Shown here: piece by piece, positions 1 through 64,000 of the stretch
How positions within the stretch are numbered: the stretch's first letter is position 1
Layout: each line of letters starts with the position of its first letter
Assembly (NCBI GenBank): GCA_008501765.1
Contig: QQUE01000004.1
Coordinates: forward strand, 62,001-126,000
From: Calditrichota bacterium
GTDB taxonomy: Bacteria > Zhuqueibacterota > Zhuqueibacteria > Zhuqueibacterales > Geothermadaptataceae
Direction of reading: 5' to 3'
Length of the DNA: 64,000 nucleotides
Position numbers and translations under genes: made by a program
The notes under the pieces: generated by a model
The model's database searches: none
The model's input: only the letters and a program-made list of their open reading frames with translations
Told to the model about the DNA's origin: nothing

Positions 1-310
1 CGCTGGGAAATTCATCATCCTCCATGCAAGAAAAACAATACCAGGTTGAAGAAGATAATTTTTCTGAGCCCACGGTAATATAAACTTAAATATTCAGCGG
101 TATTCATCGTGCAAATGACGCGCATGTCGCTGAATATTTCTTCATTTAATTTTCACTATTTTATCTGCGGAACTCACCGTATTTTTCTATTCATCCCTCG
201 GAATAATTTCTAAATTTCCCCTGTTCTACCAATCAATTAAATTTAATTTTACAACAATTCCAGCCATGAAATTCTGGCTCGGAACACTATTTTAATATGG
301 AGTCAAAACT
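1..310. other. Leading intergenic region
   Basis: No convincing complete gene. Frame 3 of the plus strand is open from the window edge to a TAA at 81-83 (27 codons, polar residues), which could be the 3' end of a gene lying to the left, but 27 codons cannot establish it. A 12-bp perfect inverted repeat follows (listed separately), then AT-rich DNA leading to the start of msrAB. Confidence 0.4.
88..139. terminator. 12-bp inverted repeat, possible terminator
   Basis: AAATATTCAGCG at 88-99 is the exact reverse complement of CGCTGAATATTT at 128-139, with a 28-nt spacer and AT-rich DNA after it. It could end transcription of whatever lies left of the window. There is no clean U-run, so a structured repeat is equally possible. 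Confidence 0.35.
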
Positions 311-1372
311 ATGAAAGTGATCCTAATTTCCTTTTTTATGCTATTAATTGTACTATCCTATCAAATGATTCAGCCACGTTCTTCCAGCGGCGCACCGCCG
401 TTTGAAAAAGCCACATTTGCCGGCGGGTGTTTCTGGTGCATTGAGGCGCCCTTCGAAAAAATCGACGGTGTTCACGAGGTCATTTCCGGCTATGCCGGTG
501 GAGAAAAAGCCAATCCGACTTACAAGCAGGTAAGCTCGGGTAAAACGGATTATATCGAAAGTGTGCAAATTTTGTTTGATCCGCAAAAGGTAAGTTACAA
601 ACAATTACTGGAACATTTTTGGATGCAATTTGATCCCACGGACGCTGGCGGTTCATTTTACGACCGGGGTCACCAATATACTTCGGCCATTTTTTACCAC
701 AACGCAGAACAAAAAGGAATTGCCGAAACATCGAAAAAAGAATTGCAGGACTCGGGGCGTTTTTCAAAACCAATCGTTACAACGATCCGGGAAGCAGGCG
801 TTTTTTACCCCGCGGAAGACTACCACCAGGACTACTATAAAAAGAATTCGGCGCATTATCAGCGCTATCGCCGGGGATCCGGCCGTGATGTTTTTATTAA
901 CGAACATTGGGCAGATGCGATGAACAACAAATTCAGCTATCGAAAACCATCGGATGATGAATTGAGAGAAAAACTCACCGAGCTGCAATATCATGTCACT
1001 CAGGAATCTGGTACGGAACGAGCCTTTCAAAATGAATATTGGAATAACAAAAAAGATGGAATTTATTTAGACATCGTTTCGGGTGAGGTGCTGTTTAGCT
1101 CGAAAGACAAATTCAAATCCGGTTCCGGCTGGCCGAGTTTTGTTCGTCCTTTGGAATCAAAAAATATCGTTGAAAAAGTCGATAAAAGCCTGTGGTCGGA
1201 GCGGATCGAAATTCGCAGTAAAAATGCGGATTCGCACCTTGGCCATGTTTTCAACGACGGCCCCGCTCCCACCGGCCTGCGTTATTGTATCAATTCAGCA
1301 GCGCTGCGTTTTGTAGCGAAAGAAGATTTGCAAAAAGAAGGTTTTGCAGAGTATATGAAGTTGTTTGAGTAA
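311..1372 (+). CDS. msrAB: Bifunctional peptide-methionine sulfoxide reductase MsrA/MsrB, exported
   Basis: Reduces both S- and R-methionine sulfoxide in oxidised proteins. An N-terminal hydrophobic stretch (residues 1-20) suggests export or anchoring, so it probably repairs envelope proteins. The MsrA domain (about 32-190) carries the catalytic GGCFWC motif (C40, C43) and the YHQDYY motif. The MsrB domain (about 215-345) has [16 protein letters not shown] and RYCINS with the catalytic Cys at 326. The two CxxC pairs that bind zinc in many MsrB proteins are missing (the [10 protein letters not shown] segment has no Cys), so this is the zinc-free form. The length of 353 aa is normal for a fusion. 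It is monocistronic, with a hairpin between it and the convergent amylase gene. Confidence 0.95.
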
Positions 1373-1384
1373 AATTAATTTCCA

Positions 1385-1416
1385 CAGTCGCGCAGTTCTC
1401 GCTTCCTGTGCGACTG
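1385..1416. terminator. Convergent hairpin terminator
   Basis: CAGTCGCGCAG (1385-1395) pairs with CTGTGCGACTG (1406-1416) over 11 bp with one wobble and a 10-nt loop. It lies between the stops of msrAB (+) and the secreted amylase (-), flanked by T/A-rich DNA on both sides, consistent with a bidirectional terminator. Confidence 0.6.
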
Positions 1417-1422
1417 AATTCT

Positions 1423-4053
1423 TTATTTATCCGGAATAACGATAACCGCCGTATCATCCAAAATCAACGGGGCTTGCGGATCGTCCGTGCCGCCAAATTC
1501 GAATGGCCCCCCTGCTTTGCTCATCCGCCGGTAGCCTCCCTCCGACCCCTTGCTGTCCCAGGAAGTAATGTAAATTTTCGCCCCGACCAAAGTCGCAGGA
1601 TTTCCCAGCGCTTCCGGCGGAAATTGCAGGATTATTTTCTTGTTTTGCATATCTACTTTTACGGATTGCGTCGGCGTTATCACAGAGCCGAATCGCTGAG
1701 CATCCGCCCCTTCCATTGCATACAACTTATTATGCCAGCCGGCGACGAGCGCTGCATAATTCCATTCAAAATCCGCCGGAGCCTTGGCATTCAGCCCGGG
1801 AAGTTGCGTTGCCCCGCGCTGTTCCGGCAAATCGATAAATACATGAAATAGCGCATGATCGAAACCAGTTGGTGGCAGCCATGGATTGCTGATTTCACCC
1901 ACCGTCAACTCAATTTGCAGGTTGGCACCAAAAGCAAGCACTTCCACTTGTTCGATATCCATCTGGCGTGTATAGCCAATGTGTGTTGGTTTAAGGTAAT
2001 TTTTTTCGGGGCCAAAATCATCGTTCACAGCATCCTTCAATACGGTGCGAATGCCTTGAATTTCAACATTTGTCGAAAATTTTAATGGCTCGGATGCTAA
2101 CTTTTGAGTCGGAGAATAAAGGGCGATGGTATGTTTTGATAAACCAAATCGGAAACGAGAAATCGAAATTTCTGCTTCCCATTTTCCAGAAGCATCCGGC
2201 GGGAGCGGGATACTATTCTGTAAATTGCCATCGATGATCAATTGATACGCCAAGTCAGCCGCGGTAATTTTTCCGTTTAATTTAAAATCGGCTGTTTGCA
2301 TATCTTTCAAATTTTCAGCCGAAATAAAACCATTAAATTCCACGTCAGCAATCGCTGCTTTTTCGGTGCTAACTAAATACACACCCGCACTGCGATGGGG
2401 TAATTCCGAAGTTATGCGGCCCTTTGATCCAACGATCAGATCATCTTTTAGCCCCAATCCCGTCAGCATTTTTAGACGGGTCCCCGGTGGAAAACCTGTT
2501 TTTAAATTATTCATTAATATAGGTTTATCCGATGTATTAAAAAGAACCAGAGCCTGCTTTCCCTGGTATTCTCGCTCATAAGCTAAAACACCGGGCCCGA
2601 CCTCCGAATCCTGCAGAATAGATACTTTTCCACGGGTAAAAATCTTGTTACTCGTGCGCAGTTTCGCCAGTTTTTTAATAAAAAGGAACATGTCTGACTT
2701 TGTATCAAAATGGTCCTTGCCGCCTGATTTCCAGCCGGAGGAAAACATGGCTGAGCGCGATTCATGAAACACCTGCTCCGTTCCCTGATAAATCACCGGA
2801 ATTCCCGGAATCGTAAATAAAAACGTTAAAGCCTGTTTTAATGCACTTAATTTTGATCCTTGAATAAATCGCGTCCAATCGTGATTGTCGACAAAATTGG
2901 CGTTCTGAAACGGATGTTTATAGAGCGTATCGTTCACAGCCAGGTTGAGCCGGTAGCCCAAATATGCCGTCGGCATTCCCTGCGCAAACACCCGATTCAT
3001 CGAATAAAACAGAGGGTAGTTGAGCATGCTGTTTAAGGCCGGCTTTTCCATGGTGCCTTGATATTTTGCCACCTGCAAATCCCCATCATTCTGCATCGGG
3101 CTGGATTTGATAAACGTTTCTCCGAATGCGATAAAATTTTCCCGGCCGGTCGCTGCCGCGACATGGTTAATCCCGGGCGCTTGCTTGCTCATCGAATTCA
3201 TGAAATCATGCCAGAAATCCAGCTCGACATAAATTATTGTGTCGATACGAAAGCCATCAACGCCGACTTCTTTAATCCAATAGCCATAGGAATCTCTTAA
3301 AACATCACGCACGATTTGATTTTCTGTGTTGATATCATCCAAACCCGCCATTTGAAAATACAACCGTTGATACGGATCTTCGTAGTTCGAAATCAAGGGT
3401 GTCCAATTGTAAATATTGGCTTTGCGGTGGGCAGGATTCCGGGCATCATTGAGATTAAACGGATATTGGCTTGGGCTAATAACTGGAACAGAATTTTGAT
3501 TTAAACTAAAATTTCTCGCCGGTTGATCCGAAAAATACTCCCCTTTATATTCAAAAAAATTTCCGGTGTGATTCAGCACAATATCCTGAATCAAGTACAT
3601 CCCTTTTTGATGCAATTTTTCCGAGAGTTGCTTGTAGGAATCGAGCGTGCCAAAATGGGCATCTACTTTTTTGAAATTCTCGGCCCAGTAGCCGTGGTAG
3701 CCGCCGTAGCTAATCAACGGATCCCACCACTGATTTGCCACCGGCGGTGTAATCCAAACGGCTGTTGCTCCCAACTCTTTGATGTAGTCCAGTTTCTGAA
3801 TAACACCTTCGATATCCCCACCGCTGAACTTTCTCTCATCCGCCGGATCGAATTCATTGGCGCCTTGATCATTATTACTTTTATCACCATCGTTGAAGCG
3901 GTCGATCATGAGAAAGTAAATCACCTGATCCTGCCAATCCGGGGATGGGACATGCAGATTCTCGAACAGCCTCGCATCATTTTTTTGGCTTGATTGAGCA
4001 CGTAGGTTCATAGTGCACAACAATATAAACGCAATCAGTAGAATCTTTTTCAA
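1423..4053 (-). CDS. Secreted GH13 alpha-amylase family enzyme with C-terminal glucodextranase-like domain
   Basis: A retaining alpha-glucan hydrolase, 876 aa, with a cleavable signal peptide ending LRAQ at about residue 20. The GH13 barrel spans about 40-480 with all four conserved regions: QDIVLNH (D157), GFRID (nucleophile D271), FGETF (acid/base E312) and VDNHD (D392). A beta C-domain follows at about 490-570, an Ig-like stretch at about 570-660, and a C-terminal part (about 680-876, with HVFIDLP, GWHNKLY, GAKIYITSWD) that resembles the C-terminal domain of glucodextranases and amylopullulanases. Exact specificity (alpha-amylase, neopullulanase or pullulanase type) cannot be read from sequence. 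It lies downstream of the GH13 lipoprotein on the same strand, separated by a palindromic element, and probably works on the same glucan. Confidence 0.9.
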   Translation of the reverse strand: MKKILLIAFILLCTMNLRAQSSQKNDARLFENLHVPSPDWQDQVIYFLMIDRFNDGDKSNNDQGANEFDPADERKFSGGDIEGVIQKLDYIKELGATAVWITPPVANQWWDPLISYGGYHGYWAENFKKVDAHFGTLDSYKQLSEKLHQKGMYLIQDIVLNHTGNFFEYKGEYFSDQPARNFSLNQNSVPVISPSQYPFNLNDARNPAHRKANIYNWTPLISNYEDPYQRLYFQMAGLDDINTENQIVRDVLRDSYGYWIKEVGVDGFRIDTIIYVELDFWHDFMNSMSKQAPGINHVAAATGRENFIAFGETFIKSSPMQNDGDLQVAKYQGTMEKPALNSMLNYPLFYSMNRVFAQGMPTAYLGYRLNLAVNDTLYKHPFQNANFVDNHDWTRFIQGSKLSALKQALTFLFTIPGIPVIYQGTEQVFHESRSAMFSSGWKSGGKDHFDTKSDMFLFIKKLAKLRTSNKIFTRGKVSILQDSEVGPGVLAYEREYQGKQALVLFNTSDKPILMNNLKTGFPPGTRLKMLTGLGLKDDLIVGSKGRITSELPHRSAGVYLVSTEKAAIADVEFNGFISAENLKDMQTADFKLNGKITAADLAYQLIIDGNLQNSIPLPPDASGKWEAEISISRFRFGLSKHTIALYSPTQKLASEPLKFSTNVEIQGIRTVLKDAVNDDFGPEKNYLKPTHIGYTRQMDIEQVEVLAFGANLQIELTVGEISNPWLPPTGFDHALFHVFIDLPEQRGATQLPGLNAKAPADFEWNYAALVAGWHNKLYAMEGADAQRFGSVITPTQSVKVDMQNKKIILQFPPEALGNPATLVGAKIYITSWDSKGSEGGYRRMSKAGGPFEFGGTDDPQAPLILDDTAVIVIPDK

Positions 4054-4148
4054 GATTTCATATCTCCTGTGTCGATTTTTTATCAGTTCATTATTACTAC
4101 ATTGGCAAATCCAATTTTTGCCGAAAAGACCGGTACGTTGAAAACAGC

Positions 4149-4301
4149 AACCCTGACAGGGCCCGGAGCCCTGTCGAGCCTGTTGAAAAAGTGTGAGAAC
4201 CGGTCGCTGAGCTTGCCGAAGCGCCCGGCGTTACCCCCAAATTTGGGCCCTTCGACAAGCTCTGGGTCCAAATTTTCTGGATTTTCAACAGTCTCGTCAG
4301 G
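4149..4301. repeat. Nested palindromic repeat element between the two amylase genes
   Basis: Several nested inverted pairs are visible: CCTGAC 4152-4157 with GTCAGG 4296-4301; CTGTTGAAAA about 4180-4189 with ATTTTCAACAG 4281-4291; CTGAGCTTGCCGAAG 4207-4221 with CTTCGACAAGCTCTGG 4250-4265. The left arm has an extra self-complementary insert (ACAGGG..CCCTGT) that the right arm lacks. The outer 13 bases AACCCTGACAGGG recur in the 33-bp palindrome at 16252-16284. The open reading frames through it are by-products of the palindrome. It could fold in the intercistronic RNA. Confidence 0.7.
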
Positions 4302-4323
4302 CTTAAGCTCACTTCAGCCCCAA

Positions 4324-4338
4324 AGCGAACTCACGTTA
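4324..4338. repeat. Single end of the TAACGTGAGTTCG element, overlapping a stop codon
   Basis: Read on the minus strand this is the end of the GH13 lipoprotein gene (..AAA TAA) running straight into CGTGAGTTCGC. The 13-mer TAACGTGAGTTCG is identical to the terminal repeat of the element at 56931-57097, which also begins with the TAA stop of its neighbour gene (ada). No matching second end was found on the far side, so this is a truncated or composite copy. Confidence 0.6.
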
Positions 4339-6132
4339 TTTTACTAATATGGCTGCGGATTTCTTTTTGAGAATTATCGTACTATCTGTAGCCATAACAC
4401 TGTGTCCTAAAACGTCACTTAATGAGCGCGCTTCTTGCGGCAGCTTTATCGTTTGCGGTTTATCGCTATTATTAAAATAAGCATAAATTAGATCGTCCTT
4501 CTCAAATCGCATTAAACCGAACAAAGCCAGATCATCATCAACCAAAATTGATTCGTATTTCCCGGTTTTTAGTGCCGGATGTTTCTTGCGCAAATTGAAA
4601 ATCGTTTTGTACTCGGCAAATATTTTGTGGTTGAATGAAACAGAGTGCCGCACATCTTTTAGCCCGACGGCAGCATAGGTTTCATCGTCGTAGGTAAATT
4701 CGGGCCACACCATCGGCTTGCGGTCGTCGGGATCGTCGCCACCCCACATGCCGGCCTCATCACCGTAATAAATCATCGGCGCACCGGGAAAGACTCCCTG
4801 AAATGCAGCGATCATCAACTGGATTTTGTATTCTTCCTCTGTTGGTTTTGTCACATCATAATCGGGATTATCGCGCAATCCGGCATTGCGGTCATACTGC
4901 CGATCCGGATTTTTTATCATGCTGGCGATTCGGTCGGTATCATGGCTATCGACCAAATTTTGCATGCCGAGCATCACATCCCAGGGGTAAACCTGCAGCA
5001 ATGTGTCCAGTTTTTGGCTGAACTCAGTGGCGCTCAATTTATTTTCTTTTTTATCGATGAAAAAATTAACCACTGCACGGGCAAACGGATAATTCATCAC
5101 CGCGTGAAATTTATCGTTGGAAATGTAATGGGCTGATTCTTCCCACAATTCACCAACGATGTAAGCTTCCGGGTTCAGTTCGCGCACAAAAGCGCCCCAA
5201 TCCGCCCAAAACGGCATCGCCACCTCCGGCACAACATCGAGCCGCCAGCCATCGATTCCATCTTCCGGATTGCCGTCTCCATTGGGATCCATCCAGCGTT
5301 TGGTGATCGCCCAAATGTGTTTTCGAACAGGTTCGATGAGGCCATTTTCATCTTCACGGAACTCAACGAGGTGCCAGGTATCCCACCAGCTATCGTATTT
5401 CATTTCGTCTTCCGGCGTGTTCGGATCATCCCATTCGTGCACGATAAACCAGTCCGCATATTTAGAATCTTTCTGATTTTTCAGGACATCTTTAAAAGCC
5501 CAGAAGTTGCGGCCGACATGGTTGAAAACACCATCGATGACGACACGAATATTCCGTTTGTGGGCTTCTTTAATCAAATCGAGAAAAACGCTGTCCGCAC
5601 TTGACCAGGCCCAGCTCTCAGCGTGTTTCTTCTCATTGTCCATCAATTTTCTGTCGCCATCGCGGTCACCTCCGAAGTTGTCATCGACGTGGTGGTAGGA
5701 TTCAGCCTCGTACTTGTGCAGAGACCAGGCTTCAAAAATTGGATTAAAATAAATTGCCGTAATTCCCAGGCTCGCGATATAATCGAGTTTTTCAGTTACG
5801 CCAATCAAGTCCCCACCATAGCGGCGATCAAAAACTGCGTCATAAAAATTATCCGACCGAACTTTGGCCCAATCGGCCATTGCGAACCAGTCGGAAGTCC
5901 ACGGCGTCATTTGCCAATCGCGCGGATCATTCAATCGTATTTCCTCTTTGGTGGGATCGTTCGTTGGCGATCCATTACGAAAGCGTTCCGGAAAAACCTG
6001 GTACCAAACAGCACCCTTCGCCCATTCGGGCACGTAGACTTTTTCATTTTTCACTTTTTCAGATTTCCCGCAGGAGAACAACATTGAACCGGTGAAAATT
6101 AATAAAAACAGGTAATTAATTTTAATTTTCAT
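4336..6132 (-). CDS. GH13 family alpha-glucosidase/neopullulanase-like lipoprotein
   Basis: A 598-aa GH13 hydrolase predicted to be a lipoprotein: the signal peptide ends in LLIFTGSMLFSC with the lipid-modified Cys at 21. The barrel begins at about 38 (AVWYQVFPERF). The four GH13 signatures are intact: VIDGVFNH, GWRLD (nucleophile D299), VGELW (E328) and VDSHD (D398). The start of the domain and the MPFW/DWGAFVRELNP segments resemble cyclomaltodextrinase/neopullulanase-type enzymes, which open or debranch short maltodextrins; specificity is inferred. Membrane anchoring suggests it processes oligosaccharides made by the secreted amylase downstream. Its TAA stop coincides with the end of a repeat element. 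Confidence 0.9.
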   Translation of the reverse strand: MKIKINYLFLLIFTGSMLFSCGKSEKVKNEKVYVPEWAKGAVWYQVFPERFRNGSPTNDPTKEEIRLNDPRDWQMTPWTSDWFAMADWAKVRSDNFYDAVFDRRYGGDLIGVTEKLDYIASLGITAIYFNPIFEAWSLHKYEAESYHHVDDNFGGDRDGDRKLMDNEKKHAESWAWSSADSVFLDLIKEAHKRNIRVVIDGVFNHVGRNFWAFKDVLKNQKDSKYADWFIVHEWDDPNTPEDEMKYDSWWDTWHLVEFREDENGLIEPVRKHIWAITKRWMDPNGDGNPEDGIDGWRLDVVPEVAMPFWADWGAFVRELNPEAYIVGELWEESAHYISNDKFHAVMNYPFARAVVNFFIDKKENKLSATEFSQKLDTLLQVYPWDVMLGMQNLVDSHDTDRIASMIKNPDRQYDRNAGLRDNPDYDVTKPTEEEYKIQLMIAAFQGVFPGAPMIYYGDEAGMWGGDDPDDRKPMVWPEFTYDDETYAAVGLKDVRHSVSFNHKIFAEYKTIFNLRKKHPALKTGKYESILVDDDLALFGLMRFEKDDLIYAYFNNSDKPQTIKLPQEARSLSDVLGHSVMATDSTIILKKKSAAILVK

Positions 6133-6251
6133 TACCCCAACCTTTCTATTCGATTAATTTAATTTTAAAAAGTTATTCGAATCCATCTTCAGAACTCGAA
6201 ATAATTTATCTGGCAATCTGCTATTTCAGGGATGCAAAAATTATTATTTTA

Positions 6252-6444
6252 ACTGTTGTGCAAAATTGATTTTAACTACCTTTTTCGTCTCCACCACCTG
6301 TCATTCCCGCAAGCATTTAGCGGGAATCCATAATTGTACATGCACTGGATCCCCGATAAAAGCATTCGGAGCCGGAGGCCGGCGTCAGCAAGATGACAAA
6401 ATTTGGAAATTTTATGTAGATTTCTTTAATTTTGCACAACGGGT
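6252..6444. repeat. MITE-like element with GTTGTGC terminal repeats, copy D
   Basis: The left end is ACTGTTGTGCAAAATT (6252-6267) and the right end AATTTTGCACAACGGGT (6428-6444), an imperfect terminal inverted repeat of about 16 bp. It is flanked by AT-rich octamers (TTATTTTA and TTATTATA). One CATTCCCGC hairpin (6300-6330) sits inside. It abuts copy E in tandem. No ORF was recognised inside it. Confidence 0.6.
6300..6330 (+). repeat. ATTCCC..GGGAAT hairpin, copy 1
   Basis: GTCATTCCCGC, a loop containing AGCATTTA, then GCGGGAATCCA. It is one of six related hairpins in 6.3-9.2 kb with the frame CGTCATTCC-stem-ATGNTTTNA-stem-GGAATCCA. A degenerate second copy may follow at about 6347-6400. Confidence 0.65.
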
Positions 6445-6498
6445 TTATTATAACTGTTGTGCAAAAATTAATCAGCCAACTCACAGTGTAGACTTCAC

Positions 6499-6530
6499 CG
6501 TCATTCCGTTATGCTTTTAGACGGTATCCA
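6499..6530 (+). repeat. ATTCCC..GGGAAT hairpin, copy 2
   Basis: CGTCATTCCGTT, loop ATGCTTTTA, then GACGGTATCCA. It belongs to the same family as copies 1 and 3-6, with two mismatches in the stem. Confidence 0.6.
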
Positions 6531-6554
6531 TCGACTAAAACCTTGACCACGTTG

Positions 6555-6586
6555 TAGATTCCCGCTAAAAACATGCGGGAATGACG
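6555..6586 (-). repeat. ATTCCC..GGGAAT hairpin, copy 3
   Basis: Read on the minus strand: CGTCATTCCCGC, loop ATGTTTTTA, GCGGGAATCTA. The stem is perfect over eight pairs. Opposite orientation to copy 2, 24 bp away within the same element. Confidence 0.65.
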
Positions 6587-6631
6587 TGATTTGTTGACTA
6601 ACTTTGTGAAAATTCTATTTTTCACAACAGG

Positions 6632-8533
6632 TTATTTTAATTTATCTACAATTTGTGCCCGTAAATTAATAGCCTCAGGATAATTGGGAAAAATCCTGTC
6701 GAGTGCGTCCAGTGAATTTATCGCTGCCTTGTAGTTTCTATTTAAAGCATAAGCTCCGGCAAGATTGTACAGGAGTTGCGGATCATCCTTTGAATTTGCC
6801 GCAGCTTTTTCAAGATGGGATAACGCACGTTGATTTTGGCTCTTATATAAATATATCTGCCCCAGCCATTTATTGGCATAAACAGAATCGCCCAATTTCA
6901 ACGCTTGATGCAAATAGGGAATCGATTCATTCAATGATTTATCGTTTATCAACATTTCCGCTGCCCGAATATAAGCCGTTTGATTCTGCGGCATATAGTG
7001 AATGAGCGCTCGGTACTCTTGAAAGGCTGCTTTGTAATTTCCCTGTGCCGAGAAATACCCCGCCAAATCGACGTGCGCATGTTCGCGGTCGTAAGTTTTG
7101 TCTTGCCAGGTTTTTACCGCCAGAGACTCCGCTTTTGTTGTGGCTGTAAACGCAATATCATCCATATTTGGTGCGGCGTTGGCTTTAAACGGCCAGCCTG
7201 CTTTCAGGAAAGCAATGCGGAAATCAGCGTAGGCAATATCCAATTCCGTCACTCCCCACTCCTTGCGAACTTTTTGCCACGGCTTGATACGCCCTTTTGT
7301 GTAGTTTTCGGCCACTGCATTGCTCTCGAGCAATGCCATCAAAAATGCGTCTGACAACGCGAAATATCCGTCGATATTGGGGTGCAAATGCTCGAGAAAA
7401 TAACATTCACCGGGTAGAGAATTCGGGCAAATCTGGGCAATTGACGCCGTTGCTTTGGCGACAGTGAGATTGTATTCATCTGCCAATTGATGGATTATTT
7501 GATTGAAATCTTCGGGCGCCCGAAACCGCAAGCCATCATAATCTTTGGCTTTTTGGTACAGCATTCGTGCTTTCTCAATGGCTCCTTTTTTCTCATACTT
7601 TCGTGCTTCCACGAAGAGTTTATCCGCATCGCCATCGGGACCGGGAAGGGAGACGAACGGAGGTTGGTCGCGTGTATTGCTCACCAGTTCGCTGAGGATG
7701 ACCGGGACACCGGCAGCCCGTGCCTTTTCGATTATTTCGCGCAAGTTTCCTGCAAACTGTAACTTTCCGGATTCAAATATCGGGCTGCCATAGGCGATTT
7801 TCTGCTCCCCGACCATGCGTGCCATTAACGTGGCGTTGGGATTCCGGATTGTGCCGCCCGTTGAATATTCTTGCATCGAAACAGATATTTTCGTCAGCAG
7901 ATCACGCAACAGCAAAAATGTTTTATAGCGTCGCAATTTCAGGGAAAGATTGACCAAATTGCGGATCGAACCAAAAGATTCTGTTGAAGCTGCCCCGAGT
8001 GCGCCATAATATTCATTATGCCCAGCGTAAATTAAAAGTGCGTCAGGTTCCTTCGCTAAAATTTCATCGGTAAAATCGAGCAGGGTGTAGGAATTTACGG
8101 CTGTCATGGCCGTATTGATGACTTCGATGTTTTTTTCGGGGAAAATATCGTGCAGCCGCCGTTGTAAAATTTTTGCCGGAGTAACATTAAAACTGTACGG
8201 GTAGCCCGCCATACTGGAGCCGCCCATGGTAAAAATACGGACACCGTTTTCCGGTTTGATTTTCAAAAATAAATCAACCGGTGGGGTGGGGCTTCTCGTT
8301 TGCGAGGTAAAATAGCGTTTGCCGACAAGCGGATTGATCATTTGATAGTCCGGATAATCGGAGGATGCGTCTATAAATAGTGGATAATTTCCGCCATAAT
8401 TTACCCACTGCAACCCGGCTTCCAGCAGTCCGAGTAAAATAAGCGGAAATAGCAAAATCAGCAGCCAGAAGATTAATTTCTGTTTTGCGGATACAGGTGT
8501 TTCAAGCGTGGATATTTTCTTTTTTTGAGTCAT
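6632..8533 (-). CDS. Membrane-anchored SGNH/GDSL hydrolase-like protein with C-terminal TPR repeats
   Basis: 633 aa. One transmembrane helix (about residues 17-39) near the N-terminus suggests the rest is periplasmic. The SGNH-like domain (about 75-400) shows block I as GGSSMAG, a middle IYAGHNEYYG block and a terminal LHPNIDGY carrying the DxxH-type position. The C-terminal third (about 480-633) contains at least three tetratricopeptide repeats (KAAFQEYRALIHYMP, QRALSHLEKAA, KAAINSLDAL). SGNH proteins of this kind often act as esterases or acetyl transfer/removal enzymes on surface glycans; the substrate here is unknown. It lies between the sorting-tail protein and the amylases but is separated from both by repeats, so membership of the glucan locus is only positional. 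Confidence 0.75.
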   Translation of the reverse strand: MTQKKKISTLETPVSAKQKLIFWLLILLFPLILLGLLEAGLQWVNYGGNYPLFIDASSDYPDYQMINPLVGKRYFTSQTRSPTPPVDLFLKIKPENGVRIFTMGGSSMAGYPYSFNVTPAKILQRRLHDIFPEKNIEVINTAMTAVNSYTLLDFTDEILAKEPDALLIYAGHNEYYGALGAASTESFGSIRNLVNLSLKLRRYKTFLLLRDLLTKISVSMQEYSTGGTIRNPNATLMARMVGEQKIAYGSPIFESGKLQFAGNLREIIEKARAAGVPVILSELVSNTRDQPPFVSLPGPDGDADKLFVEARKYEKKGAIEKARMLYQKAKDYDGLRFRAPEDFNQIIHQLADEYNLTVAKATASIAQICPNSLPGECYFLEHLHPNIDGYFALSDAFLMALLESNAVAENYTKGRIKPWQKVRKEWGVTELDIAYADFRIAFLKAGWPFKANAAPNMDDIAFTATTKAESLAVKTWQDKTYDREHAHVDLAGYFSAQGNYKAAFQEYRALIHYMPQNQTAYIRAAEMLINDKSLNESIPYLHQALKLGDSVYANKWLGQIYLYKSQNQRALSHLEKAAANSKDDPQLLYNLAGAYALNRNYKAAINSLDALDRIFPNYPEAINLRAQIVDKLK

Positions 8534-8663
8534 GGATTATATTTATAAATAATCTATTGTGTAAAATAGGCGATAACTCCAAAGCATCGGGAATATTCAC
8601 TTATTTATTCATGATTCCCGTACGGACTTTGTAGAAATCAAATTTAATTTTAGCATAAAACGT

Positions 8664-8695
8664 TGGATTCCGTCTAAAAGCATGACGGAATGACG
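8664..8695 (-). repeat. ATTCCC..GGGAAT hairpin, copy 4
   Basis: Minus-strand reading: CGTCATTCCGTC, loop ATGCTTTTA, GACGGAATCCA. The inner stem is GTC/GAC instead of CGC/GCG, with both sides changed together. Confidence 0.7.
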
Positions 8696-8757
8696 AGAAC
8701 TGATTAAATAGTTAACGAATTCGTATTCTGATGAACAAACAGTAAAAACAACTTCAA

Positions 8758-8789
8758 CGTCATTCCCACATGCCTTCAGTGGGAATCCA
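8758..8789 (+). repeat. ATTCCC..GGGAAT hairpin, copy 5
   Basis: CGTCATTCCCAC, loop ATGCCTTCA, GTGGGAATCCA. The inner stem is CAC/GTG, a third compensated variant. It lies 12 bp from the end of the decayed GIY-YIG gene. Confidence 0.7.
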
Positions 8790-8800
8790 ATCAATTAAAT

Positions 8801-9100
8801 TTACAAAAGTGGATGCCACAGGTCAAGCCAGTCAGGATTGGTCTTTTCAATTAAATTAATTTTCCACTGACGGCGCCATTTCTTCATTTGCTTTTCCCTC
8901 ACTATTGCTGAAGCCATATCTCCATAAAACTCATAATAAACAAGTGAGATTACTTTATACTTTTTTGTAAATCCGCCAAAGTTGTGGTTCTTATGTTTTA
9001 GTACTCGTTCTGCTAAATTGCTTGTTACTCAAATGTACAAAGTGCCATTGTACTTACTTGCGAGAATATAAACACAGGGTTTTTTCTCATTTTTCAGCAA
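8801..9100 (-). pseudogene. Small GIY-YIG nuclease gene broken by an in-frame TGA
   Basis: Translating the minus strand from about 9100 gives a stretch that aligns by eye with single-domain GIY-YIG nucleases (about 95 residues): KKPCVYILASKYNGTLYI, a TGA at 9031-9029, then VTSNLAERVLKHKNHNFGG, and on through YKVISLVYYEFYGDMASAI, REKQMKKWRRQWKINLIEK and TNPDWLDLW to a TAA at 8803-8801. The TGA sits exactly where the Gly of the YIG motif belongs (GGA to TGA is one change). No ATG start is visible: only TTG at 9100 or CTG at 9097, three codons after an in-frame stop. Hairpins of the ATTCCC family lie on both sides. The rest of the frame is well preserved, so the damage is recent or is a sequencing error. 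Confidence 0.8.
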
Positions 9101-9186
9101 ATTTTAATCCCCAATAAAATCTGATAATTAGAATTAGATGAAAAACCTATGCTCTATGTTAACTTAATTCTTTCACTTCGCACTTC

Positions 9187-9218
9187 TGGATTCCCGCTGA
9201 AAACATGCGGGAATGACG
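9187..9218 (-). repeat. ATTCCC..GGGAAT hairpin, copy 6
   Basis: Minus-strand reading: CGTCATTCCCGC, loop ATGTTTTCA, GCGGGAATCCA, with a perfect eight-pair stem. It lies upstream of the GIY-YIG remnant and just beyond the terminator of the 9300-11390 gene. Confidence 0.7.
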
Positions 9219-9245
9219 CAGGTTATTAATAGGTGGTAATACATT

Positions 9246-9281
9246 AAAAAAAAGGGTACAGAGCCACGCCCTGTACCCTTT
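9246..9281 (-). terminator. Rho-independent terminator of the lacI-TonB receptor operon
   Basis: On the minus strand AAAGGGTACAG pairs perfectly with CTGTACCCTTT around a 9-nt loop and runs into eight T residues (the A-run at 9246-9253). It lies 19 bp past the stop of the last operon gene and is the strongest terminator in the window. Confidence 0.9.
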
Positions 9282-9299
9282 CACAAAACAAAGGATATT

Positions 9300-11390
9300 T
9301 TACTTCAGTAAGGTCATCTTCTTGATGGATTTAAAATCACCAGCGGTCATTTTAACAAAATAAATACCGGAAGATGCAATACGTCCTGCAACATCGCGAC
9401 CTGTCCAGGTTACCTCAAAAGAGCCGGCATCCTGTTTCTGATCGACGAGTACTTTAACCAATTGTCCCAGGCTATTGTAAACATTGATTCTTACGTCAGA
9501 TGTTTTAGCCAGGCTGTACTTCACAGTTGTGGATGGATTGAATGGATTTGGATAATTCTGCTCGAGCGCAAAACGTGCTGGCAGAAGGTCATTACCTGAA
9601 TTTACAGCAGAAATAGTGGTCAGATCCGGAGGATCTTCAACTGTCAATTCACCACCATTTTTCCAATCAAACGTGGCAAAATTAAACGCCGTTGGGAAAT
9701 TAGGGCCATCAGCTGTTACTTCATATGGTGGAACAAACTGATAGTAACGACGGCCAGGAGCTACGGGGCCATTATCATTGCGGACATAAGTACCTGCGTC
9801 AGCCGTAGAATAGACCAGGATGTAATTAATCGCGATAAAAGTAGGCGCTTTCAATACGGCGTCACCAGAGTAGATGCCGTCGCCATCGGGATCCAATAAC
9901 AGGTAACGTGCGTCGTCCATACTTGCGAAGCCTTGCGTTTGTGCAAGCGGAGGTGTGTTCAATTCAACCCAAACACTGTCGGTTCCGAGGCGGAAGAGCT
10001 CAAAATCCGGATTGGTTGTAACGTCGGCGGCTGGTGCCATGTTAATGTTGAATGTAACTGTTGTTTCTTCGGTCAAAACACCTTCTGGCAACAGGCTATC
10101 AAAATACTGATTGTCTCTGTCAAAATCGCCTGCCAGGAATTGCTGGGCAACACCCTCAAATTTGAATTCACGGTTTCCGCCACCAGTGATGCCGGGTTCT
10201 TCCCAACCATTATCCAAATCAGCGGCTTCAGTGAATAAACCACCAAAATAATTTGGGCTGGCTGGATCAACGCGGGATGAGTCCCACTTAATGAAATATT
10301 TGTAGGTAATGTTATCACCGACAACACGTTTGAAAGGAGTATTGACAGTGTATTCATTCAATACAGGGTTGAAATCCATGCGCAGGGCAGTGGCGTCATC
10401 CCAGCCTTTCGGGCCTCTAATCTGAATAGAATCACCAATTGTCCGATCGAAAAGACCTGTTTTTTCCAGCGCTTCGATATTGACGCGGAAAACAACATTG
10501 CCGTCAACTGGGTCTTCATTAACCAAAGGTTCATTGTTAAACCATTGCCAGGCAAGAGTCGTGTCCATCGTCATGGTCAGGAGTTCAGTAGAATAAACGA
10601 ATTCACGGTTGTCAGCAATGCTTTCCCAATCCGGACCATCGGCATGTTTGTTTTCAACATAGAACTTGTATGGCTGTTTGACGTCAGCAGTTAAACTATC
10701 TGCAGGAATATAAGCAGCGCCAGACCAAAAACCGCTATCACCTTCGCGTGCAAGAAGAACTTTTGTTGCACCCCAGTCAATCGCACCGGCCGAAGTTCCA
10801 CCATCACCACGAATACCGACAGGGCCGTTGGCTGCAGGATCAAATTGTTGTTTTTTAGTCAATCCATCCATGTTGACGCGGAACCAGATAGCGACTGTAT
10901 CTTCTTTGACTTCAAAAGGACGCCAGAGTTGCTCAACGGTACCGTCGTCGTGAAAGTATGCCATCGCCAAAGTAGTGTCCGTATCGGGGCAGATAAACGT
11001 GCGTGTATCCCAATCCAACGGGCCTTTTACGAAGCCAAATTCCCAACCACCGGAGCTGATTGACCGTTCAGGATCCAAGGAGAAGCCTGCCCAATACTTG
11101 TAATACAGCGTATCTTGTGGACTCATTTGAATTGTTAAAGACCAATAGTCACCACCATCATTCGACAACACCAGATCAGATGCATTATCCCAGGAAATGT
11201 TTTCTCCACCCGGGAATGTACCAGTGTGCTGCCCGCGCATTTGCAGGAAATGGCTGGGATTCAGCGTATCATTTGCCGTTGCCGTGTTCACACGAAATGT
11301 GACATTTACCTGGCTAAAAGCCGGGACAGTAAACGCACATACGAGCAAAACAGCCAAGGCGCTAACGCTGAGTTTACGTAGCAAAGTCAT
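9300..11390 (-). CDS. Secreted multi-repeat protein with type IX-style C-terminal sorting domain
   Basis: 696 aa with a signal peptide (cleavage near TVPAFS-Q). The body holds four related beta-rich units starting VNVTFRVN (about 27), VAIWFRVN (about 167), NVVFRVN (about 297) and TVTFNIN (about 445). Each has a FxxRG.. or FRLG segment and a YKYY/F strand reminiscent of CBM20/CBM48-like or SusE/SusF-like starch-binding folds; this fold assignment is a guess from style and the surrounding amylases. Residues 606-696 are a classic sorting tail: NYPNPFNPSTTVKYSL, GQLVKVL, SGIYFVKM. The start has a perfect AAGGAGGT ribosome site. It is the last gene of the operon before the terminator and is probably displayed on the surface. 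Confidence 0.8.
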   Translation of the reverse strand: MTLLRKLSVSALAVLLVCAFTVPAFSQVNVTFRVNTATANDTLNPSHFLQMRGQHTGTFPGGENISWDNASDLVLSNDGGDYWSLTIQMSPQDTLYYKYWAGFSLDPERSISSGGWEFGFVKGPLDWDTRTFICPDTDTTLAMAYFHDDGTVEQLWRPFEVKEDTVAIWFRVNMDGLTKKQQFDPAANGPVGIRGDGGTSAGAIDWGATKVLLAREGDSGFWSGAAYIPADSLTADVKQPYKFYVENKHADGPDWESIADNREFVYSTELLTMTMDTTLAWQWFNNEPLVNEDPVDGNVVFRVNIEALEKTGLFDRTIGDSIQIRGPKGWDDATALRMDFNPVLNEYTVNTPFKRVVGDNITYKYFIKWDSSRVDPASPNYFGGLFTEAADLDNGWEEPGITGGGNREFKFEGVAQQFLAGDFDRDNQYFDSLLPEGVLTEETTVTFNINMAPAADVTTNPDFELFRLGTDSVWVELNTPPLAQTQGFASMDDARYLLLDPDGDGIYSGDAVLKAPTFIAINYILVYSTADAGTYVRNDNGPVAPGRRYYQFVPPYEVTADGPNFPTAFNFATFDWKNGGELTVEDPPDLTTISAVNSGNDLLPARFALEQNYPNPFNPSTTVKYSLAKTSDVRINVYNSLGQLVKVLVDQKQDAGSFEVTWTGRDVAGRIASSGIYFVKMTAGDFKSIKKMTLLK

Positions 11391-11527
11391 AAGACCTCCT
11401 TAATTAATAGATTTAATTGGGTTTATAGGAACTTTTATTTGTCGTTGAACAATCGGAATATCTATAATGTTCCAATCGCTTTTTTGTACTTCCTGCGCCG
11501 TCTGGCATAATTGGACGCACAGATTGA

Positions 11528-12574
11528 TCAAAACTGCAGGGCAAATGTAAAACGATTTACCGACGGCAGGTGCTGAAATTCCTGATAAGCATAATCCGCC
11601 TGCACACCGATGCCATTTTGCAATTGCCAGTGCAAACCGCCACCAACAGTAAAGCCTTTTTCCTCGTCATCCAGCAGCAGCTCATTGTAACCGCCGCGCA
11701 GGAAAATCACCTCATTCAGCATTGCCAGTTCGGCGCCGAAATTTACGCTGTTGGAATTATCGTTCGGATTGATCGCATCAGCGCCAAATGTAAGACGATT
11801 GCTCTCATCGGCGTAAGCATCCCAGGCAAGCCCAACGCGCATGATGAGCGGCGTTTCGTAGCTGTCCGTTACAATTTGCCCGACTACACTTTGATTTTCA
11901 CCATTGACAGTCGGATCGAGGTCGACCTGAATATTTAAGTCATCACCGCGGATTTGCAGCGGTGTGCCGAAATTGGCAATATTGACCCCGAGGCGTATGC
12001 CATCGAACGGTGTTGTGTAAAGCGTTCCAATATCGAATGCAAAACTGGATGCACTGGAGTTCCAGATTTTTTCATTTATATATTTGAAATTAGCCCCGAT
12101 TGCGAAATTATCTGTCAGGTTCTTGGCATAGGCTAAACCAATAGCGATGCTTGCCGCTGTAAAAGTGCCACCAGTTCCCTCCGGATCTTCAACAGTCGTA
12201 ATCTCCATTTCATCGGTCGCCAGCGAGGTAATATTCAATCCGAGTGTGCCAACAGGCTCGAATGGCAGAACCGCACCAACGTATGTAAAATTCAATCCGG
12301 GCAGCCAGGATGCGTGATCAACCAGAACGGTGTAGTTTGTCACATGGGCAATTCCTGCCGGGTTCCAGAACATGGCAGTCGCATCTTTGGCAGTGGCGGC
12401 CACTGCCCCGCCGAGTGCTGCTCCGCGTGCGCCGACCGGAATACGCAGGAAAGAGGCAGCGGCTGTTCCAGTTTTTGTCACACTTTGGGCTTGAACAGGT
12501 TCAGCCACCATGACCAGGCTAATGAGCACAGTCAATGCGATAATATTTTTTAGTTGATATATTTTGCAGATCAT
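11528..12574 (-). CDS. PorV/PorQ-family outer-membrane beta-barrel protein
   Basis: 348 aa; signal peptide ends near EPVQAQ. The mature start ASFLRIPVGARGAALGGA, then AMFWNPAGIA, is the hallmark of the PorV/PorQ (UPF0164) family, outer-membrane barrels related to FadL. In type IX secretion PorV ferries sorting-tail proteins from the translocon to the attachment machinery. The rest is alternating amphipathic strands ending in an aromatic residue (RFTFALQF), as expected for a barrel. It lies directly between two secreted proteins that carry C-terminal tails, which supports a dedicated shuttle or porin role for these clients; that link is inferred. Confidence 0.85.
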   Translation of the reverse strand: MICKIYQLKNIIALTVLISLVMVAEPVQAQSVTKTGTAAASFLRIPVGARGAALGGAVAATAKDATAMFWNPAGIAHVTNYTVLVDHASWLPGLNFTYVGAVLPFEPVGTLGLNITSLATDEMEITTVEDPEGTGGTFTAASIAIGLAYAKNLTDNFAIGANFKYINEKIWNSSASSFAFDIGTLYTTPFDGIRLGVNIANFGTPLQIRGDDLNIQVDLDPTVNGENQSVVGQIVTDSYETPLIMRVGLAWDAYADESNRLTFGADAINPNDNSNSVNFGAELAMLNEVIFLRGGYNELLLDDEEKGFTVGGGLHWQLQNGIGVQADYAYQEFQHLPSVNRFTFALQF

Positions 12575-12668
12575 AACGATCCTCTCACAAGTTTTCCTGG
12601 GTTTGGTACCAGAAAAATAAACGCCGATTTCTGGTACGTTTTACCAATCATCTCATTATTTCTTCAGC

Positions 12669-15600
12669 TTATTTAATGATAGCAAAGGTTCCGGTTTTTT
12701 CGCCAATACCCGGAGCATCAACGTGGTAAACATAAATCCCGTAAGTAATATCGAGATTGTCTTTACTCAGCAGATCCCAGAATTCAGCGCCGTCATCGAG
12801 CGAACTTTCATGCTCAATGGTATCAACCAGCATACCGTTGACATTAAATATGCGAATCGTGCAGGTGGCTGGCAAATGAGTAAACTGGATTTGCCGTGGG
12901 CCCCGGCCGCTATTATAAAGATTGCGCGGCTCCCAACTCGCTGCCGCTGTATAAGGATTAGGCACCACTTTGATATTTTTGAGATCCTTCTTCGCTTGTG
13001 CGATAGATTCTGATTCACCTTTCATGGTAAACCGGTAAATATCGCGGGCGAGAAACGGCTTTTGGAGATAAACTTCGAGCGTATCTCCTGCCTGCGGATT
13101 GCGCCTGCCTGCCTTAACATTAAGAAGAATCTGCCATGTATAAACAAGCCCACCATTTTTTCCGGGCTCGAGGAAATAGGCAATATCTGTTTTTCGTGCA
13201 TCTGCGGCATTGACTGAAAACTTGCCATCAGTGCCATCGAGCTCGATAAAGCCAAATTCGACATTTTCGCCTGTTTCGATATTAAAGATCTTAAAATTTA
13301 CATCTTTTGACGGAAGTGGAAAAAAGGAAATACTGGTATCCCGGGAAGTTGCTATCCCCACTTCACCAAATACAATCCGGTAATCGTTGGGCCGTAACTC
13401 TCCGACAATCGGCACGAAATTAGCTTGCGACAATTCAAAGGGCTGAATATCAGGCGAGCTCCAATTTGAACGTTCCTTGTCGATTCTCACCACATCTTCA
13501 TTGCGAAATAACAGTTGGAATCCTTCAAGTACCGGATTCTCATCGCCGGTATTAAATAGTTTGCTTTGAAATATCAGCGTCGAATCTGTGGTTAAATTTC
13601 GCATGGTGAAATTCTTGGTTTTAAGCTCATCAAAGAGCAGCCCTTTAACCGTTGTATCCTGGAAAGTAATTTCATATTCGTGCCCAGTCCGGACAGCCCG
13701 TGGATCGACAATACGGAAAACAACATCGCCTGAAGTACTTCCCTGAACATGCTCGAACTCCGTGACCCGTGCTTCGTCATAGCCTGCCACCGGGGCGCGT
13801 GGGGTAACAACCACGACATTTAAACTCGTGCTGACATCGCCCTCTGGATCGACATTGATGTTAAATCCGGATTCCGTCGGCGCAATATTTCCAACCTCGT
13901 AGCCAAAATCGTAGGCTGTAACGAGATAGAAGTAGCGTTGGCCATTGGTCAATCCTTCATCAACATATGTATGCTGCAACCCGGTGTCCCTGCCGAGATC
14001 AAACTTGACTCCTTCAATATCCACGGGATGCAACCCGGTGAGGCCGTCTTTTTTATCAAAGCTGGCGATGGGACGCATAAGTTTGGGGATTCCAGCCGAA
14101 TTTGTCACAACTTTAGCATCAAGAAATGCAGCATCGGTGGCGCGATAAATCCGGTAACCTTCGAAATCTTGCGGGTCGCCGCCCTGGCGCTTGATATATT
14201 CATCGATAGAATATTCGGAAGCATCATCCCAATAAAGTGTGACCTTTTGATCACCCGGTACAGCCTGCACAACTGGCCGCAAGGGCGCTTGCGCAAAGCG
14301 GTAGTCGGTTTCAAAAGCGATCCGGGCCTGCTCTTGTTTGGCTGTAGCGGATATCGCGTCATCGATGACACTGAGACCGCCGTCTGCCATCGCAACCGAG
14401 ATTGCCATGCGCTGGCGCTGGCCGGATTCAATCGGAAAATATCCAGAGGCAACATAAAGATCGTACTCACCAATTAGGCGCGGCACATAAAAACGTCCCG
14501 GCGTCATAAATTTACGCCAGATAAATTTATCGGAAACATTGTTAAAGTTTATCGCAAAAGCCGGGTCCTGCATGACGGTTGAAACACCAATCATATCGGT
14601 TTCACTGACGTCGGTATTGTCAATATTGGGTTCGCCGGGAAAATTAGTGCCAGCTCCGGTAGTCGCTATTCCATCGCCTTCGCCCGTGTCTGGACCGAGA
14701 TCGATATCCTCAGCACTGTCTTTCCCATCCAATCCCACGTCATCCTGAATGGAATTCCAGTCTTTATCGTTGTCAAAAGCATCATTGCGTGACTCGTCAA
14801 TCATCGGAGCAACATTGGCGTAATCCCACGCGGCCGCTTTTCCCGCGGTGACAAAGCCTCGCTTGACCGTATCACCGATGGCAAATCGCAGATAATTTAT
14901 ATAACGAACCGGCTGAATTGTGTTGGTGATTTCATCAAATCGCAACACATGCAGATTGTAGTTTTCGTCGATCAATCCGTCAAAATCTTCATCAAAAAGG
15001 TTGGCCGAGGTATCTTCCTTAACGCTGATTCCCTCCGCCGGCAATACATACTTTTGTCCCAGAGAAATCACGGTACCGCCTCCCTCCGGATAGGCGATAA
15101 CGCGTCTCTCAAAGGTCAAAGAATCAATAAGTACAATTTTATCGCCCGGCTTCAGAACTCGGGTCTCGAAATCGGTTTCACTGAACAAGGGCACGAGTTC
15201 AGCAGCATCGCCTTCCAGCAGCATGCGCAATTCAGGGTGGTGCTCGGAATCGCCGTCATTGTCAATACCATCAACCTGATTTCCTGGTGTTTCCATATAT
15301 TTTATCGAACCGAGCCCGACGGGATCGCCGCTGAAATTTTCATCGCCGCGGCGGTCGGCATCGGTCAAAAATGCGATGCTTGTCTGTAAATCGACAAACG
15401 GTAAATCATCATCATTGTCGCCACCCACCAAATCGGCAAGCCAGATAAGAAATGTGGTTTTGGTGATACGTTTTGTTCCATCATTCAAAATATCATGAAT
15501 AAGAAAAATGACGTCGCTGATGAGAATCTGTGTCCACGCCATCACGCGAACATCCATAATAAACCCGAGACCACCACGGGTCGGATCAGTCTCATCCGGA

Positions 15601-16226
15601 ATGTAATTATGGCGTTTATACAAATCGTCTGAGGTGCGGTAAAACATCTCGACATCGGCGTTCTGAATATCTTTACCGAAAAATCCGTTCCAGCTACCCA
15701 CCCAACCGGGATCGTTTACATCTTCCCTTTTATCACGCCAACCGCCCTGAGAGGCCGGGGGCCAGGTTTCGGGCTGGTCAATGCGCGCAATGGATTCAAC
15801 ATCCGGATTCTGAAAACCGGGAACAGGCTCCAGACTCCAGGAAGTATTTTCAGGGCTATCGCGCAGTGCAGCAAAATCGACGATGGGAATAATGTCACCA
15901 TTTTCATCTTTTACTTCACCGGCGAGCCAGACAGCCACCAGATTAATGTATGTCCGGTTGGTATTTTTCGGATATTCAAATTGATAATCCCCGGACGCCC
16001 GCGAGCCGGCCCAACCCACGTTATAAATCGTAGCACGGACGTTATTCCCATCCATATTGGAGTTTTCACGAAAATTGGCATCAGCTCGCTGATCAGAGGG
16101 GACGTGGGTCGTAATCTGGGCCTGCGCATCTTCTACGATGCTAAAAAGCATGAAACCCAGCCATGCAGAAAAAATCATCATCAACGGTTGCAACCGAAGA
16201 TTTTTTATATGCCTTGGCAATTGCAT
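12669..16226 (-). CDS. Large secreted protein with FnIII domain and FlgD-like/sorting C-terminus
   Basis: 1185 aa; N-terminal hydrophobic segment (about 13-35) as signal peptide. The N-terminal half contains acidic Ca-binding-like loops (DGIDNDGDSEHH, DEDFDGLIDENYN, DNDKDWNSIQDD). A fibronectin type III-like domain follows (about 655-790: PGDQKVTLYWDD, FEGYRIYRA, YFYLVTAYDFG). The last 100 residues (KNIKVVPNPY, CTIRIFNVNGMLVDTI, GIYVYHV) match the FlgD-Ig/sorting-tail type. A 707-aa paralogue sits in the same place of the second cassette (46281-48404). It follows the TonB receptor gene and probably forms a surface complex with it. No enzymatic motif was seen. Confidence 0.75.
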   Translation of the reverse strand: MQLPRHIKNLRLQPLMMIFSAWLGFMLFSIVEDAQAQITTHVPSDQRADANFRENSNMDGNNVRATIYNVGWAGSRASGDYQFEYPKNTNRTYINLVAVWLAGEVKDENGDIIPIVDFAALRDSPENTSWSLEPVPGFQNPDVESIARIDQPETWPPASQGGWRDKREDVNDPGWVGSWNGFFGKDIQNADVEMFYRTSDDLYKRHNYIPDETDPTRGGLGFIMDVRVMAWTQILISDVIFLIHDILNDGTKRITKTTFLIWLADLVGGDNDDDLPFVDLQTSIAFLTDADRRGDENFSGDPVGLGSIKYMETPGNQVDGIDNDGDSEHHPELRMLLEGDAAELVPLFSETDFETRVLKPGDKIVLIDSLTFERRVIAYPEGGGTVISLGQKYVLPAEGISVKEDTSANLFDEDFDGLIDENYNLHVLRFDEITNTIQPVRYINYLRFAIGDTVKRGFVTAGKAAAWDYANVAPMIDESRNDAFDNDKDWNSIQDDVGLDGKDSAEDIDLGPDTGEGDGIATTGAGTNFPGEPNIDNTDVSETDMIGVSTVMQDPAFAINFNNVSDKFIWRKFMTPGRFYVPRLIGEYDLYVASGYFPIESGQRQRMAISVAMADGGLSVIDDAISATAKQEQARIAFETDYRFAQAPLRPVVQAVPGDQKVTLYWDDASEYSIDEYIKRQGGDPQDFEGYRIYRATDAAFLDAKVVTNSAGIPKLMRPIASFDKKDGLTGLHPVDIEGVKFDLGRDTGLQHTYVDEGLTNGQRYFYLVTAYDFGYEVGNIAPTESGFNINVDPEGDVSTSLNVVVVTPRAPVAGYDEARVTEFEHVQGSTSGDVVFRIVDPRAVRTGHEYEITFQDTTVKGLLFDELKTKNFTMRNLTTDSTLIFQSKLFNTGDENPVLEGFQLLFRNEDVVRIDKERSNWSSPDIQPFELSQANFVPIVGELRPNDYRIVFGEVGIATSRDTSISFFPLPSKDVNFKIFNIETGENVEFGFIELDGTDGKFSVNAADARKTDIAYFLEPGKNGGLVYTWQILLNVKAGRRNPQAGDTLEVYLQKPFLARDIYRFTMKGESESIAQAKKDLKNIKVVPNPYTAAASWEPRNLYNSGRGPRQIQFTHLPATCTIRIFNVNGMLVDTIEHESSLDDGAEFWDLLSKDNLDITYGIYVYHVDAPGIGEKTGTFAIIK

Positions 16227-16251
16227 TGTATTTTTTCCTTTATTTCAGTAC

Positions 16252-16284
16252 AACCCTGACAGGGTTTGAAACCCTGTCAGGGTT
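16252..16284. repeat. 33-bp perfect palindrome between cistrons
   Basis: AACCCTGACAGGGTTT, a central G, then the exact reverse complement: 16 bp per arm. It lies in the 68-bp gap between the TonB receptor stop and the next gene of the operon and would form a stable RNA hairpin without a U-run. It shares AACCCTGACAGGG with 4149-4161. It could be an mRNA-stabilising or attenuating hairpin, or a mobile palindrome. Confidence 0.8.
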
Positions 16285-16294
16285 CAAAGTTAAA

Positions 16295-19051
16295 TTAAAA
16301 ATTAAATGCTGCACCAACTTGTACACGTCTTGGAGCGCTGTAACGGTACGGTTGAATATACCAGCCCGTGTCGTAGCCCGCCAGTGACAATTGATTGACG
16401 GTAAAATCAGCAACGCCGGAATCACCGAAAACGTTCACCTGATTCCGCCGGTCGAACAAATTAAATACGTCGGCAAAAAGGCGTACATTATAAGAGCCGA
16501 GAGCGACATTCTTATAAATATTGAGGTCAACCTCATAGGTCAACGGTTTTCTGCGGCTGTTGCTTTCCAGGCCGGCTACGACGCCGGTTGCCCGTGCTGT
16601 TACTTCAACTGGTGTGTAGGGCTGGCCGCTATTCAATCGTTGGCTCATGCCTGCCCCCCAGGAGGTGCCGCCGACAAAAATATGTCCATTGAACGTGTGA
16701 TGCTGATCCCAATCCAGCGGTGTGAGCTGTCGGGTTGGCTGGTTGCCATCCTGATAGGCTTGATATTCCGCATCCGGCGAAGAATTTGTGCCTGTGGCAA
16801 TTTGGAAAGTATAATCAAAATCAAATGAAAAACTATTGGCAAACCGGCGTGATAAAGCCAGTGTGATACCCTTTACTTCCGCAAAGTCACGATTAATCCG
16901 TGTGCTGTATCCGACCCCGGCCAGGGCTGTTTGTAATGGCGGGCCAACCGAAATCCAGTCGCGGATATCACGGTAGTACAGCGTCACATCGGCACCGATT
17001 TCATCGGAGAGTTGTTGCTGCAGACCGAGCTCATACATCGTCGTCCGCTGCGGTTCAAGATCCGGATTGCCGAACGGCCCCTGATTTTGACCACTTTGAT
17101 TTATTAAAATTTCATCGCGGCGGTAGAGCTGTTCGAAATCAGGAGTCTGGCGAAAAACGCCGTATGAAAAGTGGATAACACCCTTATCCGTTATCGGATA
17201 TGCGATGCCCAAGCGTGGGCTAAACTGCGTTTTAACCGAGGTATCCTGCCACCAGTAACTTTCTCTCTCGGCGGTTGTTTTTTTGTTTCCATCCGTCTGC
17301 TCGGTATCGCTGATTATGCCGTCATCATTAAGATCGTTATAGACATTGTCAAGTTTTATCGGGCTATTGATATTGGGATCCGTTTTATCAACCGGAACCC
17401 GCCCGCGGGCATCAAATCGATCATAGCGCAAACCAACATTGATAATCAAATTTTCATATTCGATTTTATCCTGCACATAGGCTGCGAATGTTACAGGTGA
17501 CCGATCGAATTTGCTGCGAACTTCATCGAGAGGGAAATCCGGTTCAAACGGTTCCACTTCCTGCCCATCGATCGTTTTGGGAATCAGTGTATAATCGTCG
17601 AGAAACAACTGATCTTCTTTAAAATCGAGCCCCAGCTTCACCTGGTGCCGTTTTGAAATCTGGCTGGTTAGATCAAACTTCGCAATAATACTTTCTGTAT
17701 TCTGTTCGTACCGCGATAAATCGGTTCCAGAACGGTTAAAACGATTTTGTCCCCAGCTCTGCAAGCTTTCATGCACATAGCGCGAATCAAAGGGATCATC
17801 GTATAAATTGGATTTTATTTCATTGTATTTAAAAGCCCCTGTCAATTCATAAAAAGTACTCGCTGAAAGAATATGGGTCAAATTAGCTATGGTCGCGTAA
17901 CCAAAAACATCGTCTCCTTTATCACCAAATGGATTGAGCCGGTACGAATGATCATAATCGAAGCGTTCTTCCTTGCTGCCGAGGAAATCAACTTTGAAAT
18001 TGAAGGCATCGCTAATTTTCCACTGCAAACTGGCCTGGCCCGATAATTTTTCTGAATGATTCATTGCGGTTGCACTGCTATCGGCTGTAACTGCAACCAG
18101 GCTTCCAAGGCTATCAATTAAACCCTGTGGGCTGTACGCATTAATACCATAAAGATAGCCATCGGTTTTGAAACGGCGGCCAGTGACGAAGAAGCTCACC
18201 TTGTCTTTAAAAATCGGACCGCTCAATGTTGCCTGAAAATTATTGTTGGCAAAGACGTCAATATCATCAATGTTGTAAAAAATATTGTCATCCCCACTAA
18301 AATAATCGCCGGCCCAGGTAGAGAAACTGCCGGAGAATTTTTCGCCGCCAGTTTTGGTGACTATATTTATCACACCCGATAGGGCTTCGCCGTATTCAGC
18401 ATTAAAAGTACCACTGACGACTTGCAGCTCCTGCACCGATTCATTCGCCACGTCAATGGACTGCGAGCGATTAAAATCATCGGTAATGCGAACGCCGTTG
18501 ACCATATAAGCCACTTCCGTGGAACGACCGCCACGAATATGAATACCGCCATCCTGATCACGGGTTACTCCAGCCTGAAGATTTAAGACATCACTCAGTT
18601 CCTGCGCCGGAATGCGTTCCAATTCTTCCGCCTGAACCCGCGATTCGTGCGAGGTCAAATCTTTGCGAATAATTGGCCGTTCAGCAACAATTACGACTTC
18701 TTCACCCGAGGCAAGTACTTCAGTTTGCAATTTAAAGTCAGCTTTGGTAGTTAAATCGGTGAGAATTTGAAGATTGGTCATCTGTGTTGCCTGATAGCCA
18801 ATGTATTGCACGCGCAAGGAGTAGACGCCCGGTGGCACACGCAGAATTGTGTATTCACCATTTAAATTTGTTGCAGCCCCTAAAGAAGTGCCAGAAATAA
18901 GAACATTCGCCCCCGGTAACACATCACCAGTTTCCGCGTCAGTAACCTGTCCTGAAATTTTCCCAAATTTTTGTGCGGAAAGCGGGTTGGCAATTAGAAA
19001 AAATCCCAACACCAGACTTAAAAACACGATATTTTTTTGTAATAATCGCAT
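16295..19051 (-). CDS. SusC-like TonB-dependent receptor (probable glucan uptake)
   Basis: An outer-membrane active transporter. I place the start at the ATG at 19051 (918 aa) rather than the GTG at 19063, because GGAG lies 6 nt before this ATG and it gives a clean signal peptide (MRLLQKN.. to PLSAQ). Domain order: carboxypeptidase-regulatory-like domain (about 28-110, ISGQVTDAETGDVLPGANV), plug (about 135-240, VLNLQAGVTRDQDGG, HIRGGRSTEVAYMVNGV), then a 22-strand-type barrel ending in YSAPRRVQVGAAFNF. No SusD homologue is adjacent. It follows the parvulin gene within 17 bp. The glucan substrate is inferred from the LacI regulator and nearby GH13 enzymes. Confidence 0.9.
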   Translation of the reverse strand: MRLLQKNIVFLSLVLGFFLIANPLSAQKFGKISGQVTDAETGDVLPGANVLISGTSLGAATNLNGEYTILRVPPGVYSLRVQYIGYQATQMTNLQILTDLTTKADFKLQTEVLASGEEVVIVAERPIIRKDLTSHESRVQAEELERIPAQELSDVLNLQAGVTRDQDGGIHIRGGRSTEVAYMVNGVRITDDFNRSQSIDVANESVQELQVVSGTFNAEYGEALSGVINIVTKTGGEKFSGSFSTWAGDYFSGDDNIFYNIDDIDVFANNNFQATLSGPIFKDKVSFFVTGRRFKTDGYLYGINAYSPQGLIDSLGSLVAVTADSSATAMNHSEKLSGQASLQWKISDAFNFKVDFLGSKEERFDYDHSYRLNPFGDKGDDVFGYATIANLTHILSASTFYELTGAFKYNEIKSNLYDDPFDSRYVHESLQSWGQNRFNRSGTDLSRYEQNTESIIAKFDLTSQISKRHQVKLGLDFKEDQLFLDDYTLIPKTIDGQEVEPFEPDFPLDEVRSKFDRSPVTFAAYVQDKIEYENLIINVGLRYDRFDARGRVPVDKTDPNINSPIKLDNVYNDLNDDGIISDTEQTDGNKKTTAERESYWWQDTSVKTQFSPRLGIAYPITDKGVIHFSYGVFRQTPDFEQLYRRDEILINQSGQNQGPFGNPDLEPQRTTMYELGLQQQLSDEIGADVTLYYRDIRDWISVGPPLQTALAGVGYSTRINRDFAEVKGITLALSRRFANSFSFDFDYTFQIATGTNSSPDAEYQAYQDGNQPTRQLTPLDWDQHHTFNGHIFVGGTSWGAGMSQRLNSGQPYTPVEVTARATGVVAGLESNSRRKPLTYEVDLNIYKNVALGSYNVRLFADVFNLFDRRNQVNVFGDSGVADFTVNQLSLAGYDTGWYIQPYRYSAPRRVQVGAAFNF

Positions 19052-19067
19052 AAATATCTCCACTTTG

Positions 19068-20771
19068 CTATTTCAAACGGAGTGACTTTATCTTATCATA
19101 AAACACACTAACTGTGTTATCTTCTTTAATTTTATTTACTTTGTTCGCACGATATTGATCACGCAGCATATATTTTAATGCCTGTTCAACATCGGACCGG
19201 GCATCTTCAAATGATCGTAATTTCGCCGGCCGTTTTCCCTCGCAACGGAAGAATACAAATTTTTCTTCAATATTAACCGGGCCGATATATGCTCCGATTT
19301 TCAGATTCTCTATTTCTGAGGCAAGTTCTCCAAAATCGCTCGCTGGATAAAACGGATAAAAGCCAGTCTCCTTTTTCGGATCTGGAAATATGGAGAAATT
19401 ACGACGGACGTCATCAAAATCCCTACCTGAATCGAGTTGTTTTTTTGCGCTGTCTGCTGTTTCTTTCTTCAAAACAACAATTTCATTGAGTGCAAATTGC
19501 GCCGCCTCAGCAAACCGCTCCGGTTCCTCTGCATAATAGGCGCGCATCGTATCTTCCGAGACCACTATTTCAGAATCGATTTGATCTTCCATTCGCGTGA
19601 GAAGCCAGGTTTCCATATTTTCTTCCACGGCTTTTTTATATTCTGCTGATTGGTGAAAATTAAACGCACGCGCCTTTTCCAACATCGCCTCGCGAATTAT
19701 CAGACCGGAAATGAATTCACGCAATGCAAAATCATTGCGAATCCAGTTTTGCTGCTTTTCACTGGTGAACTTCGCCTTTTCCTGGAAATCACGCACTTTC
19801 CAGTTTCCAATCCGGCTTTCCACAAGTTCAGCGTCTAAAAGCGTCTTATCCGATACAAAATTTTCTGCGTCTTTATTTCGCATTAAGTCAGGCTGGTTGT
19901 TTTTCTCGCTAAATATTTCGAAGAGCGCACGCACTGTATCATTGTTGAATTTAATTTTTAATGCAGCTGCGATCGAATCAGCATGTTCGCGGGTAGATCT
20001 TTGAATTTTATGATTATACCAATATTTTTTCAAATGATTTTTTTGCTGCGCGAATCGTGATTCCGTCAATATCGGGTTGCCTGTTTTATCTTCCACTTGA
20101 ATTATGCTGTATCCGGCGGCAGTTTTCACGGGCTTTGAAATTTCACCGATGCCCAAATTATAGGCAGCATCTTCAAAAAATGGATCCATTTCATCGACGC
20201 TGAAATAGCCAACGGAACCTCCGGATCGCCTGAGCTCAGGACTGTGAAAAACCTTTTTAGCCAATTCTGTGAAATCGGCTCCATTTTGCAATAATTCGTA
20301 CAGTGAATCTGCCTCCGGTTTTGAAGCTGCGTAAAGATGCCGGGCTTTAACTTTGGTATTAAACCGGGCAAAAAGCGTGTGCAATTCAGCTTCGGAAACT
20401 TTTACTCCGGGCCGAACGAAAGTTTTGTGGTACTGATCGAGCATTTCCTGAATTTCAAGGCGCTTCTTTTCATTTTGCGCTAAAGCATCATCACCGAAAC
20501 CAATTTTCCAGGCTTCACTGATGAGCAATTCTTCGTCGACAATTCCCGCGAGTAGCTGCTGTAATTGCTGTCCGGTCGTGTTAAATGTTCCAACCTTCTT
20601 TTTAAAATCAGCTAATCGCTCGGTTAAATGCCCGGCTGTTACGGTACGCTCACCCACGTAGGCTAAAACATCGGTCTCATCATTTCTTGAACAGCGTGTG
20701 GCCACAGTTAGCAGGCATAAGATGGTAAAAGTTTTCTTTATATATAAAAATTGTTTTGCGGAAAAGTCCAT
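19068..20771 (-). CDS. Parvulin-type peptidyl-prolyl isomerase lipoprotein (PrsA/SurA-like)
   Basis: 567 aa. A hydrophobic N-terminus ending in LLTVATRC suggests a lipoprotein with Cys27. A SurA/PrsA-like N-domain leads to a parvulin domain (about 135-245: KARHLYAASKPEADSLYELL, FTELAKKVFHSPE, GGSVGYF, ISKPVKTAAGYSIIQVED). A second, degenerate parvulin-like stretch is visible at about 415-500 (FALNEIVVLKKETADSAKK). Such proteins chaperone outer-membrane proteins in the periplasm. It starts 4 nt after the lacI stop (translational coupling likely) and precedes the TonB receptor, so it may be a dedicated folding factor for the receptor and porin encoded downstream. Confidence 0.85.
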   Translation of the reverse strand: MDFSAKQFLYIKKTFTILCLLTVATRCSRNDETDVLAYVGERTVTAGHLTERLADFKKKVGTFNTTGQQLQQLLAGIVDEELLISEAWKIGFGDDALAQNEKKRLEIQEMLDQYHKTFVRPGVKVSEAELHTLFARFNTKVKARHLYAASKPEADSLYELLQNGADFTELAKKVFHSPELRRSGGSVGYFSVDEMDPFFEDAAYNLGIGEISKPVKTAAGYSIIQVEDKTGNPILTESRFAQQKNHLKKYWYNHKIQRSTREHADSIAAALKIKFNNDTVRALFEIFSEKNNQPDLMRNKDAENFVSDKTLLDAELVESRIGNWKVRDFQEKAKFTSEKQQNWIRNDFALREFISGLIIREAMLEKARAFNFHQSAEYKKAVEENMETWLLTRMEDQIDSEIVVSEDTMRAYYAEEPERFAEAAQFALNEIVVLKKETADSAKKQLDSGRDFDDVRRNFSIFPDPKKETGFYPFYPASDFGELASEIENLKIGAYIGPVNIEEKFVFFRCEGKRPAKLRSFEDARSDVEQALKYMLRDQYRANKVNKIKEDNTVSVFYDKIKSLRLK

Positions 20772-20775
20772 TTTC

Positions 20776-21795
20776 TCAAGTCGTTTGCCGCTGAATCAGT
20801 TTTGTGGAAAGCTGTTCCATGCGGATGATTGTATCTTTTTTCTCAATTTTTTCCAGAATACGGTTTATCGCCAAACATCCAATATCAAACATGGGTTGCT
20901 GCATCGTCGTTATGGACATATAAGACGCCAGCTCAATATCGTCAAATCCGATGACAGCCATCTCGGAAGGGATGGCGACGCCCGCACTATCGAGAGCACG
21001 CATCGCGCCGAATGCAAGAATATCTGCCGCTGCAAAAACGGCTGTTGGCCGCTCCGGCAATTGCAATAATTTCTCAATCGCTGCACTGCCGATTTCAGCA
21101 TTGAACCCATCATTTTTTGTCAATTCATCGCTCGAACCAAACTGGTCAGCAGTGATGTAATAATCGGGGTTAAATGATAAGCCATGTTTTTTCAGCGCCT
21201 GCTTGAAGCCTTCAAATCGCTGCTGCCCGGGACGGCTGTTTTTGTGGCCGCTTATCATGGCTATCCGCTTATGTCCCGCCCCAATCAAATGAGTCGTGGC
21301 ATTATAAGCGCCGGATGAATTCTTGACCAAAATACAATCGATATTCGGGTTATCGCGATCGACGAGCACAAGGGGTAAATTGGCTTTTTGGTATTTTTCA
21401 ATGTAATCATCCGGAACGTCGATGGAAATTGCCAAAACGCCATCACAGCGTTTTTCACGTAAAGTACGGTCGAAATATATTTGGTTTGAGCTCGGACCAT
21501 CGGCATAATAAAATATCAAATCGTATTCACGTTGTGAAAGAACGTTTTGAAATCCCCGGAGAAGTTCATGATAGAAATAGCCAGTATAGAAAGGCATGAT
21601 AGCTGCAATTGTATTTGAGCGTTTACGGGCGAGACCGCGTGCTATAACATGCGGCTTGTAGTCCAGCTTTTTAATCGCCCTTTCAACCCTTTTCTTCGTT
21701 TCTGGCTTAATACTCGGGCTGTTATTAATGGCGCGGGAGACTGTTCCAATGCCTACTTTTGCAAGTTTGGCCACATCATAAATTGTTGCTGCCAT
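20776..21795 (-). CDS. LacI-family transcriptional regulator of the glucan locus
   Basis: 339 aa using the ATG at 21795. This start has AAAGGAG 13 nt upstream and begins the canonical helix-turn-helix (ATIYDVAKLAKVGIGTVSRA); the longer open frame would add 48 unlikely residues. The HTH is followed by the hinge and a periplasmic-binding-protein-like effector domain (MPFYTGYFYHELLRGFQ, AISIDVPDD, LVDRDN, VFAAADILAFGAMRAL, VIGFDDIELASYMSITT). It is the first gene of the operon. A LacI-type operator candidate (AAGCGGTT core) lies 44 bp upstream, suggesting autoregulation. The inducer is probably a maltodextrin or related oligosaccharide, by context only. Confidence 0.92.
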   Translation of the reverse strand: MAATIYDVAKLAKVGIGTVSRAINNSPSIKPETKKRVERAIKKLDYKPHVIARGLARKRSNTIAAIMPFYTGYFYHELLRGFQNVLSQREYDLIFYYADGPSSNQIYFDRTLREKRCDGVLAISIDVPDDYIEKYQKANLPLVLVDRDNPNIDCILVKNSSGAYNATTHLIGAGHKRIAMISGHKNSRPGQQRFEGFKQALKKHGLSFNPDYYITADQFGSSDELTKNDGFNAEIGSAAIEKLLQLPERPTAVFAAADILAFGAMRALDSAGVAIPSEMAVIGFDDIELASYMSITTMQQPMFDIGCLAINRILEKIEKKDTIIRMEQLSTKLIQRQTT

Positions 21796-21838
21796 ATAAG
21801 CCAAAAACTCCTTTTTGCAAGAAAAAAAACTTATAAAA

Positions 21839-21851
21839 TGAAAGCGGTTCA
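21839..21851. promoter_or_regulatory. Candidate LacI-type operator upstream of the regulator
   Basis: TGAAAGCGGTTCA fits the central AANCGNTT rule of LacI-family operators and is an imperfect palindrome, 44 bp before the chosen lacI start in otherwise AT-rich DNA. No second copy was seen upstream of the other genes of the locus. The match is short, so chance remains possible. Confidence 0.45.
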
Positions 21852-22351
21852 ACAAAAGTACGACTGGAAGATTGAAATTGTATTTAATTAATTTACGACA
21901 AAAAAAAACAATTGAACTATTAATAAAATATATAAGCATTAGTTGGTAACTGGAAATGCTTCCACAAGATATAAATTTTTCCCACTTTGTCCAGCTTTTT
22001 CTGACAAAACCAATAGGCGTTAACTTCCATGGAAACAGCTATCTTTTTAAAAACAATAAGTTATTTCCACAAAAAAAATTTAATGAAAGAAGATATATTT
22101 TCAATAGAATAAATATGCTGATTTCTGCAATTGTAGTTATCGAATTTTTTGTATTTAACGGTAGATTCAGCAGGCAGAATCCCACAAGTTGATGCAAGAG
22201 CGTAAAATGGAATATTTCCAAAATTTGGAGACGGATATTCTAGAAACTTGCATTTTCGATTGTTTAATTTGGAAGCCCCAAATTTTCTTGACGTAAAACA
22301 AAAAGTGGAAGCACGGTAAATCTAACTGTATGTTTCCACTCATTTCAACAC
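21852..22351. other. AT-rich intergenic region upstream of lacI
   Basis: About 500 bp, strongly AT-rich, without a credible gene: the short open frames have no ribosome site and unlikely composition. It presumably contains the promoter of the lacI operon (minus strand). A TIR-bearing repeat begins at 22352. Confidence 0.4.
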
Positions 22352-22551
22352 TTAACCTGAATAATTCGCACACAAAGGCACGAAGTCCACAAAAAATATT
22401 TAAATACTTATAAAATATAACTTTGTGTACCCCGTGGCTTTGTGAGAGCTGATTTTAATAGATAACTTAGTTTTTATTCTCGTCTTGTCTCAAACATCTA
22501 ATTATCAACAGGTTAAGAATATTAAAAATATTTGTGAATAAAGCAGGTTAA
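22352..22551. repeat. MITE-like element with CCTGAATAATTC ends, copy A
   Basis: Begins TTAACCTGAATAATTC and ends GAATAAAGCAGGTTAA, giving imperfect terminal inverted repeats, with TTAA on both sides of the CCTG..CAGG core. Inside, CACAAAGGCACGAAGTCC at about 22370 and its imperfect complement (GTACCCCGTGGCTTTGTG) at about 22425-22445 form a second hairpin. About 90% identical by eye to the reverse complement of copy B at 35237-35431. Non-coding. Confidence 0.8.
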
Positions 22552-22589
22552 ATAAAATTAGTTTATTGGATCAAAATAAAATTCCAAGC

Positions 22590-23480
22590 TTATTTTTTTG
22601 CCCAGCTTTGTTCATCCACGGTGCTTTCCAACCAGTTTTCAAAATCATCCGGCAGTTCAGGAAAAAAATCAATCCCGGTAATAATTTCAATGGAATCGAT
22701 GGAAACGTTGTAATCAAAAAGTCCTCCATCCAATTTTTCATTTTTCATCAGGAAGGCAATCGCTTTCTGATTCGGTTCTTCCAGATCGACGATAATTTTA
22801 TAGTACATGTTGGGGATCGCAACTTCATTTTTCCCGAGCTGCTTCATTTCATCATCGAAAACCGGACCAACAATGACATATAAATCATCATCATTTCGAG
22901 CCCATTCCCGCACTTGGGCTTCCAGCTCTTTCCAAATTCCACGGTTGAATCCCGGACTTTGTGGACTCATGTTGCTCATATAAAAAGTTTCGGAAAGGGC
23001 TTCTTTGGTGAATTTCATGTCTGCTGCCGGCACGAGATGACCGCGATCATATCCCGATCGGATATAATCTTTTTTAGTGGCTGAACCGGAATCAACGGTG
23101 GGATCGGCACGGAAATCATCACGCCTTTTAAATTTACTCGGTTTGAGCATATCTTTAGTCAGGCTGTACATAACCCAGTTGGGTTGTTCATATTTCTCAT
23201 TATAAGATAGCGTGTAGTGTGTATGCTCAACAATTTCAAAATCACCGGCAATCGTGGGAAATCCGGGATGATTTGGAATCTCGATGCCGACAGGTTGACT
23301 CACAGTTTTTGCCGGTTTAAATTTGTCGATATCAACTTTGCGAATATCATCACCTATTGAGGTGATATTGTATTTTTCCAAATCGAGAAATTCTAACCCA
23401 AGCTCTTTTAGATCAAGAAATTGTGAACCACCCAAAAGAGCAGCAATAACTATGATAAACGAAAATAATTTACGTACCAC
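22590..23480 (-). CDS. DNA/RNA non-specific endonuclease (NucA/EndoG type), membrane-anchored or secreted
   Basis: 296 aa. I prefer the GTG at 23480, which has GGAGGAAGGA immediately upstream; the ATG at 23495 has no ribosome site and would translate the Shine-Dalgarno itself. An N-terminal hydrophobic segment (FSFIIVIAALLGG) suggests export. The beta-beta-alpha-metal nuclease domain (about 75-275) carries the catalytic SGYDRGHLVPAADM (DRGH with the general-base His) and the metal-binding Asn helix (NMSPQSPGFNRGIW). These enzymes cut DNA and RNA without sequence preference and serve in nutrient scavenging or host-DNA degradation. It has no operon partner; repeats lie on both sides. Confidence 0.9.
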   Translation of the reverse strand: MVRKLFSFIIVIAALLGGSQFLDLKELGLEFLDLEKYNITSIGDDIRKVDIDKFKPAKTVSQPVGIEIPNHPGFPTIAGDFEIVEHTHYTLSYNEKYEQPNWVMYSLTKDMLKPSKFKRRDDFRADPTVDSGSATKKDYIRSGYDRGHLVPAADMKFTKEALSETFYMSNMSPQSPGFNRGIWKELEAQVREWARNDDDLYVIVGPVFDDEMKQLGKNEVAIPNMYYKIIVDLEEPNQKAIAFLMKNEKLDGGLFDYNVSIDSIEIITGIDFFPELPDDFENWLESTVDEQSWAKK

Positions 23481-23544
23481 TTTTCCTTCCTCCATCGATA
23501 TATGTACATTAAAATCTAATTGAAGCGCGATTTGCCGAAGTAAA

Positions 23545-23691
23545 ACCCGTTGTGCAAAATAGATTACTCACACAAATAAATATGATATTTGCGTGCGTAT
23601 CATCCCGGCTTTCACAATGTGCCAAACCGGGCGACAAATGAGGCTGCACAGAAAAAAAATCCGGGAGTATCTTTCATTTTACACAATGGGT
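23545..23691. repeat. MITE-like element with GTTGTGC terminal repeats, copy F
   Basis: Left end ACCCGTTGTGCAAAATA (23545-23561), right end CATTTTACACAATGGGT (23675-23691): imperfect 16-bp terminal inverted repeats of the same family as copies D and E. The interior has a CCCGGCTT..AAACCGGG hairpin, different from the ATTCCC hairpins inside D and E. Confidence 0.55.
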
Positions 23692-23787
23692 TAATATTTT
23701 AAGGCTCTGTTTAAGAAACAAGTTGATTATTATACTGTCTCCAGTCAGGTCATATACCAAGCCATTTGAAGCGTGAAGCGCTTTAGC

Positions 23788-23964
23788 AATTCCCATCCTT
23801 GAAAAAGGAGGGGACAGATTTTGGAGCGTTCAGCGGAAAAATCAGGGGTGGTTTTATGCGATCAGCTACTTTTTTATCAATTTCCAGGCTCATCTCAGCA
23901 ACCACCCCTCCAACCTTCGCTTAACGCTCCGGTTGATTTCCCCTCCTTTTCAAGGATGGGAATT
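23788..23964. repeat. Fold-back repeat with CCCATCCTTGAAAAAGGAGGGG arms
   Basis: A long imperfect inverted repeat: the left arm starts AATTCCCATCCTTGAAAAAG and continues with GAGGGG, GGAGCGTTCAGCG and AGGGGTGGTT; the right arm carries the complements in reverse order (AACCACCCCT, CGCTTAACGCTCC, CCCCTCC, GATGGGAATT at 23964). Each arm is about 75 bp around a 25-bp centre. The AGGGGTGG and GGATGGGA modules recur in the fold-back at 58676-58886. Non-coding. Confidence 0.75.
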
Positions 23965-24150
23965 TAGAAGCGATCGCTGGATAATTCATACCGTTCCTTT
24001 AACAGAGCGTATTTTAATAAACCCGCTAAGAAAAATTATATTGGATGTTCTTTCCAAATCGCGCGACGGGATAAAAATAATGAAAATTATAAATATGCAA
24101 ACAGGAATCGAACCAAATTGACTAATTCCTTCTGAATAAATGTGCCGAAT

Positions 24151-24193
24151 AAAAAAAACGACAGTGAACGATAAGTACTTTCCCACTGCCGTG
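24151..24193 (-). terminator. Terminator of the APC permease gene
   Basis: On the minus strand ACGGCAGTG pairs with CACTGTCGT (one wobble) across a 17-nt loop and is followed by a run of eight T. It lies 35 bp past the permease stop. Confidence 0.75.
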
Positions 24194-24227
24194 TTTTTCA
24201 AATCAAAGGATGTAAGTGCATGCTGCG

Positions 24228-26333
24228 TTATGTTTTAATAATCGTTTCCATAAATTCGTCTTTAAGCTGCTGAATTCCTTTGAGCTCACCGATAATTGTC
24301 AGCCGGTCATTTTCTCTTAATTGGGTCCGCCCTCGTGGTATAAAAATTTGTCCATCCCGGTAAATTATGGTTATCAAACTGCCCTCCGGCAGGCTCAATT
24401 CCCAGATTTCCTTGTCAATCAATTTTTCAGAATTATAGCCTTTCTTCAACACCAGCGAAACAAACCGGTCGTCGTGGTGGAAAATTTCTTTCAATTCCTG
24501 CTCATCGGCAGCAGCAAACCACAGGTTATTAAAATTTTCATTTTCGACCCGGGAGGCAATTTCTGCCAACAGCCGCAAATGTTGGCTTGGATCATCTTCC
24601 GGTGAAATCAGGAAGAAAAATGCAAATACATTTTCTCCGTCATCGACATATTCAATTTCCTGCTGGTCCACCTCTATTTTAACTCTTTTCTTCGTGCGAA
24701 CGATCACCATTTCCTGCTTATCAATATCTTTAAGGCGCAAATGCGGCAATGCCACGCCATGGGAAACCGGAGTCGCACCCAAACGCGTTCCCAGCATAAA
24801 CCTTTCTTTTAATGATTCGGAAGATTCCTTGTTTTTAATACGTTTTTCTAATTCAATAGAAGCCAGGTGAACCACTTTTTCAAAAGAAATACTGTGAGCA
24901 ATATCGATGACCACAGCGCGGGCGATTATAGCCTCAAATGGATCTTCTGCACGCAGGCCTTTTTCTTTTAAAATGCCACGCAATTCATGATCGAGCCCTT
25001 CAAAGCGGTGCTCTCCCAGCCGGGCAAATATATGATAGATGGCGCCATCGCGGACAACACGATCGCGCGCGTAATAAAAATACCAGAGAATTCCGATTGC
25101 AAACAATCCGACCGTGAATAAAATTGGCAGAAATCCCATCTCAAAAATTAAAAATATCGGGGCAATTATACCGACGAGCTGGACCCAGGGATAGAGCGGT
25201 GAACGAAAGCCTGGATCATAGGATTCGATACGGCTTTCACGCATAATTATTACTGATAAACAAGCCATCGCAAAGAGTATCAATTGAAATGCGCTGGCCA
25301 GTTTTGCAATTTTTATTGGATTAAAAAGCAGCAAACATAGAACTATCAAAATGACTGTGAGCAGAATTCCGAAGCCGGGCGTTCCGTGTTTCGAGACATT
25401 TTTAAGAAAATCGGGGAGCAAACGGTCACGGCTCATCGCCATAGGATATCGGGAAGCGCTCAAAATAGCTGCATTTGCTACAGAAAAAAACGCAAGAATT
25501 GCGGCAATTGTGAGCAATATAGCACCCCAATCGCCCAACAACGCCCGCGCTGTTGTCGCCACTGGTGTTAAATCATTGTGCAATTTATCCGGCGCCAGAA
25601 CGCCAACCATGACGGCGGTTCCAACCAAATAAATAATGACAGCGGTTATGAGCGCGAGCAACATGCCCAGTGGTAGATTTTTCTCCGGATTTTCAACTTC
25701 TTCGGAAACGCTGGCAATTTTTGTGAGTCCGGCATAGCTGATATAAACCAAACCCGTGGTCGCAAATATTGAGTCGAAGCCAGCCCCCCAATAATTGGCA
25801 AAATTTTCTAATCGAATGCCACTCATGCCATACCCTAAAAAAACGCCGAGAATGAGCATTAATCCGGTGACGAGGATGACCTGAAATCCGCCTGACTTTT
25901 TTGTGCCAAAATAATTCAAACCACCAAAAACTACCGCTAGACCACAGGCGATTTCAACAATAGGTAAGTCGTTGACAAACAGGCTGATATAGGCTCCCAT
26001 TCCGACGAGAGCAAAGGCGGTTTTCAGAATGAGCGCCAACCAGGTTCCCATGCCGCCGATCGTACCGAACATCGGGCCAAGGCTGCGATCGACAAAATAA
26101 TACATCCCACCCGCACGCGGCATGGCGGTGGCAAGTTCGGCTGTGCTCAAAACTCCGGGGACAAACAACAGGGCTGCAATTAAATAACTAATTGAGACAG
26201 CCGGGCCCGCTGCTGCTGCCGCAATTCCTGGTAGAAGAAAAAATCCGGAGCTCAAGGTTGCGCCGGTGGCCAGAGAATAAATTTTGATCAGCGAGAGCTC
26301 TTTTTTTAAAGCTTTATGATTTTTTGGCGTCAT
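24228..26333 (-). CDS. APC-superfamily amino acid permease fused to EIIA-like and RCK-C-like domains
   Basis: 701 aa. Residues about 15-425 form about 12 transmembrane helices of the amino acid/polyamine/organocation family (GATLSSGFFLLPG, MPRAGGMYYFVDRSLGP, YAGLTKIASVSEEVENPEKNLP). Residues about 450-590 resemble a PTS EIIA-type (mannitol/fructose) domain: GTRLGATPVSHGVALPHL has the His at the phosphorylation position, followed by FAFFFLISPEDDPSQHLRLL. Residues about 620-701 resemble the TrkA/RCK C-terminal ligand domain (GSLITIIYRDGQIFIPRG, LRENDRLTIIG). Transport is therefore probably gated by phosphorylation or a small ligand. Substrate unknown. Monocistronic. Confidence 0.9.
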   Translation of the reverse strand: MTPKNHKALKKELSLIKIYSLATGATLSSGFFLLPGIAAAAAGPAVSISYLIAALLFVPGVLSTAELATAMPRAGGMYYFVDRSLGPMFGTIGGMGTWLALILKTAFALVGMGAYISLFVNDLPIVEIACGLAVVFGGLNYFGTKKSGGFQVILVTGLMLILGVFLGYGMSGIRLENFANYWGAGFDSIFATTGLVYISYAGLTKIASVSEEVENPEKNLPLGMLLALITAVIIYLVGTAVMVGVLAPDKLHNDLTPVATTARALLGDWGAILLTIAAILAFFSVANAAILSASRYPMAMSRDRLLPDFLKNVSKHGTPGFGILLTVILIVLCLLLFNPIKIAKLASAFQLILFAMACLSVIIMRESRIESYDPGFRSPLYPWVQLVGIIAPIFLIFEMGFLPILFTVGLFAIGILWYFYYARDRVVRDGAIYHIFARLGEHRFEGLDHELRGILKEKGLRAEDPFEAIIARAVVIDIAHSISFEKVVHLASIELEKRIKNKESSESLKERFMLGTRLGATPVSHGVALPHLRLKDIDKQEMVIVRTKKRVKIEVDQQEIEYVDDGENVFAFFFLISPEDDPSQHLRLLAEIASRVENENFNNLWFAAADEQELKEIFHHDDRFVSLVLKKGYNSEKLIDKEIWELSLPEGSLITIIYRDGQIFIPRGRTQLRENDRLTIIGELKGIQQLKDEFMETIIKT

Positions 26334-26742
26334 TCAAATTGGCTCAACATTTCTATTCTTGAATAAATTTTGGACTTGAAAGTGGAGTAATACGCAAATT
26401 CATCTACGTTATACAAATCTGTTTTATAAGATAATTTCTACTCTCTATTTTTGTAGATCGAACGATAAAAAATAATTTGATGAATGTCAACTTGAATAAT
26501 AATTTTGACAGTATTGAAAACATCACTTAACAAACGTTATTACGTTATTATTATTCATCCAGAAAAATGCATTGACACGTCGCTCAATGGATTTATCCCA
26601 ACCATTATTTTAAGCTGATACGTTCTCTTATCTTGGAATTGTCGCAGGTTTGTTTTTTCAATAATTTTGGAGCCAAAAATTGGTAAGTTGGTGAAAGACT
26701 GCACCTGAAATTTTTACAAATTTCAATTCTGTATATTTAAAA
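26334..26742. other. Intergenic region without recognisable feature
   Basis: About 410 bp, AT-rich, between the NIF3 gene (whose stop is at 26743) and the permease start. No ORF with a ribosome site, no hairpin with a T-run and no repeat of the families seen elsewhere. It must hold the permease promoter, which I could not pinpoint. Confidence 0.4.
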
Positions 26743-27504
26743 TTAAATCTGGGTGGGTATATCAAAAAATTCGGTTTCAACTTGAAATATTTCCTGCATG
26801 TGGCCCGCGAGCGCCTTTAATCCGATCGTCTCGGTGTCATAGTGCCGCCCGTATAAAACATGCATTCCTTCCTCCTTGGCAAAATGATAAAAGCCCTGCC
26901 GCGGCTCACCAGTGATAAATGCGGCAGCTCCGATAGTTTTTGCTTCCGGTATCAAACTGGCGCCTGCGCCGCTGCAAATACCGACATGTCGAAATTCTTT
27001 CGGACCGAACGCATCGAGGCGAACGTGTGAGCCAATCGCAGCACACAATTTAGTCTCAAGCTGCTTGGCGGTTATTTTTTCCTCGCTGCGCCCCAAAACG
27101 GCAATCGGCGTGCCGCGGAAATCACCAAAATACATATCTATTTCGAGACCGAGTGCAAGTGCCAGTTGCGCATTGTTGCCGATTTCCGGGTGTGCGTCCA
27201 ATGGTAAATGCGCCGCATAAAGATTGATTTCAGATTCGATCAAAGTTCGAATGCGCGCATAGTGAGAGCCGACGAGTGCCTGCTCCTGCCCCCAAAAGAG
27301 GCCGTGGTGCACTACGAGCAGATCCACATTTGCTTTGTTCGCAGCGAGAAAAGAGGCAACACAGGCATCCACCGCAAAGCCAATTTTTGCGATGTTTTTT
27401 TTACCCTGTACCTGCAATCCATTTATAGCGGTCTCGTTAAATTCATGGACACGAAGATACTGATCAAGGTAATTTTTTACATCCGGCATTGCGATAGAAT
27501 TCAT
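26743..27504 (-). CDS. NIF3/YbgI-family dinuclear metal-binding protein
   Basis: 253 aa, the usual length for the short form of the family. Motifs: VDLLVVHHGLFWG (metal-binding HH), YAAHLPLDAHPEIGNNAQLA (HxxxD region), FITGEPRQGFYHFAKEEG and LYGRHYDTETIGLKALAGHM (the late HxxxE site). Family members form toroidal hexamers with two metals per subunit. Annotated as GTP cyclohydrolase I type 2 homologues, they have no settled cellular function. The start ATG has AGGAA about 8 nt upstream. The small lipoprotein gene lies 30 bp upstream on the same strand. Confidence 0.9.
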   Translation of the reverse strand: MNSIAMPDVKNYLDQYLRVHEFNETAINGLQVQGKKNIAKIGFAVDACVASFLAANKANVDLLVVHHGLFWGQEQALVGSHYARIRTLIESEINLYAAHLPLDAHPEIGNNAQLALALGLEIDMYFGDFRGTPIAVLGRSEEKITAKQLETKLCAAIGSHVRLDAFGPKEFRHVGICSGAGASLIPEAKTIGAAAFITGEPRQGFYHFAKEEGMHVLYGRHYDTETIGLKALAGHMQEIFQVETEFFDIPTQI

Positions 27505-27534
27505 GCTTTATTCCTGTTTGTTCCTGACTTTAAA

Positions 27535-27867
27535 TTATAAAATTGGTGTTTGTGCCGGAACTTCACCGTCGCCAAAATCCCGGTACGTGGCTGTTGAATC
27601 TTCAGGCACGAAACCTACAAAATACCGCTGGTACAAATAGACGTTTCGATCTGCGCCACAGCCTTGTGTGCGGCGAAATTCGTAAACAAATCCCGATTCA
27701 CGGTAGTACCAGCTTTCCCGCCAAAACACATCGGCCCCTTGAACCCAGGTTGAGTCCGGTTCGCCAATACTTTTGCGGTATTCATCCCGGTCATCGGACC
27801 CGCCACAGGTAATCAAAACCGAAGACCAGAGCATAAAGGCTATAAAGAGAAGAAATTTGCTTTTCAC
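27535..27867 (-). CDS. Small lipoprotein of unknown function
   Basis: 110 aa beginning with GTG; CAGGAT lies 5 nt upstream. A signal peptide with lipobox SVLITC places the acylated Cys at residue 21. The mature part is polar, with a short GEPDSTWVQGADVFWRES segment rich in Trp and Tyr and one further Cys (TQGCGADRN). The GEP..W..G pattern recalls small outer-membrane lipoprotein folds of the SmpA/BamE type, but this is a weak resemblance. The upstream neighbour is divergent and far away; the gene may be cotranscribed with nif3. Confidence 0.65.
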   Translation of the reverse strand: MKSKFLLFIAFMLWSSVLITCGGSDDRDEYRKSIGEPDSTWVQGADVFWRESWYYRESGFVYEFRRTQGCGADRNVYLYQRYFVGFVPEDSTATYRDFGDGEVPAQTPIL

Positions 27868-28558
27868 AGTTTATCCTGAATATAGGTTTGGATTTTTTTC
27901 TTTTAGAATATAGAAGACTCAAATGCAATGGCAAGAAATATTAAAATCGCGCCGTTCATCCCACGGAAACGTATTTAATCAACTTATGCTTGCATAATAA
28001 ATGTTTCAAGTGCATTTTGTTTCTTTCGCAATTGAAGAAGAGATGGTAAATTTAATCCGCTTATTTCCTAATTCCTCGCAATCAGCTTTCGACTTGGGCC
28101 AGCTTTATTTACAACGGATCAGACAGGATATCCGTCTTCACTGTTGAACATTCTCAAAAAGGGTGAAACTTATTCAAAAAGAAGATGCGATTTTCTCATC
28201 AATAATTGCAGATAAAAATTAAAAAATAAATATTCGAGAAAACTTAAAGCATGAAACAAATGTTCTCGATCTTTTCTGCAAAGGATATTTAAAATAAATA
28301 TAGCATTCATATTGAGTTAATGAATGATTCAGTAAAGTCGCTTATCACACCCATCAATTCATAATTTGTATATTTTTTAAAAACTGTCGCCGGGAACTTT
28401 TGTATATTTAATCAGGTTACAACGATAAGCTTTTCATTATTAAGACATGAGTTAAAATTATAATTACCAATGGAATATTCCAGATCAATTCCACTGTTAA
28501 CGAAGAATAAATAGATAAATAGACATAGAAATTCCTCAAACTCCAGGAGAAAGCCACC
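27868..28558. other. Divergent intergenic region
   Basis: About 690 bp between the small lipoprotein gene (-) and the protease-barrel gene (+). Strongly AT-rich, with no credible ORF. AGGAG at about 28542 is the ribosome site of the downstream gene. Promoters for both directions must be here, but no convincing -35/-10 pair can be chosen by eye. Confidence 0.4.
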
Positions 28559-31500
28559 ATGAAAATTAAATTGATGATGGTGCTTATTCAATTTTTCATT
28601 TTGGTCAATTTTGTTCAGGCACAGCGTTTTGGAAAAAACCACGTGCAATACAAAACTTTTGATACCTATTTTTTGCAATCAGAACATTTTGATATTTATT
28701 TCACCGAGGGCGGACAATCAATCGCTGAGTTCACAGCAGAAACAGCCGAAAAGGTTTACAAAGAAATCAAGGCTGATTTCCGCTATGAACTGATCGACCG
28801 TATCCGCTTCATCATTTACAATAATCACAATGATTTTGAATCGACCAACGTGCAACTGCGGCCCGGCGACGAATCGACTGGTGGTTTTACCGAATTTTTC
28901 AAAAACCGGGTCATCATTCCTTTCGAGGGGGATTGGGAAAAATTTCGCCATGTTATCCATCACGAATTAACCCACGCTGTGATGCTGCAAATGCTCTATG
29001 GTTCGGGTGTGCAATCCATCATTACCGGGATGACCCGTATGCAGCTGCCTTTGTGGTTCATCGAAGGCCTCGCTGAATACGAGAGCCGTGGCTGGGATAC
29101 GGAAAGTGATATGTTTATGCGCGATGCCGCACTCAACGGTTATGTGCCTGAAATTCCTTATTTGAATGGATTTATGGCTTACAAAGGCGGCCAGTCGGTT
29201 TTGTATTACCTTTCGGAAAAATATGGCGGTGAAAAAATTGGCGAGATAATTGGAAAAATCAAATTGGCCAAAAGTCTGGAGCGTGGTTTAAAACAATCCA
29301 TCGGGATTGGTGTTGAAGACCTGACGAAGCAGTGGCATAAATATCTGAAACGCGAATATTGGCCGGATATCAACGGTCGTGAGGAGCCGGAAGAATTCGC
29401 GAAAAGATTGACAGACCATATGAAAGAGCGCAATTTTATCAACAACAGCCCGGCACTTTCCCCAAAAGGCGATAAACTGGTTTTTCTATCAGACAAGTCG
29501 GATTATTTTGATATCTATTTGATGAGCGCTATTGACGGCAAGATGCTCGGTAAAGTCATATCGGGACAAAAATCCGGTAATCTCGACGAGCTGCACTGGT
29601 TGCGCCCGGGCTTGACCTGGGACCCATCGGGACAGCAAATTGCCTTCGCCGCAAAATCCGGAGGCTACGACGCGCTGAATATCGCCAATGTAAAAAAGAA
29701 AAAGATTGTCAAAGAATACAAATATAAAATGGACGGCATTTTCAGCCCAAGTTGGTCCCCCCTCGGTGATGAAATTGCTTTCGTCGGCATGCAGCATGGG
29801 CAATCGGATATCTATGTTGTCGATATCAAAACTGGCGAATTGACGAAAATCACCGACGATATTTTTACCGATCTCGAGCCATCGTTTTCACCGGATGGCA
29901 AGCAAATCGCCTTTCGCAGCGACCGTGGTGGTTATACAAATCCATCTGCATTACCTGCCAATTTTAACATCACAAACTACAATTACAGAAGCTCTGACAT
30001 TTACACCATCGACCTCGATGAAAACAAAACCATCAACCGCATAACGCAAACCAGTGCTTGGGAAAAATATCCTACCTATTCACCGGATGGCAAATTTTTA
30101 GCGTTTACCAGTGACCGCAGCGGCATTTATAATGTGTATTTACGCAATCTCGAAACTGAAGAAGAATATCCCATTACAAATGTGATTACCGGAATTGATC
30201 ACTTGAGCTGGCAGGGCGATGGTTCACGCATGGCTTTCACTTCTTTTTATTACGCGGGTTATGATATTTATTTGTTGAAAAACCCGCTCAATACCAAACC
30301 CGGTGACATCACGCTGCAAAAGACCAATTACATAACCAAGCTTGAGAAACGGCAGCAAAAAGAGTTCGATGAAACCGAGGAATTGACTGCCGAGGAATTC
30401 GAAAAAGAGGCGGAAAAGCCGGATTTCAAGAATTATGTTTTTGGGCAGAATTTCGCAGAAGGGGAAGTTGAAACCCCGGAAGAAGAAATTGTTTTCCTCG
30501 ATACGACAAAGTACAAGGATGAGACCGGCGCTTTTAAAGTAAAGAATTATCGGCCACAATTTTCACCGGATATCGTTTACGGCAATGCGGGTTACAGCCA
30601 GTTTTTCGGCGTGCAGGGTACAACTCAGCTCGCGATCTCCGATGTTTTCGGCAACCATCGCATGGAGATTTACACCGACTTATTTTACGATATGCGCAAT
30701 TCCAATTATATGTTCCGCTATTTCTTTCTGCCGAACCGCATCGATTACGGGGTCGGCGCCTATCACAATGTGTACTTCTTCTTTTCCAACCAGCTTGGGC
30801 TCATGCGGGACCGTTATTACGGCGGCAATTTTTATGCATCCCGCCCCTTCAACCGCTACGTTCGCCTCGATTACAGCGCGGCTTTTCTCGGCATCAACCG
30901 GGACTATCTCGATCTCAACCCTGAATTCGCACCCAACAGCGACGTACGGGTTATAACACAGAGTTTGTCGTATGTTAAAGACACCTCGGTTTGGGGAAAC
31001 ACAGGACCGGTAAATGGAACACGATCCGAGTATTCTTTTACTTTCAGCCCAAAAGTTTTTGGCGAAAAAAGCCTGGAATTTTACACGTTTCGCCTCGACT
31101 ACCGCCATTATTTTAAGTTTAAAAAAGAGTACAACTTCGTTTTCCGCCTCGCTGGTGGTGCCAGCAACGGCAGCAGTCCACAACAATTTTTTCTCGGGGG
31201 AATCGACAATTGGCTAAACTATAAATTCAAAGGCGGTGAAATCCGCATCGAAAATCCCGAAAGTATTTATTTCAGCTCATTTGAGACACCGTTGCGAGGT
31301 GCAAATTATTACGAACGCGTCGGAGACCGCTTCGCTTTGATGAATCTGGAGTTTCGTTTTCCACTCATTCGATACCTCATTTTAGGCTGGCCACTCCCGA
31401 TCGGCGTCGTGAACGTACGTGGAGCTATTTTCTCTGATATTGGCACCGCATGGTATAAAGGTGAAGAAAAAGACCTCGACCTGTTGCACAGCCGTGATCT

Positions 31501-31663
31501 GCGCTTGCCGGCGCTCGGCGAAGATTTGCTCATGGGTTATGGTCTTGGAGCACGAGCCAACGTTGGATTTTTCCTGTTGCGAATAGATGCCGCATGGAAA
31601 ACCGACCTGGTTACAACATCCGCGAAACCGCAGTATTATTTTTCAATCGGTGCTGAATTTTAG
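28559..31663 (+). CDS. Outer-membrane protein: metalloprotease-like domain + PD40 propeller + BamA/TamA-like barrel
   Basis: 1034 aa; signal peptide ends near VQAQ. Residues about 30-250 are a gluzincin-like (peptidase MA) domain with HHELTHAVM (HExxH) and WFIEGLAEYES as the third-ligand Glu. Residues about 290-570 are TolB-like PD40 repeats (SPSWSPLGDEIAFVG, EPSFSPDGKQIAFRSDRGG, YPTYSPDGKFLAFTSDRSG). A Glu-rich linker (about 590-650) leads to a C-terminal barrel of the bacterial surface antigen type (FFLGGIDNWLNY, RGANYYERVGDRF, ending YYFSIGAEF). It probably sits in the outer membrane with protease and propeller in the periplasm or outside. A GWxTD protein gene follows on the same strand. 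Confidence 0.85.
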   Translation: MKIKLMMVLIQFFILVNFVQAQRFGKNHVQYKTFDTYFLQSEHFDIYFTEGGQSIAEFTAETAEKVYKEIKADFRYELIDRIRFIIYNNHNDFESTNVQLRPGDESTGGFTEFFKNRVIIPFEGDWEKFRHVIHHELTHAVMLQMLYGSGVQSIITGMTRMQLPLWFIEGLAEYESRGWDTESDMFMRDAALNGYVPEIPYLNGFMAYKGGQSVLYYLSEKYGGEKIGEIIGKIKLAKSLERGLKQSIGIGVEDLTKQWHKYLKREYWPDINGREEPEEFAKRLTDHMKERNFINNSPALSPKGDKLVFLSDKSDYFDIYLMSAIDGKMLGKVISGQKSGNLDELHWLRPGLTWDPSGQQIAFAAKSGGYDALNIANVKKKKIVKEYKYKMDGIFSPSWSPLGDEIAFVGMQHGQSDIYVVDIKTGELTKITDDIFTDLEPSFSPDGKQIAFRSDRGGYTNPSALPANFNITNYNYRSSDIYTIDLDENKTINRITQTSAWEKYPTYSPDGKFLAFTSDRSGIYNVYLRNLETEEEYPITNVITGIDHLSWQGDGSRMAFTSFYYAGYDIYLLKNPLNTKPGDITLQKTNYITKLEKRQQKEFDETEELTAEEFEKEAEKPDFKNYVFGQNFAEGEVETPEEEIVFLDTTKYKDETGAFKVKNYRPQFSPDIVYGNAGYSQFFGVQGTTQLAISDVFGNHRMEIYTDLFYDMRNSNYMFRYFFLPNRIDYGVGAYHNVYFFFSNQLGLMRDRYYGGNFYASRPFNRYVRLDYSAAFLGINRDYLDLNPEFAPNSDVRVITQSLSYVKDTSVWGNTGPVNGTRSEYSFTFSPKVFGEKSLEFYTFRLDYRHYFKFKKEYNFVFRLAGGASNGSSPQQFFLGGIDNWLNYKFKGGEIRIENPESIYFSSFETPLRGANYYERVGDRFALMNLEFRFPLIRYLILGWPLPIGVVNVRGAIFSDIGTAWYKGEEKDLDLLHSRDLRLPALGEDLLMGYGLGARANVGFFLLRIDAAWKTDLVTTSAKPQYYFSIGAEF

Positions 31664-31757
31664 ACTGGAGTAACGGGTTCCCGGGCACAGTTCAGCCTTG
31701 GGGCCAGGCTACGCATTCACAATTATTGGTGGTATATTTAAAAAGAGGTTATACAGA

Positions 31758-33029
31758 ATGAAGAAGTTTTTCATTATTTTAGGTTTGGTGCTAACGATCT
31801 CTCCTGCCCTGGCCAACAAAAAAGGGCGTATGGCTGATGGAGACAAAAATATCTTCGGGCTTCCTTCATTTATTTTTCAGACTTACCAATTCCCGGGTGA
31901 AGAAAAAGGAAAAACCAGGCTCGAAGTAAAAATCGGATTGGTAAACGATGTCATTCAATTTGTCAAATTAAACGAGAACAGATTTCGCGCCGGCTATGAA
32001 CTCACGATTGATATCGTTGATAAAAATATGTCTCAAATCGAAGGCACCGTCGTCAATCGCGAAATTTTTGCAAGCAGTTTCCGGGAAACAAACAGCCGCA
32101 AGAGACTCAACAAGGAATCATTAAATTTTTCTATCGCACCAGGCAATTATACAATCCATTTGGATATTCTTGATCTGGATACGCGAAAACATTTGAAAAG
32201 AGAAGAAAAAATAACTGTGGCCAGTTTTGACGCCAAATCCCCACGGTTGAGTTCTTTAGTCTTTCTTGAAACAAAATCGGCAGAAGATACCGATCTCGAA
32301 CAAAATCTGCCTAAAATTTTTATGCATGAGGATAGAGATATTTTCGTGCGCTATGTTCTTTCGGGATTTTCACAAACAGATTCAATCAAAATCACATATT
32401 TGATTCAGGATTGGAATAAACGCCCCATTAAATCATGGAAAGAAACTTTGTTGGCGGAACGAGAATCTGTTATTTTAACCCGCTCGCTTTCGCAGCATAT
32501 TCAGGTTACCGGGCAATTGTCTTTAAAAATTAATTGCAGCCAAAATGGAAAATCCGTGGACATGCACGATAATTTCCTGGTAAAAATTCGCCCCCGGGTT
32601 GGCCAGAACAGTCCAATAATGGCGAGCGCATTTACCAATTTCGAAGTGTTTAAATACATTATGCGGTCGAAAGAATATAAACATTTTACCAGTCTCGATA
32701 GCGTGCAACGGCAAAACTTTCTGCACGACTTTTGGAAACAACGAGATCCGTCACCCGAGACTGATTTTAACGAGTTAAAAGAAGAATTTACCCAGCGCAT
32801 TCAATTTTCAAACAACCAGTTTTCTGTGATTTCAAAACAAAAAGAGGGCTGGAATACGGATCGCGGTAAAATTTATATTAAATTTGGCAAACCGGACATG
32901 GTTCGCAACCAGACCAATAAAATCGGCAAACCGCCGCTTGAAATTTGGTTCTATCGCAAAAGCGGCAAACAGTTTGTTTTTCGAGATAAAAGTGGTGAAG
33001 GTGACTTTGTCATAATTCACCAGGAATAA
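31758..33029 (+). CDS. Secreted GWxTD-domain protein
   Basis: 423 aa from the ATG at 31758, which has AAGAGG 9 nt upstream and begins a clear signal peptide (KKFFIILGLVLTISPALA); the longer open frame adds 20 residues without a signal. The body is beta-rich. The C-terminal 120 residues are a GWxTD domain: DSVQRQNFLHDFWKQRDPSP, then EGWNTDRGKIYIKFGKPD and PPLEIWFY. This domain is found mainly in secreted proteins of Acidobacteriota, Calditrichota and relatives and has no known function. Its position 94 bp after the protease-barrel gene suggests cotranscription. Confidence 0.85.
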   Translation: MKKFFIILGLVLTISPALANKKGRMADGDKNIFGLPSFIFQTYQFPGEEKGKTRLEVKIGLVNDVIQFVKLNENRFRAGYELTIDIVDKNMSQIEGTVVNREIFASSFRETNSRKRLNKESLNFSIAPGNYTIHLDILDLDTRKHLKREEKITVASFDAKSPRLSSLVFLETKSAEDTDLEQNLPKIFMHEDRDIFVRYVLSGFSQTDSIKITYLIQDWNKRPIKSWKETLLAERESVILTRSLSQHIQVTGQLSLKINCSQNGKSVDMHDNFLVKIRPRVGQNSPIMASAFTNFEVFKYIMRSKEYKHFTSLDSVQRQNFLHDFWKQRDPSPETDFNELKEEFTQRIQFSNNQFSVISKQKEGWNTDRGKIYIKFGKPDMVRNQTNKIGKPPLEIWFYRKSGKQFVFRDKSGEGDFVIIHQE

Positions 33030-33068
33030 TGTTCATGCTTGCAACAGCAAGAACGCGGGAGGAAGAAA

Positions 33069-33446
33069 ATGCAAGCGATTTACACCGGATTACTGGCTGG
33101 ATTTATCGTGGGTGTCGTATGTGTGGTTTATGTCCTTAGCCGGTCGTGGTACATCCATTCTCGCCTGGAATTTAATAAACTGGATTCATCGGAACTCCGG
33201 GTTGAGAGTACCAACTGGCTGATAATGGGCGTGTTTAGCAGCGGATCCGTCATTTGGGGATTTATTGGTGCAGGCATTTATCACTTGTTAAAAGATCAAG
33301 TGCTATTTATTCTGTTCTCCGCCATCTTTTCTGTTTTCATTGTTTTATATCTGGCTGTCCGGCAAACACCGCATAAGCTGGATAAAATCATTCTTACAAT
33401 AATTATAATTGATGGCCTGGGTATTTTAATTCCCTACCTTTATTGA
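33069..33446 (+). CDS. Four-helix membrane protein of unknown function
   Basis: 125 aa from the ATG at 33069, preceded by GGAGGAAG; the ATG at 33039 would give a charged extension and has no ribosome site. Four hydrophobic helices: about 3-25, 48-72, 78-97 and 104-124. No recognised motif. It begins 39 bp after the GWxTD gene stop and is probably the third gene of that operon, ended by the hairpin at 33457. Confidence 0.7.
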   Translation: MQAIYTGLLAGFIVGVVCVVYVLSRSWYIHSRLEFNKLDSSELRVESTNWLIMGVFSSGSVIWGFIGAGIYHLLKDQVLFILFSAIFSVFIVLYLAVRQTPHKLDKIILTIIIIDGLGILIPYLY

Positions 33447-33456
33447 CCCCTTTCAG

Positions 33457-33500
33457 AGCCGAATTGCACTTTAACAGCAAAAACAATTCGGCTTTTTTTT
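33457..33500. terminator. Rho-independent terminator between convergent genes
   Basis: AGCCGAATTG (33457-33466) pairs exactly with CAATTCGGCT (33484-33493), followed by a run of T on the plus strand. It ends the 28.5-33.4 kb operon and lies 13 bp from the stop of the opposing glycosyltransferase gene. Confidence 0.88.
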
Positions 33501-33512
33501 CTATCATCAGAT

Positions 33513-34751
33513 TCAAATCCCAGCCGACCCACGCGCCTGCAAAGTCGTTTTTGCTGCCGGAAACGGACTTGTTTCGGGATGATCCGCACTGGCAGAAATC
33601 GATTTATAGGCTCTGAGCAACTGTTTCGCCACAATGTCCCAAGCATGATGCGCATCGACGACTGCACGTGCCTGCACCCCAAGCACGCGGCGCAGGAATT
33701 CATCATTGGTTAGCTTAAGCACCTGTTCGACAAAATCATCGATCGTTTCCGCGATAAAGATATTTTGCCCATGGACCACATTCAAATCCGCTACAGCCTG
33801 CGGCGTGGCCACCACCGCTTTTGATTGTGACAGGACTTCCAGAACATGCATATTTACCAATTCGCCCTGATGGTGTGGAAAAATAACAGCTGTGGCTTCT
33901 TTAATTATTTTTCGGGAATCATCGACGCCCGTGGCCACGAAAATATTTTTCAGTTGATTCAATTTAAGGATGTCCGCTGAGGCCCCTTCACCAACAATAA
34001 ATAGCCGGAGCTCCGGATCGTGACCCTGTAAAACGCCCCACATCTGTTGCACAAATTCCTGGATCGCTTCACAAGTGTCATTTTGGTTCAACGCCCCGGG
34101 GAGCACAATCGTTTTCGTGGCGTTTATGGAACCGCGATTCACATAAAAAGTTGAATCAACACCCGGCTGTACGATGAAAACAACAGCCTCCGGATTTTCC
34201 GATAAAATCAAGTCGTGCATTTCACGGGTTGGAACAAAAATGCCATCTGCCTTTTTCCAGGACGCTTTAATAAAGTGAGAAGCAGTTCTAATTTCTTGCT
34301 CGGCATAATGACGCTTTTTCTGCGTTATCTGAGCGAGAAATAGTTCCGGCGATTGGCAATCCTGCTGCAACAACACCGGCACTTCACAATGCCGCGGGAT
34401 GGCCGGCAGCATACTTGCATGACCGCAATGAATTAAGTCGAACTTTTTTTCTTTCATCAAATTAGCGACCGTACGCTGGACAGCTTTGAGATTCAACTGT
34501 AGAATGGCCGGCGGAATTTTGGAAAATTTCCGTCGAATGAATGCCGAGAGAGAAATTCTTTTTTGTTGAATTTGATAGTAAGAATCACAAAATTGCAGGT
34601 GTTCGACGGCCGGAGTTTCTTTTTTATCTGAAAGAACAACTGCTGTAATCGAACATTCTTTGGCGACTTGTTCGAGAAGCGCAAAAGTTCGGGTATTGCA
34701 TTCGTTTCGGCCCGGCCCGGGTATTCCAGGGTTCAAATTGAGAATGTTCAT
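33513..34751 (-). CDS. Glycosyltransferase family 4-like protein
   Basis: 412 aa, a GT-B fold transferase. The N-terminal half opens with ILNLNPGIPGPGRNECNTRT and holds FDLIHCGHASML. The C-terminal half has FVATGVDDSRKIIKEATAVI, PHHQGELVNMHVLEVLSQSK and AVVATPQAVADL, where the usual EGFGLP motif is replaced by QGELVNMHVLE, a divergent nucleotide-sugar site. No signal or membrane helix, so cytoplasmic. Substrate unknown; no other envelope-glycan gene is adjacent. It converges with the preceding operon. Confidence 0.8.
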   Translation of the reverse strand: MNILNLNPGIPGPGRNECNTRTFALLEQVAKECSITAVVLSDKKETPAVEHLQFCDSYYQIQQKRISLSAFIRRKFSKIPPAILQLNLKAVQRTVANLMKEKKFDLIHCGHASMLPAIPRHCEVPVLLQQDCQSPELFLAQITQKKRHYAEQEIRTASHFIKASWKKADGIFVPTREMHDLILSENPEAVVFIVQPGVDSTFYVNRGSINATKTIVLPGALNQNDTCEAIQEFVQQMWGVLQGHDPELRLFIVGEGASADILKLNQLKNIFVATGVDDSRKIIKEATAVIFPHHQGELVNMHVLEVLSQSKAVVATPQAVADLNVVHGQNIFIAETIDDFVEQVLKLTNDEFLRRVLGVQARAVVDAHHAWDIVAKQLLRAYKSISASADHPETSPFPAAKTTLQARGSAGI

Positions 34752-34960
34752 ATTCGTATCAAAAGCAATTTATGAATGGCTGCAGGATTATTCGTACCAA
34801 GTATAATCGAGTAAAATCAGAGGACTCAGCGCTATGGTTGCCGCCTTGAGGAACAATAACCCCGTATGAATTTAAATTTACGTACAAAAAGTATCGGCAG
34901 GGATATCCGAAAGGCAAATGATTGGTCGAATTTTTTTAATACAATTAAAGTGATTAATTT

Positions 34961-35134
34961 ATGAACAAACATATTATCCGGGGTAGTATATTTTGTAGTC
35001 TCAGCCTTCTCCTTTCCATTTATGAGATATACACGACAAGCCCGCCCAGATTTCTACTTATCAGTGGCTATGCAATGACGTTTTGTCTTGGCGTTTTTCT
35101 AATTATCAGCCATAAAAAACGGCCGAAAACATGA
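34961..35134 (+). CDS. Possible small two-helix membrane protein
   Basis: 57 codons, ATG to TGA: an N-terminal charged segment, a hydrophobic helix (SIFCSLSLLLSIYEIY), a short loop with SPPRF, a second helix (LLISGYAMTFCLGVFLII) and a basic tail HKKRPKT. The composition suits a small membrane protein, but no good ribosome site is seen (TTAAAGTGATT upstream), so it may be spurious. Confidence 0.35.
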   Translation: MNKHIIRGSIFCSLSLLLSIYEIYTTSPPRFLLISGYAMTFCLGVFLIISHKKRPKT

Positions 35135-35230
35135 GCGAACCCTGTTCAATTCATATTGAAATTTCGACATAAATGAAGTGGAATTTTCGAACAGTCGATT
35201 ACGTTAAAATGAGAATAAATAATATTTTTA

Positions 35231-35437
35231 ATAGAGCCTGCTTTATTCACAAATATTTTTTAAAATATTCTTAACTTATTGATAATTAGATGTTTGAAAT
35301 AAGACGAGAAGAAAAACTAAGTTATCTATTAAAATTAGCTCTCACAAAGCCACGGGGTGCACAAAATTATGTTTTATAAGTATTTAAATATTTTTTGTAG
35401 ACTTAGTGCCCTTGTGTGCGAATTATTCAGGATAGAG
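35231..35437. repeat. MITE-like element with CCTGAATAATTC ends, copy B, with ATAGAG direct repeats
   Basis: The core runs from CCTGCTTTATTCAC (35237) to GCGAATTATTCAGG (35431), the reverse complement of copy A with about 90% identity by eye. The hexamer ATAGAG occurs on both sides (35231-35236 and 35432-35437), the best candidate target-site duplication in this family. The right end lies 12 bp before the start codon of the thioredoxin-like gene, so that gene's 5' leader is largely made of the element. Confidence 0.8.
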
Positions 35438-35443
35438 GTAATA

Positions 35444-35977
35444 ATGAAAGATTTATTGAAACATAACGCTGTCCTTCTTTTCACACTGTTGGTGCTCGCT
35501 TTTGGCCAATTGCAGGCTAATGAAAAAAACAGTGTCAACTGGGTTCCATTTGAGGATGCTCTGGCGAGAGCAAACAAGGAAAACAAACACATCGTCATCG
35601 ATTTTTATACAGACTGGTGCCATTGGTGCAAAGTCATGGACGAGCAAACATATAAAAATTCGGATGTCGTAAAATTTGGCAACGAGAAATTTCTTTTTGC
35701 AAAAATCCATGCTGAAAGTAATTCGATAATAAACTACAAAGGGCAAGATTTTACCTGTGTTCAATTCACCCAGGCGTTGGGCATCCGGGGGTATCCCGCC
35801 ACTGTTTTTATGAATGCCGATGGCGAATTTATAACAAAGATTTCCGGCTTTATCAAACCCGAACAGTTCCTTCCCATTCTGGAATATCTCGATGGCAAAT
35901 ATTATGATAAAATGTCCTATGATGAATTTATGAAAAAGAGAACCCCGAATCCCGGCAAAGAAGAAAAAAGCGAATGA
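35444..35977 (+). CDS. Exported thioredoxin-like protein (CxxC, DsbD-gamma/Thioredoxin_7 type)
   Basis: 177 aa from the ATG at 35444; the longer frame starts inside repeat copy B. A signal peptide (LLKHNAVLLFTLLVLAFGQLQA) predicts export. The thioredoxin fold follows with VIDFYTDWCHWCKVMDEQTY (active site CHWC) and the cis-Pro segment GIRGYPATVFMN. Its TGA stop overlaps the ATG of the next gene (ATGA), so it is translationally coupled to an ECF sigma factor. Likely role: periplasmic disulfide reduction or redox sensing. A lipobox is absent. The only ribosome-like site is AGAGGT immediately after the repeat. Confidence 0.88.
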   Translation: MKDLLKHNAVLLFTLLVLAFGQLQANEKNSVNWVPFEDALARANKENKHIVIDFYTDWCHWCKVMDEQTYKNSDVVKFGNEKFLFAKIHAESNSIINYKGQDFTCVQFTQALGIRGYPATVFMNADGEFITKISGFIKPEQFLPILEYLDGKYYDKMSYDEFMKKRTPNPGKEEKSE

Positions 35978-36585
35978 CACACAAACCCGACAACTCCGAT
36001 TTTATTCGCAGGTTGAAAAACCGGGATAAACAGGCCTTTCGCGAGCTGGTGGATATGTATCAAACCCGAATTTATAATCTGGGTTTAAAAATGCTGGTTA
36101 ATCGAGAAGATGCCGAAGATATTCTTCAGGAAACATTCATCAAGGTTTTCAGCAAAATCGACGCTTTCCGGGAAGAAAGTGAAATTAGCACATGGATTTA
36201 CCGAATTGCGACCAATGCGGCTCTGATGAAACTGCGGGAACGCCAGCGAATTAACAAAAAATTGACCGATCTGGATGACGTCAATATCATGCCCATTTTG
36301 CCTTCGAATTTATTGGTGACCGAAAAGACCCCTTTTGACAATCTATTAAATAAGGAGTCGCGCCATATTTTGGAAGAAGCAATAGAATCGTTGCCTGATA
36401 TTTACCGTGTGGTTTTTGTTTTGAAAGATGTCGAGCAGCTTGAAACGGCAAAAATTGCTGAGATTCTGGATCTTTCACATGAAGCGATTTACTCCCGTCT
36501 CAAACGGGCGCGAATCCAGTTGCGCAATTCGATTCTACAAGTTTACAAAGAAAAACAAGAGGAAGATAAACATGCCATGTCCTAA
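35974..36585 (+). CDS. ECF-subfamily RNA polymerase sigma factor
   Basis: 203 aa. Region 2: FRELVDMYQTRIYNLGLKML, NREDAEDILQETFIKVFSKI. Region 4: DIYRVVFVLKDVEQLETAKI, AEILDLSHEAIYSRLKRARI. The VEQLETAKIAEI segment deviates from the common EGLSYEEIAEI. It overlaps the thioredoxin-like gene upstream by 4 nt and the anti-sigma gene downstream by 14 nt, so the three are one translationally coupled operon. It probably directs RNA polymerase to envelope or thiol-stress genes. No autoregulated promoter could be identified because the upstream region is occupied by a repeat element. Confidence 0.93.
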   Translation: MTHKPDNSDFIRRLKNRDKQAFRELVDMYQTRIYNLGLKMLVNREDAEDILQETFIKVFSKIDAFREESEISTWIYRIATNAALMKLRERQRINKKLTDLDDVNIMPILPSNLLVTEKTPFDNLLNKESRHILEEAIESLPDIYRVVFVLKDVEQLETAKIAEILDLSHEAIYSRLKRARIQLRNSILQVYKEKQEEDKHAMS

Positions 36586-36796
36586 TCTATTTAACCGCAT
36601 CTGCGATGAATTGGGAGAAGATATCGATTCTATGCTGTGCAAAGAATTGAAAGAGCATGTGGAGAACTGTGAAGATTGCCGCTGCTGTTTAAAGTCCATT
36701 CGCAAAACAGTTCATTTATACCGCAAACTTCCTGATGAAAAAGTCCCGGCAGATGTAACCGATCGCCTGATAAAAATTTTAGATGAATCGTGTTAG
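36572..36796 (+). CDS. Zinc-finger anti-sigma factor (RsrA/ZAS-like), soluble
   Basis: 74 aa starting at 36572, with GAGGAAG 9 nt upstream inside the end of the sigma gene. The HxxxCxxC signature of ZAS-type anti-sigma factors is present in LKEHVENCEDCRCCL, and VPADVTDRLIKIL resembles the end of RsrA. Eight Cys in 74 residues and no membrane helix suggest a cytosolic thiol-responsive switch that binds the sigma factor when reduced and zinc-loaded. This role is inferred from the motif, size and position. The TAG stop is supplied by the first bases of repeat copy C (TTAGCCTGA). Confidence 0.85.
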   Translation: MPCPNLFNRICDELGEDIDSMLCKELKEHVENCEDCRCCLKSIRKTVHLYRKLPDEKVPADVTDRLIKILDESC

Positions 36797-36875
36797 CCTG
36801 AATAATTCTCACGCAAAGGCACTAAGTCCGCAAAGAAAATATTTTAATAAATATTATATGAATAAATCAGGCTAA
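36793..36875. repeat. Short MITE-like element with CCTGAATAATTC ends, copy C
   Basis: Begins TTAGCCTGAATAATTC and ends GAATAAATCAGGCTAA; the outer nine bases are exact inverted repeats. The left 50 bp match copy A (CGCAAAGGCACTAAGTCCGC), then it jumps to the far end, an internally deleted version. Its first TAG is the stop codon of the anti-sigma gene. It lies opposite in orientation to copy B, so the pair brackets the thioredoxin/sigma/anti-sigma operon. Confidence 0.75.
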
Positions 36876-36979
36876 TTAGGGGTCTTTTTAAATTTTTGGA
36901 TATCGTTTGGCCAATAAAATTTAATCCTGCATCAAAAGTAGAAAAGTAATTGTAAACGATATACCAAGGAGTTATAAAA

Positions 36980-37321
36980 ATGGCAACACATAACGAAATT
37001 GAATTAAATAAAACAAATTTTGATAGCGAAGTCATCAAATCAGACAAACCTGTTCTCGTTGATTTTTGGGCTGCATGGTGTGCACCCTGTCGCGCATTGG
37101 CCCCGACAATTGAAGAATTGGCCGAAGAGATGGGTGATTCCGCAAAAATCGGAAAAGTTGATACCGATTCAAATCAGGAACTTGCAATGCAATACGGTAT
37201 CCGCTCGATACCCACTGTTATGATCTTTAATAAAGGTGAAGTTGTTGAGCAGTTTATCGGCGTGCAGCCAAAGAGCGTTTTGAAGGACAAGTTACAATAT
37301 TATGCCGGAGTTCCTGCTTAA
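36980..37321 (+). CDS. trxA: Thioredoxin
   Basis: 113 aa cytosolic thioredoxin with the active-site WCAPCR (C34, C37), VLVDFWAAWCAPCRALAPTI, cis-Pro RSIPTVMIF and the C-terminal GVQPKSVLKDKL. It keeps general thiol balance in the cytoplasm. AAGGAG lies 9 nt before the ATG. It is separated from the sigma/anti-sigma operon by repeat copy C (about 180 bp gap), so it has its own promoter or depends on read-through. A thioredoxin next to a ZAS-type anti-sigma fits the known logic of thiol-stress circuits. Confidence 0.95.
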   Translation: MATHNEIELNKTNFDSEVIKSDKPVLVDFWAAWCAPCRALAPTIEELAEEMGDSAKIGKVDTDSNQELAMQYGIRSIPTVMIFNKGEVVEQFIGVQPKSVLKDKLQYYAGVPA

Positions 37322-37342
37322 ATCTTTTCATTTGAGAACCGA

Positions 37343-37408
37343 TATAGAAAGTGCATTCTGCAGACGATTCCATAAATAGAAGAAAGAAATCCGGACGCAC
37401 TTTCTATA
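37343..37408. terminator. 12-bp inverted repeat after trxA
   Basis: TATAGAAAGTGC (37343-37354) and GCACTTTCTATA (37397-37408) are exact complements, 42 nt apart, 20 bp after the trxA stop. No T-run follows. It could be a terminator-like or mRNA 3'-end structure, or a tiny repeat element. Confidence 0.4.
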
Positions 37409-37482
37409 ATTAACACATCGCAATTTAATCAGGGTGTGTTCATAATTTCAGATTTACACAACAATATTACCCCGGAGATAAA

Positions 37483-37686
37483 ATGCCAATTTATGAGTAC
37501 AAATGTGATGCATGCAATTCGCAATTCGATCTGCTACGACCGATGAATTCTTCTGATGACGATGTGAAATGCGAATCATGCGGCAGTGGTGAAGTCCATA
37601 AACTTCTCAGTACATTCGCCTCAACCGGACCTGACACATTTTCCAATGGCGGTGGTGGCTGTGCGCCCTATGGTGGATTTTCGTGA
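37483..37686 (+). CDS. FmdB-family putative zinc ribbon regulatory protein
   Basis: 67 aa. MPIYEYKCDACNSQFDLLRP and VKCESCGSGEVHKLLSTF carry two CxxC pairs, as in the FmdB/CxxC_CxxC_SSSS family; the C-terminus is the usual Gly/Ser-rich tail. Function is unsettled: named after a formamidase-operon regulator, but broadly distributed. GGAG lies 7 nt upstream. It follows trxA by 161 bp. Confidence 0.9.
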   Translation: MPIYEYKCDACNSQFDLLRPMNSSDDDVKCESCGSGEVHKLLSTFASTGPDTFSNGGGGCAPYGGFS

Positions 37687-37694
37687 GGTTAATC

Positions 37695-37775
37695 AAACAG
37701 CCGTGAGCTGTTCAAACATTTCAAAAAGTGAAAAGTGAAAAATAATTTGGCAGGCCAACATTCTTCACTTTTCAT
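37695..37775. terminator. Convergent terminator region between fmdB-like gene and clpB
   Basis: Contains AACAGC/GCTGTT (37695-37712), a short TTGGC/GCCAA pair (37747-37758) and a longer GTGAAAAGTGAA (37729-37740) with TTCACTTTTCAT (37764-37775). Together they make a plausible bidirectional stop region just before the clpB stop codon. Confidence 0.45.
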
Positions 37776-37778
37776 CTC

Positions 37779-40388
37779 TTACTTTCCTTTTTTAACTACC
37801 AATTTATCCCCTTCCAAATCGATAATCAAATCAGCAGGTATTTTAATCTCATTTGCGAGTATTTTTACTGCTAATTCATTGACTATATTCTTCTGTAGCA
37901 GCCTTTTCAATGGCCGCGCTCCATAGGCAGGATCAAATCCAGTTTTAGCAATGTGTGCTTTTGCGGCAGGCGAGAGAACCGCTGAAATTTGCTTTTTCTG
38001 CAGAACTTTTTGCACCAGCCGTTTAAACTGGACATCCACAATTTCAAGGATATTTTCTTCTGTAAGTGGATGGAAAACGATTGTTTCGTCCACCCTGTTC
38101 AAAAACTCCGGCCGCATATATTTCTGCAAAAGCTGCAAAACTGTTTCTTTCGAACGCTCATAGTCTTGCTTGCCGCCATTGTCTTTAAATTGTTCGATCA
38201 ATTGATCACCGCCTAAATTCGACGTCATGATAATAATGGTATTTTTAAAATTAACCACATGCCCCTGGTTATCCGTCAATCGTCCGTCATCCAGGACTTG
38301 CAGCAGGATATTGAAGACTTCCGGATGCGCTTTTTCGATTTCATCCAGTAATATAACTGAATAAGGCCGGCGACGGACAGCTTCGGTCAATTGCCCGCCT
38401 TCATCGTATCCGACATAGCCCGGAGGAGCACCGATCAATCGGGATACGCTGAATTGTTCCATGTATTCGGACATGTCAATGCGAATCAAAGCATTTTCAT
38501 CATCAAATAAAAAGGAGGCCAGTGCGCGAGCCAATTCGGTTTTACCGACGCCGGTGGGACCAAGAAAAATGAATGATCCGGTGGGCCGGTTCTCATCGCT
38601 CAAACCTGCCCGGGCGCGTTGCACAGCAGCGGAAACGGCAGCGATAGCTTCATCCTGACCGATAACCCTTTGGCGTAATTTATCGCCAATTGTCAGAATT
38701 TTCTCCCGTTCGCCTTCGAGCATTTTACTCACCGGGATTCCGGTCCAGCGGGAAACGATTTCTGCGATATCTTCTTCAATCACTTCTTCTTTCAATAACG
38801 AGCCAGCACTATTTATCTCCTTGATTTTTAATTCGTTTTCCCGCAAGGCCTTTTCTAAATCAGGCAAACGGCCGTAACGCAGTTCAGCCGCTTTGTTGAA
38901 GTCGCCCGCGTTCTCGGCTCTATCAGCCTCGATTCGGCTCTCTTCCAACTGACGTTTGATGGCTGTCATTTCCTGCAAAGCGTCTTTTTCTGTCTGCCAT
39001 TGGCCTTTTAAGCGGGCAGAATCTTCTCTTAGATTGGCTAAATCTTCAGCAATCTTGAGCAAACGTTTTTTTGAGGCCGCATCTTTCTCTTTTTGCAGCG
39101 CCAATTTTTCGATTTCAAGTTGTTTCACGCGGCGTTCGAGGGCATCAATTTCTTCAGGCATCGAGCCAATTTCAGTATTGAGTTTTGCCGCCGCCTCATC
39201 GATTAAATCAATGGCTTTGTCAGGTAGAAATCGTTCAGAAATATATCGGGATGATAAGGTCGCTGCTGCTACAATTGCCGAATCTGCTATGCGTATTTTG
39301 TGGTAATTTTCATAGCGTTCCTTCAATCCCCGGAGAATTGAAATAGTATCTTCCAGAGTTGGTTCTCCGATCAGTATTTGCTGAAATCGCCGCTCCAGCG
39401 CTTTATCTTTTTCCACATATTTCCGGTATTCATCCAAGGTAGTTGCGCCAATTAGCCTCAATTCTCCACGCGCCAACATGGGTTTGAGCATATTGGCTGC
39501 ATCAACAGCGCCCTCGGCTGCGCCCGCACCAACCATCGTGTGCAACTCATCGAGAAAAAGGACAATGCCGCCCTCCGCTTCTTCCACCTCCTTTAATACC
39601 GCCTTGAGACGCTCCTCAAATTCACCGCGATACTTTGCCCCCGCAATTAAAGAGCCCATTTCCAGGGATATCAATTGTTTGTTTTTTAGGGACTCCGGCA
39701 CATCGCCATCTGCAATACGCTGGGCAATTCCTTCGACGATCGCCGTTTTTCCAACACCGGGATCTCCCACCAATACCGGGTTATTTTTCGTCCGCCGTGA
39801 TAACACCTGAATCGTGCGGCGAATTTCATCATCGCGGCCAATTACAGGATCCAGCTTACGCAATCGGGCGATGTGAGTTAAATCGCGTCCGTAGCGCTGC
39901 AACGCCTGGTATTTGCCCTCCGGATTCTGATCGGTAACCCGCTGCGATCCGCGAATTTCTTTTAGAACATGCAAAACACTTTCTTTATTAATTCCAAAAC
40001 GAATAAATATTTTAGCAGATTGGCCATTCTTTTCCGATAATATTGCAAGAAATAAATGCTCCGTGCTGACATATTCATCCTTCAGATTTTTCATTTCCGA
40101 GAAGGCATCATTAATCGTCTTGTTCAATGCATTTGAAATAAAAACCTGGCCTTCGGCGCCAGAAACGCGGGAAAATTTGTTAATCTCTTTTTGCAGCGAC
40201 TCCGAAATTTGTGCTGGAACGACTCCGAGCTTTTTCAGAATCGTTGCAACAACCCCCTCGGATTCACTGACCAATTTAAATGCCAAATGCTCAGTCTCAA
40301 TTTGCTGCTGCCCATTTTCACGCACCAACTCCTGTGCGGCATTAATCGCTTCTTGAGCTTTTATAGTAAATTTATCGGGTATCACCAT
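37779..40388 (-). CDS. clpB: ClpB protein disaggregase
   Basis: 869 aa, full length for ClpB. Clp N-domain (about 5-145, [19 protein letters not shown]), first AAA+ module with Walker A GDPGVGKT and Walker B VLFLDELH, a coiled-coil middle domain (about 410-525) that defines ClpB over ClpA/ClpC, and a second AAA+ module with [22 protein letters not shown] and the sensor/C-domain. With DnaK it rescues aggregated proteins after heat stress. No heat-shock operator (CIRCE-like repeat) was seen in the short upstream gap. Confidence 0.97.
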
Positions 40389-40461
40389 TCACCCCATTTC
40401 ATTATTTTTAGTATCGATTAATTAACAAGCGGCACCTGTTGGTGTCGCTGATTCAATTCAA

Positions 40462-40710
40462 TCAGAACCAGAGAACCTGAGTCCGATTATTTTTCATCTG
40501 TGTTTGAATTTTTCGTAATTTGAGTGCAAATGCAAAGAGTAAAATACCACCCCATAATATCAGGGTTGCAATCATAAATGCCAGTATTTCCGGCATAACA
40601 AAAATTGTGAGTGCAGTAAAAATTAGGAGAAGTGCAAAAAATCCGGTTATCTTCCAGGATTCGGAAGCCCATGCCGGCAAGTTTTCGTTAATTATTCTGA
40701 ATTGATTCAT
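40462..40710 (-). CDS. Small two-helix membrane protein of unknown function
   Basis: 82 aa from the ATG at 40710, which has GAAGGA 6 nt upstream; the longer frame begins without a ribosome site. Two hydrophobic helices (about 22-38 and 43-63) are followed by a basic tail LKLRKIQTQMKNNRTQ. No recognised family. It lies 73 bp upstream of clpB on the same strand and may share its transcript. Confidence 0.6.
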   Translation of the reverse strand: MNQFRIINENLPAWASESWKITGFFALLLIFTALTIFVMPEILAFMIATLILWGGILLFAFALKLRKIQTQMKNNRTQVLWF

Positions 40711-40919
40711 TTTATATCCTTCATTTTTATGGATGAACAAACTATACCAGACAGGATATACAATTCAAATGCCAGAAAAACCAAACTACTTTAAACTGAT
40801 TAAAATCAAGAAATTGCAGATTCAACTTTATAACTGCTAAATAAAGCGGATCATCCCTAATGACAGATTAATGTGACGCACTGCAATTGGTTCTGCCACA
40901 TATTCACAGGGAAATAATT

Positions 40920-41189
40920 TTATTTTACAATTTTATCTGAATTTTTCGGTGGGACAGGATCAAAACCGGAAGCACCCCAGGGATGGCACCTGGCAAAGCG
41001 CTTCAATCCGAGCCAAAATCCTTTCAGCGGCCCGTGAATTTTCACGGCATCGATCATGTATTCAGAGCAGGTAGGCAAATAGCGACACCTGGCCGGAAAC
41101 AGCGGAGAAATAACCATTTGATAAAACCGTACAAACACGATTAGACTAAAGGCAAACACGTGTGAAATATAACGGACAATTTTTACCAT
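40920..41189 (-). CDS. yidD: Membrane protein insertion efficiency factor YidD
   Basis: 89 aa with the family core [47 protein letters not shown] and GFDPVP. YidD assists YidC in inserting inner-membrane proteins and usually sits in the rpmH-rnpA-yidC cluster. Here it is instead downstream of a U32 gene, 1 bp after its stop, an unusual location. Confidence 0.95.
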
Positions 41190-41190
41190 T

Positions 41191-42558
41191 TTATTTGCTC
41201 AACTGTATCTGCTCACTATCAAATTCATTCATTTTTTCACGCAGCAAAGCAAATTCCCCCGGATTATTTTCACAGGGAATCCAGCAATAAAAGAGGCCGC
41301 CGTGAATTTGTTCGATCTCGTTCCCTTTTTCATTGATAATTTTTTGCACGGTCAAAATTTGATCGGCTTTGCCGGTGCAAAGCTCCAACGTCTGACCAAC
41401 AAAAATTGGATTGCGTGGTTCAACTTTAATCATTTTCCGTTCATTATCATAATCTCGTACAATCCCTGAGAAGCGATATGCCTGAATCTCCGATTTGGTG
41501 TTGTCAAATTTTTGTGCAGATTTTCCGGGATTGCCGTCGAGAAATCCTGCGATAAATCCTTTGTTGGAAGTTGCAAAAATATCCCGCAAATGTTCCTTAT
41601 TCAAAGGCTTGCCTGCCTCCATATCATCAATGGCCCTGCGGTAAGCCCGGGAAATCATCGCCGCATAATAAACTGATTTTGAACGGCCTTCCACCTTAAA
41701 ACTGACGATTCCGGCATCGCGCAATTCCTGCAAATATTCGATGCCGCACAAATCGCGTGCATTCATCAAATACGTGCCATTTTCATCTTCATCAAGCTGC
41801 ATATATTCTCCGGGTCGTTCGCTTTCTTCGATATAATAATCATCCTGCAATGGGACATAGTTATCGCCATGTTGCGTTCGGGCAGATTTTGTGGCATCCG
41901 CATTTTGTTGCAAGCTCTGAGGCTGGATATCCTCTTTCTTATAAATTTTGTACTCCCATCGGCAGGAATTGGTGCAGGTACCCTGATTGGGATCACGATG
42001 GGACATATAATTGGAAATCAGACAACGCCCTGAATATGCGATGCAAATCGAGCCATGCACAAATGCTTCCAACTCCAAATCTGGACAGTGATCTTTAATT
42101 TTAATCATTTCTTTAATCGAAAGCTCACGCGATAAAATGATGCGTTTAATTCCGACACCTTCCCAAAATTTTGCCGTGGCAAAATTAACGGTATTTGCCT
42201 GCACGGAAAGGTGAATCTCCTGTTCCGGATGTTTTTCACGCATGTACATTATTATTCCGGGATCCGACATAATCCAGGCGTCTGGTTTGCAGACTTGCAG
42301 AAACTCATCCACGTAATTCATGAAGGGCTGAACTTTATGGTTATGGGGAAGAATATTCGCTGTAACGTAGACTTTTTTTCCCAGTTTGTGTGCATATTCA
42401 ATGGCTTCGTGTACCAGTTCTTTCTTTTTAAAGCCATTTTCCCGGGCACGCAACGAATATCGGGGCATGCCGAGATAAACGGCATCGGCGCCGAAAGCGA
42501 TTGCGTATTGCATTTTTTCGAAATCACCCGCAGGTAATAGTAATTCTAAAGCAGACAT
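41191..42558 (-). CDS. U32 family peptidase-like protein (TrhP/YegQ type)
   Basis: 455 aa. Signature motifs: [39 protein letters not shown], the U32 block [20 protein letters not shown] and the Cys-bearing [11 protein letters not shown], probably part of an Fe-S-type Cys set. Members such as TrhP (YegQ) and RlhA act in hydroxylation of tRNA or rRNA rather than proteolysis; its length and C-terminal domain (about 385-455) match TrhP-like forms. TTGGAG lies 7 nt before the ATG. It forms an operon with yidD. Confidence 0.88.
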
Positions 42559-43149
42559 CTATACTCCAAAAATAAAAGTGGCAAAATTATGATAAACAAA
42601 AACATACTGATTTAGTCTTTATCCTGCAAACTATATCTACAAATTAGCATCAAAAGAGACGAGTACTGCATCGATTAAATTCGATAAAAATATAAATCTA
42701 TGCAATGAATCCAAAAAAAGAGGAAAAAATACTGGTTAGGTTTAAAAAAAATATCAGTTCAGTAAAAAAAGAGTTGATTTGAGTCAATAGAAATTCGTTA
42801 ATTAAGCAATTCAACTTTCTACAACACATTGCGATTAAATACGAGCAAATACTCCCACAGAATTATTAGTATTTGCCGCGCATCTCAACTGGAAGTCATG
42901 AGCAGTTATTAATTTGAGGTATATTTATTTCATTATAACTTAACTTGGAACCAGTTCGACACCTTGCTTCGTTTCTCCAAGAAACATGAATAAGAGCACA
43001 AAATTTATAACAGGAGCACTCTCAGACAATAAAAAAATACCGCATTCACTCGTAAATGCACATTTTGAATTTTACCCCACTCGTTAGTTAATTCGATGTA
43101 TAAACGAAAATTTATTCCTATCTGGCTTACTCAATTTGGAGGCCTTTTT
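42559..43149. other. Divergent intergenic region before the second TonB cassette
   Basis: About 590 bp between the U32 gene (-) and the second TonB receptor (+). AT-rich, with no credible ORF, no repeat of the families found elsewhere and no LacI-type operator. GGAGG at 43138-43142 is the ribosome site of the receptor. Promoters not pinpointed. Confidence 0.4.
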
Positions 43150-46100
43150 ATGGTTTTAAAAAAACGACTACTAACTTTCGGTGCTCTTGTGCTCGTATCT
43201 GGCCAAGTCGCCATGGCGGGAGTCACTGGAAAAATTGCTGGGAATGTAACAGATGCGCAAACCGGGGAGGTCTTACCCGGGGTAAACGTTGTCCTTTTGG
43301 GGACTTCGCGGGGAGCAGCGACCGACATCAAAGGAAACTACTCTATTTTAAACATTCCTCCCGGGAGGTACACCTTAAAAGTCACCTATATTGGTTATGC
43401 TGATTACAGCGTGCAAAATGTGTTGGTTAATATCGATCAAACAACCACGATCAATTTCAATCTAAAAGCTGAGGTTATTGAAGGCGAGGAAGTTACAGTC
43501 GTTGCAACTCGGCCGGTGGTTGAAAAAGATGTCTCATCCAGTCAGGCCAATGTCAGTGCTGCACAAATTGACAACATTCCGGCAGCGCGAAGTATAAATG
43601 ATGTTGTTGGTTTGCAAGCAGGTATCGTTACGGGTGAAGATGGTGCAATTATCCGCGGAGGCGGGGCAGACGAGACAGCCTTCGTCGTCGATGGTTTCAC
43701 CCAGCGTGATGAGCGTACGAACCTTCCTTTTACCCAGGTTAGCCTGAGCTCAGTCGATGCTGTGCAGATTCAGACCGGTGGTTTTAATGCTGAATACGGT
43801 AATATCCGGTCAGGATTGATAAATGTTGTAACCAAAGAAGGCGACCGCCACCAATATAGCGGTTCTATTACTTATAACCACACACCGGCTGCACAGAAAA
43901 ATTTCGGCCCTTCTCCCTATGATCCAGACGGTTATTGGCTGCGCCCATACCTCGATGATGACGTCGCCTGGACCGGAACTGAAAATGGTGCCTGGTCCGA
44001 CAATATGCAAGACCAGTATCCGAAATTTAGCGGTGGTTGGGAAGCAATTGCGCTGCAATCGTTGCAAGATGACGACCCAACGAATGATTTGACGCCCGAA
44101 GCCGCTCAACGCGTATTCCTCTACCAGCATCGGCGCACCGGCGATATTGATAAACACGACTTTGACGTCGATTTTGGTTTGGGTGGGCCTGTGCCACTAA
44201 TCTCAGACAAACTCGGAAATCTGCGTTTTTTCATGTCCCACCGTACCGAGCGGGAAATGTATCTCATTCCGTTATCAACTGACCGTTATTTAGATCACAC
44301 CTCCATGCTGAAGCTGACATCAAATATTAAAGATAATATGAAAATTAGCTTCACTGGGCAGATATCAGAAATTACAGGCACAAATGACAATAATGTTGGC
44401 ACCGCGGGTGTTTTCAAAACACCGCTGAGTGTTGCGCGTGTTTTGAGCCAAAGGAGCTACATTAACACGATAATGTACGCGCCGGAATACTTTGCACCCA
44501 CCACAATAAGTCGTTATCTTTATGGTGCGAAATTCTCCCATACGCTTTCTGCGAAAACATTTTATGAGGTCAGCCTGGTTAAAAACGCGACCGAATATGA
44601 TACTTTTCCCAATGACCTGCGCGATACAACAAAAGTTGCCACATTCGCCAATAGTTTTCAGTTGGATGAGCAACCTTACGGATTCCAACCCCTTCCCAGC
44701 GCCGGGATTGATGGAATGCGTATGGGTGTTGGCATGAGTGGTTCACGCGACTCCAGCTATATTGCGACGACAACGGCGCGCTTCGACATAACGAGTCAGG
44801 TCAACCACAATAATATGGTGAAAGCCGGGATTGAATTTGTTTATAACGACCACAAAATCCGTTATGGAGCTGTTGATATAACACTGCCATCTGGCCGTCC
44901 GTCATCAAACTGGGATAAAAATCCCATTCGTTTGAGCGCCTATATTCAGGACAAACTTGAATTTAAGGGAATGATTGCCAATCTCGGATTGCGATTCGAT
45001 TTATCCGATGCACGAGATGAATGGTATGACCTCAGCACTTACGATAGCGATTTTTTTGGCAATTCATACAATCCTGAAAATGATGATCAGTTTGACCGCA
45101 AAGCAACGGAAAAACAATTCAATATCAGTCCAAGGTTGGGAATATCACACCCCATAACCGATAATTCGAAACTCTATTTTAATTACGGCCATTTTCAGTC
45201 AATACCAGTGGCCGAGCGATTGTACACGATTCAGAGAGTCACGGCAGGCGCGGTTAACCGATTTGCCGACCCCAATTTAGAGCTCAGTCGAACAATTGCC
45301 TACGAACTCGGTTATGATCACAATGTTGCAGATAACTATTTATTTCATACTTCGGCGTATTATAAAGATGTGAGCAACCAGCCAAACTGGGTACAATATA
45401 CCAGTTCAGATAATAAATCCATCTACTCAAAATCCTCAAATAATTCGTACGAAGATATTCGCGGATTTGAAGTATCGCTCACGAAACGGACCACTGGCTG
45501 GTTTTCCGGATTTCTGAATTACACATATGAGGTTTCGACGAGTGGTATTTTCGGCACGCAGGAAGTCTTCCAAAATCCGGCTGCACAAAACAATTATAAC
45601 CGCGATCATCCGGAAGACCGCTACCAAACCCGCCCGATTCCACGCCCCTATTTTCGCGGCAACATCACAGTGCAAACACCAGCTGCATTTGGCCCGGTTT
45701 ACAGCAAGATTTATCCATTGGAAAAAATCAAATTGAGTTTGCTTCCGGTGTGGCGTGAGGGAATTTACACGACGTGGACCCGTGGCGCGATAATACCCGG
45801 CGTGCAAAATAATATCCAGTGGCCTGACTATAAAAATGTCGATTTGCGCTTGAGCAAAGACATCAAAGCCAGTCGATTGAACATGCGTATCTACATGGAT
45901 ATCACCAACTTATTCAACACGGAAATGTTTACTTACGACTTTAGTCGTGGCATTGGGCTGGCTTTTTCCCACGGTCAGGATTACCGCGATTATATGGATT
46001 CGCTCCTTTGGCCTGAGGAAATTGGACGGCCAATCGGCTACACCGAATTTGGCGACGATAAAATGGGTGATTTACGGCCGGATAACGTCGAATACGATCC

Positions 46101-46251
46101 GCTCGAATCGAATCCCAACAACGATCCTGAGATCAAAACACGCAACGACCGCAGGCGTGAGACGAAATCCTATATTGATAATCCAAACTTGAAGTGGTTG
46201 TATTATCTCAATCCAAGAGCATTTACTTTTGGCATTAAATTAGACTTTTAA
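43150..46251 (+). CDS. TonB-dependent receptor with carboxypeptidase-regulatory-like N-domain (second cassette)
   Basis: 1033 aa from the ATG at 43150 (TGGAGG 7 nt upstream; signal peptide KKRLLTFGALVLVSGQVAMA). The upstream in-frame ATG at 43096 lacks both. Domain order: CarboxypepD_reg-like (about 25-105, IAGNVTDAQTGEVLPGVNVV), plug (about 125-235, ARSINDVVGLQAGIVTGEDG, AIIRGGGADETAFVVDGF, GGFNAEYGNIRSGLINVVTK) and a large barrel ending in RAFTFGIKLDF. It is clearly related to the receptor at 16295-19051, but longer. Substrate unknown: no sugar-active gene is in this operon. It is the first of five plus-strand genes. Confidence 0.92.
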   Translation: MVLKKRLLTFGALVLVSGQVAMAGVTGKIAGNVTDAQTGEVLPGVNVVLLGTSRGAATDIKGNYSILNIPPGRYTLKVTYIGYADYSVQNVLVNIDQTTTINFNLKAEVIEGEEVTVVATRPVVEKDVSSSQANVSAAQIDNIPAARSINDVVGLQAGIVTGEDGAIIRGGGADETAFVVDGFTQRDERTNLPFTQVSLSSVDAVQIQTGGFNAEYGNIRSGLINVVTKEGDRHQYSGSITYNHTPAAQKNFGPSPYDPDGYWLRPYLDDDVAWTGTENGAWSDNMQDQYPKFSGGWEAIALQSLQDDDPTNDLTPEAAQRVFLYQHRRTGDIDKHDFDVDFGLGGPVPLISDKLGNLRFFMSHRTEREMYLIPLSTDRYLDHTSMLKLTSNIKDNMKISFTGQISEITGTNDNNVGTAGVFKTPLSVARVLSQRSYINTIMYAPEYFAPTTISRYLYGAKFSHTLSAKTFYEVSLVKNATEYDTFPNDLRDTTKVATFANSFQLDEQPYGFQPLPSAGIDGMRMGVGMSGSRDSSYIATTTARFDITSQVNHNNMVKAGIEFVYNDHKIRYGAVDITLPSGRPSSNWDKNPIRLSAYIQDKLEFKGMIANLGLRFDLSDARDEWYDLSTYDSDFFGNSYNPENDDQFDRKATEKQFNISPRLGISHPITDNSKLYFNYGHFQSIPVAERLYTIQRVTAGAVNRFADPNLELSRTIAYELGYDHNVADNYLFHTSAYYKDVSNQPNWVQYTSSDNKSIYSKSSNNSYEDIRGFEVSLTKRTTGWFSGFLNYTYEVSTSGIFGTQEVFQNPAAQNNYNRDHPEDRYQTRPIPRPYFRGNITVQTPAAFGPVYSKIYPLEKIKLSLLPVWREGIYTTWTRGAIIPGVQNNIQWPDYKNVDLRLSKDIKASRLNMRIYMDITNLFNTEMFTYDFSRGIGLAFSHGQDYRDYMDSLLWPEEIGRPIGYTEFGDDKMGDLRPDNVEYDPLESNPNNDPEIKTRNDRRRETKSYIDNPNLKWLYYLNPRAFTFGIKLDF

Positions 46252-46280
46252 ACCTGTAGACTATAAAAACGGGTAAAAAT

Positions 46281-48404
46281 ATGAAAATTAATATGTGCTA
46301 TAAAAAATTACTGTTTACTGCGAGCATTTTGCTCATCCTGTTTCAGTTTGCCGATACGATTCGGGCGCAGGAAGTGATCAATATCAATATTGGGTCACTT
46401 CATAGTTGGTACCGCTCCGATGGCTCTGAAATTGAAGAAGGCGGAACCATCATTGAACAACAGTCCGGCCTCGCCTGGCCGGCTCAATATGCAGACCAGG
46501 ATAATCAGGCAGCGAAAGCGTTTTGGATCGCCACAAAAAATTATACCGATGCGGACCAGTATGGCGGCGTAACCTATCCATTCAAAGTCGTTCATGTCGG
46601 CCCACGAGGCGCCGATCCATTGCGTGAATTTATGCCGATTGAATTCAAATTAATTGGCCGCCATGAGCATCCGCAAGTTTATGTTGATGGTTCTCCGGCA
46701 TCCGACCTTATGTTTATCGAAAACCTGGCAGAAGTTGATCCCGATCTTATCAGCGACCGGATGATTTACAACGAAGTAAACACCTCGGTTGGCGTGACGA
46801 TGATTCGGAAAATCTATGCCTGGGGACAACAGTACCACGATAATTATTTTATCTACGAATATATTTTTAAAAATACCGGCAATGTCGATCCGGATCCTGA
46901 AATTGAGCAGCAGGTCACACTGGAAGATGTTTATTTTTTCTGGCAGTATCGCTATGCCGCCAGCCGGGAAGGCGCGCAATGGACAGATTTAAATTCGCCA
47001 CGCTGGGGAATAAACGAAATGTTGAGCACCCGCGGCGAACCTGTTGAGCCAAATGGCGGCTATCCGGCCTGGCTTAATGGAGTTTCAGCGGCAGATTCCA
47101 TGCGCGTACAGTATGCCTGGATGGGCCGCCACTCAAAAGCAGCGTACGATCTCATCGGATCGCCGGATGTTAAATATGGCAGCGGCCGGCTGGGCTCCCC
47201 GCAATACATGGGAAATATTACCCTGCATGCTGACACAGACGTCAATGATAAAAATGACGATCCATTTCAGCCGACAACAACTTCTTTTGTCGGTTCAGAC
47301 GAACCGGAAACCCGCCCGAACGAACAATTTAATCCTGCACGTATGACCGATGAATATGGTTGGGCTGCTACAGGTCACATGTGGCCCCGTCACGATGACA
47401 TCATCGGTGAAGGTTTTCCGGATATTTATGAAGGCACGCCGGGTGGTTTCTCGAATGCCAGCGGCTACGGCCCTTACACAATGGCCCCGGGAGACAGTGT
47501 GCGCATCGTAATCGCGGAAGGTGTGAATGGAATAAGCCGGGAAAAATGTATCGAGGTCGGCGTAAACTGGCTCGAAGCTTACAACAATCCATCGGAAACA
47601 TTCACCTTTGATTTGCCTGATGGCTCCACTACGAATGATAAAGATGAATATAAAAATGCCTGGGTATTCACCGGCGAAGATTCGCTCTTCAAAACTCTGG
47701 GCCGGGCGCGACGCAATTTTGATCTGAATTATGAAATTGCTGTTCCCCCACCCCCGCCATCCCTGTTTCAAGTAAACTCCGGTGGTGACCGCATTTCCCT
47801 ATCCTGGTCTGACGATGCCGAGTCTGACGCTAATTTTTCCGGGTACCGAATTTACCGCGCTATCGCACGCTACGACACCACTTTTGAAGTGATTTATGAA
47901 TGCGGCACCGGCACCGAAAACACAGAAATCGTTCACGAATATAACGATACATCCGTTGAGCCCACGACAAACTATTACTATTACATCTCCTCGTTTAGCG
48001 ATGGTGGCAATAATAACACGAATGCTAATCCGAGCGGACAACTGGAAAGCAGCATGTTTTGGACGCGAACAACGCAACCGGCTAAACTGCTACGTCCGGC
48101 CGGAGAAAAACTGGCAGACATTCGCGTTGTTCCCAACCCGTTTGACATTCGATCGCGGATTATTCAGTTTCCCGGAGAGCAGGACAAGCTGGAGTTCATC
48201 GATATTCCTGGAATTTGCACGATTCGGATTTATACCGAACGCGGTGATTTAATCCGCACAATTGAGCACACCAACGGCAGTGGTAGCGAAGCCTGGAATT
48301 CTGAAACGGACCACGGGCAAATTGTTGTCAGCGGTGTTTATATCGCGACATTTGAAACACCCGAGGGTGATACAGCCATTCGTAAATTTATTATAATCCG
48401 CTAA
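46281..48404 (+). CDS. Secreted FnIII protein with VVPNP/FlgD-like C-terminus (second cassette)
   Basis: 707 aa; signal peptide ends near DTIRAQ. The N-terminal 480 residues are beta-rich with acidic DP-rich loops and aromatic clusters (HSWYRSDGSEIEEGG). A fibronectin III-like domain lies at about 490-590 (RISLSWSDDAESDANFSGYR, TNYYYYISSFSDGG). The final 100 residues (ADIRVVPNPFD, CTIRIYTERGDLIRTIEH, SGVYIATFETP) parallel the C-terminus of the protein encoded at 12669-16226. It lies 29 bp after the receptor gene and 47 bp before the PorV-like gene, the same order as in the first cassette. Confidence 0.75.
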   Translation: MKINMCYKKLLFTASILLILFQFADTIRAQEVININIGSLHSWYRSDGSEIEEGGTIIEQQSGLAWPAQYADQDNQAAKAFWIATKNYTDADQYGGVTYPFKVVHVGPRGADPLREFMPIEFKLIGRHEHPQVYVDGSPASDLMFIENLAEVDPDLISDRMIYNEVNTSVGVTMIRKIYAWGQQYHDNYFIYEYIFKNTGNVDPDPEIEQQVTLEDVYFFWQYRYAASREGAQWTDLNSPRWGINEMLSTRGEPVEPNGGYPAWLNGVSAADSMRVQYAWMGRHSKAAYDLIGSPDVKYGSGRLGSPQYMGNITLHADTDVNDKNDDPFQPTTTSFVGSDEPETRPNEQFNPARMTDEYGWAATGHMWPRHDDIIGEGFPDIYEGTPGGFSNASGYGPYTMAPGDSVRIVIAEGVNGISREKCIEVGVNWLEAYNNPSETFTFDLPDGSTTNDKDEYKNAWVFTGEDSLFKTLGRARRNFDLNYEIAVPPPPPSLFQVNSGGDRISLSWSDDAESDANFSGYRIYRAIARYDTTFEVIYECGTGTENTEIVHEYNDTSVEPTTNYYYYISSFSDGGNNNTNANPSGQLESSMFWTRTTQPAKLLRPAGEKLADIRVVPNPFDIRSRIIQFPGEQDKLEFIDIPGICTIRIYTERGDLIRTIEHTNGSGSEAWNSETDHGQIVVSGVYIATFETPEGDTAIRKFIIIR

Positions 48405-48451
48405 TACAAGATAATTGTAAAAATTCATCATAATTTGATGGAGTTATCAGA

Positions 48452-49486
48452 ATGAGAAAAAGACTATTAAATATAAAGTTGGTTTTGTTGGTTCTGGGTT
48501 TCGTTGCCCAGCCACTTTTCGCCCAACAAAAACTGGCTCAGACTGGCTTTCAATTTCTTAGTGTGAGCGGAGACGCACGGGCTGTGGCCATGGCGGAAGC
48601 TTTCACGACGATTGAAGGACAATCGGGATCACTTTTCTACAATCCGGCGCTGATGGCGCGGACAGAAAAAATGATCGACGCACAATTCAATTTGACAGAA
48701 TGGATAGCTGATATCAAACACAACTCAGGCTCGTTTTCCTACAATATCAAAGACGGGAGTTGGGGGATTGTCGGCCTCAGCTTTCAATCGGTTGATTACG
48801 GTGAAATCATCGGCACACGCAGAGTTAAAGTCAGCGTTGATGAGCGAGGGTACATCGAAACTGGCAACCTCAGTCCGGCCGCTTACATGTTTGGCCTTGG
48901 ATACGCCTACAGCCTGACCGACCGTTTTGCTGTTGGCGCACAAATCAAAACTGTGCGCCAGGACCTTGGTGACAGCTGGATTCCGTCAGACCCCAAAGAA
49001 ACGGAACCGGATTCAGTCGTTTTAGAACAAACAGACAACAAGATATCCGAGCTGGCTGTTGATTTCGGTACCATCTACCGCACCGGTTTCAAAAGCCTGA
49101 GCTTTGGAATGTCGGTTCGCAATTATTCGAGAGAACTAAAATATGTACGGGAGGGATTTCAACTACCGCTTACTTTTCAGGTTGGAATTTCGATGGATGT
49201 CTTCGATTTTCTCAACCGCGAAAACAGCGACCATGCTCTGCTCGTGGCCGTCGATGCGGCGCACCCACGCTCCTACCCGGAATACATCAATGTCGGTGCG
49301 GAATACAAGTTTCTCAATTCCTTTGCACTGCGCATGGGCTACAAAAGCAACCAGGATGAATATGGATTCTCAACTGGAGTCGGCTTCGAAATTATGGGCG
49401 CTGGCATCGATTTCGCCTACACCCCATTTTTCGATGATTCCCCATTTGATGATGTCACCCGTATCTCGATGCATTTTGACTTTTAA
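48452..49486 (+). CDS. PorV/PorQ-family outer-membrane protein (second cassette)
   Basis: 344 aa; signal peptide ends at QPLFAQQ. The mature start GFQFLSVSGDARAVAMAEAF, then GSLFYNPALMA, is the PorV/PorQ/UPF0164 signature; amphipathic strands continue to the terminal TRISMHFDF with a C-terminal Phe typical of barrels. GGAG lies 10 nt upstream. It is a paralogue of the 11528-12574 product. In this setting it may act as the porin or shuttle for the adjacent tail-bearing proteins. Confidence 0.87.
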   Translation: MRKRLLNIKLVLLVLGFVAQPLFAQQKLAQTGFQFLSVSGDARAVAMAEAFTTIEGQSGSLFYNPALMARTEKMIDAQFNLTEWIADIKHNSGSFSYNIKDGSWGIVGLSFQSVDYGEIIGTRRVKVSVDERGYIETGNLSPAAYMFGLGYAYSLTDRFAVGAQIKTVRQDLGDSWIPSDPKETEPDSVVLEQTDNKISELAVDFGTIYRTGFKSLSFGMSVRNYSRELKYVREGFQLPLTFQVGISMDVFDFLNRENSDHALLVAVDAAHPRSYPEYINVGAEYKFLNSFALRMGYKSNQDEYGFSTGVGFEIMGAGIDFAYTPFFDDSPFDDVTRISMHFDF

Positions 49487-49531
49487 AAAAGTGGCATGAA
49501 ATTGCAGAAATTTGATAATTGGAGAATTCAG

Positions 49532-50737
49532 ATGAAAATAAATAAAAACTTAGCATGGATTAGCGCCCTGCTTTTATCGTTTCTTTTAATGGGTTGCAAT
49601 CAGGATTTGCCTGACAAGCTCTACGATCCGGATGCCGACAAGGGGGCCACTCCCGTGCTCACCAGCATCATTCCGGACGGCAAACCGCTGGCAGGTGTTG
49701 GTAAATTGACCGTGACCGGTGAAAATTTTTCTCCGGTGCCCGAAGAGAATTATTTATACTTCAGCGGGCAAAGAGCCACCATTCTGAGCGCTTCTTCGAC
49801 GCAATTATACGTCATCGCTCCGGATGTTGTCGGCGATTCCATCGTGGTGAAAGCAGCCGTGTTTCGGGTTGAACTATTTAGCAACGAGCTAATTTACGAG
49901 CTCATTCCTGCGGTCATCGAATACGGCAAGATTGAAAATCCCGGCGAAGAAACACAGCAAGGTTATGCACTTGCGGTTGATAATGCCGAAAATGTCTTCG
50001 TGCAAACCGACCTGAAGAAAATCCAAAAAATTGCGCTAAACGGAACGACGACTAATTTTGCGACTACGTCTTATGTTGCAGCAAAAAGTATGAAGTTTGG
50101 ACCAGGCGGTCTGTTGTATGCATCAGCACCCGCTGGACGTGTGCGAAAAATTGTGCAATACGCTGCTGATGGCACTGAATCGCTGTTTGCCACCTTTCCT
50201 GCGACACCGGAAGATTTCGATTTCGATGCTGCGGGCGACATTCTCGCAGCGGTGGATATGGATATTTATCGCATTAAACCCGATAAATCCAAAGCTGTTA
50301 TTGGCAGCTTACCGGCGGTAGTCAAATCTGTCAAATTTTATAACGGCGTGCTCTATTGCCTGCAAAAGGCAGACGGTTCTGGTCAACAAAAAGTATGGAC
50401 CGTTAGCCCGCAGGAAAGCAGTCTTGATAATTTAACAGAAATATTTGACAGCGGCACCTCAGATGTTCTGGCTGGAGCCTCGCTGAATGCAATGGTCGTA
50501 ACGGAAAATGGCGATCTCGTTTTTGGTACAAATCATGTGGATAACGGTATATTCACTGTCAGTGCCAGTGGTGAGGTAGCCAGCTTGTATGCCAGCTTAA
50601 TTGCTGCGGAAATTACCTCGCTATCGTGGGGCAATAGCACTATTCTTTATGCCTTGCGCGACAAAGATGGCACCACGAAAGTTTTGCGTGTGGATATGGA
50701 CACGGTAAAAAGTGCAACTTATGAAGGCAGGCAATAA
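49532..50737 (+). CDS. IPT/TIG-domain lipoprotein with beta-propeller
   Basis: 401 aa from the ATG at 49532 (GGAG 8 nt upstream). Lipobox LLSFLLMGC with the Cys at about 22. Residues about 40-125 are an IPT/TIG immunoglobulin-like domain (PVLTSIIPDGKPLAGVGKLT, VTGENFSP, YLYFSGQRATILSASSTQLY). Residues about 130-401 are NHL/SMP-30-like propeller repeats (GYALAVDNAENVFVQTDL, GPGGLLYASAPAGRVRK, FDFDAAGDILAAVD). Membrane-anchored carbohydrate or ligand-binding lipoproteins often accompany SusC-like receptors; this could play that part, but the ligand is unknown. Confidence 0.8.
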   Translation: MKINKNLAWISALLLSFLLMGCNQDLPDKLYDPDADKGATPVLTSIIPDGKPLAGVGKLTVTGENFSPVPEENYLYFSGQRATILSASSTQLYVIAPDVVGDSIVVKAAVFRVELFSNELIYELIPAVIEYGKIENPGEETQQGYALAVDNAENVFVQTDLKKIQKIALNGTTTNFATTSYVAAKSMKFGPGGLLYASAPAGRVRKIVQYAADGTESLFATFPATPEDFDFDAAGDILAAVDMDIYRIKPDKSKAVIGSLPAVVKSVKFYNGVLYCLQKADGSGQQKVWTVSPQESSLDNLTEIFDSGTSDVLAGASLNAMVVTENGDLVFGTNHVDNGIFTVSASGEVASLYASLIAAEITSLSWGNSTILYALRDKDGTTKVLRVDMDTVKSATYEGRQ

Positions 50738-50881
50738 TTTTAAAGCTATATTTTGTTATAATTATTAATAAATTATAGTTATAATTTTTATAATATCAGC
50801 AGGACAGACCCAGTAGCTTTTTGTGAAAATAATGAAACACCACAAATCATACTAACCCTACACAATTCAAAGGAGGAACCA

Positions 50882-53800
50882 ATGGAATTTGGATTACGAT
50901 TTAAATTCATGGTTTCATTGCTCGTTTTATGTTTTGCTGTACCTGTGCTGGGGCAAAATGCCCAGGTCCAATTTATTAACGCTTCTGCGGATAATGATGT
51001 GGTCACAGAAGGATTACAAATTGTGATCGCAGACACCGACACGACAGCCATCGATTTCCAATCAGCAACGGCCTTTTTGGAAATTGCCATCGGCACCCCA
51101 TCAATTCAGTTGCTCCATGCTGATACGGTGGCGTTTGCCGGAACGCTCAATCTGACAGGTGGAATTGGTGTAACGCGGTACGCTGTTGTTATCAGCGGTG
51201 TTTTACCAGGAAACCTGGGCCAATACGACAATCCCCACACCCGTGAATTGTCTATCGCTACAACACAAGTTCCTGGCATTTTTGAAACGGCCGCCGATGC
51301 CGCAAAATTCGAATTTGTCTTCTTCAATGCTGGTACGGATGCTGGTCTTTTGACTCTGAATGTTGACGGTGTTGCAGCTGTAACTGATGCAGACTTCCGT
51401 GTAGCCTCAGCTTACGCTGCAGTTGATCCCGGCGCCGAAGGCCTGGAACTGACAACCGGCGGCGAATATGTCGCTGCTTTTGCTCCAGATTTTTCTACAT
51501 ACGCAGGCCAAACGGCAGTCGTTGTGGCTAGCGGTTTTATCGATCCAACCAAAAATGCCGGTGGCAAAGGCTTGTTCATGGACGCTTACCTTGTCGATGG
51601 AACGACCGTTTCTATTGAGCGTCTGCCCGATCCTATTGATCCCGGCCCCTGGAAAAACATGGGCGCTGCAAACTGGGAATTCGATTCCGTTTGGGAAGAT
51701 ACTACAGTTGCTGCAACGCACGGTATAGCCGTTGATGCTGATGGTAAAGTCTGGTCTGGCAGTTTCGGTTCTGGTACTGCTGGTATCATTATTCGTCACG
51801 CGGATGGTACAGAAGCCGCTTTTTCACCTTTAGCGACTGTAACAGTCGATGGTGTAGAAACTGACCTGGCTGCCGGTGGTTGCCGTGGAATGGCTGTTGG
51901 AAAAGACGGTCATATTCTTTATGAAAAAGGCGCACTTCTCCTTAAAATTAATTATTTGACAGGCGAAGGTATGGCTTCATGGGAAGGCAGCGGCAGCCTC
52001 GAAAATCCAGGTATTGATAGCGAAGGTTTTATTTATGTTGGTAAAGTGGTAGGCACAAACCCGATTGTTGTACTCAATGGCGAGACATTGGCCGAAGAGC
52101 AGACAATCGAATTACCGGGTGCGCCATCCTTCGGTCGTGGTGTCAATGTTACTCCAGATGGTAAAACCTTGTTCGCCGGTGTACTCGATGACGTTAGCCC
52201 ACTGTACATGTGGACGACAGAAGACTTCGTCACTTATTCCATCACGGACAGCATTTTTGCCAATACCGATGCCGAACGGATTTTCAAAGGTGGGCACCGT
52301 ACAACGATGAACTGGGGACCTGATGGTCGTCTCTGGGTTTCTCAGGATGCCGCTTACAGCCCCGATGATAACAGCAACAATGCACTCGTTGCTTTTGATT
52401 TCGACAAAATGGAATATCAGCGTCTCCTCATGCCTGAAACTCAAGGTGATCTTGGAAATGGGCCACGTAACGTTGCTTTCAGTCCTGATGGCAACACCGC
52501 CTACGCTGCAACCTTCAACTCCGGCGTTATCTGGAAATTCACCAAAGTTGCAGCAACCAATATGCAATTCATTCATGCCTCGGCAGACCAGGATGCCGGT
52601 TCTTTCGATATTTATATGAATGACAATCTGGTTGTTGATGATCTCGGCCGCATGAAAGCTACGGCCTTCATGGAAGTTCCATCTGGCATGGTTAACATCA
52701 AGGTCACACCTGGTGATGATGCCGATTCAACCATAGTGGCAATGGATGCAGAAATTGCAGCCGGTGGCACCTACGTAACCAGCCTGGCTGGCGTTTTGCC
52801 AATAAACGATGGTAAATACGATAATCCATTTTCCCGTGATTTGAACGTCAATATATACAAAACCGATGGAATTCGCGAAGCAGCCTCCGATCCTGCGAAA
52901 TTTGACTTCGTTCTTTTTCACGGAGTAACCGATGGCGAAGCCGTCGATGCAGTTGCCGATAACGTAGTCCTCGCTGGTGGGCTCGACTTTGGTGCCTATT
53001 CCGACTATATTTCGGTCGATCCAGGACAGTACGATATTACTTTAACCGCTCCCGGCGATGCCGCTGACGTAAAAGCGCTGTTTGAAACCGACATGAGTGA
53101 TTATGCCGGTAAGTCTGCTGTCGTTTTTGCGGCTGGATTTGTCGAACCTACCGTTAACGAAGGTGGCGCTTTGCTCGCTCTGTATGCCGCGATGGCCGAT
53201 GGTGAAGTCGTCAAGTGGGATCAGACAATTCAACTTAATCCAGGTCCCTGGAAAAATATGGGTGCTGCAGCCTGGGAATACCATTCTGTTTGGGAAGACA
53301 CAACGGTAGCCGCTGCGCACGGTGTCGCTGTTGATGCGGATGGAAAAGTTTGGTCAGGAAGTTTCGGTTCTGGTGCTGCTGGTATTGTAATTCGTAATGC
53401 CAATGGTACTGAAGAAATTTTCTCACCACTTGCCGCTGTTACTGTGGACGGAGTAGAAATTGATCTTGCTGCTGGTGGTTGCCGTGGGATGGCCGTTGGA
53501 AAAGACGGACATATTCTCTACGAAAAAGGTGCCCAGTTGATCAAAATTAACTACTTGACTGGTGAAGGAATGGCCATGTGGGAAGGTAGTGGCAGCCTGG
53601 AAAATCCTGGTATAGATAGTGAAGGTTTTATCTATGTCGGTAAAGTAGTCGGTACCAATCCAGTTGTTGTGCTCAATGGCGAAACATTAGCCGAAGAGCA
53701 GACAATTGAATTGCCTGGCGCACCTTCATTTGGCCGTGGAGTCAATGTCACTCCCGATGGCAAAACCCTATTCGCCGGTGTGCTCGATGACGTCAGCCCA

Positions 53801-54448
53801 CTGTACATGTGGACCACGGAAGACTTCGTCACCTACAGTATCACCGACAGTATTTATGCCAATACCGATGCTGAGCCAATTTTTGGTGGCGGACACCGTA
53901 CCACGATGAACTGGGGCCCTGACGGCCGTCTCTGGGTTTCTCAAGATGCCGCATACAGCCCCGATGACAACAGCAACAATTCCCTGGTTGCTTTTGATTT
54001 CGCCACGATGGAATATCAGCGTCTGCTTATGCCTGAAACACAAGCAGGTCTGGGCAATGGGCCACGCAACGTTGCGTTCAGCCCGGATGGAAATACAGCC
54101 TACGCTGCCAGTTTCAACTCCGGCGTTGTCTGGAAATTCGTCAAAGAAGGAACCGCTGTTGCTGAAACGGAAAACACCATTCCTGAGCGCTTTGCTTTGG
54201 GTCAGAACTATCCAAACCCATTCAATCCATCAACCATTATCCCGTTTGATGTCGCGCAAAGCGGCCATGTTGAGTTGAAAATTTTCAACACGATGGGTCA
54301 AGTTGTAGCAACATTGGTCAACGGAACGATGGAAGCCGGCAAACATCAGGTGACTTTTAATCCTGCAAAACTGGCGACCGGTGTTTATTTCTACCGTGTT
54401 CAATTCGACAACATCACTTTGCAAAAACGCATGTTGTTCATCAAATAA
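50882..54448 (+). CDS. Secreted DUF4397/propeller tandem-duplicated protein with type IX-style sorting tail
   Basis: 1188 aa; signal peptide ends at VPVLGQ; AAAGGAGG 6 nt upstream. Two long units follow, about 24-556 and 558-1090. Each starts with DUF4397-like beta sandwiches (VQFINASADNDVV; MQFIHASADQDAGSFDIYMN) and continues with an SMP-30/NHL-like propeller (THGIAVDADGKVWSGSFGSG). The propeller halves of the two units are nearly identical in protein and DNA. The tail (about 1105-1188: RFALGQNYPNPFNPSTIIPF, GQVVATLVNG, TGVYFYRVQF) marks it for surface export. It is the last gene of the cassette, before a terminator, and is preceded by a 144-bp AT-rich gap with TATAAT-like sequences that may hold its own promoter. 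Confidence 0.85.
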   Translation: MEFGLRFKFMVSLLVLCFAVPVLGQNAQVQFINASADNDVVTEGLQIVIADTDTTAIDFQSATAFLEIAIGTPSIQLLHADTVAFAGTLNLTGGIGVTRYAVVISGVLPGNLGQYDNPHTRELSIATTQVPGIFETAADAAKFEFVFFNAGTDAGLLTLNVDGVAAVTDADFRVASAYAAVDPGAEGLELTTGGEYVAAFAPDFSTYAGQTAVVVASGFIDPTKNAGGKGLFMDAYLVDGTTVSIERLPDPIDPGPWKNMGAANWEFDSVWEDTTVAATHGIAVDADGKVWSGSFGSGTAGIIIRHADGTEAAFSPLATVTVDGVETDLAAGGCRGMAVGKDGHILYEKGALLLKINYLTGEGMASWEGSGSLENPGIDSEGFIYVGKVVGTNPIVVLNGETLAEEQTIELPGAPSFGRGVNVTPDGKTLFAGVLDDVSPLYMWTTEDFVTYSITDSIFANTDAERIFKGGHRTTMNWGPDGRLWVSQDAAYSPDDNSNNALVAFDFDKMEYQRLLMPETQGDLGNGPRNVAFSPDGNTAYAATFNSGVIWKFTKVAATNMQFIHASADQDAGSFDIYMNDNLVVDDLGRMKATAFMEVPSGMVNIKVTPGDDADSTIVAMDAEIAAGGTYVTSLAGVLPINDGKYDNPFSRDLNVNIYKTDGIREAASDPAKFDFVLFHGVTDGEAVDAVADNVVLAGGLDFGAYSDYISVDPGQYDITLTAPGDAADVKALFETDMSDYAGKSAVVFAAGFVEPTVNEGGALLALYAAMADGEVVKWDQTIQLNPGPWKNMGAAAWEYHSVWEDTTVAAAHGVAVDADGKVWSGSFGSGAAGIVIRNANGTEEIFSPLAAVTVDGVEIDLAAGGCRGMAVGKDGHILYEKGAQLIKINYLTGEGMAMWEGSGSLENPGIDSEGFIYVGKVVGTNPVVVLNGETLAEEQTIELPGAPSFGRGVNVTPDGKTLFAGVLDDVSPLYMWTTEDFVTYSITDSIYANTDAEPIFGGGHRTTMNWGPDGRLWVSQDAAYSPDDNSNNSLVAFDFATMEYQRLLMPETQAGLGNGPRNVAFSPDGNTAYAASFNSGVVWKFVKEGTAVAETENTIPERFALGQNYPNPFNPSTIIPFDVAQSGHVELKIFNTMGQVVATLVNGTMEAGKHQVTFNPAKLATGVYFYRVQFDNITLQKRMLFIK
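51640..52550 (+). repeat. Direct repeat unit 1 within the DUF4397 gene
   Basis: Encodes GPWKNMGAANWEFDSVWEDT through VIWKFTK. Matched by unit 2 exactly 1600 bp downstream, with mostly synonymous differences, so the protein copies are far more alike than the DNA. Confidence 0.85.
53240..54150 (+). repeat. Direct repeat unit 2 within the DUF4397 gene
   Basis: Encodes GPWKNMGAAAWEYHSVWEDT through VVWKFVK. It differs from unit 1 by scattered, largely third-position substitutions and no indels that I can see; long stretches such as LPGAPSFGRGVNVTPDGKTL are identical. Confidence 0.85.
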
Positions 54449-54463
54449 TTTCCTGTGATTCCG

Positions 54464-54494
54464 GTGATTCCATCACTTGAAGTGATGGAATCAC
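54464..54494. repeat. GTGATTCCATCACTT palindrome, copy 1
   Basis: 31-bp near-perfect palindrome GTGATTCCATCACTT/GAAGTGATGGAATCAC, directly after the DUF4397 gene stop. A second copy with compensated ends lies at 55633-55665, on the other side of the next gene. Confidence 0.75.
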
Positions 54495-54522
54495 TAGTAA
54501 TGGTTAAGTTGTACTTTAAAAC

Positions 54523-54555
54523 GGGTGTCCGAATAATTTCGAACACCCTTTTTTT
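54523..54555 (+). terminator. Rho-independent terminator of the second cassette operon
   Basis: GGGTGTCCGAA, a 4-nt loop, TTCGAACACCC, then seven T. One mismatch in the stem. It lies 75 bp past the stop of the DUF4397 gene. Confidence 0.85.
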
Positions 54556-54675
54556 ATGCCATTCCGGCACTTTACAAATTCCCGCCTTTGTGCCCCAATC
54601 TGAATCAACTTGCCTTTCAATATAGTTTTCAGTAAGTTAGCCTCGACCAATCACATTCGCAAGGGAGACGATCAC

Positions 54676-55605
54676 ATGGGTGAAAAACTAATCCAATTTC
54701 TCGGAAAATTCTCCGATAATGCTCACATTGGCAAAATCGCCACCGACTTTGCCCCCGGCATTATTCTTACATTTTCAATTTTGTTGCTATTGGCTTCTTT
54801 CACAGAACTTGAAGTTTTTCCCCATTCCAATGTGAGAAAATACCGCAAACAGGCAAAACAGGCAGAATCCGCTTTGCACGAATCCACAACACTGGTGAAC
54901 AATATCCAACGGCAAATCGATCATCTGGAAGCTGAGCTGGAAAACAAAACAATTGTTGCAGAAGAAAGGGAAGAGAAGCGCACCCAGCTTTCAGTTCAAC
55001 AAAAAACTTTAAAAAGGGCAAAATCGGCACTGGATGAAAAAATCGCGGCTACAAACAAAGCTACGGAAAATTTGCAAAATGCAGGTGAGCTCAAATCGAA
55101 TTTAACTATATTTGCTGATCATTTTATGATGCTCTTTTTCGCCGGTTATCTCATCGGAATAATTCTCGCACAAGTGTCTGGCAAAATTTTTTACAACGGT
55201 TACTTTAACAAATTTTTTAAAGAAAAATACCGCTCCGTCTACGATACGCTTTATCACAAAGATCATCATTCTGCCACGTACATTAAGTTCAAAATCACCG
55301 ATCAGGACTTCCTGCAACGCCTTCCAAATCTCGAAACCGATTACTTTCGCTATCTGGAAATAGCGATGAATATGGTTCTGCCGGTTGGGGTTTTAGCACT
55401 CACTCTTTTTGCCCTCGGTACAAATATTTTATTGGCCAGCGGATTTCTGTCCGCACTCTTCCCGCTGATTTTGGCCCTTGCGGCTTTCGCTGCAACAGCC
55501 TTTCTCTACCTCAACGCACGGGTACTTTATGTGGGCTATTTCATGAAAAAAGCCGATGTGATGAAATTACTGCAGGAAAAACATGCAGAAGAATCCGGAC
55601 AATAA
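54676..55605 (+). CDS. Membrane protein with long periplasmic or cytoplasmic coiled coil, unknown family
   Basis: 309 aa from the ATG at 54676 (GGGAG 10 nt upstream; the longer frame has none). One helix at about 23-43 (PGIILTFSILLLLASFTELE), a coiled coil at about 50-140 with many Glu/Lys heptads (QIDHLEAELENKTIVAEERE), a second helix at about 150-173 (FMMLFFAGYLIGIILAQVSG), a soluble stretch, and two or three closely spaced helices at about 232-290. No enzymatic motif recognised. It stands alone between two copies of the GATTCCATCAC palindrome and is not part of the preceding operon. Confidence 0.7.
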   Translation: MGEKLIQFLGKFSDNAHIGKIATDFAPGIILTFSILLLLASFTELEVFPHSNVRKYRKQAKQAESALHESTTLVNNIQRQIDHLEAELENKTIVAEEREEKRTQLSVQQKTLKRAKSALDEKIAATNKATENLQNAGELKSNLTIFADHFMMLFFAGYLIGIILAQVSGKIFYNGYFNKFFKEKYRSVYDTLYHKDHHSATYIKFKITDQDFLQRLPNLETDYFRYLEIAMNMVLPVGVLALTLFALGTNILLASGFLSALFPLILALAAFAATAFLYLNARVLYVGYFMKKADVMKLLQEKHAEESGQ

Positions 55606-55632
55606 TGAGCAAAGATTGATGTCAAAACCTGA

Positions 55633-55665
55633 AATGATTCCATCACTTTGAGTGATGGAATCATT
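55633..55665. repeat. GTGATTCCATCACTT palindrome, copy 2
   Basis: 33-bp palindrome AATGATTCCATCACTTTG/AGTGATGGAATCATT. The end bases differ from copy 1 on both arms together (GTG/CAC against ATG/CAT), so pairing is preserved. Confidence 0.75.
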
Positions 55666-55805
55666 ATTTCCTTTCCTCAAATACCCGACAATTGATCATC
55701 CCTTACTTTGATAAAAACATACAATTTTTCTGAATTGCTTGTCAATTTTCCGGTTTCGCGTTGTTTTGGAATGATTAAATTAGGGCAGTCATTTAATACA
55801 GCAAT

Positions 55806-55838
55806 ATGTGCCAGGCACTTCAGAAGTGCCTGGCACAT
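55806..55838. repeat. GTGCCAGGCAC palindrome
   Basis: Perfect 33-bp palindrome: ATGTGCCAGGCACTTC, central A, GAAGTGCCTGGCACAT. It lies 34 bp before the start of ada. Partial copies (TGCCTGGCACTT at 58619-58630 and AAGTGCCAGGCA at 58918-58929) flank the fold-back element near 58.7 kb. Confidence 0.8.
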
Positions 55839-55871
55839 AAAGTGTAAAATCTCAAACAAGGAATTTGCGCT

Positions 55872-56933
55872 ATGCCCAATTTATTACCCGATGAAAAAAC
55901 CATGTACCAGGCGCTAATTAACAAAGATAGATCGTTCGAAGGCATTTTCTTCGTCGCTGTGAAAACGACGGGCATTTTTTGCCGTCCGGGCTGTACGGCA
56001 CGAACACCGAAAAGGGAGAATGTCGAGTTTTATCCCTCGCCAAAAGATGCACTGCACCGTGGCTACCGTCCCTGTAAAGTCTGCCACCCGATGGGATTTT
56101 CGGGCGAAACACCGCCATGGCTCAATCCGCTTTTGGATGAGCTCAGCGATAATATTGACCAGCGCATCAGCGATTCAGATTTGCGGCGGCGCGGTATCGA
56201 ACCCAACCGCATACGCCGCTGGTTTAAAAAAAACCACGGCATGACGTTTCAGGCGTATTTGCGGGCATTGCGCATTTCACGTTCCGTCGGGCGAATCAAA
56301 TACGGCGAAAAAGTGATCGAAGCAGCTTATGATTCCGGGTATGAATCCCTGAGTGGTTTTACAGATACATTTAAAAAAATGACTGGCTTTTCGCCCAATA
56401 AAAGCGGCGCTAAAAAAATTGTAAATGTGGCTCGTATTCTTACGCCGTTAGGTCCAATGGTTGCCGGCGCTGTCGAAGAAGGTATTTGCCTGTTCGAGTT
56501 CAGTGACCGCGGGCGATTGGAAAAGCAATTTGCAAAAATTAAAAAATATTTTCAGGCGGAATTAATTCCAGGCGAGCACAAACATTTTGAGAAGCTTAAG
56601 CAACAACTGAATGAATATTTCGCTGGAAAACGAATCGAGTTCTCCGTTCCATTGGCTTTTCCCGGAACTGAATTTCAGCAAAAGGTATGGACTGAGTTGC
56701 AAAATATAAAAATTGGTGAAACACGTTCCTATTCCGAACAAGCAGCAGCTCTCGGCCAGCCCGAGGCTGTGCGCGCCGTCGCCCGCGCCAACGGCGCAAA
56801 CCGCATTGCGATTATTATTCCCTGCCATCGTGTTATCGGGAAAAATGGAAAGCTGGTTGGTTACGGTGGTGGGCTGTGGCGAAAGAAATATCTACTGCAA
56901 CATGAGAAAAAGTATGGTTCAATTATTACTTAA
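55872..56933 (+). CDS. ada: Ada: methylphosphotriester sensor, AraC-type activator and O6-methylguanine-DNA methyltransferase
   Basis: 353 aa, the classic three-part Ada. The N-domain has the zinc/methyl-acceptor Cys set at C37, C41, C68 and C71 (FCRPGCTARTPKRENVEFY, RPCKVC). An AraC-type HTH region follows (about 95-180, RIRRWFKKNHGMTFQAYLRA, YDSGYESLSGFTDTFKKMTG). The C-terminal methyltransferase has GTEFQQKVWTELQNI, AVARANGANR and the acceptor IPCHRVIG (C318). It repairs alkylated DNA and turns on the adaptive response when methylated. AAGGAA lies 10 nt upstream. Its TAA stop is the first three bases of a TIR element. Confidence 0.96.
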   Translation: MPNLLPDEKTMYQALINKDRSFEGIFFVAVKTTGIFCRPGCTARTPKRENVEFYPSPKDALHRGYRPCKVCHPMGFSGETPPWLNPLLDELSDNIDQRISDSDLRRRGIEPNRIRRWFKKNHGMTFQAYLRALRISRSVGRIKYGEKVIEAAYDSGYESLSGFTDTFKKMTGFSPNKSGAKKIVNVARILTPLGPMVAGAVEEGICLFEFSDRGRLEKQFAKIKKYFQAELIPGEHKHFEKLKQQLNEYFAGKRIEFSVPLAFPGTEFQQKVWTELQNIKIGETRSYSEQAAALGQPEAVRAVARANGANRIAIIIPCHRVIGKNGKLVGYGGGLWRKKYLLQHEKKYGSIIT

Positions 56934-57097
56934 CGTGAGTTCGATATAAGAAGAATTGGGACAAAACGAATTAATTATCGGATCTAGTCCGAAGGCGTCC
57001 CGCCGAGGAAAACGCACGGAACGCTCGGCGAGACGCCTTCGCTCTATTTTAGTTATGCTTGGTAAAGAATGTTACAGCTTACATCGAACTCACGTTA
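56931..57097. repeat. TIR element TAACGTGAGTTCGAT with internal GC-rich hairpin
   Basis: The first 15 bases TAACGTGAGTTCGAT (56931-56945) are the exact complement of the last 15 (57083-57097); with one mismatch the TIR extends to 20 bp. Inside, CGAAGGCGTCCCGCCGAG (56990-57007) and CTCGGCGAGACGCCTTCG (57024-57041) make a GC-rich hairpin unlike the surrounding DNA. The leading TAA is the ada stop codon. The same 13-mer end occurs at 4324-4338. Confidence 0.8.
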
Positions 57098-57117
57098 ATT
57101 AATTTTTTTGACGGGAT

Positions 57118-57173
57118 AAACAGGATTTACCGGATTAATACTGCGCCCCGTATTCTATCCGGCTGATCCTGTT
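57118..57173. repeat. AACAGGATTTACCGGAT stem-loop
   Basis: AAACAGGATTTACCGGATTA (57118-57137) and its imperfect complement (TATCCGGCTGATCCTGTTC ending at about 57174) flank a short GC-rich loop. It lies downstream of both ada and the phosphoesterase gene, so it might also act as a weak terminator. The motif resembles a simple repeat common in many bacterial genomes. Confidence 0.55.
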
Positions 57174-57208
57174 CAGAATTATACTTTTAATTATGTTCGA
57201 TCAAGACA

Positions 57209-58567
57209 CTATTCATTCAAATGTAAAGGGTATTTCACTGATTTCACAGAATCTTTTCCCGTGAACAATGTAATATTTTGGGGGATTTCAAATCGATTCC
57301 CATCACTGATGCTTTCTACATCGTCTACATAAAAAGTTTGGTTTTGCTCCGCATCGTAACGGCTGGTTATCACGGTAAAAATTTCCATCGAAGCTGGCGA
57401 TCCAGGTTCAGCCGGTTTTACGTGAATCCACTTAATCTGATTTACAGATTCGCTCTGCATCGTCCATGGTTTGTCATCGTCATTTGGGCGCGGGTGTGCA
57501 CCCCAGCTTCCTTCTCCGACGAACATCGTGCCGTTTTCATCATCACGAATGAACCCCAAGTAGCTGCCATTTTCACGCGACGGCCGCAACGGGTAGGTGA
57601 TTTTGTGCATGTGGGAATCGCCGTCAAAAGACATGTTGAGGCCATATTTATAAAATAGCCCGGCCCATTGCTCATACTGGTATTCATTCTCTCCCTTTTT
57701 AGCGGTGTGAGGCCAAAATGGCTTATGGTAGCCGGCAATTTTGAATGTGAAATCCGCGTGAGCCTGCAAATCGTGCTGCAACCAATCGCGCTGGGCGCCG
57801 CCTTCGTCTATTTCCGTATTCAGTGAAATCATGTGGAAAAAATCACCCCCAATAGATAACGAGTAATAAATATTCGTACTGTCCGTGCCCTGAAATGGCG
57901 CGCCGAATATTTTATTGAGAATGCTTTTATTGCCATTTTCATGGTTCCCATGCACGGCGATAACTGGAAACAATCTCCCGTCCGCAGTTGTTGCCAGAGA
58001 TTCCCAGTCATTTAACCATTGGTGCCATCTATCCGGGTATGTCCCGTTGCCACTGTTGAAATCCCCATTAAACAAAACAAACAGCGGCCGCAGTTTGGCG
58101 ACCATTTTGTTGCTGGCTCGGCCTGCCTCCAGAGAAGCACCGGATGATTTTGTGTCCCCTCCCGTTACGAATGTGAATTGTTGCGGCTTATCCGGGGCCG
58201 TCCGAAAAGAAAATCGTTTGCTCACGCCAACACTGTCTTTCAATAGGAAAAAGTAGATGGCGTCCGGCTGCAAATTCTCTAATGTGCAATAAAATGTATT
58301 CATATGATAATAATTTAACAGCTTCTCTGTTGGCTTTTGCTGATGATCGTATTTCCAAAATTGACGGCCAAAATCCTCTTTACCGTAAAAGATTGTTGCC
58401 TCAGCGCCAACTTTCTGATCCCAGATTATTGTCATTGTCGTGGTTGGATCATCGGTCCACGACAGGCGAAATTTATCAGCTGCAGCGTATTCTTCAGGTA
58501 TTTGTTGGCAGCTAAACAAAATAAAAACAAATCCAAGAAACCATATTATTCGATTTAAATTTTTCAT
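57209..58567 (-). CDS. Purple-acid-phosphatase-like metallophosphoesterase lipoprotein
   Basis: 452 aa from the ATG at 58567; the longer frame lacks a signal. Lipobox WFLGFVFILFSC. An N-terminal FnIII-like domain (about 30-125, RLSWTDDPTTTMTIIWDQKV) precedes the metallophosphoesterase core, as in purple acid phosphatases. Metal-site motifs are FVTGGDTKS, FNGDFNSG, VHGNHENG, AGYHKPFWPH and DGDSHMHK; the last replaces the usual GHxH with DSHMH. It likely hydrolyses phosphomonoesters or diesters at the cell surface or periplasm. No operon partner. The upstream region is filled by fold-back repeats and the IS element. Confidence 0.82.
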   Translation of the reverse strand: MKNLNRIIWFLGFVFILFSCQQIPEEYAAADKFRLSWTDDPTTTMTIIWDQKVGAEATIFYGKEDFGRQFWKYDHQQKPTEKLLNYYHMNTFYCTLENLQPDAIYFFLLKDSVGVSKRFSFRTAPDKPQQFTFVTGGDTKSSGASLEAGRASNKMVAKLRPLFVLFNGDFNSGNGTYPDRWHQWLNDWESLATTADGRLFPVIAVHGNHENGNKSILNKIFGAPFQGTDSTNIYYSLSIGGDFFHMISLNTEIDEGGAQRDWLQHDLQAHADFTFKIAGYHKPFWPHTAKKGENEYQYEQWAGLFYKYGLNMSFDGDSHMHKITYPLRPSRENGSYLGFIRDDENGTMFVGEGSWGAHPRPNDDDKPWTMQSESVNQIKWIHVKPAEPGSPASMEIFTVITSRYDAEQNQTFYVDDVESISDGNRFEIPQNITLFTGKDSVKSVKYPLHLNE

Positions 58568-58675
58568 AAAGTATTTGATCCTTTTCTCTTCAAATCTATT
58601 CATAAACAGGCAAAAATATGCCTGGCACTTATTCAAGTATGGTAAAAATATCAGAGGTTAATTTAACTGCTACCT

Positions 58676-58886
58676 GGTTATCCAGTTAACTCAGCTAAAT
58701 ACAAACCCACCCCTGTTCGCTGCTCATCGGCTTTGCCGTTCGCATCGTTCTGTCCCCTCCCAGGATGGGATTTAGCCTGAGACGGTTTTCAAATCCCCTC
58801 CCGGGAGGGGACGATATGCGAAAAAGCGTAGCGTTTTGTCGCATATCAGGGGTGGGTTTATGCAAAGCTGAGTTAACTGGATAACC
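58676..58886. repeat. Fold-back element with 21-bp perfect ends
   Basis: GGTTATCCAGTTAACTCAGCT (58676-58696) is the exact complement of 58866-58886. Inside are further paired blocks: ACCCACCCCTG with CAGGGGTGGGT, and two CCCCTCCC/GGGAGGGG modules around the centre, leaving about 100-bp arms with indels. The CCCACCCCTG and GGATGGGA modules also occur in the fold-back at 23788-23964. GTGCCAGGCAC half-palindromes lie just outside. No coding capacity. Confidence 0.78.
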
Positions 58887-58988
58887 GAGTAACCGCTAAC
58901 TTTAAAAAAAATCGAACAAGTGCCAGGCACATCACTAATGCTTTATAAATAAAGTGTGGCACGTAGATTTATACATCTGTTACAGAAC

Positions 58989-59917
58989 TAAGAGCCTATC
59001 CGAAAACCTCGGAAGCTCGAAACGTAATAGATGCACAAGCCAAATGTAACATAGCTTCATAGTTGTCAGCTTTTTTTCTCCCATCTGGTCAGAATTCTTC
59101 GATATCTGTTCATCCAGCTATGTGTTCTTTCACAAACCCAACGCCGTGCACGATAGCCCGGTATTTGTTTTTTTTCTTCATTTTCATCGGTACGGCTTTT
59201 GATATGTTCAACATATCCATAGGAGGCAATAAGATCACTTATTGCCTCAGATTTGTAAGCGTTATCAGCGCAAAAATGTTGAAGATTTTCTACAGAAAAC
59301 TGTGGACGTTCAACCATGATATTATCTAAAACATTCTTGACTTGAGTTACGTCATGGCGATTCGCTCCGGTTACAGCAAGCGAAATTGGAACACCTTTTC
59401 CTTCGGTGAGAAGGTGTCTTTTAGTTCCTTTCTTGGCTCTGTCAGTTGGATTAGCTCCTGTTTTTTCTTGACCTAAGGGAGCTTTGGTTATCGCGCCGTC
59501 TATTGATTGCCATTCCCAATCAATACCAACGCGCATATCGAATGCAATTAAACTAAAGCGCCAAAGCTCTTTAAATACACCGGCTTTTTGCCAGCTTTGA
59601 AAGCGGTCGTGGACCGTACTCGGCGCTCCTAAACATCGAGGCAAAGCTTTCCACTGAATACCAGTGCGCAAGATGTAAAAAATAGCGAAAAATGCTTTTT
59701 TATCTGACATAGGGGGACGGCCGCCCTTTGGACGTCGTGGCCAGGGCGGTATTATTTCTTTTGCAAATTCCCACAGTTCCGGGGAAGGCAAAAACTTGTG
59801 ATTGACACCAAATTGGCAAGCATGTTTTGTACACATGCTTGATAAAGCTAAAAGAAAAAACGTGAATTCCTCGACTGGTCATACGTTCACCTGTTGAGGT
59901 TTTCGGATAGGCTCTAA
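58989..59917 (-). mobile_element. Complete IS5-family insertion sequence
   Basis: Inverted repeats GAGCCTATCCGAAAACCTC at 58992-59010 and 59896-59914 are perfect over 19 bp; TAA flanks both ends (58989-58991 and 59915-59917) as the likely 3-bp target duplication, typical of IS5/IS427-type elements. Element length is 923 bp. It carries a single transposase gene and looks intact and therefore recently active. Confidence 0.92.
59066..59836 (-). CDS. IS5-family DDE transposase
   Basis: 256 aa. N-terminal DUF4096-like region (LPSPELWEFAKEIIPPWPRR, YILRTGIQWKALPRCLGAPS), then the RNase H-like core with catalytic D113 (SIDGAITKAP), D191 (CADNAYKS) and E236 (WVCERTHSWMNRYRRIL, the YREK-like motif of IS5). 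Full length and uninterrupted. The exact start is uncertain because the N-terminal CTKHACQFGVNHK is not conserved; TTG or ATG starts a few codons away are possible. Confidence 0.92.
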   Translation of the reverse strand: MCTKHACQFGVNHKFLPSPELWEFAKEIIPPWPRRPKGGRPPMSDKKAFFAIFYILRTGIQWKALPRCLGAPSTVHDRFQSWQKAGVFKELWRFSLIAFDMRVGIDWEWQSIDGAITKAPLGQEKTGANPTDRAKKGTKRHLLTEGKGVPISLAVTGANRHDVTQVKNVLDNIMVERPQFSVENLQHFCADNAYKSEAISDLIASYGYVEHIKSRTDENEEKKQIPGYRARRWVCERTHSWMNRYRRILTRWEKKS

Positions 59918-59930
59918 GGCTGTTTAATCC

Positions 59931-60938
59931 TTAAAACCGAACCACTTCCCCCGTTTCCGAAGATTGATAGGCCGCATCGACAATTCGCTGCACAACCAAA
60001 CCTTCATCAATGCCTGGACACGGAGTCAATCTCGTGCGAATTCGCTCGACAAAATGCGCCATTTGTCCGGAGTACATCGGCTGATCACAATGTTCATCCT
60101 TGGCCGAGAGACTGGTTATTTCCCGGCCTTCTTTGCCCTCGAGCGGTATTTCAACGGATGTCGGGTACAAACGGGCGTAGCCTTTCGTGCCGATGAGCTG
60201 CGTCGAAGCTTCCGGGCCGTCAGCGTGGGGATGCCACCAGCCACTTTCAATTAATGATGTGGTGCCATTTTCCCAGCGAATCACAATCATGCCCATGTCG
60301 TCAACATCATATTTTCCGAAGCAGGTTTTGACGACCGCATAAACACTCTCTGGCTGCGGATCACCCAAAATGTAACGCACGGTATCGATTGCATGCACAC
60401 CCATATCTGCCAGCGCGCCGCCACCTGCCAATTTTTTCTGCGTAAACCAGCCCTCCGGCCCCCAATCGACATGAATACCGCAGCCTTTTGTTTTGACAAC
60501 TTCACCGATTTTGCCATCGGCGACCGCCGCGCGAACAAACTGAGTCTGCCCGTCAAATCGCCACATGTGGCCGATCATTATGATCCGTTTTTGGTCGTTC
60601 ATCTCGCTTTTGAGCATTTCACCTTCAGCCGCATTGACGCCCAGTGGTTTTTCGATAAAAACATCTTTCCCCGCACGAATAAAATCCAGCGCAACCGGAA
60701 CGTGCAATGCATTTGGCAGGCAGAGAACAACGGCATCACAGGCACAATTTTGCAGCAATTCTTTGTGGGATTTAAACACATCGGCGACACCGTATTTGTC
60801 CGCGAATTCCTGTGCTTTGTCCACCGCTAAATCACAAACAGCACTGATGGTTACATTTTCCTGATCGAGCAGCCCTTTCGCATGAAAATGGGCGATGTAC
60901 CCGGTACCGACAATGGCAACATTCAGTTTTTTTTCCAT
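59931..60938 (-). CDS. Gfo/Idh/MocA-family NAD(P)-dependent oxidoreductase
   Basis: 335 aa. Rossmann domain with VAIVGTGYIAHFHAKGLL, VVLCLPNALHVPVALDFI and the family motif FIEKPLGVNAAEGE (with the catalytic-region Lys), then the C-terminal dimerisation/substrate domain with GGGALADMGVHAIDTVRYIL. These enzymes oxidise a hydroxyl of sugars or inositols to a ketone or the reverse. It starts 3 bp after the aminotransferase gene stop, so the two are cotranscribed. Paired with a DegT-type aminotransferase it could make or consume an amino sugar through a keto-sugar intermediate. The substrate cannot be read from sequence. Confidence 0.9.
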   Translation of the reverse strand: MEKKLNVAIVGTGYIAHFHAKGLLDQENVTISAVCDLAVDKAQEFADKYGVADVFKSHKELLQNCACDAVVLCLPNALHVPVALDFIRAGKDVFIEKPLGVNAAEGEMLKSEMNDQKRIIMIGHMWRFDGQTQFVRAAVADGKIGEVVKTKGCGIHVDWGPEGWFTQKKLAGGGALADMGVHAIDTVRYILGDPQPESVYAVVKTCFGKYDVDDMGMIVIRWENGTTSLIESGWWHPHADGPEASTQLIGTKGYARLYPTSVEIPLEGKEGREITSLSAKDEHCDQPMYSGQMAHFVERIRTRLTPCPGIDEGLVVQRIVDAAYQSSETGEVVRF

Positions 60939-60941
60939 AAA

Positions 60942-62237
60942 TTACACCACCGCTGCCGCTGGTTTGAGTTCATCGATATTCGCTCTGATTTTTGTGATGG
61001 CTTCGGCGATTTGATCCATACTTTTTTGATTGCCCATCAACACGAGATGATGAAAACACACGGCGTGATCAGCGAAAACCTTTTCGCAAACGGGTAATTT
61101 TGTATGTGCTGGAGCAATATTTTGCCAATACGAAGCAGTTAATTTATGCCGGGCCGGTTTCGTATGTGGCTGATAGAGAGAGCACATAGTGAGTGGCTCA
61201 TAACAGGATTCGATATTGCAGCCCAGCTCCGCCATCAAAGCTTCGCGAAATGTGCTCGCAGGCAGACCGCCGAATTCATCTCCGTAATAGCGAAAAGAGT
61301 AATTGAAAAACGCCTTGCGGGTTTCCCGCGGATCGTGGAACATCGGTTCGATGCCCGGAATATCTTTAATCAAATTATTCAGATACATCGCGTTTTTCTC
61401 CCGAACAGCATTTTGTTCATCCAGTCTTTTTAACGCCTCGAGCAATAAAGCTGCCTGAAAATCTGTGATGCGAAAATTGCCGGACTGAATAAAATTGCCG
61501 TCATCATCGTACACACCGGCTCCTTTATCCTGCTCTTCCCCGCCCTGTTCGGGTCGGCGACCGCAATTTCGCAGCGCATCCAATTTTTCCCATAATTCAT
61601 CCGAGCTCGTCGTTAACGAACCGCCTTCACCAGCCGTCAACAATTTTGAAAGCTGATAACTGAAGCTGCCAATATCACCAATTGAGCCTGCTTTTTTGCC
61701 GTTCCACTCGCCGCCGTGTTTGTGGGCGCAGTCCTCGATGACATACAATCCGTGTTCTTTCGCAATCGCCAAAATACTGTCCATGTCTGCCATGCAGCCG
61801 TAAAGATGCACGGGAATGATGGCTTTGGTCGCCGGGGTGATTTTTCTTCTAATATCTTCCGGATCGATACACCATGTTCTTTCATCAACATCGGCGAGCA
61901 CAGGTTGGGCGTTGACATCGAGCACAGCTGCAGCCGTTGCCTGCCATGTCAGCCCGGGAACGATGACTTCGTCGCCTAAACCGATGCCGCAGGCTTCGAG
62001 GGCGAGCTGCAACGTCACTGTTCCGTTCGCAGCGCAAATGTTGTATTTGCTGCCAATATATTTTGCATACGCTTTATTAAATTCTACTTCTTTCGGGCCG
62101 TTATAAGACCAGATGCCACTACTCAGAACTTCCATCAGTCCTGCCTCTTCGGCACTATCCCAAACCGGCCATTTCGGCCATGGCTTTTTCTTCGAATCGC
62201 GAATCGGAGATCCGCCTGTGATTGCTAATGTATTCAT
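60942..62237 (-). CDS. DegT/DnrJ/EryC1/StrS-family PLP aminotransferase
   Basis: 431 aa. The PLP-binding Lys is K198 in SYQLSKLLTAGEGG; D169 in IEDCAH contacts the PLP ring nitrogen; LTWQATAAAVLDVNAQPVLA and DVDERTWCIDPEDIRRKI are typical. The N-terminal SKKKPWPKWPVWDSAEEAGL and the WSYNGPKEVEF segment resemble the branch acting on keto-inositols or keto-sugars (StsC/BtrS or NtdA-like). It uses an amino donor such as glutamate or glutamine. AAAGGAG lies 9 nt upstream, and its ATG overlaps the TGA stop of the GH2 gene (ATGA). Confidence 0.92.
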   Translation of the reverse strand: MNTLAITGGSPIRDSKKKPWPKWPVWDSAEEAGLMEVLSSGIWSYNGPKEVEFNKAYAKYIGSKYNICAANGTVTLQLALEACGIGLGDEVIVPGLTWQATAAAVLDVNAQPVLADVDERTWCIDPEDIRRKITPATKAIIPVHLYGCMADMDSILAIAKEHGLYVIEDCAHKHGGEWNGKKAGSIGDIGSFSYQLSKLLTAGEGGSLTTSSDELWEKLDALRNCGRRPEQGGEEQDKGAGVYDDDGNFIQSGNFRITDFQAALLLEALKRLDEQNAVREKNAMYLNNLIKDIPGIEPMFHDPRETRKAFFNYSFRYYGDEFGGLPASTFREALMAELGCNIESCYEPLTMCSLYQPHTKPARHKLTASYWQNIAPAHTKLPVCEKVFADHAVCFHHLVLMGNQKSMDQIAEAITKIRANIDELKPAAAVV

Positions 62238-64000
62238 CGTGTGTCTCCTTTAATTAAATCTAAATTCCAGCCTGAAGCACAAACTTCAGGCCGGGCATTT
62301 CCCAAAGCGTATTTGGGAAAATCTACTTTTACATTGCGAACTTCTTCAGGTAAAAAGCTCATATAATTATCCTGCCAGTGGATCGGCAAAACGGATTCCT
62401 TTGTATCCGAATTTACAACATTGAACTCCACAAAAAAAGCAATCCATTTCGAGGCATTGGTGATTCTCATTTCTATTTCGACATGATCATCTTTTTCCAA
62501 AACTTCCTTTTGAATATGAATTTCCGCGCCGGGCAGGTTATTTAATTTTGTAAAATCAGCGAATATTTTTGTTGGGGTGTAAAATGCCCAGTCTTCGAAT
62601 TCAGCCTCATAGTCGAGAACATCCTGTTGAGCCGGGAGCCAATAAAAGTTGTGGCTTTGCAGCGAATTGTTTTTGTGCAGCAGTCGCAGATCGAGAAAAG
62701 AGAATTGCTGCGCCTCTGCCAGATTCCTTATCCGATGGGCAGGCCCTGTTTGCGGATCAAGGGCAACGCGGTCTTCAAAAATAAGTGTTGATTGCAAATC
62801 ATACTGACGGATATGCGCTACCAAATCTTTTCGGTTCTCGGCAAATTCATTGACAAAATAAATGCTTCCATCGCCGTAATTGTACACCAGATGTTGCGGT
62901 TCGCACCCTTTTTTCGCCCCAAAGAATGCACCGTTTGGCCGTAAATAATGATCGTATAATTGCCACGATGTTTTCGGCCAGGCCGCGTTGAGCATCCACT
63001 GAATAATTCCGGTAGCACGTGGATGATTCACTTGAAATGCCTCAAACATTGGCCGCATGAGCTCATAATTCAAAACCTGGGCTTTGAATGCAAAATCTTC
63101 AACCGAGTCTGCCGCACCGTATCGTTTCCTGATAGCCTCAACGATGCGATCGAGGGTGGCAAAATCGTTGCGTCCACCGTGAAAACCCCACTCTGCGCCA
63201 ATCGGCCACAGATTACCGTCAGTGAACATTTTTCGTAAACTGTCAATTGGCGGCACATTGGCGCCGGGGCAAGTTTCGGTATTGAAGCCATAGGCTCCCC
63301 CGAGATTTTTGTCTGTGTACCAGTAAATCGGCGGCGTATAAGCGTACGGTCCCAGCATTTTCAGTCCGGAGGAACCGGTGAGATCACTTTCAATCACGGA
63401 ATTGGTTATGATATTTTGATCGCTGCCCACACCGCCTGTTGAATTGAGCTGCGGCCGGGTGGTATCGTATTCCTGTAAAATGTCGATGTAGCGGGCTTCG
63501 AGATCGGGGTGGGGCACCATATCGCTGGCGAGCGACCAGCAAAAAATACTCGGATGGTTGCGCAGCCATAAAACCTGGTCCTGAAACGATTGCGCAACCA
63601 GTTCGATCTCATCCGGTTCGGTGACGCCGCCAAACCGTGCGTCGATGGGTTTGCCCAGGTATTGTTCGTGCTCCCAATGGCAGCTCCAGCCGACCATAAT
63701 CAAAATTCCATTTTGATCGCATAAATCGTATAATTTATGGTCTTTTCCCCAAAATCCTTCAAGGCGAATACAGTTCAAATTCATGTCTTTGACATAACGA
63801 ATTTGTGCTTCCAGTGAGCGATCTGAATCCATCAAAAAGAGATCGTCGGTCCAGCCTGCCCCCTTGATGAGAATTTCTTTTCCATTGATTGCAAAAACGC
63901 GGTTCCCCTCAGAATTCAGCCACGACTGAATGTCCCGCATACCAAATGTCACGATTTCGGTATCCGAAATTTCATCATCCATGCTGACGGATAAATCGAC
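62234..64000 (-). CDS. GH2 exo-beta-D-glucosaminidase-like glycoside hydrolase, 5' end outside the window
   Basis: 588 codons visible and the frame stays open to the window edge (VDLSVS precedes the Met at 63982), so the N-terminal sugar-binding and Ig domains are missing. The visible part starts at the end of the Ig domain (ISDTEIVTFGMRDIQSW) and contains the TIM barrel and C-terminal beta domains. Instead of the usual GH2 NE pair it has CWSLASDMVPHPD with Asp as acid/base (D154 counting from that Met) and YGFNTETCPG with the nucleophile Glu (E236), the pattern of the CsxA-type exo-glucosaminidase subfamily. It likely releases glucosamine or a related sugar from beta-linked chains. It is the first visible gene of an operon with the aminotransferase and oxidoreductase. 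Confidence 0.88.
   Translation of the reverse strand, partial: VDLSVSMDDEISDTEIVTFGMRDIQSWLNSEGNRVFAINGKEILIKGAGWTDDLFLMDSDRSLEAQIRYVKDMNLNCIRLEGFWGKDHKLYDLCDQNGILIMVGWSCHWEHEQYLGKPIDARFGGVTEPDEIELVAQSFQDQVLWLRNHPSIFCWSLASDMVPHPDLEARYIDILQEYDTTRPQLNSTGGVGSDQNIITNSVIESDLTGSSGLKMLGPYAYTPPIYWYTDKNLGGAYGFNTETCPGANVPPIDSLRKMFTDGNLWPIGAEWGFHGGRNDFATLDRIVEAIRKRYGAADSVEDFAFKAQVLNYELMRPMFEAFQVNHPRATGIIQWMLNAAWPKTSWQLYDHYLRPNGAFFGAKKGCEPQHLVYNYGDGSIYFVNEFAENRKDLVAHIRQYDLQSTLIFEDRVALDPQTGPAHRIRNLAEAQQFSFLDLRLLHKNNSLQSHNFYWLPAQQDVLDYEAEFEDWAFYTPTKIFADFTKLNNLPGAEIHIQKEVLEKDDHVEIEMRITNASKWIAFFVEFNVVNSDTKESVLPIHWQDNYMSFLPEEVRNVKVDFPKYALGNARPEVCASGWNLDLIKGDTR

Follow-up and report, generated by a model that had tools for sequence, protein, structure and literature searches.

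Two kinds of described systems come closest to the locus studied here. In Streptomyces (SigR/RsrA) and Corynebacterium (SigH/RshA), an ECF sigma factor gene is followed by the gene of a soluble CHCC zinc anti-sigma factor, with thioredoxins nearby and a GGAAT-N18-GTT promoter. The promoter consensus of SigR and SigH is GGAAT-N18-19-GTT (PMC9205884, PMC10012870). In RsrA, Cys11 and His37 are spaced by 26 residues, and the CHCC type is tied to disulfide sensing (PMC4960319). The second kind comprises prokaryotic MITEs such as Correia, ERIC, Chunjie and QMITE, which are short, A+T-rich, intergenic elements with terminal inverted repeats and target duplications, present in tens of copies with nested insertions and size variants (PMC10969869). 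Some MITEs carry outward promoters, and in Neisseria and Yersinia, MITE transcripts are targeted by RNase III or RNase E (PMC10969869).

Here we analyzed a locus where both kinds appear to meet. The window is a stretch of 64,000 nucleotides (positions 62001-126000 of contig C10) from the source genome G000, a 5.9-Mb draft in 21 contigs; relatives are numbered from G001, which belongs to the same genus. Two repeat elements, copies B and C, border an operon for a thioredoxin-like protein, an ECF sigma factor and an anti-sigma factor. Comparison with relatives argues, with a probability of about 0.9, that B and C, both IS1380-type MITEs, inserted independently of each other into the intergenic regions bordering an old resident operon.

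An operon resembling SigR/RsrA

The features of the locus are collected in Table 1. Orthologues of the thioredoxin-like protein are 47-69% identical in G001, G002, G003 and G005, and those of the sigma factor are 64-80% identical in genus and family. A sigma protein match of 76% identity was found in the same-genus MAG 'bacterium isolate Dive96_bin3.88' (JAJRYV010000136), and the next named matches are Calditrichota. Many members of the class encode the sigma/anti-sigma pair; a thioredoxin-like gene next to it was seen solely within the family. A small membrane-protein-like ORF of ~57 aa (window 34962-35134, + strand) lies immediately before the operon. Since G001, G003 and G005 have similar small ORFs ahead of theirs, it may belong to the neighbourhood.

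Table 1 Features of the operon and its bordering elements (window positions).
Feature	Position	Strand	Description	Basis
Predicted autoregulatory ECF promoter	35180..35206	+	GGAAT-N18-GTT, upstream of B	Alignment with relatives
Left target duplication of copy B	35231..35236	.	ATAGAG, includes ATAG	Sequence; family duplication length is 4 bp
Copy B	35237..35431	+	195-bp MITE, CCTG...CAGG ends, predicted 5' leader of operon	~40 similar copies genome-wide; ends match relatives' IS1380 elements
Right target duplication of copy B	35432..35437	.	Its AGAGG bears the ribosome-binding site	Comparison with relatives
Thioredoxin-like protein	35444..35977	+	DUF255/Thioredox_DsbH, CHWC motif, hydrophobic N-terminus	PF03190, E 1.5e-18
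ECF sigma factor	35974..36585	+		PF04542 and PF08281
Zinc anti-sigma factor	36572..36796	+	74 aa, CHCC type: Cys3, His29, Cys33, Cys36	Weak RsrA match TIGR03988
Left target site of copy C	36793..36796	.	TTAG, contains stop codon TAG	Sequence
Copy C	36797..36871	-	75-bp MITE, subgroup other than that of B, between anti-sigma gene and trxA	Predicted hairpin, z -2.37
Right target site of copy C	36872..36875	.	CTAA	Sequence
Thioredoxin TrxA	36980..37321	+	Next gene; also here in G001 and G002	PF00085 and TIGR01068

As in SigR/RsrA-type operons, a CHCC motif (Cys3-His29-x3-Cys33-x2-Cys36) is encoded downstream of the sigma factor gene, and Cys3 precedes the histidine of HxxxCxxC by 26 residues, the RsrA spacing. 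All 17 aligned anti-sigma orthologues keep His29, Cys33 and Cys36 as well as Cys11 and Cys23, while Cys3 is missing in two of those aligned. Further likenesses to SigR/RsrA and SigH/RshA are the soluble anti-sigma factor, the thioredoxins nearby and the GGAAT-N18-GTT promoter. The operon differs from these systems in its co-encoded secreted-type thioredoxin and in the weak RsrA sequence match. As the match to the curated RsrA profile TIGR03988 (17.9 bits) is far under the cut-off (62.5), we propose a similar way of working without assigning membership. Overall, the operon resembles the SigR/RsrA thiol-stress switch and most likely works like it. The CHCC zinc anti-sigma factor would release the sigma factor under thiol oxidation, and the thioredoxins would restore the anti-sigma factor. 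Together, the promoter and the CHCC motif suggest a SigR-like thiol-stress circuit in an uncultured group far from Actinobacteria.

Copies B and C as members of a large MITE family

The preliminary description of the locus had reported B and C as one family of terminal inverted repeats placed head to head around the three-gene module, with B ending 12 bp before the first start codon and flanked by ATAGAG repeats. These observations stand, with exact coordinates: the arms at 35388-35434 (B) and 36794-36840 (C) are 83% complementary, so that the elements are inverted relative to each other, and the ATG at 35444 starts 12 bp past the end of B. The two copies represent different subgroups of one large family in the source genome, which also includes copy A at ~22352-22550 of the window.

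B and C are short, multicopy and without coding capacity. For copy B we found at least 44 matches in the source genome, ~40 of them long copies with 80-97% identity, and the best pairs within its family are 99% identical; copy C has at least 46 matches. The end motif NTARCCTGNNTTATTC occurs 183 times among the matches listed, compared with 15 for a reversed-pattern control. The abundance of the repeat is far above chance. The two ends carry the terminal inverted repeats CCTG(C/A)TTTATTC and CCTGAATAATTC. Exact 4-bp NTAN duplications, mostly of TTAA, TTAG or ATAG, flank 23 of 38 aligned copies (33 of 38 when up to one mismatch is allowed). Duplication lengths of 2, 3, 5 and 6 gave one exact case each among the 38 copies, and only 4 bp stands out. 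None of the copies of the B family examined in the source genome lies within an ORF of at least 80 aa.

Compared with this clear family-wide pattern, the target duplications of B and C themselves are imperfect. The 6-bp ATAGAG on both sides of B is an exception to the 4-bp duplication of the family: with AGAG as left flank the 4-bp rule holds only with one mismatch, the alternative being a 6-bp duplication. The flanks of C, TTAG and CTAA, differ at two positions.

In relatives, CCTG-type ends are enriched over the control (G001, 98 vs 10; G002, 37 vs 5; G004, 64 vs 2), while the body of B was essentially confined to the source genome. The core pattern of B had no match in a named genome collection, from which records of the source genome were possibly excluded. 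At least two further bodies carry the same ends, namely a 142-bp element with GTGGATGTGCCTGGCACTT and the C subgroup. The 142-bp element, seen at ten loci, has CCTG ends and 4-bp duplications like B and a body unlike that of B.

Several other repeats touch the family. Other elements are nested inside B copies at two loci (L069 and L070). A second repeat family of ~240 bp, with ends near GGTTATCCAGTTAACTCAGC and GGAGGGG palindromes, is nested within B-family copies (window 58660-58902; L069, L070 and L145). B copies at separate loci have long flanking sequence in common (L018 with L023; L025 and L027 with L069), which indicates that some copies were duplicated inside larger repeats. The assembly is interrupted at many contig ends (eleven loci) by an IS that has ends TAGGGYTTCACAAAATT and occurs in multiple copies; its body is absent from the assembly. 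Several copies of it lie within CCTG-type MITE tips, as though this IS favoured them for insertion.

The B/C family shares with the described prokaryotic MITEs all of the traits listed above; it differs in a sequence that is unrelated as far as searched and in having IS1380 as its cognate family. It is a new, unremarkable group of IS1380-related MITEs beside a conserved SigR-like switch, and IS1380-related MITEs make up a large share of the dispersed repeat load in this lineage.

Ends and target sites point to IS1380

The CC... ends and the 4-bp TA-centred target were taken by us as pointing to the IS1380 family, which was picked as candidate before the ends of its elements were inspected. IS1380 genes occur in 25 of the 60 relatives searched, including G003, G005 and G008. 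Three intact IS1380 elements of 1642-1758 bp in class relatives (L269, 1275-2916; L270, 54-1700; L271, 896-2653) have 12-bp ends that read CCTGNNTWATTC followed by ACAAA/ATAAA, the same as B. Their flanks (TTAA/TTAG, TTAG/TTAG and ATAA/ATAA, respectively) have the same 4-bp duplication length as the B/C family, and their proteins match NF033539 with 378-403 bits. Such a pair of CCTGNNTWATTC-type ends was found in 0 of 104 control loci (916 kb). IS1380-family transposons (PF13701, NF033539) and the B/C family hence have 12-bp ends and 4-bp NTAN duplications in common, the ends being equal to those of an autonomous element; B and C differ in being only 195 and 75 bp long and in lacking a transposase. 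Since the intact transposons combine the same ends with the same duplications, B and C are best classified as MITEs derived from IS1380, a membership that rests on ends and target.

The source genome gave no match to the IS1380 transposase (PF13701), so that the mobilising enzyme is deduced from relatives. MITEs can outlive their IS, and a cognate transposase in the same genome is not strictly defining. The assembly breaks at repeats, and an unassembled IS1380 copy in the source genome is therefore possible. Long spacings between CCTG ends in the source genome yielded no coding element. Among the publications searched that name both 'IS1380' and 'miniature inverted', none had IS1380-derived MITEs as its subject as far as titles and opening lines tell.

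Three other autonomous partners were considered and rejected. GxxExxY (PF13366) genes occur at six loci of the source genome, none with CCTG ends, and their borders resemble the MITE body only in a CACAAAGGCAC-like motif. Several of these six genes are bordered by CACAAAGG/GCAAAGACGCAAAG-like repeats resembling the inner part of B and C. The IS5-type (PF01609) transposase of the window has other ends, GAGCCTATCC; this IS5-family gene (59066-59836, - strand; NF033580, 217 bits) is part of an IS that looks complete, with ends GAGCCTATCCGAAAACCTC and a probable TAA duplication. The ends of the TAGGGYTTCACAAAATT-type IS at contig breaks are unrelated.

Copy B in the predicted leader and copy C at the stop codon

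Upstream of B, GGAATTTTCGAACAGTCGATTACGTTA matches GGAATTTTGTTTTGCCAAACGGCGTTA of G001, and with B removed both lie 70-75 nt before the start codon, at nearly equal distance. The motif, GGAAT-N18-GTT (35180-35205), equals the SigR/SigH consensus. Related motifs were found at other distances in G003 and G005; the motif is absent upstream in G002 and at the sigma loci of distant relatives. With the pattern chosen after the alignment had been inspected, 0 of 2000 shuffles had it in at least three of the five upstream regions. The strict motif has 5 matches genome-wide vs 3 in the control, which gives no ground for proposing a regulon.

The ribosome-binding-site region of relatives reads GAAAGAGGTTAAAATG and GATGAGGATAAAATG at the position of the right duplication of B. 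Removal of B and one ATAGAG rebuilds TTTTTAATAGAGGTAATAATG, parallel to GAAAGAGGTTAAAATG in G001, so that the ribosome-binding site is native and was retained in the target duplication. Because the conserved predicted promoter lies upstream of B, the element is probably within the 5' leader and begins ~25 nt past the transcription start. B would have inserted downstream of the ECF promoter and upstream of the ribosome-binding site. Transcription of the operon probably still starts at its own SigR-like promoter and yields a leader ~195 nt longer.

At the other border, the TAG stop of the anti-sigma ORF abuts C and lies within the target site TTAG, outside the element. In G001 and G002, the anti-sigma proteins are likewise 74 residues long, and their reading frames finish with TGC TAA or TGT TAA. 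This shared length and end indicate that C, which would have landed at the stop codon, left the protein unchanged. Of the claim that C provides the stop codon, at most the last base can be kept.

The RNA of C can form a predicted hairpin between the anti-sigma gene and trxA, and an effect on the message may or may not follow. Its folding is better than that of most shuffles (z -2.37; 3 of 200 as good), and the RNase targets in Neisseria and Yersinia would fit a reading in which the elements were kept as message regulators, B by lengthening the leader and C by forming a hairpin for stabilisation or processing. We consider this unlikely: terminal repeats fold by construction and a hairpin is expected of an inverted repeat, B folds no better than chance (z -0.70), and the copies are spread genome-wide without a tie to this operon. 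It is equally doubtful that one IS1380-type MITE in the leader of an ECF sigma operon under autoregulation and redox control, and a second one between the anti-sigma gene and trxA, altered expression of the stress switch in this species; if they did, a longer leader, new processing sites and a changed sigma/anti-sigma/TrxA ratio would be expected.

The proposal that the elements supply the promoter finds no support. B lies directly upstream of the gene, has one weak sigma-70-like site (35259-35286) and could resemble other MITEs with outward promoters. However, promoter-like sites in the region are not in excess (6 vs 7.8 in shuffles) and the conserved predicted ECF-type promoter lies upstream of B, making it improbable that B provides the operon with its main promoter in place of native control.

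Independent insertions beside a resident operon

The locus is colinear in G001, where p443, TauE-like, GT, trx-like, sigma, anti-sigma, trxA, zinc ribbon and clpB genes follow in the same order. No B- or C-type repeat lies next to the operon in G001, G002, G003 or G005 (same genus and family). The preliminary description had weighed a composite cassette against elements that landed repeatedly at the module's edges, had argued from the ATAGAG repeats that B inserted independently, and had named a repeat-less operon in relatives and a promoter upstream of B as arguments against its proposals. The comparison with relatives that it had suggested found the former, and the latter is predicted.

Head-to-head copies of one family do flank the module, but a move of all three genes as one composite cassette with B and C as its outer ends is highly improbable, as the cargo is present in relatives without repeats (in the same gene order in G001), ATAGAG outside B and CTAA outside C are not matching outer duplications, B and C are of different subgroups, the best other sigma match in the source genome is only 35% identical, and a cassette could survive synteny only if the relatives had lost both elements with exact repair.

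Independent insertion, in turn, is supported by the family-wide target duplications. A transposase acting in trans, presumably of the kind found in the relatives, would have recognised the CCTG...TTATTC ends of B and C, and by comparison with other copies each element would have inserted at an NTAN site with duplication of 4 bp. This removes the mobile regulatory cassette as a false lead and identifies the repeats. Since TTAA, TTAG and other such NTAN targets include stop codons, the elements can land at gene ends without damage.
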